Shown here in pieces: positions 1 to 36,440 of a stretch of 36,440 nucleotides of DNA. Numbering within the stretch: the stretch's first letter is position 1; the number at the start of each line of letters is the position of its first letter. Source of the DNA: Sphingomonadales bacterium CG_4_10_14_3_um_filter_58_15 (GTDB lineage Bacteria; Pseudomonadota; Alphaproteobacteria; Sphingomonadales; Sphingomonadaceae); assembly GCA_002783865.1 (NCBI GenBank), contig PFJE01000014.1, forward strand, positions 1 to 36,440, in the 5' to 3' direction. A program made the translations under genes and the position numbers. The notes under the pieces are model-generated. The model was not told the origin of the DNA. It made no database searches and was given only the letters and a program-made list of their open reading frames with translations.

Positions 1-122
1 AGAAATTTGTTCCGTTCCATCCCCGCACGGGTCGGCATTTTTCTCTGAATCCAGTGCAAGACGTGCATGATCGAGCGCGCCGCAAAATCCTTGTCGTGGA
101 TATTGGGCTTATCGTCATCCAT
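1..122 (-). CDS. Partial CDS, probable DUF2062-type protein (N-terminus only)
   Basis: Reading - strand from ATG at 122: [40 protein letters not shown]..., open to the window edge; overlaps the smpB stop (coupling); 'MPT R...RNKF' resembles DUF2062 N-termini. Confidence 0.45.
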
Positions 123-597
123 GTTCGCGCATCAGCCGTCCCTGCTGCCTTTTCCAGTCCCGGTCCTTTTCGGTTGCCCGCTTGTCCGGTGCCTTCTTGC
201 CCTTTGCCAGTGCCAGCTCCAGCTTCGCCCGGCCCTTGCTGTTAAAATAGATCGACAGCGGCACAATCGTCATGCCTTTGCGCATTACCGCGCCGTGCAG
301 CTTGTTTATCTGGCGCCGGCTCAGCAATAATTTTCGCGGGCGCGTCGGCGTGTGATTGTACCGGTTGCCATGACTCCATTCCTGAATATTGGCATTGATC
401 AGCCAGACCTCGTCATCCTTCACCTCGGCATAACTTTCCGCGATCGTGCCCGACCCGGAACGAAGCGATTTCACTTCCGTCCCGGTCAGCATGATGCCGG
501 CTTCAAACTTGTCATCGAGAAAATAGTCATAACGCGCGCGCCGGTTTTCGGCGACGACCTTCTGCTTGTCAAATTCCTCCGGCCGCGGTTTCGCCAT
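115..597 (-). CDS. smpB: SsrA-binding protein SmpB
   Basis: 160 aa with [32 protein letters not shown]...GSYAEV-like core and basic C-terminus; classic SmpB. Confidence 0.96.
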
Positions 598-1472
598 CAG
601 ACCAGTCCTGCGCCTTTCAGGGCAGCATCTACAGCCTTGCGGCTGGCGTCAGATGGCGGTGTCATCGGCAAGCGCAAGTCGGGCGAGAAATTGTCCAGGA
701 CCTGGGACATGGCATATTTGATGGGACCGGGAGACGCATCCGAGAACAACGCCTTGTGCAGCGGATAGAGAACGTCATTCAGTTTGCGCGCCTTGGCATA
801 ATCGCCCGCAGCGCAGGCCGCCTGAAACTCGGCGCATAATTTCGGCGCGACATTGGCGGTCACGGAAATACAGCCAATCCCGCCGGCTGCGTTGAACGCC
901 AGCGACAGCTCATCGACTCCCGACAGCATGACAAAGTCGTCGGCACAGTTCAGACGATGCGCGGTCACCCGGTCGAGGTCGCCGCTGGCATCCTTAATCG
1001 CGACCACGTTTGGCAACTTCGATAACGCCGCCACCGTGTCGGGCATGATATCCGTAACGGTCCGTGCTGGGACGTTGTACAGGATCAAGGGCAAATCAAC
1101 ATTTTCGGTCAGGGTGGTAAAATGGGCGGTGATGCCTTCCTGATTGGGGCGGTTGTAATAAGGTGCTACAACGAGACCCGCAGCGGCTCCGCATTTCTTT
1201 GAGAAATTGAGATGCAACATGGCGTTGGTTGTGTCGTTGGACCCGCAGCCCGCGATAACCGGCACCCGGCCGGCAGCTTGCTCTATGCATATTTCGATCA
1301 CCCGATGATGTTCGGCATTCGACAATGTAGATGATTCACCGGTTGTTCCGCACGGCACGAGCGCGCTGCTGCCCTGGTCGATCTGCCAGTCTACCAGAGC
1401 GCGAAACTGGTCTTCAGCAAACGATCCGTCGCGAAAGGGAGTCGCCAGAGCCGGTATTGAGCCCGAGAACAT
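597..1472 (-). CDS. dapA: 4-hydroxy-tetrahydrodipicolinate synthase
   Basis: 291 aa; [49 protein letters not shown] motifs. Confidence 0.96.
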
Positions 1473-1586
1473 CTAATAATCCTTTATGTTTCCCTTGGAA
1501 ATTGGCAAAGTCGCCACCAAGTCATTTTCAATATTAACGGTGATATAGTTCGCCGTTCAGCGCCTGATAAGGAGCCTAACCGTAAA

Positions 1587-3578
1587 ATGTCCAGCATGGT
1601 ATCAAGATTTGTTATTGCAACGCTGCTTTTCACCCCCGCCACCTGCATGGCAGCCGATAATATCGGCGAGCAAATGGGCTGGCAAAATGAAAGCGCCGGC
1701 CTGTCCGATCCGACTGGCGGCAATGCGGTGCTGGGCCTGCAACGCTGGCGCGTGTTGACGCAATCCGACAATTATTCATTCGAGGATTATGCCGGATTTC
1801 TGGTAACCTTCCCCGGATGGCCGGAAGACACCAGAATGCAGCGCAACGCCGAACAGGCGATCAATATCAACAGCTTTTCACCAGCTCGCGTTCTGGCCTT
1901 TTTCTCACGATTCGAACCGACCACCAACGCCGGCGCGGCCAAATATGCAGTTGCCCTGCAGGCCAGCGGCGAGCGGGATAAAGCCAATCAATGGGCCAGA
2001 ACGGCCTGGCGCGGCGGGACGCTGACCGACGAAGATGAAGCGGCGCTGCTTTCACGATTCAGTTCCGCCTTCAGCATCGAAGACCATGATGCGCGCATGG
2101 ATGCCCTGTTGTGGGCGAGAGCGACGCGCGACGCAGCGCGCCAGCTTGGTTTCACCTCGCCTGCGCGGCGCCCGGTGTTCGAGGCCAGACTGGCCCAGCT
2201 GACCGAATCCTCCGATGCCAATGAAAAGGCCACCGCGGTCGGTGCCATCGCCCGCGATGACGCCGGTTATCTGGCCGATCGCGCCCGCTATCTGCGCAAC
2301 AGCGGCCAAAGCTACGCGGCGCGCCAGCTGCTCGCCACCCGTTTGCCACTGCGCGTCAAGCCCGCCTCTCCCGACACCTGGTTCGAGGCGATGCTGATCA
2401 ACGCGGAAGCGGCTGCCAACGACCGGCAATGGTCGGTGGCCTACGATATCGCCTCAAAAATTGATGACGCCTATTATGTTCCGACGCGGATCGCTGACCA
2501 GAATTCCCGGGTGCGCGACAAATATTCGGATCTGGCGTGGATTGCCGGCACCGCCGCCCTCAACGGAATGCGGCAACCAGCCAAGGCTGTGCCGATGTTC
2601 GATCTGTACGCGCAATCCTATGACTCGCCCAATATTACCTCCAAAGGCTATTACTGGGCCGGACGTGCGGCTGCTGAAGCCGGGCAAGCCGACCAGGCCA
2701 AGGCCTATTTCGAGAAAGCAGCGGCTTTTCCCGACTATTTCTATGGCCAATTGTCGCTTGAGCGCCTGGGCCGTCCGCTGCCAGTGTTCAACCGCAAGCC
2801 GGCAGTCGAAATCACCGACAAAGACCGCGAAGCTTATGACAATGAACCTCTGGTCATCGCGGCCAAGGCCTCCACCCGCACCGGTCCCTGGAGCGAGCAG
2901 ATCCGCTTTCACCGCGCCCTCGCTTATAACGCCAAGACCGCCAAGGACTATATGCTGCTCAGCGATCTGGCGACCCGTATCGGCGCCCGCGATCTCGGTG
3001 TGATCAAGGGTATCAGCGCTCTCGGCGCCGGCGTCGGCCCGATCGACGATACCTCCTTCCCTACGATGCAGGTTCCCTTTGGCCATGAAAGCACCTGGAC
3101 CCTGATCCATGCCATCACCCGACAGGAAAGCCAGTTTGCCGAGGGCGCAATCAGCCATGCCGGTGCGCGCGGGCTGATGCAGTTGATGCCCGGCACCGCC
3201 CGGGAACAGTCCGGGAAGGCCAACCTGTCCTACAACGCCTCCTCGCTGACCGCCGACCCGCAATATAATATCAAGCTCGGCAGCGGCTATATCCAGCGGA
3301 TGATGGATTATTACGGCGGCAGCTACCCTCTCGCGGTCGCGGCTTATAATGCCGGACCCGGCAATGTGAACAAATGGCTCCGCGCCAATGGCGATCCCCG
3401 CATGGGCGGTATCGACTGGGTCCAGTGGATCGAGGATATCCCGATTTCGGAGACGCGCAACTATGTAAAGCGCGTGCTCGAAAATGCGGTCGTCTATGAC
3501 ACGAAGAATCCACGCGGACCAACGATCCGCAGCGATACACCGCTGTCGCGCTATATCGGGAAAAATTACAAGGGGTAG
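1587..3578 (+). CDS. Soluble lytic murein transglycosylase (SLT domain)
   Basis: 663 aa; signal peptide; C-terminal ITRQESQFAEGAISHAGARGLMQLMPGTA ... YNAGPGNV ... IPISETRNYVKRVLEN. Confidence 0.92.
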   Translation: MSSMVSRFVIATLLFTPATCMAADNIGEQMGWQNESAGLSDPTGGNAVLGLQRWRVLTQSDNYSFEDYAGFLVTFPGWPEDTRMQRNAEQAININSFSPARVLAFFSRFEPTTNAGAAKYAVALQASGERDKANQWARTAWRGGTLTDEDEAALLSRFSSAFSIEDHDARMDALLWARATRDAARQLGFTSPARRPVFEARLAQLTESSDANEKATAVGAIARDDAGYLADRARYLRNSGQSYAARQLLATRLPLRVKPASPDTWFEAMLINAEAAANDRQWSVAYDIASKIDDAYYVPTRIADQNSRVRDKYSDLAWIAGTAALNGMRQPAKAVPMFDLYAQSYDSPNITSKGYYWAGRAAAEAGQADQAKAYFEKAAAFPDYFYGQLSLERLGRPLPVFNRKPAVEITDKDREAYDNEPLVIAAKASTRTGPWSEQIRFHRALAYNAKTAKDYMLLSDLATRIGARDLGVIKGISALGAGVGPIDDTSFPTMQVPFGHESTWTLIHAITRQESQFAEGAISHAGARGLMQLMPGTAREQSGKANLSYNASSLTADPQYNIKLGSGYIQRMMDYYGGSYPLAVAAYNAGPGNVNKWLRANGDPRMGGIDWVQWIEDIPISETRNYVKRVLENAVVYDTKNPRGPTIRSDTPLSRYIGKNYKG

Positions 3579-3971
3579 GGCGGGGGACGTCGCATGTGGC
3601 AGCACAACGGTCCGTCGCTGCCTGATGCTATAACCGTAATTCAGCTCTCTTGGGTATTGTTGCTACTACCACCGCAATCGAAAGCCCTCCATTGATCAAC
3701 ATGGGGAAGTAGCGTTTCGCCATAAACCAAAATATAGTGCATCGTCAAAACTAGCGGCGGCTCAATAGACCGACAGATAAAGAAAAAGTTGGTGCACCCG
3801 ACTGAACTCAATCGAGTTGCGTACACCTTCGGAAGACAATTCGAGGGTAGCGCCGTTACCGATTGACAACCTTATTTGTCCTGCTAAATTTTTCGCTTGG
3901 CATGCGCCGCCGTCTCGAAACATTTTTCTGTGTGTCGCTCCGAATGCCATATTTGCAAATAGGGGGTTTGC

Positions 3972-4490
3972 ATGCGTATATCCTTCGGATTGGTAGTTTT
4001 GAGTTTTGCTGTTTCGGCCTGCTCTGGCACGGAGGAGGATGCAAATTCACCCAATGTGCGGGAGGAGGCAAGCCGCGCTGCTCTTGTGTCTGCCGACTAC
4101 CGCAAATCTTTTGACCGTGCATGGGAAATGGCTGGTGAGGGCCGAAGTCCGACAACGGCGTGTGCTGGCGTTGTTGGCAAGGCAGTTGGCCTTCTACAAA
4201 CCACGGCGACCGATGGACAGCCGCGTGCTGATGCATTGGCAGCGCTAGATGCCTGTTATGTTCAGGTGATGGCTCGCTTTGTAGATGCGAAGCTCGCGGA
4301 AGGTAATCAAGGAAGCTCGGGATGTATCAGCTTGCTGTCAACGCTGCCAGTTCATCGTAGCTCACTTGGCAGCTTTTTGGACGATGTTGGCGAAAACAAA
4401 GCTGATTACGATCGCCGTCTGAACGAGCTGATTGGCGACAAAGTAGGTTCGGCTTGCCCCGATTCCGTATCCGTTCTTCTGGGCACGTAA
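3972..4490 (+). CDS. Hypothetical lipoprotein
   Basis: 172 aa; N-terminal MRISFGLVVLSFAVSACSG lipobox-like signal. Confidence 0.6.
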   Translation: MRISFGLVVLSFAVSACSGTEEDANSPNVREEASRAALVSADYRKSFDRAWEMAGEGRSPTTACAGVVGKAVGLLQTTATDGQPRADALAALDACYVQVMARFVDAKLAEGNQGSSGCISLLSTLPVHRSSLGSFLDDVGENKADYDRRLNELIGDKVGSACPDSVSVLLGT

Positions 4491-4574
4491 CTTTACCTCT
4501 ATTTGAGTAGATGTCCGGATAGTTCAATCCAATGGATACGTAAGTCTAACAATTCATGCTAACGGGAGAGCAAC

Positions 4575-5009
4575 ATGAAAATCATCCAATTCGCGAAAAT
4601 GACAGCCGGGACTGCCTTGGTTTTTCTTGCATCCTGCGGACAAAATGACACTGCAGGAGCTGAGTCCGCTGGTGACGAGACCGAAATTTCGACCGCTGGT
4701 GAAGCCGTAAGCCGCGATTGGATTCCTGCCGGGATTATTCTGCCTCAACCACATACCGTGATTCGAGACAGTAAGCTGGGTACCCGAACATATATTTTGC
4801 AGGTCGTGGTTGAGAAAGATCCCAAAGATCAATTTCCACAATGGCAAGCCGCACTCGAACAGGCTGGCTATGAGATCGACGACAGCATGCTGTTTGATGG
4901 CAGAATCCTGTTCCAGGGGGCAGAGGTAGAAAGCGGTCAAATTGCGGTTTCACAGCCAGAAGATCAGAAGGGTTATATGATCCAGATCGATGTCAGCAAG
5001 GTCTCATAA
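4575..5009 (+). CDS. Hypothetical lipoprotein
   Basis: 144 aa; lipobox ALVFLASCG; RBS-like GGGAGAG upstream of the ATG. Confidence 0.6.
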   Translation: MKIIQFAKMTAGTALVFLASCGQNDTAGAESAGDETEISTAGEAVSRDWIPAGIILPQPHTVIRDSKLGTRTYILQVVVEKDPKDQFPQWQAALEQAGYEIDDSMLFDGRILFQGAEVESGQIAVSQPEDQKGYMIQIDVSKVS

Positions 5010-5158
5010 CAGGAAGACATGGTAACCGGCCTGATGGTCTCGTCGCGAATGCCGCACCTGTTGGAAATGCAGCTATCCACAGTCGAATAGAGACGATAGG
5101 GATAAGCATTCGATCATGGTCTGCAGGGCTTGGTTGACACGATCGCCTGCCTAACCGT

Positions 5159-5944
5159 CTAATCCTCCACCTTATACCCAAATGCCTTGTTCGCCAGCTT
5201 CACCAGTGCCGGATCAGCGTCGGGCAAATTCTCCGGCAACGCCGCCTCCAGCGACTCCGCGACATGAGTCATCGAAGCAATGCGCGCCGATTTCTTGTCG
5301 TTGCCGGCTATCACTTTCCATGGTGCCCAGCGCGTGTCGGTAAATTCGAACATGTCGTGCATCGCGTCGAGATATTCGCTGCGCTTCGACCGATTGCGAA
5401 AATCCTCGGCGCTGATTTTCCAGCGCTTGTGCGGCGTATCCAGTCGCTTGGTCAGACGCTCGTCCTGCTCCTCCTGGGTGGTATGCAAGAACAGCTTCAC
5501 CAGATTGGTGCCGCCGTCGATCTGCTGCGCTTCAAATTCGTTAATCTCGTCATAACCGCGCTTCCAGTCGGTCGGCTCGCAAAATCCCTCGACCCGCTCG
5601 ACCAGAACGCGGCCGTACCAGCTGCGGTCGAACACGCCGATTTCGCGGCTGCCCGGCAGCTTCTGCCAGAAGCGCCAGAGGAAATGGCGGTCTTTTTCCT
5701 CCTTGGTCGGCGCGCCGATCGGCCAGACATCATAATAGCGCGGGTCCCATTCCCCGGTCATCCGGCGGATCGCACCGCCCTTACCGGCCGCATCCCAGCC
5801 CTCGAACACCAATATCGACCGGCTGCCATGGATGATATGCTTGAAATGAATCCGGGCAAGACGGTCCTGCAGGCTGGCGAGCTCGCTATCATAGTCACCG
5901 TCGAATGACTTGCCGCTTTCATAGTCGGACAGGTTTATGGTCAT
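5159..5944 (-). CDS. ppk2: Polyphosphate kinase 2 family protein
   Basis: Walker A-like FEGWDAAGKGGAI, DRSWYGRVLVERV, FLHTTQEEQDERL; likely start MTINLSDYESG (5944). The longer ORF start at 5989 reads through a repeat arm. Confidence 0.9.
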   Translation of the reverse strand: MTINLSDYESGKSFDGDYDSELASLQDRLARIHFKHIIHGSRSILVFEGWDAAGKGGAIRRMTGEWDPRYYDVWPIGAPTKEEKDRHFLWRFWQKLPGSREIGVFDRSWYGRVLVERVEGFCEPTDWKRGYDEINEFEAQQIDGGTNLVKLFLHTTQEEQDERLTKRLDTPHKRWKISAEDFRNRSKRSEYLDAMHDMFEFTDTRWAPWKVIAGNDKKSARIASMTHVAESLEAALPENLPDADPALVKLANKAFGYKVED

Positions 5945-5951
5945 TTTCACT

Positions 5952-6044
5952 CCATTTGCCCTGAGCCTGGACACCCGCGGGGCGAACAAAGCGTGGCAGC
6001 ATCTATTGTCTGTGAACGGACTTCGACACGTTCATCCTGAATGG
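5952..6044. repeat. Degenerate REP-like inverted repeat
   Basis: Left arm CCATTTGCCCTGAGCCTGGAC (5952-) and right arm CTTCGACACGTTCATCCTGAATGG (6021-6044), related to the arms at 7981-8051. Confidence 0.45.
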
Positions 6045-6094
6045 AACACTCTATATCAGATGCGCGCAAACAACCAATTGGTTAACCGTGATCG

Positions 6095-7066
6095 TTATCG
6101 CTGATTTTCAACGCCTCCAGATTGCCGCAATGCCCATTCATCGAGCGCGCGTTGATGATCGCTCACCCGCTGTAATGATTGGGTCACTTCGATCTTTCCG
6201 GGCGATAGCCGTTCCGCTTCTTCGTAAAGGGCCAGCGCCGCTTCGAGCTCGCCGCGCTGCTCGGCGCAAAGCGCGCGATTGAACAGCAGGGAGATGTGAA
6301 CCATTCCGTTCGCGGCGGCTTCGTCCCACATCCGGCAGGCCTCTTGCGGATCATTTTTGGTCATTTTGACCGCGGCCTTGAAATATTGCCCCTCCGCTTT
6401 GCTCATGCCCTTGCGGCTTTCCAATATCCTGATCTCCTGACGATATTGTGCTGGCGCCAGATCGTTGCGAATCGCGTTGGCCGTGTCGGAGAGCATGGTC
6501 CGGATCACCGACTCGCTACTGGCGAAGTCCTGATCATCGCCGAAACATACTGTCTGTTCGTTTTTATGGGGAAAGCTCTCCGTATAAAGGCTCCGCCCGT
6601 CACTATATCGAGTCCCTCGCACCTGCGCCCGAAAATCGATCGTCCGGGTCACGCAATCGACGTCGATATTCTTGTAGGTGACACATTTGTCCTTGTCATC
6701 GCGCTCGATGCAGCGCCGCCGTTTTGCGACCGTCTCATATTGGTCGATGCCGGCGGTGACATTGCCGGACAGACTCGCGTCCGGTTCCACCGCAGACCGC
6801 CCGCCGATCACATCAAAATAGGGTTGACCAAATATCGTCACGGCAGACAGCCGGTCTTCCACCTCGAACGCCAGCGCCCGGCCATCGCGACCACCAAAAC
6901 GGTCGATGGTAATGGATTGAATGTCAGTAAATTCAGGGGAATTGGCGGGTGTCATCCCGTCGATGACCAAAATCTCCGCCTGCGCATTGCCAGAGAAGCA
7001 GGTTAGCGCCAGCAGGATGGCACCGGTCACGGTCGTTGTTGCGTTCAATAATCTGTTCATGTCCAT
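6095..7066 (-). CDS. Hypothetical secreted protein with TPR-like C-terminus
   Basis: 323 aa; signal peptide; C-terminal AAANGMVHISLLFNRALCAEQRGELEAALALYEEAERLSPG (TPR-like). Confidence 0.7.
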   Translation of the reverse strand: MDMNRLLNATTTVTGAILLALTCFSGNAQAEILVIDGMTPANSPEFTDIQSITIDRFGGRDGRALAFEVEDRLSAVTIFGQPYFDVIGGRSAVEPDASLSGNVTAGIDQYETVAKRRRCIERDDKDKCVTYKNIDVDCVTRTIDFRAQVRGTRYSDGRSLYTESFPHKNEQTVCFGDDQDFASSESVIRTMLSDTANAIRNDLAPAQYRQEIRILESRKGMSKAEGQYFKAAVKMTKNDPQEACRMWDEAAANGMVHISLLFNRALCAEQRGELEAALALYEEAERLSPGKIEVTQSLQRVSDHQRALDEWALRQSGGVENQR

Positions 7067-7116
7067 CCCCCGCAGTTTGGCCGTTCACAAATATCGATAC
7101 TAATATGAATATACTC

Positions 7117-7971
7117 TTAGCCGTTGATGATCAAATCGGCAATCCGTTTTGGCTCCTGCATCGGCATAAAATGGGTGAGATCGGCCAGATAAACGTCCTT
7201 TCCCACGGCGAAACGAGCCGCCAGTTGCGGGGGCGTCGGCGAGGATGCGAAATCAAAGGTGCCTTGCTGTTCCAGCTGTGGTGCCCTCAGAACGATCACC
7301 GGTTGTGCAATCTTTTCGATCAGCGGATAGGGATCGACAGAAGCGCTGGTGGCGTAGACCGAGCCTTCGGTTTTCGGTGGGCAGGCCAGCTCAAAACCCC
7401 CTTCGCCATCGGGCAACAGCCCATATTCGCAATAATCGTGCAGCACCGCCGGATCCCACAGCCTGTAGGGATGACGATCCTCGAACCGCTCGAACATTTC
7501 CTGCGGCCCGGTCCAGGAATTGCGCCGGCGCGCAACCATCTCGTAGGAATCGCTGTAATTGGGCGCCTTCCGATAGACTTCACGGGTCATGATCACCGGA
7601 TCGATCAGCACCAGTTTTTTCACGCTATCCGGAATTTGCGCCACCATCTGGACCAGACAATGGCCGCCCATGCTGTGGCCGACACCAATATCGAAACCGA
7701 TGCCCAGAGATTTGACCAATTCCGACGTCGCGCCGGCAATCATGGCCCAATCCCGGATCTCCGGTGTGGCACTGCGACCATGGCCGAGCTGATCGACAGC
7801 CACGACATGCGTGCCAACGGGAAAGGCATCCACGACCTTGTCCCAGCAACGGGCATGGAAACCGGTCGCGTGGAGCAGCAGAACCGACAGGCCTTCGCCT
7901 GCCTGGCCCCATTCGAAATAGCAGATATCGCCATGCGAGGACGGGAAATGATGTTCTTGGGGGTGCGTCAT
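7117..7971 (-). CDS. Alpha/beta hydrolase
   Basis: 284 aa; LLLHATGFHARCWD, GVGHSMGGH nucleophile elbow, C-terminal H. Confidence 0.85.
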   Translation of the reverse strand: MTHPQEHHFPSSHGDICYFEWGQAGEGLSVLLLHATGFHARCWDKVVDAFPVGTHVVAVDQLGHGRSATPEIRDWAMIAGATSELVKSLGIGFDIGVGHSMGGHCLVQMVAQIPDSVKKLVLIDPVIMTREVYRKAPNYSDSYEMVARRRNSWTGPQEMFERFEDRHPYRLWDPAVLHDYCEYGLLPDGEGGFELACPPKTEGSVYATSASVDPYPLIEKIAQPVIVLRAPQLEQQGTFDFASSPTPPQLAARFAVGKDVYLADLTHFMPMQEPKRIADLIING

Positions 7972-7980
7972 ATGTTGATT

Positions 7981-8051
7981 CCGTTAGTCCTGAGCCTGTC
8001 GAAGGGCGCCTCTCGTCGATAAGCATGGTTCGACAGGCTCACCACTAACGG
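7981..8051. repeat. REP-like inverted repeat (paired palindromic arms)
   Basis: CCGTTAGTCCTGAGCCTGTCGAA (7981-8003) versus TTCGACAGGCTCACCACTAACGG (8029-8051): reverse complements at 21 of 23 positions. Confidence 0.85.
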
Positions 8052-8059
8052 ATTTGGGC

Positions 8060-9844
8060 CTAACCTTCCTTCGGCGGTTCGACCACGCGAATATGCAGTT
8101 CCCGCAATTGTTTGGCAGCAACCGGACTCGGCGCGTTCATCATCAGGTCTTCGGCCTTCTGGTTCATCGGGAACAGCACCACCTCGCGGATATTCGGCTC
8201 GTTGGCCAGCATCATCACGATCCGGTCGACGCCCGGCGCCGAGCCACCATGCGGCGGTGCGCCATATTTCAGCGCGTTGATCATGCCGGAAAATTCGGTG
8301 TCGACCTGCTCCTTCGTGTAACCGGCGATCTCGAATGCCTTGTACATGATGTCGGGCCGGTGGTTCCGGATCGCGCCAGACGACAGTTCGATGCCGTTGC
8401 AGACAATATCATATTGCCAGGCGAGAATGTCGAGCGGGTCTTGGTTTTCCAGCGCTTCCAGCTCGCCCTGCGGCATCGAGAAGGGGTTGTGCGAGAAATC
8501 CATCTTCTTCAGTTCGTCGTCATATTCGAACATCGGATAGTCGACGATCCAGCAGAATTTGAAGGCGTTCTTGTCGATCAGATCGAGCTGTTCCGCCGTC
8601 CGCGTCCGCGCGACACCAGCGAGTTTCGCCGCATCGGCTTCCTTGCCTGCCGCAAAGAACACGCCATCGTCGGGACCACAACCAAGATCGGCGAGCAATT
8701 TCGCGGTACCTTCTTCACCGTGGTTCTTGGCGATCGGCCCGCCAGCCGCACCTTCCTTCATGTTGATATAACCGAGGCCGGCAAAACCTTCGCCGCGCGC
8801 CCAGTCATTCATCGCATCGAAGAATTTGCGGCTGTTCTTGCCCGCTTCCGGTGCAACAAAGGCGCGCACCGTGCCGCCGGTCGAGGTGATCTTGTCGAAC
8901 AGGCCGAAACCGGAGCCCTTGAAATGCTCGGAAACATCCTGAATGATGATCGGGTTGCGCAGGTCCGGCTTGTCATTGCCATATTTCAGCATCGATTCCT
9001 TGTAGGGAATGCGAGGAAATTCACCGGCCGGAGTGACCGAACGACCGTCAGCGAATTCCTCGAACACCCCAGCCAGAACCGGCTCCAGCGTCTGGAACAC
9101 ATCTTCCTGGGTGACAAAGCTCATTTCGAAATCGAGCTGGTAAAATTCGCCCGGCGAACGGTCGGCGCGGGCGTCTTCGTCGCGGAAACAGGGGGCGATC
9201 TGGAAATAGCGGTCGAAGCCGGCGACCATCAGCATCTGCTTGAACATCTGCGGCGCCTGCGGCAGCGCGTAGAATTTGCCGGGATGGACGCGGCTCGGCA
9301 CCAGATAGTCGCGCGCGCCTTCTGGCGAAGAAGCGGTCAGGATCGGCGTCTGGAATTCGGTAAAGCCCTGGTCGGTCATCCGCTTGCGCAGGCTGGCGAT
9401 GACCTTCGAGCGCAGCATCATATTGGCGTGGACCGACTCGCGGCGCAGGTCGAGAAAGCGATAGCGCAGCCGGATATCCTCCGGATATTCCTGCTCGCCG
9501 AACACCGGCATCGGCAATTCTTCGGCCGGGCCCTGCATGTCCACCGTATCGGCGACCAGCTCGACTTCGCCGGTCGGCAGATTTGTGTTCACTGTTTCAT
9601 CATCGCGGGCGACGACCTTGCCAGTGACCGTGACCACAGACTCCACTCGCGCGCCATCGAGCATTTTGAACGCCTCGCTGCCAGTCTCGCTGACAATCTG
9701 GGTCAGGCCGAAATGGTCGCGCAGGTCAACAAACAGCAGATTGCCGTGATCGCGCTTGCGATGGATCCAGCCGGACAGACGAACGGTTTCGCCGACGTCC
9801 GAAGAGCGGAGCGCGGAACAATTATGGGTGCGATATGCGTGCAT
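8060..9844 (-). CDS. aspS: Aspartyl-tRNA synthetase (bacterial-type)
   Basis: [49 protein letters not shown] ... [25 protein letters not shown] ... [14 protein letters not shown]; start at MHAYRT (9844), the ORF extension is not AspRS. Confidence 0.97.
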
Positions 9845-10265
9845 GATAGACCTTTGGAAATCGGGTGCTTTCCCAGTTGGAAAGATTGGAGGCGTAACAC
9901 AGGTCTGCGGGCCATTTGTCAAGGCTTGAGATTGCCGGAACGGGCGGTGCGCGGCACAGGATGCAGAGTTTTGGATGTCAGGGCTATTCCGGAATCGGCC
10001 TCTAGCTTTGGCTTTTGTGCACGGCAAAAATTGGGTGGGAAGTGGGCTAACAGGTTTTGGATTGGGAATTAAGAAAGCAGACTTTGGTTGGATCGGCAGG
10101 AATCAAATAGATTGTGTCGTTCACCGATGCAAAAGAGTTCGTTGAAGCGTTCCGTTCGCTAAGATTTCTAGATTTAGAGTGTAGCTCGCTCAAATTACTT
10201 GAATGGCGTAGCATAGGGATCTACTGTTCAGTGGGACGTAGCCACAGCGATGAGGTAAAGTAATA

Positions 10266-10974
10266 ATGGCCAAATGTACCGCACCAGTTCGCGGCCATAC
10301 GGGCGGCGGCGCGGCGTCCTGCCCAGTGTGCTCTAGCCGATCGCGTTACGGCGGCTACAGTCGCTATGACTCTGGATCATACTCCTCGCCTTCATACTCC
10401 TCTTCAGGAAGCAGCAGCGGTCGGAGCATTGGAGGCGGGTCGGGGAGTCGCACAAAAAAGGCACCTTGGTCGGGAGCAGGCTCGGCAACATGGTACACAC
10501 CTGAGCAAGTGCGGGCACTCACGCCGGTTCGCGAAAATGTCGAGAGCATAGCGGCGTCGCAACCTGACCTTCGAGATGTGTTTCTATGTCACGCATGGGA
10601 TGACAGACAGGGCTCTGCCAAGCAACTCAATGATCTGCTCGAAGCGCGGGGCGTCCGCGTGTGGTTCAGTGAGAAAGACCTTGGCCTCGGGGTGCCGATG
10701 ATGCGGGCGATCGACAGAGGCTTGGTGAATTCGCGCGTCGGCATTGTTTTGGTAACCCCCCGCCATGTTGCAACGGCTTAAGGCGGAAGGCGTGGCAGAC
10801 AAAGAGCTTTCAGCGCTGCTCCGGCGCGAGAGACTCGTGCCGGTTGCTCACGGAACGACTTATGAAGAGCTTGAGAAAGTTAGCCTCCTTCTAGCCTCCC
10901 GTGCGGGGCTTAGCACCGCAGAAGAGACGATGTCGGAAGTTGCAACGAAGATCGCCGAACTTGTCGCTGCTTAG
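10266..10974 (+). pseudogene. TIR-domain protein interrupted by a frameshift at a C6 tract
   Basis: ORF 10266-10781 carries a Cys-containing N-terminus and TIR start (DVFLCHAWDDRQGSAKQLNDLLEARGVRVWFSEKDLGLG...VGIVLVTP); the TIR remainder continues in another frame from 10765 (MLQRLKAEGVADKELSALLRRERLVPVAHGTTYEELEKVS...). The frames join at CCCCCC 10756-10761. Confidence 0.75.
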
Positions 10975-11182
10975 CAAATAAAACAATCGCCGTAGGAATG
11001 GCAGCTTTCGCTAACTCCCTACCTAAAACCTGCCTTTCCGGAATCCACAACAGCCGCACCTTCTTGGATTGGCTGTTAAAGCACTCTGAATGCCCGCTTT
11101 CGTGCTCCCAAAAATCGTAAAGGAACGTCCAAAGTTGGGGCGATTGCAGAATCGCAGCTTCAGCATAATTTTATCGAACAGC

Positions 11183-12697
11183 CTAGATCAACCCAAGCTT
11201 CACCAACTCCTCATTGGCAAAAACCCGCCGGTCGGCTGCGTCCGGCATCACCTGCGCCTGCGCCCATTTCCAGTTGGCGAAATTCTGTTCATAGTCCCGC
11301 TTGACCCGCCGTTCGTCGAGATTGTTGGTTTTTCCCCAATGTCGGGTAAATGCGATCCCCGCATTATCCAGCGCCTCGACCACTTTCTTGTAGCCTTGAT
11401 GACTGGATTCGACGTTCGGCCCATCAAAGTCGATCACGACATTATCCGGCCAGTGCGCGGGCGCGAGCAGGCCCTTGGCCTTGCTGACAAAGCGCAAGGT
11501 GACGACCGTCCCGCCTCCCCCGCGCCTGAAACTATCAATAATCAAATCAAAGGCTTCACTCAGCTTGCTCCGGTCCATTGTCACCGATCCGTTGAACAGG
11601 CTGGCAATTGGCATATGCTCTTCGGTGGTATGTCCCCAGGTCGCGATCGCTGGCGGATCATCGACGTCGCGATTCTGGGGATAAGCCTGCTCCATCGCCA
11701 GCTGCAATATTTCCGCCTTGAAAAAATCGCTTTCCGCCATCGCCTTGCCGAGCAGTGTCAGCGCATCATAGCCGGCGCCCATGTCGCCGGGCGGTGGCGG
11801 GGGAATGCTGGCGTCGAACGGACGCTTGTAAAGAAATCGCAGCAGCGCTCTTTTGTCGAACGGGTCAAAGGGATTCAAAATAAGTTGTTGAAAATAAGGC
11901 TCTTCATCCAATCCGAAGGCGCAGGAAAATTTGCGAAATTCGCCGCGACACAGCCAGTCGATATGCTCGCGCTTTATCTTCGCCGCTTTCTGGATATTCT
12001 GCACCATGAAGATCGGATCAGTCTCGATCAGCATCGCCGTGACAAAGCCCATGGCGCCGACATGCAGTTGCGCGGCGGCAAAAATCCGGTCGCTGCGGAT
12101 GATCTCCGAACCGGTTTGCGCGATAAAATCATCCGACAGCACGCCTTGTTTCGGCTCAATCCATAAAATCCGCCCCGGCGTCACCAGTTGCACCGCCCGG
12201 ACATGGTCCTGAATACCGCCGGCCTGCCACACGCTGCCGTGGGTGCCGGTTGCGCAGGCGCCGGCAAAGCTCTGGCCATTGCTGGCCCCGCCAGTGCGCA
12301 GCGATCGGCCCATTTCCTCTGCACTTTCGTAAACTTCATCGACCGTTGCACCGGCCTGGACCAGCAGCAGGGCTTCCGCCGCGATGTCGCAATCCTGATG
12401 CACGTTCAGGGCCGACAGTTTGAAGGTCCGGTTGAGCCGCAAGGTCTCGACCAGCCAGCCATCCTCGACCACGTTGATCGGCGATGGGGACCAGCCCGCG
12501 CCGATCGGTCGCACCGGAATCTGATATTGCCTGGCCTCTTGCAGCAGGGCTAGCACGCTCTCGGCGACCCCTTTCAGATGCGCTCGACCGTTCATCTGCT
12601 CGCTGTTGGCCAATTCAACCCTGCTCTTGAGGTTGCAGGCGGCGGTCTGGTGATAATTGGCCCAGACTTGGTGGCCGAAATGAAGGACCCGCGCCAT
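11183..12697 (-). CDS. FAD-binding (FAD_binding_4 type) oxidoreductase, sugar-lactone oxidase-like
   Basis: RPIGAGWSPSPINVVEDGWLV, GGASNGQSFAGACATGTHGS flavin-binding motifs; likely start MARVLHFGHQVWANYHQT (12697). Confidence 0.8.
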   Translation of the reverse strand: MARVLHFGHQVWANYHQTAACNLKSRVELANSEQMNGRAHLKGVAESVLALLQEARQYQIPVRPIGAGWSPSPINVVEDGWLVETLRLNRTFKLSALNVHQDCDIAAEALLLVQAGATVDEVYESAEEMGRSLRTGGASNGQSFAGACATGTHGSVWQAGGIQDHVRAVQLVTPGRILWIEPKQGVLSDDFIAQTGSEIIRSDRIFAAAQLHVGAMGFVTAMLIETDPIFMVQNIQKAAKIKREHIDWLCRGEFRKFSCAFGLDEEPYFQQLILNPFDPFDKRALLRFLYKRPFDASIPPPPPGDMGAGYDALTLLGKAMAESDFFKAEILQLAMEQAYPQNRDVDDPPAIATWGHTTEEHMPIASLFNGSVTMDRSKLSEAFDLIIDSFRRGGGGTVVTLRFVSKAKGLLAPAHWPDNVVIDFDGPNVESSHQGYKKVVEALDNAGIAFTRHWGKTNNLDERRVKRDYEQNFANWKWAQAQVMPDAADRRVFANEELVKLGLI

Positions 12698-13029
12698 CAG
12701 GCTTCTCCCACATCGGAATCGCCAGCATAGCAGCGATAGGCGATGCTGACCTTCCGGACGAAGCCAAAGGTCACAAGACAGATGATGATCGCCGGTCCGG
12801 TCATGAAAAATCGCATATCGTTGATGCCAAGCCGCGAACAATCATCTGCTTGCATGGATCGCCCGCGACGCGAGGCAAAACCCCAGGCCAAAATCGTGAT
12901 CTCTATGGTCTTGCCGCCAATCGGTCGTGGATCGGCGACCGCCAGGCAAGCGTCACCCCATTGCGCCATAATCTGCCCCAGCAACAGCAACACCAGTATG
13001 ATGATCAGAATCAGTGACCAAAATGCCAT
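12697..13029 (-). CDS. Small predicted membrane protein of unknown function
   Basis: 110 aa with two hydrophobic stretches; stop overlaps the start of the downstream oxidoreductase (coupling). Confidence 0.5.
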   Translation of the reverse strand: MAFWSLILIIILVLLLLGQIMAQWGDACLAVADPRPIGGKTIEITILAWGFASRRGRSMQADDCSRLGINDMRFFMTGPAIIICLVTFGFVRKVSIAYRCYAGDSDVGEA

Positions 13030-13100
13030 GGTTTTCCCCCAATTTTATCCTGCACCCATGAATAGTTTGCGGGACGAGCCGCCCGCTGTATAGGATAAAA

Positions 13101-14291
13101 ATGCATATCCATAAATTGCTGACAGACAATCAGGACATCGCCGATATCTGCGCCCGTTTTGCGACGGCCGATTTCATCACGGTTGATACCGAATTCATGC
13201 GCGAGAATACTTACTGGCCGATTCTCTGCCTGATCCAGATTTCCGATGGCAAGGAAGCCGCCGCGATTGACCCGCTGGCCAAGGGTGTCGATCTCGGCCC
13301 GCTGCTCGAACTGATGGTCAACAATGAAGACGTGCTCAAGATTTTCCACGCCGGCGGCCAGGATGTCGAAATCATCCACAATCTGACCGGCAAGACGCCG
13401 CACCCGATCTTCGACACCCAGATCGCCGCCATGGCGATCGGACAGAGCGAACAGATCGGCTATGCCAATCTGGTCGACAGCTGGCTCGGGATCACGCTGG
13501 ACAAGGGCGCCCGGTTCACCGACTGGTCGCGACGCCCGCTCAATGCCCGCCAACTGGAATATGCCATCGCCGACGTCACCCATCTCGCGACAATCTTTCC
13601 AATGATGCTGGAAAAATTGAAGGAGACCGGTCGCGGCCGATGGATCAACGCGGAAATGGAAAAGCTCGCCGATCCCGAAAATTATGTCAACGATCCGGAA
13701 AAAGCGTGGCTCAGGATCAAGTCACAGGGCCGCAATCTGGACATGCTCGGCAGACTGAAAGCCCTCGCCGCCTGGCGGGAACGGGAAGCGCAGTCCAAGG
13801 ATCTGCCACGCGGACGGATCATGCGCGACGAAACGCTGGCAGACATTGCCGCTCATCCGCCCAAGGATCAGACGAAACTGGGCCAGGTCCGCGGGCTTTC
13901 GGCCGGATGGAAGAATAATGATATCGGTGCGCGCCTGATGGATATTATTGATCAGGCGGAGCCACTGTCCCGCGATGACCTGCCGCTAAAAATTGGCCGC
14001 CGCCCGAAAAATGGCAAGTCCAATGCGCTGGTCACTGACCTGCTCAAATTGCTGCTCAAAATCCGCTCGGCGGAAATGAATGTCGCGTCGCGCCTGCTCG
14101 CCCGTGCCGATGATCTGGAACGGATCGTCGCCGGCGAACGCGAAGACGTGCCGCTGCTGGAGGGCTGGCGCTACGAGGAATTTGGCCGGGATGCGCTGGA
14201 TCTGGTCGAGGGCCGGGTGAGCTTCACGGTCAAGGACGGCAAGCTCAAAATGACTCATCAGCAAGAGGGCGACACTGCGGAAGCGGAGTAG
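13101..14291 (+). CDS. rnd: Ribonuclease D
   Basis: FITVDTEFMRENTYWPILCLIQI, KIFHAGGQDVEII, DTQIAAMAIG, YAIADVTHL exonuclease motifs; HRDC-like C-terminus. Confidence 0.95.
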   Translation: MHIHKLLTDNQDIADICARFATADFITVDTEFMRENTYWPILCLIQISDGKEAAAIDPLAKGVDLGPLLELMVNNEDVLKIFHAGGQDVEIIHNLTGKTPHPIFDTQIAAMAIGQSEQIGYANLVDSWLGITLDKGARFTDWSRRPLNARQLEYAIADVTHLATIFPMMLEKLKETGRGRWINAEMEKLADPENYVNDPEKAWLRIKSQGRNLDMLGRLKALAAWREREAQSKDLPRGRIMRDETLADIAAHPPKDQTKLGQVRGLSAGWKNNDIGARLMDIIDQAEPLSRDDLPLKIGRRPKNGKSNALVTDLLKLLLKIRSAEMNVASRLLARADDLERIVAGEREDVPLLEGWRYEEFGRDALDLVEGRVSFTVKDGKLKMTHQQEGDTAEAE

Positions 14292-14346
14292 CAAAAAGCG
14301 GTCGTTATTTGTCCCGGTCAACCAAGATAGAGACTGGATCAACCGC

Positions 14347-14447
14347 CGTCATTGCGAGGAGCCGAAGGCGACGCGGCAATCAAGAGCGTCTTGCCGCCAT
14401 CGTCGGTGATTACCGCTCTGGATTGCGTCGCTGCGCTCGCAATGACG
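14347..14447. repeat. REP-like inverted repeat (CGTCATTGCGAG... family)
   Basis: CGTCATTGCGAGGAGCCGAAGGCGACGCGGCAATCAAGAGC ... GCTCTGGATTGCGTCGCTGCGCTCGCAATGACG, imperfect inverted arms between rnd and ppx. Confidence 0.75.
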
Positions 14448-14484
14448 TCCTTGGTGCAAGGGAATATCCATCAAAGCGGACTAG

Positions 14485-16005
14485 CTATTCGGCCGTCATT
14501 ACCGGTTCCAGTCCCATGATATTGGCCAGATGCCCATGCCGTTTGGCAACCGCGTCGCCATATAGATGGACCAAATCACCGGCGATCGTGAGTTCCAGCT
14601 TTTTTCCCGTTTTCCGGATATGAGTCTGTTCCAGCGGATTGCGGGTTCCGCCGCTTAGCCGCTGAGCCAGCCGCATCGCCAGTCCCCAGCTGATCGCACG
14701 CTGCGTTGCCGCTTCGCTGGCGAGTTTGCCGCCACCCGGGAAGACATGTGTGCCGCCGCCGAAACTGGTGTAGAGCGCCTGCCCCAGCATCTCGCGTTCC
14801 GGGCCGCTGATGCCAACCCAGTTGCCGTGCAGCCCGATTTCCAGTCCGCGCTCGGCGCGAAAATTGGGATTGGCGCGCCAGGCGACATCACCCAGATTGC
14901 AGGCCGCCTGACGGATCCGATGCCAGTCGACCGGGTCGTCAGAAAAAATTTCGGCGATCCATTTGCCCAGCAATTTGCTGTTCGCGGGAAAACGGGATTG
15001 CGCCGCTCCGGCGTCTTCTGTGCCCAGCAACAGCGGATCCCGCGCCGCTTCCTGCTTACTGATATGCTGGAACAACAGGCCTTCCCGCACCCCATAAGCG
15101 GAAACGACCATCTTGCTGCTGTTCAGATAGCGCACCAGCATTGACAACAGCCATGCTGCATCTTTCAACGTCGGTATCCGGGATGTGGAGAGACCGGGGA
15201 CATTTTTCAGCTTGTCCCGGTTCAAACGCGCCAGTCGGCTGACCAGCCGCTGCGCGCGCCGCGGTTCCATTTCGTAATTGTGGATAACAGGGAGCGGATA
15301 ATTGCTGTCGAACATGTCGAGCCGGGCCAGCGAGCGCCACGATCCACCAACCAGATAAAAGGGCAATTCTTGCGCCTGCTTTTCCCAGCCGGTTTTCTTC
15401 AGCATTTTGCGCACCTGGCGTTTCAGCCTGTCCTGTCCCTGGCTTCGTAAATCGGCAACCCTGAGGACCCCGAGCGGAAAGGAAAAGCGTTCCAGCACTT
15501 CACCCTTATCGATCAAGGCGAGTTCGAGGCTACCGCCGCCAAGATCGCCAACGATGCCTTTCGCATCCGGGATGCCGGAAATGACGCCGAGCGCGGCCAA
15601 TTCCGCTTCTTCCTCGCCTTGCAACACCTGCACATCATAGCCGATGGCACGCGCCGCTTTTAGCAGATCCTTGCCATTGCTGGCATCCCGCACCGCGGCT
15701 GTGGCAAAGCTCTTGATGCTGTCGACTTCCATTTCGGTGCTCAAGCGATGAAAGCGTTTAAGCCCGCGAATCGCCAGCCGCATCGAATCCTCGCCAATCG
15801 CACCGGTCGTCGACAATTCCTTGCCGAGCCCGGCCATCACCTTTTCATTGAACAATATCGCAGGAACCCGGACCGGCCCCTGATACACAACCAGGCGAAT
15901 CGAATTGGAGCCGATATCGACGATCGCGGTTCGTTGGCTGTTGTGTTTTTTCCGCCCCTGGACAAAGCGGGATATGGTATCTTTTTCGATCAGCACCTCT
16001 GTCAC
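14485..16005 (-). CDS. ppx: Exopolyphosphatase (Ppx/GppA family)
   Basis: AIVDIGSNSIRLVVY, GDLGGGSLELALID motifs; overlaps ppk1 by a few bases. Confidence 0.93.
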   Translation of the reverse strand: MTEVLIEKDTISRFVQGRKKHNSQRTAIVDIGSNSIRLVVYQGPVRVPAILFNEKVMAGLGKELSTTGAIGEDSMRLAIRGLKRFHRLSTEMEVDSIKSFATAAVRDASNGKDLLKAARAIGYDVQVLQGEEEAELAALGVISGIPDAKGIVGDLGGGSLELALIDKGEVLERFSFPLGVLRVADLRSQGQDRLKRQVRKMLKKTGWEKQAQELPFYLVGGSWRSLARLDMFDSNYPLPVIHNYEMEPRRAQRLVSRLARLNRDKLKNVPGLSTSRIPTLKDAAWLLSMLVRYLNSSKMVVSAYGVREGLLFQHISKQEAARDPLLLGTEDAGAAQSRFPANSKLLGKWIAEIFSDDPVDWHRIRQAACNLGDVAWRANPNFRAERGLEIGLHGNWVGISGPEREMLGQALYTSFGGGTHVFPGGGKLASEAATQRAISWGLAMRLAQRLSGGTRNPLEQTHIRKTGKKLELTIAGDLVHLYGDAVAKRHGHLANIMGLEPVMTAE

Positions 16006-18191
16006 ACCTTCTTCTTGCGACGGCGCAAGCTCAGGCGCGGAACCGCATTGCTCTTCTTGAGCGCCTTGCCGCGCCCGGAGAGCGACGGGTTGGTCATGAA
16101 ATAGCGGTGCAGGTTGAACGGCTTGTCCGAAGGCACCACCCGCGTATAGCTGCCGTCGGAATTTAGCTCCCAGCTCTGCTCGTCATCGATCAGATTGGCC
16201 ACCATGACCTGATCCAGTATCTGGTCGTGGACGGTGGCGTTGGTGATCGGCATCATATATTCGACGCGCCGGTCGAGGTTGCGCGGCATCCAGTCGGCCG
16301 ACGAAATATAAAGTTTCGCGCCGTCATTCGGCAGTTCCCGGCCATTGCCAAAGGCCCAGATACGGCTGTGCTCGAGAAAACGGCCGACCACCGACTTTAC
16401 CCTTATATGGTCCGACATGCCGGGGACATCCGGCCTCAGGCAGCAAATACCCCGGACCACGAGATCAATTTCGACTCCGGCATTGCTTGCCTGATACAGT
16501 TTCTCGATCAGCGCCGGATCGACCAGCGAATTCATCTTCGCCCAGACCATACCGGGCTTGCCAGCGCGAACATTGGCAATTTCCTGATCGATCAGTCCCA
16601 TCAAGTCATTGCGCATGTCCCGCGGCGACATCGAAATCAGTTCCAGCGCCTTGGGCTCGACATAGCCGGTGATATAGTTGAACAATTGCGCCGCGTCCCG
16701 CGCCGCCCTCGGGTCAGCCGTAAAGAAGCTGAGGTCGGTATAGATTTTGGCGGTGATCGGATGATAATTGCCGGTGCCGAAATGGCAATAGGTGCGATAG
16801 CCTTCCTGTTCCTTGCGCACGACCATCGATATTTTCGCGTGGGTTTTCCATTCGATAAACCCATAGACGACCTGTACGCCCGCGCGTTCCAGAGCGCTCG
16901 CCCAGAGCAGATTCTGCTCCTCGTCAAAGCGTGCCTTGAGCTCGACAATGGCGGTCACCGATTTTCCGGCTTCGGCGGCATCGATCAGCGCACGGATCAC
17001 GGCGGATTGCTTGCCGGCCCGGTACAGGGTCTGCTTGATCGCCACGACATCGGGATCGGCAGCTGCCTGCCGCAGAAATTCGATCACCACCTCGAAGGAT
17101 TCATAGGGGTGGTGGACCAATATGTCCTTGTCCCGAATCGCGGCGAAACAGTCGCCGCCATGATCACGGATTCGCTCCGGGAAACGGGGACTATAGGGCG
17201 TGAATTTGAGATCTGGACGGTCTTCGTCGACCAGGATATCGAGATCACCGACGCCGACCAGACCGTTGATCCGGCTTTCGGTAGCGCCGTCATGCAGCAG
17301 ATTCTCGCGCAACATCGCGACCACCGGCTCGGCGAGATGAGGCCCCATTTCCAGCCGGATCACATCGCCGCGGCGACGGCGTTTGATCGCGCTGCGGAAA
17401 TAGCGGACAAGGTCCTCCGCTTCCTCTTCCACCTCGATATCGCTGTCGCGGATGATCCGGAAAAGGCCGCTGCTTTTGACCTCATAGCCGGGAAAGAGAA
17501 TGTCGGAGAATTCCTGGATCACCGTCTCGACCGACACATATACCGCAGATTCACCGGGCAAACGGATGAAGCGGGGCAGACCGGACGGGATCATCACCAG
17601 CTCCCTGATACCAAGATTATCCGACTCGCGGACCAGGTCGAACACCAGGCTCAACCCCTTGTTGGGTATGAACGGAAACGGATGGGCCGGGTCGAGCGCC
17701 TGTGGCGTCAGCACGGGAAATATCTGGTCGATAAAATGCTGTCTGAGCCAGGCTTTTGACGCTTCGGTTAGCGCGCCCACATTCGACACGAAAATATCTT
17801 CATCGGCCAGCGTCTTCGATAGAGCGGACCACACCCGCTGTTGGTGCGTAATGAGTAAATCCGTTTGCGCTGCTATGGCGTCCAGCTGTTGCGTCGCGGT
17901 CAGGCCATCGGCGGAGCGCTCCTCGATCTTCTGACGATATTGTCCGACCAGGCCGGCAAAACGAACCATGAAAAATTCATCAAGGTTGCTGCCTGAAATC
18001 GACAGGAAGCGTAGCCGTTCGAGCAACGGATGGGCGGTATTTTCGGCCTCTTCGATCACCCGCTCGTTAAAGCCCAGCCAGCTTATTTCCCGATTGAAAT
18101 AGCGCTTGCTGCTATCCTCGACCGATAGAGAACCGACATCGTCCCCCGGCGATAGGTCCGCATCCAGCGACTCGGCAACAGGGTTTTCCAT
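16002..18191 (-). CDS. ppk1: Polyphosphate kinase 1
   Basis: RYFNREISWLGFNERVIEEA, LRFLSISGSNLDEFFMVRFAGL, HFGTGNYHPITAKIYTDLSFFTADP, SSADWMPRNLDRRVE. Confidence 0.97.
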   Translation of the reverse strand: MENPVAESLDADLSPGDDVGSLSVEDSSKRYFNREISWLGFNERVIEEAENTAHPLLERLRFLSISGSNLDEFFMVRFAGLVGQYRQKIEERSADGLTATQQLDAIAAQTDLLITHQQRVWSALSKTLADEDIFVSNVGALTEASKAWLRQHFIDQIFPVLTPQALDPAHPFPFIPNKGLSLVFDLVRESDNLGIRELVMIPSGLPRFIRLPGESAVYVSVETVIQEFSDILFPGYEVKSSGLFRIIRDSDIEVEEEAEDLVRYFRSAIKRRRRGDVIRLEMGPHLAEPVVAMLRENLLHDGATESRINGLVGVGDLDILVDEDRPDLKFTPYSPRFPERIRDHGGDCFAAIRDKDILVHHPYESFEVVIEFLRQAAADPDVVAIKQTLYRAGKQSAVIRALIDAAEAGKSVTAIVELKARFDEEQNLLWASALERAGVQVVYGFIEWKTHAKISMVVRKEQEGYRTYCHFGTGNYHPITAKIYTDLSFFTADPRAARDAAQLFNYITGYVEPKALELISMSPRDMRNDLMGLIDQEIANVRAGKPGMVWAKMNSLVDPALIEKLYQASNAGVEIDLVVRGICCLRPDVPGMSDHIRVKSVVGRFLEHSRIWAFGNGRELPNDGAKLYISSADWMPRNLDRRVEYMMPITNATVHDQILDQVMVANLIDDEQSWELNSDGSYTRVVPSDKPFNLHRYFMTNPSLSGRGKALKKSNAVPRLSLRRRKKKV

Positions 18192-18194
18192 GGG

Positions 18195-18812
18195 TTAAAA
18201 TTCCACCTTTTTGTCACTAACGTCAAAAAAACCGAGCGCCGATTTCGCAATCGACAAATTGATCGGTTTTTTGGCCTCGATTGCCAGCGCATCCATTTTT
18301 TCCGCCAATTGACGTACCATAGCATAAGACCGGACCATCCGTTTTTCCAGATAGCGCAATGCATCTTCGGATATGGTCAGACCGCGCATCGCGAAATATT
18401 TCTGAAACAGCCCGTCAATCATCGCCTGATCCGGCGCGCCGATTTCCAGATGCAGCGACGCGGCGAGACGGGATTGCAGGTCCGGCAGCACGACGTCCCA
18501 TTGCTTCACCGGCCGCGCCGAGACCAGCAGCAGCGGCCTGTCCTCGTTATTCGCGCGGTTCCAGAGATGGAATATCTCGACATCCTCATGGTCCGCAGCA
18601 TCATCAAGGCAAAGGCCACCGCTGTCCGTGACAAATGCCGCCGCCATCGTGGTTTTGCCAGAGGCAGCCGGACCAGTCAAAATCAACGTGTTGTGCGGCC
18701 AGTCGCGCCAGTGCTGCAAATGACGATGTACCTCGGCATTGGCAGCGGTCACCAGATAGCCGCCCTGGTCGGGCGACGGTTTTTGTTCAAGAGGAAGGGC
18801 AATCTGACTCAC
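18195..18812 (-). CDS. DnaA-related regulatory ATPase (HdaA-like)
   Basis: LILTGPAASGKTTMA Walker A, LCLDDAA, ARPVKQWDVVLPDLQSRLAAS, DnaA domain III-like; lacks the DnaA DNA-binding domain. Confidence 0.8.
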   Translation of the reverse strand: MSQIALPLEQKPSPDQGGYLVTAANAEVHRHLQHWRDWPHNTLILTGPAASGKTTMAAAFVTDSGGLCLDDAADHEDVEIFHLWNRANNEDRPLLLVSARPVKQWDVVLPDLQSRLAASLHLEIGAPDQAMIDGLFQKYFAMRGLTISEDALRYLEKRMVRSYAMVRQLAEKMDALAIEAKKPINLSIAKSALGFFDVSDKKVEF

Positions 18813-18824
18813 GGCCTCATTCCC

Positions 18825-20111
18825 CTACTGTCCGGAACGACTGATGCGCAAGGCGCCCGCTCCTTGCTGGACCTGCCAGCCTTGTGCCCGCAGGGCCTGG
18901 GCAAGAGCCGTAATATCACCTCTATAGGTCACGCTCATGACAGAAACGCCGCCGAGCGCGAGGCTCGACGTCGAAGCGGACGTGACTCCCGGGATCGAAC
19001 GCACCGCCGATTCTCCGCGGCCCACCGCGCCGACATCCGGGGTGTCAAATTGCAACGAGATACTGGTTGCGGCAGCCGACGCTGCCGATGGCGCATCGCT
19101 GCCGGTTCCCGACGAATCGGTGCCAGCCGGAGCGACCGAAGAAACACCCTCGCCACTCTCGACAGCCACATCCTCATCGATATCAAAATCCGCAAGATCC
19201 AGGTCATCGAGATTGAAAGGATCTTCGATGATCAGCGACTTGTCCGTCTTCAGAATGCCGCGCGTCAGGGCGCTGGCATAGATATTGTCCAGCCGCGCAA
19301 TCCCCTGGTCGAGCATCTCGGGAATATTTTCGCTGCGCTTCACTTTCAGGGTAAAACTGTCGATAAACCGGTTGTCCGGGCCATAGCGGGCGGTAAAGCG
19401 CCCGGTCACTGGCCCTCCAGGATAGGCATAGGTCAAGCGGACGATCGGTATGATGACATCCGCCGCACCAAATTGATCGAGGATGTTCCGCCACCAGCGC
19501 CGACTGGGCCGGTTGGCCTGCCCGGCGGTCAGCACCAGCGACTCACTATCCGATCCATAGGGACGAACATAATCGATCGCGCTGTCGCCGGAACTGAAGC
19601 GCGCCCAAGCCTTTTGCCATTCGGTGCGGTGTTCGAAAACCTGAGGCGAGCCCCCGCTCCACATGATCGGCAGCACCAGCAGCGGCGGTGACCGCAATCG
19701 CCGACCGCCCACACCGAGGATCGATCCCGCCCTGGCCCGGTCGAACATGACGCCCAGCGTAGCGATATAGCGCTTCGGCCCGATCTGCTCCTGCTCGACG
19801 ATAATCGCCGAAACGATCGTATTCAGCGTCCCGTCGGTCAGGCCTTCGGTATCGCTGCCGTGGGTCCGCTTGTAGAGCATCTTCCAAGCTAGCCGCTGGG
19901 CTTCTTCCCAGCCCTTTTTGCGGGCCTCGATGGCGTTATCGCCATGGACATCCACCTTCACGCCCATGACTTCAAAATCACCGGTGCTGGCCAGCGGCGC
20001 AACCCCGCGTTCGGTGCCTTCCAGCTGGGCATAGACAACCGTACCCGCGAGCATGGTCACGACGGCAATGATGGCAGCGATCTTGATTTTGAAGTCAGTC
20101 AAAAAACTCAT
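18825..20111 (-). CDS. Exported protein, DUF2066-like
   Basis: N-terminal signal/TM (MSFLTDFKIKIAAIIAVVTMLAGTVVYAQ); position upstream of and divergent from purM; function inferred only. Confidence 0.55.
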   Translation of the reverse strand: MSFLTDFKIKIAAIIAVVTMLAGTVVYAQLEGTERGVAPLASTGDFEVMGVKVDVHGDNAIEARKKGWEEAQRLAWKMLYKRTHGSDTEGLTDGTLNTIVSAIIVEQEQIGPKRYIATLGVMFDRARAGSILGVGGRRLRSPPLLVLPIMWSGGSPQVFEHRTEWQKAWARFSSGDSAIDYVRPYGSDSESLVLTAGQANRPSRRWWRNILDQFGAADVIIPIVRLTYAYPGGPVTGRFTARYGPDNRFIDSFTLKVKRSENIPEMLDQGIARLDNIYASALTRGILKTDKSLIIEDPFNLDDLDLADFDIDEDVAVESGEGVSSVAPAGTDSSGTGSDAPSAASAAATSISLQFDTPDVGAVGRGESAVRSIPGVTSASTSSLALGGVSVMSVTYRGDITALAQALRAQGWQVQQGAGALRISRSGQ

Positions 20112-20173
20112 TTGCGCCCTTTTGACGATTATGGCGTGGAAATCCAGCCGCGACTTGTCTAATCGCACAAGTT

Positions 20174-21280
20174 ATGAGTGAAAAGCAAAATGAGCCGGAT
20201 TCCTACACCTATGCGAAAGCCGGTGTCTCCATCGCGGCAGGCAATGCCCTGATCAAGGCGATTGCGCCGCTGGCCAAAGCCACGGCCCGCGCGGGAGCCA
20301 ATGCCGAACTTGGCGGTTTCGGGGGATTTTTCGATCTCAAGGCGGCAGGGTATCAAGACCCTCTGCTGGTCGCTGCCAATGATGGTGTGGGCACGAAGCT
20401 CAAGCTTGCGATCGACCATGATCGCCATGACACGGTCGGAATCGATCTCGTCGCCATGTGCGTCAATGATCTGATCGTGCAAGGCGCCGAGCCGTTATTC
20501 TTCCTCGACTATTTTGCCACCGGCAAGCTGGAAAACGGCATCGCCGAACGGGTCGTGGCGGGAATAGCCGAAGGCTGCAAGATGGCGGGCTGCGCGCTGA
20601 TCGGCGGTGAAACGGCGGAAATGCCGGGCATGTACGCCGAAGGCGACTATGACCTCGCCGGTTTCTGTGTCGGCGCGGTGGAACGCGAGAAGGCCGTGAC
20701 GGGCGCGACGATTGCGCCGGGCGATATCCTGCTCGGCCTCGAATCCTCCGGCATTCATTCCAACGGTTTCTCGCTGGTCCGGCGACTCGCTGCGGACAAG
20801 GGCTGGAAAATGAATCGCCCTGCCCTGTTCAACCCCGACATATTATTGATCGAAGCGCTGATCGCGCCGACCCGAATCTATGTGAAATCGCTGCTGCCGC
20901 TGATGCAGTCCGGCCGGGTCAAGGCGCTCGCCCATATCACCGGTGGCGGTCTGCTGGAAAATGTCCCGCGCGTATTGCCCGATGGCATGCACGCCCATGT
21001 TGACGCGTCCAGCTGGGACCAGCCCCGCCTGATGGCGTTCCTGCAGGCACAGGGCAATATTGAGCCCGAGGAAATGGCGCGGACGTTCAATTGCGGAATC
21101 GGAATGGTATTGGCGGTCGCGCCGGATGAGGTCGACGCAATCACCGCAGATCTGGCAGCCGCTGATGAAAAGGTCCACCGGATAGGAGATGTTCGCGCGG
21201 GCACCAAAGGCTGCTCGGTGACAGGATCGCGCGGCATCTGGTCGGCAACGGATGACTGGACCGCGACCCACAATGGCTGA
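20174..21280 (+). CDS. purM: Phosphoribosylformylglycinamidine cyclo-ligase
   Basis: [85 protein letters not shown]. Confidence 0.97.
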
Positions 21281-22238
21281 AAAAGCCAAAATCGCGGTAT
21301 TAATTTCTGGCCGCGGGTCCAATATGGCAGCGCTTGTCTACGCCGCCAAATCATCGGATTGCCCTTATGAAATTGTGCTCGTGGCTTCGAATGACCCCGA
21401 TGCCCCCGGCCTGTCGCTGGCGCAAGCAGAGGGCCTGACGACTTTCGCCCATCCGCACAAGGGTCTGTCGCGCGAGGCGCATGACGCGATCATGCACGAC
21501 GCCCTTGTCCAGTCCGGCGCCGACTATGTTGTGCTCGCCGGCTATATGCGGATCTTGAGCGATGGCTTTGTCCGGAAATGGGCGGATCATATGCTCAACA
21601 TCCATCCCAGCCTGCTGCCCAAATATAAAGGTCTCGACACCTATCAGCGCGCCATCGATGCCGGCGACAGGGTTGCGGGATGCAGCGTCCATCTGGTCAC
21701 CGCAGAACTGGATGATGGCCCGGTGCTGGCGCAAACCGAAGTCGCGATCCTGCCCGATGACGATGCCGACCGCCTGGCAAGCCGGATCCTGATCGCCGAA
21801 CATCAACTCTATCCTGCAACGCTGGCCAAATATGTCACCCGTGAGGCCGATCCGGACTGGATTTTGGCTCAGGTCCGCAAACGCGCTCTGGCGCTTGAAG
21901 AAACCCATGAACGACCGAGCTTCGGCGCGCCTGGATGGCGGGTAGGCAGCGATACGACGGGAAAATATTTCGCCTATTTCGCCCAGAGTCATCATGGCGA
22001 AGCCAGTATCGCGCTACTCGTCAAGACCACCGGACTGGACGAACAGGCCGCGCTGATCGACGCTGATCCGGACCTTTATTACGCACCAAAATTTTACGGA
22101 AAATCCGGCTGGATCGCGATCCGTCTCGATCGCGGGGATACGGATTGGGAGCATATTGCGGAACATCTGTACAGGAGCTGGTGCCAAGTCGCGCCAAAAC
22201 GCCTTAGCAAGATGCTCGAGATAGCAGATCAATTTTAG
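21273..22238 (+). CDS. purN: Phosphoribosylglycinamide formyltransferase with C-terminal YjbR/MmcQ-like domain
   Basis: PurN part: [66 protein letters not shown]-terminal about 110 aa: [10 protein letters not shown]...[39 protein letters not shown]. Start overlaps the purM stop. Confidence 0.93.
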
Positions 22239-22417
22239 AAAAAGGGTGCATCACGGGCCGGAAATCTTTGGACAACAAGGAGGAGGGAGAAATGTTGCCC
22301 AAAAAAACATCTGCGACCCTGAATGGGGAAAGAAACTCCAACCCGCGATGCTTGTAAAGAGATAGACGCCCGCCAGCGTAAAATCGATACGGCACTTGGA
22401 CCGTATCCACGCCAATC

Positions 22418-23074
22418 CTACATTCCCGCTTCAACCGCCAGCCGGACCATGTCCGCAGCGCTGGGCACATCGAGCCGTTTCATCAGGATCGACCGGTGCA
22501 TCTTGATGGTTCGTTCACTGAGCCCCAATTCATGGGCAATCTGCTTGTTGAGCAGGCCCTTGGCGATAAATTGCAATACTTCCCGCTGCCGCTTCGACAG
22601 ATCCTTCACAATCGCCACGGCCCGCATCCGGCGCGGTTTGGCAAGGCTGGGAGAATCGCCGTCGATTTCCACTTGCGAACCGAGGAAATATTCCAGTTCA
22701 CCCTCTTCATCAAACAGCGGCGCGACCAGCACGGCGTTCTGGAAGGGCGTGCCGTCCTTCTTGTAATTCAATATCTCGACCAGGACCGATTTTTGCTGCC
22801 GCACGCCGCGCCGGATTTCTTCGGTCAACCACGGCTCGGTCGCCTCGCCGGACAGAAAGCGGCAGTTTCGGCCAATAATGAAGTCGCGGTCATAACCGGT
22901 CAGCTCCTCGAAAGCATCATTGACGGCAACAATCGGATTGTCGGCCAGTCGCGGATTGCTGATCACCGACGCGATCGGGCTTTTTTCAATCAATGCCATG
23001 ACCGATCGCTTTGGCAAATCTGACTGGGAGATCGCCACCTGGTCTTGTTCGCTGGGATTATTCTCGCGATCCAT
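22418..23074 (-). CDS. EL222-type LOV-LuxR (HTH) photoreceptor transcription factor (paralog 1)
   Basis: 218 aa; LOV core [30 protein letters not shown]...GRNCRFLSG (adduct Cys71) ...[40 protein letters not shown]; Lux[47 protein letters not shown]. Confidence 0.95.
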
Positions 23075-23280
23075 GCTTCTAAGCTACCCGAGATCCATGG
23101 CTAAAGGCAAGCGGTAGCACGAAACATTAAGCTATCGGTCAAAATTGCGGGCCACCGCTCGAAGCATTTTTATAGCATGTCGAATCGCAAGACGGATGGT
23201 CGTACGGATGGGAAATTTCGGGACCATTTGTCACAAATGCAATGTCTGCCGGACGAGCCCCGGATCTCAGGATTGCTTGA

Positions 23281-26200
23281 TCACGCGCCTTCTTCGACGG
23301 TTTTGCCTTGCCGCAGCTTTTTGAGCCGACGGGTGACCGCAAGCGGACTGCTGGTTCCACGGGCCAACAGATAATAGAATGCCGGAATGATGATGAGCGT
23401 CAATATGGTTGAAATCGCCACTCCCCATACGACAACGGTTCCAATGGCCTCCCGGCTCGCCGCCCCGGCCCCTGTCGCCAGCATCAGTGGCAAAGCGCCT
23501 GCAACAGTAGCGATGGACGTCATCAAAACAGGCCGGAAACGGCGTTTGGCGGACTCCAGGATCGCTTTTTCAAATTCCATGCCTTCATCGCGCAGCTGGT
23601 TGGCAAACTCGACGATCAATATGCCATTTTTCGCGGCAAGACCGACGAGCATGACCAGTCCGATCTGGCTGTACAGATTCAGCGTGCCGCCCATCACCGT
23701 GAGACCCAACAAACCGCCGCTAATCGCCAGCGGAACGCCCAATATGATGACCAGCGGACTGACAAAGCTCTCGAACTGGGCGGCCAGCACGAGATATACC
23801 AATATGATAGTGAAGCCGAGTACCAGCCAAATTGACCCGCCGGTTTGCCGCAAAGCCCGGCTTTGCCCTTCATAGCCTATGGCAACAACCTCGGGCAGCG
23901 TCGCCGCTTCATTGTCCAGAAACGTGAGCGCTTCACCCAGGGAATAGCCTTCACCAACCGTACCCTCCAGCGTGATCGCCCGCAATTTGTTGAACCGGTT
24001 CATCTCGCCCGCTTCGGCCCGGGTCGTCAGCGTGACAAGACCCGATAGCGGCACAAGATTATTGTCCCGCGCCCGGACATAGACATTGGCAAGATCTTCG
24101 GCGGTGACCCGGTCCTCCGGTTCCGCTTGCAGGATCACGTCATATTCCTCACCGCGATCAACATAAGTGCCGGCGTTGCGAGAGCCCATCATCGTCTCCA
24201 GCGTCCGGCCGACTTCCTGAACCGAAACGCCCAGATCCGCAGCCCTCAGCGTGTCGACATTGACCACCAGTTGCGGGCGCGTTTCCTTATAATCGGACTC
24301 CAGAGTGGCGATGCCGGGATATGCCTCGGCGGCCACGAACAGCGCGTCGCGGGCGCGGGTCAGTTCTTCATAGGTATCACCCGCAATGACGAATCGGATG
24401 GCCTCGCCGCCCCGCCCGCCAATCGTTGATCCGCCGGAGACAAAGGCTCTAGCCGATGGATAGTCTTTGAATACCCCGTTCAACGCCGACACCGTTTCCG
24501 CCGTCGTCATGTCCCGTTCGTCCCATGGCTTGAGGAACATGATCATCCGGCCAGAGGAGAAGTCCCCCGACGGACCGAAAGATCCAGGTGCGCGAAACAA
24601 GACACGCCTCAGCGGCCCGTCCTCTTCGGTAAAGGGCAGCGCCAGCTCCTCCAGATCAAACATGACCTTGACCAGCCGGTCCCAGCCCGCACCCTCGGAA
24701 ATCGACGCGCTGCCGAACATGAACCCAGTATCTTCCGGCGGCGCGACCTCGCTCTGCAGCGTTTGCAGCGCAAAAACGGCGAAGAGCGCGGCCAATCCGA
24801 AGGCGACCCCGCCAAGCAGAAACGGACGGCGGACCCAGCGGGACAATATGCTTTCATAGCCTGTGCTGGTTTGCTTGAACTTGTGGTCGACAAAGCGGCT
24901 CAATCGGGTTTCCGCGCCGCCCTTTTTCAGGATCTTGGAGCACATCACCGGGATCAGCGTGAGTGCGGTGAAGGTGGAAATGATGACAGCGACAATCATT
25001 GTGATCGCCAGCTCGCGGAACAGCAGGCCCGTTTCGCCGGGCAAAAACATCACCGGCACAAACACCGCCACCACAACCGCCGTGGTTGCGAGCACCGCAA
25101 ATCCCACCTGCCGGGCCCCTTCAAAGGCGGCAACGAGGCGCGTCTCGCCGTTTTCGATCCGGGAATAGATATTTTCCAGCACGACAATCGCGTCATCAAC
25201 AACCAGCCCGATCGCCATGACCAACGCCAGCAACGTCAGCAGGTTGATCGACAGACCAAGCAGCCAGAGCACGAAAAAGGTGCCGATAATGGAAATGGGG
25301 ACGGTTACGGCGGGAATGATAGTGGCGCGGACCGACCCCAGAAACAGATAGATGACCGCGATCACCAATATTGCCGCAAAAGCCAGCGTCTCCCAGACAT
25401 TCTCGATCGCCTTGGCAATGAAAACGCTGCTGTCGTAGCTCACCGCCAGTTGCACGCCGGGCGGCAGAAGCGGTGTGATTTCTGTGATCCGGTCCTTGAT
25501 GTCGTTCGCAACCTGGAGCTCGTTGGCGCCGGATTGGCGAATGATACCCATGCCGACACCGGGCAAACCGTTGGACCGGAAATGGGCATAGACATTTTCC
25601 GGACCCTGTTCGACCCGGGCGAGATCGCCCAGACGCAACAGCGCTCCATCAGCCGTGCGCCGGATCACCAGCGCCTTGAAATCATCGACATTGCTATAAG
25701 CTCTGGCAACCCGGACGGTTAGATTAAGGTCCGAAGATTCAACCCGGCCAGCGGGTAACTCGACATTTTCCCTCCGCAATATTTCTTCAATATCATTGGG
25801 AGATATGCCGGACGCCGCCATTTTTTCTCGATCAAGCCAGACCCGGATCGCTGGCCGAGAGGCACCGCTGGCCTGCACCCGGGCGACCCCATCAATCGAA
25901 GAAAAGCGATCAGACAACACCCGATCGGCATAGTCGGCCAGCCACAAGGGGTCCTTACCCTTGCCCGTGAGGTTGAGCCACATGAACGGACGCGCATCGG
26001 CATCCACCTTGTTGATTTCCGGCGGATCCGATTCTTCAGGCAGATTGTCCAAGGCCCCGGAGACACGGTCACGCACATCGTTCGCCGCCGCGTCGACATC
26101 GCGGTCCGGCGAGAATTCGATGGTAATGTCGGAGCGCCCGTCCCGGGACGACGAGCGGATCATTTCAATCCCCTCGACCCCGGCGACACGATCCTCCAAG

Positions 26201-26397
26201 ATCTGGGTAATACGCGATTCCACGACATTGGCAGCGGCACCGGGATAATTGACATCGACGGAAATGATCGGCGGCTCGATCGCCGGATATTGCCGCACCG
26301 GCAAGTCGAGAAAAGCGACAATCCCCGCCAGCACCAAAATCAGGCTGAGAACAACCGCGAAAACCGGCCGCTTTACCGAGACATCGGAAAGGATCAT
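23281..26397 (-). CDS. Efflux RND transporter permease subunit (HAE1-like)
   Basis: 1038 aa; SDVSVKRPVFAVVLSLILVLAGIVAFLDLPVRQYPAIEPP, two RND repeats, GLVVDDAIVVLENI. Confidence 0.95.
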   Translation of the reverse strand: MILSDVSVKRPVFAVVLSLILVLAGIVAFLDLPVRQYPAIEPPIISVDVNYPGAAANVVESRITQILEDRVAGVEGIEMIRSSSRDGRSDITIEFSPDRDVDAAANDVRDRVSGALDNLPEESDPPEINKVDADARPFMWLNLTGKGKDPLWLADYADRVLSDRFSSIDGVARVQASGASRPAIRVWLDREKMAASGISPNDIEEILRRENVELPAGRVESSDLNLTVRVARAYSNVDDFKALVIRRTADGALLRLGDLARVEQGPENVYAHFRSNGLPGVGMGIIRQSGANELQVANDIKDRITEITPLLPPGVQLAVSYDSSVFIAKAIENVWETLAFAAILVIAVIYLFLGSVRATIIPAVTVPISIIGTFFVLWLLGLSINLLTLLALVMAIGLVVDDAIVVLENIYSRIENGETRLVAAFEGARQVGFAVLATTAVVVAVFVPVMFLPGETGLLFRELAITMIVAVIISTFTALTLIPVMCSKILKKGGAETRLSRFVDHKFKQTSTGYESILSRWVRRPFLLGGVAFGLAALFAVFALQTLQSEVAPPEDTGFMFGSASISEGAGWDRLVKVMFDLEELALPFTEEDGPLRRVLFRAPGSFGPSGDFSSGRMIMFLKPWDERDMTTAETVSALNGVFKDYPSARAFVSGGSTIGGRGGEAIRFVIAGDTYEELTRARDALFVAAEAYPGIATLESDYKETRPQLVVNVDTLRAADLGVSVQEVGRTLETMMGSRNAGTYVDRGEEYDVILQAEPEDRVTAEDLANVYVRARDNNLVPLSGLVTLTTRAEAGEMNRFNKLRAITLEGTVGEGYSLGEALTFLDNEAATLPEVVAIGYEGQSRALRQTGGSIWLVLGFTIILVYLVLAAQFESFVSPLVIILGVPLAISGGLLGLTVMGGTLNLYSQIGLVMLVGLAAKNGILIVEFANQLRDEGMEFEKAILESAKRRFRPVLMTSIATVAGALPLMLATGAGAASREAIGTVVVWGVAISTILTLIIIPAFYYLLARGTSSPLAVTRRLKKLRQGKTVEEGA

Positions 26398-27491
26398 GAC
26401 TCGGCAGATCCCTTTTTATCGCTGACCTTCAAGTTGTTGTCCGCAGATTTTTTCGTGTTCTTCTGTCCCGGAAGCACGGCCTTCACCGGCGAGTCATCAC
26501 GCACTTTGACGGTGCCGTCGGCGACAATTTTGGCGCCAAGCGCAATACCGCTTTTCACTTCGACCATGCCCTTGGATCGCAGACCGATATCGATAGCGGT
26601 GCGCCGGGCGATCCCCTCTTTATCAACGACAAAAACGAAATTCTGGTCGCCCTGCGCCACCAAAGCCGTTTCCGGGACCGCGAGACCGGTTCGGGTTTCC
26701 GATACAATACGCACGCTCATCAGCATGCCCGGCCTCAGCTTGCGGCCATCATTTGGCAATTTTGCCCGCACCGTCAAACTGCGCGACAGCGGGTCAACCA
26801 ATGGACTGATGTTATCAATCGTACCGAAGAAGCTCTGGTCGGGATAAGCCGCCGTTTTTGCTTCGATCACCTGGCCGGGTTTCAGCGCGCTGAGAAAATT
26901 CTCCGGCACGGTAAAATCCAGCTTGATCGCAGAAATATCGCTGATCGTGGCAATCGGACTGCCTGATGTCACTACGGTTCCGGGAGACACCGTCCGCAGG
27001 CTGAGCACGCCGTCAAACGGGGCGCGAATGACGCGATCGGAAATACGGGACCGTATCGCATTGGCATCGGCCCGAGCCGCATCACGCAAGGCGGTTTGCT
27101 GATCGACCGAAGAATTGGTGGCGAAGCCTCTTTCCTGAAGTTCGGTCAAACGATCCAGCTGCTTGCCGGCTTCGCGCGCTCTTGCGACGACCGAGCTGAG
27201 ATCAGCCGATTCTTCGCCGCTCGACAACCGCGCGATCACGGCACCGCGCCTGACCGTGGCACCATCTGCATAGGCGATGCGCTCAATGCGTTCGGTGACA
27301 GGCGACGTGATGACGGTTTGTTCATTGGCAAAAGCGGTCCCTACCGCTTCAATCTCGCTGACAAATTCGGCTTGCGTGACGGTTCCACCGACAACAACCG
27401 GTGGATCATCCCTGCCCTCGTCCCTGTCTCCGCCGCCACAAGCAGACAAGGCGATCAACAATCCCAAGAGCCAGAAACTGCGAAGCGTCAT
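26394..27491 (-). CDS. Efflux RND transporter periplasmic adaptor subunit
   Basis: 365 aa; lipobox LIALSACGG; biotinyl-lipoyl-like and HlyD-like segments; overlaps the RND permease start. Confidence 0.92.
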   Translation of the reverse strand: MTLRSFWLLGLLIALSACGGGDRDEGRDDPPVVVGGTVTQAEFVSEIEAVGTAFANEQTVITSPVTERIERIAYADGATVRRGAVIARLSSGEESADLSSVVARAREAGKQLDRLTELQERGFATNSSVDQQTALRDAARADANAIRSRISDRVIRAPFDGVLSLRTVSPGTVVTSGSPIATISDISAIKLDFTVPENFLSALKPGQVIEAKTAAYPDQSFFGTIDNISPLVDPLSRSLTVRAKLPNDGRKLRPGMLMSVRIVSETRTGLAVPETALVAQGDQNFVFVVDKEGIARRTAIDIGLRSKGMVEVKSGIALGAKIVADGTVKVRDDSPVKAVLPGQKNTKKSADNNLKVSDKKGSAES

Positions 27492-27798
27492 TTGGGATAC
27501 CCTTATCCATTAAAAACACAGCTTTACTTATGTCGGGCGAGGTCGCAACCGCCAATAGAAACCTGCTATCGCTTACATGTTCCTAATCAACAGAGGGATA
27601 CGTACCAAAGAACCATGTGTTCGATAGTCAAAACGAAAGTCGAAACGGGGTCCGGTCGCGCCCACCCGCCTTCAGGAATTGGCCGCTACTATATTTTGTC
27701 GCGAAATGAGCGCGGTGGAGAACGGACAGCAAGCGGATCCCTTACCCATCATTGGTGTGCAAGCAAGCTGTCAAAATCGGCGCAAGGCCAACGGAAAA

Positions 27799-28572
27799 TT
27801 AGGAAACCACGCCTTCCATAACCGACTTCGCATTGTCGACGCGAATCGCCGCGCCATTGATGAACTTGCTCTCGTCCGATGCCAGAAACAGCACCGTATT
27901 GGCGATATCATCCGGTTCGCCGAGCGCGCTGGGGGCCGGGCCTTCGCTCGCCGGACGCAGATCGTCACGCCCCACAACCTTCGGGCCGATCCCGACCACC
28001 ATCGGCGTCAATATGCCGGCGGGATGGACGCTGTTGCAGCGGATATTATATTGGTTGTTGGCGCAGTGCACCGCGACACTGCGGGTCAGGCTCTCGATCG
28101 CGCCCTTGGCCATGGCATAGGCGACGACAATCGGCTCGCCGACGATCGAGGCGATCGAGCACATGTTGACGATTGCCCCGCCGCCCGATGCCTTCATCGC
28201 CGGCACCGCATATTTGCAGCCATAAAAAGCACCATCAGCGCTGACCGCCATGACGAAGCGATATTCATCGGCGGTCTGCGTTTCGATAGTCCCAGGTTCG
28301 ACCACCCCGGCATTGTTGACCAATATGTCCAGCTTGCCATGTCGCGACACGACATCGGCAATCAGGTCTTCCCAACCCTGCTCGTCGCGGACATCCTGAA
28401 CATGAAACTCCGCCGCATCGCCAATCTCTCCGGCAACTCGCTTCCCGTTGTCCGCGTCCATATCGGTCAGAATCACGGTCGCGCCCTCGCGTGCGAACAT
28501 CCGCGCATCCGCTTCCCCCAGCCCCTTCGCCGCGCCTGTTATTATTGCCACTTTGCCTTGCAGTCTGCCCAT
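27799..28572 (-). CDS. Short-chain dehydrogenase/reductase
   Basis: TGAAKGLGEADARMF, NNAG, S-YAMAK catalytic motif. Confidence 0.93.
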   Translation of the reverse strand: MGRLQGKVAIITGAAKGLGEADARMFAREGATVILTDMDADNGKRVAGEIGDAAEFHVQDVRDEQGWEDLIADVVSRHGKLDILVNNAGVVEPGTIETQTADEYRFVMAVSADGAFYGCKYAVPAMKASGGGAIVNMCSIASIVGEPIVVAYAMAKGAIESLTRSVAVHCANNQYNIRCNSVHPAGILTPMVVGIGPKVVGRDDLRPASEGPAPSALGEPDDIANTVLFLASDESKFINGAAIRVDNAKSVMEGVVS

Positions 28573-28656
28573 GCTTTATCTCCACCATGATCTTTGCCGT
28601 GAAAGCTAGGACCAGAGTCAGATAATAACGACTGACAAAATGAGGAGACGACCGGA

Positions 28657-29151
28657 ATGTACACATTGGAGCAGCTGTCTGCGCGCGAGGAAATTCGCGA
28701 TATCCTGCACCGCTATTGCAAGGGGATTGATCGCCGCGACTGGCCGCTGGTCCGCTCCTGCTTTGCCGATGATCATGTCCACAAACATGCCGAATATGAA
28801 GGGCCGCCGGACGAGTTTATCGGTTTTGCCAGCCAGGTACTGGAACATATCCCGGGCACCCACCACTCGATCTCCAATGTCCATATCGCCCTGTCCGAAG
28901 ACGGCAACAGCGCCACCACCGAGGCCAATTTTGTCGCCTATCACTATATCGAAGCGGGCAATCCGGACTTCGCTCCCTGCCAGACCCATGGCAAAGCCAC
29001 CGACTGGATCGTCGCCGGCCGCTATTGCGACACGCTGGAACGGCGCGACGGCAGCTGGATCATCATTCGGCGCACCGCCTATCACGACTGGGAACGCGCC
29101 TCGGAAGCGACCGGTTCAGCGGTGACCGTGGGACATCATGCAGGGGGCTGA
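28657..29151 (+). CDS. SnoaL-like / NTF2-fold family protein
   Basis: 164 aa; LSAREEIRDILHRYCKGIDRRDWPLVRSCFADD ... RRDGSWIIIRRTAYHDWERASEATGSAVTVG. Confidence 0.88.
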   Translation: MYTLEQLSAREEIRDILHRYCKGIDRRDWPLVRSCFADDHVHKHAEYEGPPDEFIGFASQVLEHIPGTHHSISNVHIALSEDGNSATTEANFVAYHYIEAGNPDFAPCQTHGKATDWIVAGRYCDTLERRDGSWIIIRRTAYHDWERASEATGSAVTVGHHAGG

Positions 29152-29483
29152 TTTGTAATATGGGATGGAACACAGTGGCTAAGGTGATTTTCCCCGGCCG
29201 CTTTTGATGGGATGGCAAGGAACATCGTCAATCCGTGGAAACGGACCCTGATTTACACTTTGATGGACATTGGCAAATGGGCGGGATGCGGACCGTCCGG
29301 TTTTGGACCGCGTTCGTTAAAAGCCGGCATCGGCATGGTTTTTGCTGGTGGGAGGCTGGCGTGAAGTGCAACGACCAGACGCGTTAACCTTATCCCGGAC
29401 GGCGGCTAAATCTCCATAACCTGCCCTAAGAAACAGGTTTCTTCTTTTCCTGACAGCCCATATCACTGCGGGTCAGGTGCGAT

Positions 29484-30101
29484 ATGCAAACGATAAACGA
29501 AGCTCATTTTGACAATTTTTTAGGTTCGATTCAGTTCAATCCGATCGCAACAGTCATCAGTGATCCCAATTTAAGGGATAATCCCATTGTGGCGGTCAAT
29601 GACGCCTTTTGCGTGCTCACGCAATATCCACCCGAAGAAGTAGTAGGTCGAAATTGCAAATTTCTGGCAGGGGATGAAACGGAACCCTGGCTGACCGACA
29701 AAATTCGCGATGGTGTTCGTCGCCATAGCCCGGTGCTGGTGGAAATTTTGAACTATAAGCGGGATGGAACCAAGTTCAGGAATGCCGTTCTGGTCGCACC
29801 GATTTTTGATGATGGCGACATATTGCGCTATTTTCTGGGCACCCAGGTAGAATTGCCCGAAGAAAACTGGGATTTGTTCCCCAACCGCAAACGCCACGCT
29901 CGCGCACTGGTAGGCGATCTGTCCAACAGGCAGCGACAGGTACTCCAGAAAATCACACAGGGTCGGCGCACCAAGCAGATCGCGCACGAATTGTCGCTGA
30001 GTGAAAAGACAATCGAAATGCACCGTGCGCTGCTGTTTCGGAAATTGAACGCGATCAATGTTGCTGATGCCGTCCGTATCGGAATTGATGCTGGCCTCTG
30101 A
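29484..30101 (+). CDS. EL222-type LOV-LuxR (HTH) photoreceptor transcription factor (paralog 2, next to the rhodopsin)
   Basis: 205 aa; [23 protein letters not shown]...GRNCKFLAG (adduct Cys58)...EILNYKRDGTKFRNAVLVAPIFDDGDILRYFLGTQVELPEE; HTH LSNRQRQVLQKITQGRRTKQIAHELSLSEKTIEMHRALLFRKL. Confidence 0.95.
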   Translation: MQTINEAHFDNFLGSIQFNPIATVISDPNLRDNPIVAVNDAFCVLTQYPPEEVVGRNCKFLAGDETEPWLTDKIRDGVRRHSPVLVEILNYKRDGTKFRNAVLVAPIFDDGDILRYFLGTQVELPEENWDLFPNRKRHARALVGDLSNRQRQVLQKITQGRRTKQIAHELSLSEKTIEMHRALLFRKLNAINVADAVRIGIDAGL

Positions 30102-30283
30102 TTGCTGCGTTACAGGGTAAACCCCTACAGGGCTAATCCCAGCTTCTCTTTCCACGGCGAACGGCCATTGTGCCTGCCGAAAGTGGAATCCGTTAATCGG
30201 CCAAATTTGTCGCGACCGGTTTTAGAATAGAAACTTGGTTTCCAACAAAACTGTGCGCTTTCAAAGATAACAGGAGCTCTCCC

Positions 30284-31042
30284 ATGGACTTAATCACGGC
30301 ATCGCAATTTTCTCTCGTTTACAACGCTTTTTCATTCACATTTGCAACCATGGCTGCGGCCACTTTGTTTCTATGGCTGGGACGATCGCAGGTCGGGCCC
30401 GCTTATAAAACCGCATTGACCATTTCGGGTCTGGTTTGCGCAATAGCAGCCTATCACTATCTTCGGATTTTCGACAGTTGGAACGAAGCCTATGAACTGA
30501 AAGACGGCGTCTTGGTTGCAACCGGAGTCGCCTTTATCGATGCCTATCGTTATGTCGACTGGTTGCTCACCGTTCCCTTGTTGCTGATCGAACTGATATT
30601 GGTGATGCGTCTCACGCAGGCTGAAACGACATCCAAATGTCTCAAGCTTGGCTTTGCCGCTGCGCTGATGATCATGCTCGGCTATCCGGGTGAAATCGCC
30701 GACAACAACAGCACCCGCGCGCTTTGGGGCACTTTATCTGCCATTCCTTTCCTCTACATCGTTTGGGAATTGTTCAAGGGTCTCGGTGAGTCCATCGAAC
30801 GTCAGCCCGAGAGCGTTCGCAAGCTGATCAAGGATGCAAGACTGGTCACTTTTGGAGCTTGGGGTTTCTACCCGATAGTATATATGATCCCCTATACGGG
30901 TCTGGCCGGTGGAAACGTCGAGACAGCGCTCCAAATCGGCTATACTATTGCTGACGTGATTGCCAAAGTCGGCGTCGGTGTGATGATTTACGTCATCGCG
31001 GTGCGCAAATCTGCTATCGAATATCCCGAATATGCCAAATAG
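30284..31042 (+). CDS. Microbial rhodopsin, predicted outward proton pump (proteorhodopsin/xanthorhodopsin-like)
   Basis: 252 aa, 7 TM; helix C RYVDWLLTVPLLLIE (D92/T96/E103, Leu100 at the tuning position), His58 (AYHYLR), helix E ALWGTLSAIPFLYI (Gly149), helix G TIADVIAKVG (D224, retinal Lys228); AGGAG RBS upstream. Confidence 0.96.
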   Translation: MDLITASQFSLVYNAFSFTFATMAAATLFLWLGRSQVGPAYKTALTISGLVCAIAAYHYLRIFDSWNEAYELKDGVLVATGVAFIDAYRYVDWLLTVPLLLIELILVMRLTQAETTSKCLKLGFAAALMIMLGYPGEIADNNSTRALWGTLSAIPFLYIVWELFKGLGESIERQPESVRKLIKDARLVTFGAWGFYPIVYMIPYTGLAGGNVETALQIGYTIADVIAKVGVGVMIYVIAVRKSAIEYPEYAK

Positions 31043-31048
31043 AGCGGG

Positions 31049-32020
31049 TTGATGGCTAAGTTGGTTTCCCAATCGACATTGAACGACGAAAGGCGGGGCC
31101 GTCTGGCCCCGCCTTTTCTTTTCCAATCGGCTGAGCCAAAGGATCCGGGCAGTATAAGCCCGGCCATTCTCGCTCTGACGATTGTTCTGCTGTTTGCGCT
31201 CAGCCTTTCATCGGCAGCACTGCCAATGCTGATCGTATCAGCATGTGTTGCCCTGCTGGTCATCGGTTTGCCACACGGCATGTTCGATTATCTGACATTG
31301 CGTAAGGCAGGTCGTGGCAGCTGGATTAGGCTAGCTTCTTTGACCGCAGGATATTGCGGATTGGCGGCCATTGGCTTCTTGGGATGGCAGGTCGCCCCAA
31401 CATTTTCGCTGGTCGCCTTTATAGTCATCGCGATCAGCCATTTTATGGAGGACTGGGCTCCCGAAGGATCAGGGCTATTCGCCTTGGCCATGGCTATCAG
31501 CGTGATTGCCCTGCCTGCCTTATTATATTCCGCCCAGTTGTCAGCGCTTTTCATTCTCGTTGGTGGTGCCAATGCGGGCGCCATAACCGATTACATGCGT
31601 CTGGTCGCTCCGGTTTTTGGTCTCATCGCTGTCGCCAAGCTAATTATCGACTTTGGTGATGGCAAATCTGACCAAGCGTGGCGCAATCTCTTGTTGCTGG
31701 CAGCCCCATTGCTGCTCCCCCCCGGAATCGGCTTTGCCATTTTTTTCTGCCTCTATCATTCCCCGAAACATTTCGCCGCAGGCCGCCGCGATTTAATGAA
31801 TCAACATGACAAGCCTCAGGGTTTCTTTCTGTATATGTCCGTGTCATCAGCAGCAGTTGTCCTGTGTGTCCTGCTCGCCCACCCCCTCATTGCAATGTCC
31901 GAAAGATTGATTGTGACGGCGTTTCAGACGCTATCCCTATTGACGCTGCCGCACATGATGTTGCCTTATATCATGGACAAGGTGCGCAAATTCTCGACTG
32001 GGAACGCGCGGAAGAGGTGA
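31049..32020 (+). CDS. blh: Brp/Blh-family beta-carotene 15,15'-dioxygenase (retinal biosynthesis)
   Basis: Multi-TM protein with GLPHGMFDYL, ISHFMEDW, FFCLYHSPKHF, LTLPHMMLPYI His motifs; directly downstream of the rhodopsin. Start uncertain (TTG 31049 or ATG 31052); the C-terminal ~8 aa lie in a foreign remnant. Confidence 0.9.
   Translation: MMAKLVSQSTLNDERRGRLAPPFLFQSAEPKDPGSISPAILALTIVLLFALSLSSAALPMLIVSACVALLVIGLPHGMFDYLTLRKAGRGSWIRLASLTAGYCGLAAIGFLGWQVAPTFSLVAFIVIAISHFMEDWAPEGSGLFALAMAISVIALPALLYSAQLSALFILVGGANAGAITDYMRLVAPVFGLIAVAKLIIDFGDGKSDQAWRNLLLLAAPLLLPPGIGFAIFFCLYHSPKHFAAGRRDLMNQHDKPQGFFLYMSVSSAAVVLCVLLAHPLIAMSERLIVTAFQTLSLLTLPHMMLPYIMDKVRKFSTGNARKR
31092..31124 (+). terminator. 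Intrinsic terminator/attenuator-like hairpin between rhodopsin and blh
   Basis: GGCGGGGCC-GTCT-GGCCCCGCC (perfect 9-bp GC stem, 4-nt loop) followed by TTTTCTTTTCC, preceded by AAA that can extend the stem. Confidence 0.85.
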
Positions 32021-32046
32021 CGGGTTCGGCGGTGACGGGGCGTTCT
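31991..32046 (+). pseudogene. 3' remnant of a SnoaL-like gene overlapping the blh stop
   Basis: In the frame of ORF 31864-32106: ILDWERAEEVTGSAVTGRS, versus the intact SnoaL-like C-terminus HDWERASEATGSAVTVGH; several nucleotide differences fall at synonymous third positions. Confidence 0.7.
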
Positions 32047-32102
32047 AACGCCTGGCCCCTACCCTCTCGGAACGGCCAGACAGAACACCCATTCTATCGG
32101 CT

Positions 32103-32891
32103 CTAGACCAGCAGATATCCGCCATCGACCGTGATGATTTCACCGGTCATGAACGCCCCGGCGTTGCTTGCCAGCAAGAGTGCCGGGCCCATTATATCCG
32201 CGTCATGCCCCCAGCGGTGCAGCGGTATCATTCTGATTTCCCGCTCATATTGCTCTTTATCCTGCTCAACCAGGCTGGTCATTTTGGAATGAAAGCGTCC
32301 TGGCGCAATCGCGTTCACCCGAATATGATCATCGGCGAGGAGGCTGGCGAGATGGCGGGTCAGCTGGTGAATAGCCGCCTTTGATGTGCCATAGCTGATA
32401 CCGCTTCCGGCACTGCCGATGATTCCGGCGATCGATCCAATATTGATGACGGAGGCGCTTTTCTCGGCCGTCGCCTTTGCTTTCAGCAATGGCAAAAGCT
32501 GCTGGGTGAGGAAGAAAGGCGTCTTCACATTCAGGTCCATGACCTTGTCCCAGCCTATTTCGGGAAATTCTTCAACCGATGCTGTCCAGCCGGTGCCGGC
32601 GTTGTTCACCAGCACGTCGATATGATCTTCCCGTTCCGCCAGCGCCTTGGCAAAGGCGGCAATTCCCTCTCCGCTACTCATATCGCCGGTAAGCGCGACA
32701 CATTCGCCACTCTCGCTCAGACCGGACAATTCTTTGGCGGTCTCGTCACATTCGTCAGCTTTGCGAGCAGTGATATAGACCTTGCTTGCTCCTGCTTGCA
32801 GAAAGGCGCGTGCCATGGCTTTCCCCAAACCCCTGGACCCTCCCGTGATAACGCAGACTTTATCATGCATCGAAAATAGATTGTTTTGCAT
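32103..32891 (-). CDS. Short-chain dehydrogenase/reductase (RhlG-like)
   Basis: TGGSRGLGKAMARAFLQAGA, VNNAG, S-YGTSK, PGRFHSKMTS. Confidence 0.93.
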   Translation of the reverse strand: MQNNLFSMHDKVCVITGGSRGLGKAMARAFLQAGASKVYITARKADECDETAKELSGLSESGECVALTGDMSSGEGIAAFAKALAEREDHIDVLVNNAGTGWTASVEEFPEIGWDKVMDLNVKTPFFLTQQLLPLLKAKATAEKSASVINIGSIAGIIGSAGSGISYGTSKAAIHQLTRHLASLLADDHIRVNAIAPGRFHSKMTSLVEQDKEQYEREIRMIPLHRWGHDADIMGPALLLASNAGAFMTGEIITVDGGYLLV

Positions 32892-33020
32892 AGGAAACCT
32901 TCTTTCAAACTGGGCGCAAGTTCCACGCTACACGCAAATTCTGTCAATTGTCAGGAAGTTTCAGATAAATCTCGCAGCGAGAAACTGTCGTCGCGAGCGG
33001 AGCCGGCGTGACCAATAGCC

Positions 33021-33060
33021 AATAAAAACGCCCGGCCGCAAGAATTGCAACCGGGCGTCT
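33021..33060 (-). terminator. Intrinsic terminator downstream of ndk
   Basis: - strand ACGCCCGG-TTGCAATTCTTGCGG-CCGGGCGT followed by TTTTATT. Confidence 0.8.
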
Positions 33061-33084
33061 ATAACCGATAAATATGCTTAGCGC

Positions 33085-33507
33085 TTAGCCGACGATTTCA
33101 TCATCCTTGAAGAAATAGGCGATTTCGATCGCGGCATTTTCTTCGCTGTCGGAACCGTGGACCGTGTTCGCTTCGAGGCTTTCGGCCAGTTCCTTGCGGA
33201 TCGTGCCCGGTGCCGCGTCGGCGGGGTTGGTTGCGCCCATGATGTCGCGGTTGGCCTGCATTGCATTTTCGCCTTCGAGAACCTGGACGACGCACGGACC
33301 GCTGATCATGAAGTCGACCAGTTCGCCGAAGAAGGGGCGTTCCTTGTGGACAGCGTAAAAGCCTTCGGCCTGTTCGCGGGTCATGTGTATCCGCTTGGAT
33401 GCGACGACGCGCAGTCCCGCTTCTTCCAGCATCTTGGTGACAGCGCCGGTGATATTGCGGCGGGTAGCGTCGGGTTTAATGATCGAAAATGTCCGTGTCA
33501 CGGCCAT
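33085..33507 (-). CDS. ndk: Nucleoside diphosphate kinase
   Basis: [51 protein letters not shown]. Confidence 0.97.
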
Positions 33508-33590
33508 GATATTGCTCCATAAATTCGGGGATAGTGTAAGTTTGCGCCGCCCTTAGCCGCTGCACTGCACCATGGCAAGTTTTCGATGCG

Positions 33591-34100
33591 TTACCGGCTG
33601 TTGCCGCCGGCAATAATCGTCGCGGTCACGCCGCCATCGGGGGATTTGTTCGCGGAGATATGAACGCCCTCGCCATCCCCGCGTTCGCCGCCGAGCATCT
33701 GCATATCGCCCGATTTGACTTCGGTTTTTATGCTAATATCTTTTGATTTCATTTGCTTGCGGTAGAAATCCATCACGTCATCAACACTGTCTGACGTCTG
33801 GAACACCAGCATCGCGCCGGACTTGCCTTCGCCCATGCCGGCCATGCTGGTCTGAACTGTGGCGCCGGGATAGAGCGGGATATCCAGCGGCAAATCCTTG
33901 ATCGCCTTGTCGCCGGTGGCGATGCGCACTTCGCCCTTATCCGACTTGATCACCGTTTCGCTATTCTCGTCATCGCCGCGCACCGAATAGCTGCCCCTGT
34001 TGCCCTCGCCATCGTCAAAGGTACCGGTAGCCCGTTCATCGTCATTGCTGCCGCAGGCGGCGATGGCGAAGGTGACGGGCAGGATCAGAAGTTTGTACAT
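33591..34100 (-). CDS. Hypothetical lipoprotein
   Basis: 169 aa; lipobox ILPVTFAIAACGS. Confidence 0.65.
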   Translation of the reverse strand: MYKLLILPVTFAIAACGSNDDERATGTFDDGEGNRGSYSVRGDDENSETVIKSDKGEVRIATGDKAIKDLPLDIPLYPGATVQTSMAGMGEGKSGAMLVFQTSDSVDDVMDFYRKQMKSKDISIKTEVKSGDMQMLGGERGDGEGVHISANKSPDGGVTATIIAGGNSR

Positions 34101-34166
34101 GGGCAGGCTCCGGATTTTATCGCGCGACCGGTCCGGAACCTAACGAAAATCTGCGCGATTGGCAAA

Positions 34167-34604
34167 TCATGGGCCTTCCATCCAGCGGCCGCCATCCTGC
34201 TTCCAGTAGCGCGGAGTGACAGCTTCATCGGCGCTCAATTGCCGCCAGACGGAACGCGCATGGTCGATCTGCTCGGCGCTGAACAGGAAGAAGGCGCGCT
34301 CGAAGGCCAGCGCCTCGTCCCGCCACAAGCCGTCCGACAGGATGATGTAGCTCGCCCCATTGGCCGGTTCGCATTGCTCGGAAATCAGGATCGGCTGATC
34401 GGAATCCCGCCCAGATCCGCCAAAATCATGGGCGAGAAAGCTGGCTGGCTCAGCGCTCCACAGGCAATCACTGAGCGCCGTCCGGCGCGCCTCGTCCTCC
34501 GCCACCAGCAACAGCCTTTTGCCAACCTCCAGCGATTTGCTCGCCAGCATCGGCACCAGCTTGTCCGCCGGATCCCGGGTCAGATGGTAAAAATCAATCC
34601 GCAC
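34167..34604 (-). CDS. holC: DNA polymerase III subunit chi
   Basis: MRIDFYHLTRDPADKLVPMLASKSLEVGKRLLLVAEDE; operon position after pepA. Confidence 0.88.
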   Translation of the reverse strand: MRIDFYHLTRDPADKLVPMLASKSLEVGKRLLLVAEDEARRTALSDCLWSAEPASFLAHDFGGSGRDSDQPILISEQCEPANGASYIILSDGLWRDEALAFERAFFLFSAEQIDHARSVWRQLSADEAVTPRYWKQDGGRWMEGP

Positions 34605-34654
34605 TGCGACAACTTCCCAACTTTCGTGTCAAGCGCCGCATTGGTGCAACCGAA

Positions 34655-36112
34655 TCAATCTTCGCAATGATCGGCGACATATTGGTTGAGCAGCCGCACG
34701 CCATAGCCGGTCGCGCCTTTTTCCCAGACCGGGCTCGGCTTGTCGGCCCAGACCATACCGGCGATATCGAGATGCGCCCATTTGACACCATCCTTGACGA
34801 AACGCTTGAGAAACTGCGCCGCTGTAATCGAACCAGCACCGCGCGGTCCGACATTCTTCATGTCGGCGATCGGCGAATTGATCAGCTTGTCATAAGCCGG
34901 GCCGACCGGCAGCCGCCAGAGCGGATCGCCGGATTCCTTGCCCGCATCGAGCAGGTCATCGGCGAGATCGTCATCATTGCTGAAGCAACCGGCATGTTCG
35001 TTGCCCAGCGCGATGATCATCGCGCCGGTCAGGGTTGCCAGGTCAATCAATACGTCCGGTTTGAATGTTTCCTGTGTCCAGTGCATCGCGTCGCACAAGA
35101 CCAGTCGCCCTTCGGCATCGGTGTTGATCACTTCGATGGTCTGGCCATTCATGCTGGTGACGACGTCGCCAGGGCGCTGTGCCTTGCCGTCGGGCATATT
35201 CTCGACCAGCCCGCAGACGCCGACGACATGCGCCTTGGCCTTGCGGCCAGCGAGCGCCTTCATGGTTCCGGCGACCGCTCCCGCTCCGCCCATATCCCAT
35301 TTCATCTCTTCCATGCCGGCGCCGGGTTTCAAGGAAATGCCGCCGGTGTCGAACGTCACGCCCTTGCCCACCAAAGCCAAGGGCGTTTTCTGCTCACCAT
35401 TGGTGCCATCCCAGCGCATCGCCAGCAACCGCGGTGGCCGCTCGGACCCTTGCGACACGCCGAGCAAAGCGCCCATGCCAAGCTTCTCCATTTCGTCCCA
35501 GCCGAGCACGGTGAATTCTACGCCCATGTCCTTCAATTCCTCGCAGCGAGCAACGAAAGATTCTGGATAGATCGCATTGGCCGGCTCTGCGACAAGCTCG
35601 CGGGTCAGGGCAACGCCATCAGCAACGGCCGACAGGTCCTGCCAGACTTTGGCGGTTTCCAGATCCTGATCGAGTATCGTGATTTGCTCAAGCGTGACCT
35701 TTTGCTTTTCCGGCATGGTTGTGCGGTACTTGTCATGCCGCCAGCTGCGCAACTTGGCCCCGAATAGCAGCTTTGCCAGATGTTCCTCGTCAAGACCCGA
35801 CGGATCAACGATCACGTGCTTGGCTCCGGACGCCAGGATCTTGGCGATCGCTGACCCGCCTGCAGATTCCGCATCCTTGGCCTTGGCTTTGCCCAATCCG
35901 GTCAACACCACCCGCAGAACTTTATCCGCTTCGGTTACGAAAATCTCAAATACCTCGCCCAGCTTCCCCTCAAACCGCGCCGCTTTTGCCCCTGCCTTTA
36001 CCGTTTTCGCTTGCTCGAGTTTAAGGTCGAAATCGTCAAATCCATTCTTGGTGATGGCAAAAATGATCGCGTCGGCATCCGCGGGCCGCTGACTGGCAAA
36101 GTTGAATTTCAT
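34655..36112 (-). CDS. pepA: Leucyl aminopeptidase (M17)
   Basis: LVGKGVTFDTGGISLKPGAGMEEMKWDMGGAGAVAGTM, NTDAEGRLVLCDAM. Confidence 0.97.
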   Translation of the reverse strand: MKFNFASQRPADADAIIFAITKNGFDDFDLKLEQAKTVKAGAKAARFEGKLGEVFEIFVTEADKVLRVVLTGLGKAKAKDAESAGGSAIAKILASGAKHVIVDPSGLDEEHLAKLLFGAKLRSWRHDKYRTTMPEKQKVTLEQITILDQDLETAKVWQDLSAVADGVALTRELVAEPANAIYPESFVARCEELKDMGVEFTVLGWDEMEKLGMGALLGVSQGSERPPRLLAMRWDGTNGEQKTPLALVGKGVTFDTGGISLKPGAGMEEMKWDMGGAGAVAGTMKALAGRKAKAHVVGVCGLVENMPDGKAQRPGDVVTSMNGQTIEVINTDAEGRLVLCDAMHWTQETFKPDVLIDLATLTGAMIIALGNEHAGCFSNDDDLADDLLDAGKESGDPLWRLPVGPAYDKLINSPIADMKNVGPRGAGSITAAQFLKRFVKDGVKWAHLDIAGMVWADKPSPVWEKGATGYGVRLLNQYVADHCED

Positions 36113-36381
36113 CGAAAAACTGTCCTTGTTCTTGTGTTTGGAGGAGTGAAAAGCTTCAGTGATTCACTCACCGGTCCGACTCAATTTATGATCGGATCCA
36201 CTTTTATCCTATCGTGCGGCGTTGCTGCACCGTCTTGGTTTTCTGGTCAAGCACCTGTTCATCAGAATCTGGCAAAGAAAATTTGCAGACTGGGCAAACA
36301 GGTGCAATAGGCGATCGGAAGATGGACCATGCTATATTTCATGCCGTCCAAAATGGGGCTAAAAGTAGGTTGAGCCAGTCG

Positions 36382-36440
36382 ATGAAATCCTCACTCGCCC
36401 TTTTCACTCTATCTTTGGCCGCGGTCGCGCCTGCGTCCGC
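36382..36440 (+). CDS. Partial CDS with signal peptide, truncated by window end (possibly lptD from position only)
   Basis: ATGAAATCCTCACTCGCCC... = MKSSLALFTLSLAAVAPAS; signal peptide; divergent from pepA. Confidence 0.4.
   Translation, partial: MKSSLALFTLSLAAVAPAS

Follow-up and report, generated by a model that had tools for sequence, protein, structure and literature searches.

EL222 of Erythrobacter litoralis, for which solved structures exist (8a5r, 3p7n), has found wide use in optogenetics. Its consensus operator has been given as RGNCYWWRGNCY (PMC10521638). A review of bacterial optogenetics covers engineered uses of EL222, with no natural target mentioned in the excerpted part of its text. 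On the side of rhodopsin phototrophy, the closest described system is the gene cluster of Sphingomonas glacialis AAP5, which combines a xanthorhodopsin, blh and a blue-light photoreceptor gene; the last was labelled a 'histidine kinase', and a sensory role was proposed from it (PMC7762795). Expression of the AAP5 xanthorhodopsin was not seen in the conditions of that study (PMC7762795), and temperature and light have been described as the main expression factors for both phototrophy systems of the strain (PMC12654162). Kin4B8, Gloeobacter rhodopsin and Salinibacter xanthorhodopsin belong to the same family, proton pumps that have a fenestration glycine and can carry an antenna, but adjacency to an EL222-type regulator is not described for them in the literature searched. 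In AAP5, xanthorhodopsin production reportedly requires both light and low temperature.

We analysed a stretch of 36,440 nucleotides from Sphingomonadales bacterium CG_4_10_14_3_um_filter_58_15 (contig PFJE01000014.1; hereafter the window), in which a first-pass annotation had proposed that an EL222-like regulator tunes the expression of a neighbouring rhodopsin.

Composition of the cassette

The three co-oriented genes of that annotation were all recovered at their coordinates by open reading frames and domain profiles. The first (29484-30101, plus strand) encodes a protein of 205 residues with PAS_9 (E 1.6e-15) and GerE (E 9e-18) domains in a profile search. Its best solved relative is EL222 (PDB 8a5r/3p7n), with which it forms a gapless alignment over residues 13-205 (E ~3e-68). 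The protein consists of a LOV domain with an adduct cysteine followed by a LuxR-type HTH, within about 200 residues and with no other domain. The adduct cysteine is Cys58, as had been claimed, and is invariant in 83/83 aligned LOV-HTH proteins, as is Gln121. Thus, the regulator shares with EL222 the two-domain layout, the adduct cysteine, the glutamine and the HTH, and the published EL222 consensus matches the operator found in the window's relatives. It differs from EL222 in having Glu178 in place of a near-invariant lysine in its recognition helix (SEKTIEMHR), an altered operator, RGGGYWARYCCY, and a xanthorhodopsin as neighbour.

The second gene (30284-31042, plus strand) is indeed a rhodopsin (PF01036, E 2e-40), with the xanthorhodopsins psXR 9wfa and 3ddl and Gloeobacter rhodopsin as its best solved relatives. 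It carries the Asp92-Thr96-Glu103 motif of xanthorhodopsin pumps, the Schiff-base Lys228 and the partner His58, together with Leu99/Leu100; Asp92, Glu103 and the leucine pair are shared with the AAP5 protein. Gly149 provides the fenestration glycine that serves as a criterion for a carotenoid antenna (PMC12308411). The protein is predicted to be a green-absorbing proton pump, a fair prediction because the equivalent xanthorhodopsin of S. glacialis AAP5 absorbs at 544 nm (PMC7762795).

For the third gene (ORF 31049-32020, plus strand), the assignment as Blh, a beta-carotene 15,15'-dioxygenase, stood (PF15461, E 8e-32; TIGR03753 above cut-off), but its start did not. Position 31049 is doubtful as a start because the family profile begins only at residue 67 of the ORF, because a strong terminator-like hairpin with a U tract (31088-31117, plus strand, between rhodopsin and Blh) falls within the supposed N-terminus, and because the sister locus L065, whose rhodopsin is 98% identical, is interrupted by an indel and a stop codon in the same stretch. 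Translation probably starts 3' of the hairpin, where the first in-frame ATG, at 31226, would give a protein of 264 residues. Hairpin-forming sequence occurs at the same place in L065, L063 and L116 (folded) and in L115, L075, L124 and L035 (by eye). Across relatives the position of the rhodopsin-blh hairpin is constant and its sequence unrelated; in the lineage of the window it is terminator-like with a U tract. We had also considered a single operon running from the LOV start through Blh, but the operator past the LOV stop codon and the hairpin before Blh make it less likely.

Two features were observed at the edges of the cassette. In a 45-bp direct repeat with 80% identity (29082-29126 versus 31992-32036), the final part of a SnoaL-like gene recurs where blh ends, and the last blh codons overlap this copy; the repeat may be the trace of a rearrangement at this edge of the cassette. 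In addition, the efflux pump genes that lie between the cassette and a second, resident EL222-type gene described below (23281-27491) are absent from the corresponding place in the sister genome L065 (4522-4943). Elsewhere, the genome encodes a lycopene cyclase homolog (for beta-carotene) and reaction-centre L/M family genes (contig C105 of the source genome, G000, 38568-40235). Since these accompany the rhodopsin cassette, the source organism is likely a dual phototroph.

Recurrence of the LOV-xanthorhodopsin pair and the operator between its genes

In an even draw of 399 genomes of the same family, 29 xanthorhodopsin loci were informative, and 16 of them have a LOV-HTH gene directly upstream, either co-oriented or divergent. 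By our own estimate, chance would give about 0.01 such loci in 29. Pooling the even draw with 80 named loci gave 87 informative loci, with a LOV-HTH gene directly upstream in 51; as the surveyed sequences are related, these counts are not numbers of independent events. Chance adjacency is excluded. Thus, far from being unique or random, the neighbourhood seen in the window is recurrent, and it spans three LOV lineages and two orientations. An adjacent LOV gene is not obligatory, since 33 of the 87 loci lack one; an unlinked LOV gene is encoded elsewhere in 25 of these 33 genomes. In several such genomes (L189-L191, L193-L195 and L198, several of them Sphingorhabdus), the unlinked LOV-HTH protein has a glutamine at the recognition-helix position.

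Within the genus of the source organism, 31 of 33 genomes carry an EL222-type gene and 3 of 33 carry this rhodopsin; all three rhodopsin genomes have two EL222-type copies each. In a tree that took rhodopsin-free LOV proteins only from within the genus, and whose lineages are accordingly not claimed to be rhodopsin-exclusive, the rhodopsin-adjacent LOV proteins form three lineages, A, B and C, all apart from the resident clade of the genus. Lineage A includes the window and spans Sphingomonadaceae, Erythrobacteraceae and Caulobacteraceae, in lineage B every LOV-rhodopsin pair is divergent, and lineage C is mostly Sphingomonas. The xanthorhodopsin-LOV phototrophy unit is patchily distributed. 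Culturable relatives in which the layout occurs include Brevundimonas variabilis DSM 4737 and Sphingomonas glacialis. No plasmid-borne copy of the cassette was found; two Polymorphobacter plasmid records have a match to the rhodopsin and none to the LOV query.

The survey also bears on the S. glacialis cluster. At the two S. glacialis loci in our set, L105 and L137, the neighbour of the xanthorhodopsin is a PAS + GerE protein with no kinase domain, a LOV-HTH protein of lineage C (that of the window belongs to lineage A), and the operator is there as well. For this reason the 'histidine kinase' label is most likely a misannotation, and the AAP5 gene, judged from these two loci, most likely encodes a LOV-HTH regulator. 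It has been published that the rhodopsin could be a sensor paired in signalling with the neighbouring photoreceptor (PMC7762795). We regard this as very improbable for the window, because the neighbour at the S. glacialis loci is not a kinase, the window rhodopsin retains the pump residues Asp92 and Glu103, and the AAP5 rhodopsin was later described as proton-pumping, with light-stimulated ATP production (PMC12306673).

We then compared the sequences between the LOV and rhodopsin genes. The exact consensus RGNCYWWRGNCY is present there in 18 of 39 co-oriented loci (lineages A and C) and in 0 of 33 LOV-less loci, a difference (Fisher p 2.6e-6) that is to be taken as indicative because the loci are related. 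By lineage, it occurs in 11 of 19 loci of A and 7 of 20 of C. The operator usually lies about 4-60 bp past the LOV stop codon, inside the extended palindrome TACGGCCTAAAGGCCGTAT. A position matrix derived from lineage A only recovered sites that exceed the 99% null level in 18/18 lineage C loci; applied to the divergent lineage B, it gave no significant matches. Lineage B has a conserved motif of its own, ACATGGTATAAAGGNTAGGTTG, in the divergent LOV-rhodopsin spacer (L084, L085, L088, L090, L094, L101, L102, L108, L109 and L113), which looks by eye like the C120 operator of EL222, as quoted in PMC10521638, in reverse complement. Among the LOV-less loci, an unlinked LOV gene accompanies 6 of the 8 that keep a strong operator versus 19 of the 25 that do not, a comparison that does not discriminate.

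The spacing between operator and promoter is conserved as well. A TA dinucleotide stands at offset 20 after the 21-bp operator in 49 of 60 sequences, where random rotations reached a maximum of 14; by group, it is found in 27/28 resident, 16/17 lineage C and 6/15 lineage A sequences. At this recurrent distance from a -10-like TA, the operator would be centred near -42, as is typical of LuxR-type class II activators. The same sites could instead serve for repression of the rhodopsin promoter by the LOV-HTH protein in blue light, for example against over-pumping or for timing: the operator is near the promoter, and EL222 acts as a repressor when its operator is set between -35 and -10 (PMC9614035). 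The conserved spacing, however, puts the centre upstream of the -10 element and over the -35, which is an activator position, and repression is therefore unlikely.

In lineage C, the presumed 5' leader of the rhodopsin transcript contains an inverted repeat, GTCGCCACAGCGGC / GCCGCTGTGGCGAC (for example in L121, L117 and L140), with CTCCCTCC within it in some loci. This repeat may represent a small RNA that was captured and joined to the leader of the rhodopsin.

The altered operator and the resident EL222-type paralog

The exact consensus RGNCYWWRGNCY is absent from the LOV-rhodopsin spacer of the window; its three matches elsewhere in the window are about the chance level for so degenerate a pattern. 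At the position of the canonical operator of relatives, the window has an altered form, two tandem copies of RGGGYWARYCCY. This candidate operator, TACAGGGTAAACCCC / TACAGGGCTAATCCC (30111-30140, plus strand, with 12-mer cores at 30114-30125 and 30129-30140), begins 9 bp past the LOV stop codon, and the tandem copies are found at the corresponding position in L065 and L063. The RGGGYWARYCCY sites match the EL222 consensus at 10/12 positions, which is not significant alone (shuffle p 0.84). Between the window and L063, identity reaches 90% in the operator block and 44% in the remaining spacer, and the only exact ACAGGGNNAAYCCC sites in the genome are those of the window operator. Behind it, the weak -10-like sequence CATTGT (30166-30171, plus strand, 19 nt past the second operator copy) is a tentative promoter element; relatives have YTA. 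In L063 the TA is one base off and L065 has CATGTT, and the window does not keep exactly to the register of its relatives.

The regulators of the same three loci, window, L065 and L063, have Glu at residue 178. Of the 80 other aligned proteins, 79 have Lys there and one has Asp. We take this position to correspond to the base-contacting Lys188 of NarL. The operator change affects a mirrored half-site position, C to G on one side and G to C or T on the other. The glutamate and the altered operator are chemically compatible with a switch in DNA specificity, for which the paired operator forms would be GGCCTAAAGGCC with Lys178 and AGGGTAAACCCC with Glu178. Among 123 distinct LOV matches, Glu occurs in a single lineage (three genomes) and Asp in a single protein (L118, where the operator reading is uncertain), so that such a switch rests on essentially one event.

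The second EL222-type copy of the window is the resident gene (22418-23074, minus strand), which is 57% identical to the cassette copy and has Lys in its recognition helix. Right after its stop codon lies a near-canonical operator, TACGGTCCAAGTGCCGTATCG (22385-22405, minus strand; 11/12 versus the EL222 consensus), followed by a -10-like CTATCT (22365-22360, minus strand). The resident paralogs of the genus have an operator of this type after their own stop codons, and 7 of the 9 perfect extended-operator matches in the genus are at that position relative to a resident gene. Downstream lies a candidate small RNA (22240-22353, minus strand) that is conserved, covaries and has a CUCCCUCCUCC loop and a closing stem; its 5' end coincides with the start predicted from the -10-like element. 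The element, of about 110 nt, was found in the window and 27 further loci (28/28 genus loci examined). The loop core CCCUCCUC shows little or no variation among 24 aligned sequences, and two-sided changes that keep pairing affect 13 of the 23 pairs, above all shuffles and all slid controls. On the strand of the candidate there is no protein gene in the gap up to a convergent purN-like ORF.

Anti-Shine-Dalgarno-like CCUCC loops are known from the CcsR-type CCUCCUCC-loop small RNAs of alphaproteobacteria. The candidate has a loop of the same kind; it differs in its placement after a LOV-HTH operator and in matching no Rfam family. Beyond the genus, the model gave one weak match adjoining a LOV gene, in an untrained sequence (L155, E 6e-4), and none elsewhere in 150 family genomes (E 0.01, strict filters). 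In L149, L151, L152, L154, L155, L157 and L159, the LOV stop codon is followed by an operator-like site and then by CCTCC-rich sequence, hinting that small-RNA targets may be common for the EL222-type regulator family.

These comparisons also bear on whether the LOV-rhodopsin pair is merely co-inherited or autoregulatory, with the operator serving something else and the rhodopsin promoter independent. The inexact promoter geometry of the window and the many loci without an adjacent LOV gene would fit such a scenario. Yet the operator stands 3' of the LOV gene and points into the rhodopsin leader, the rhodopsin upstream region is shared in lineage B even with the LOV gene divergent, resident copies show a like operator before a different downstream transcript, and the adjacency is found in three LOV lineages. 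We consider simple co-inheritance or autoregulation quite improbable.

A proposed blue-light switch for xanthorhodopsin

Recurrent adjacency, together with a conserved EL222-consensus operator at a fixed promoter position, makes LOV control of the rhodopsin promoter the best reading, and it is on these two lines of evidence that the regulatory link proposed in the first-pass annotation now finds its support. We think it likely, judging from sequence comparison, that the xanthorhodopsin-blh unit is under its own LOV-HTH regulator and is activated by blue light. In the model, blue light would induce a flavin-cysteine adduct in the LOV-HTH protein and thereby its dimerisation, and the dimer would bind the operator just past the regulator's own stop codon. 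The bound protein, with the operator centred near -42 and over the -35, would then activate the xanthorhodopsin promoter in the manner of a LuxR class II activator. The hairpin probably damps read-through into blh, the product of which would supply retinal from beta-carotene. Thus, one light sensor probably governs when another light-using protein is made in these bacteria.

More tentatively, the two copies of the window could form an insulated blue-light pair, a reading that we hold possible with somewhat less than even confidence. The resident regulator, with its Lys and near-canonical operator, would act on the CCUCCUCC-loop small RNA, and the cassette regulator, with Glu178 and RGGGYWARYCCY, would have been switched to act on xanthorhodopsin only. 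In general terms, an EL222-type regulator would have its target promoter right behind its own gene, and xanthorhodopsins would have been placed there repeatedly.

Xanthorhodopsin is thereby a concrete and testable candidate for a natural target of an EL222-type regulator, complete with operator and promoter geometry, and the small RNA in the same window is a second one. If the Lys-to-Glu change and the operator change do constitute a specificity switch, the two copies would offer a naturally occurring orthogonal pair of EL222-type proteins with which blue-light control could be multiplexed. The 'histidine kinase' reading behind the sensory-rhodopsin hypothesis is corrected as most likely a misannotation. 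For the sphingomonads themselves, the arrangement may explain how rhodopsin phototrophy is tied to light, including in a likely dual phototroph.
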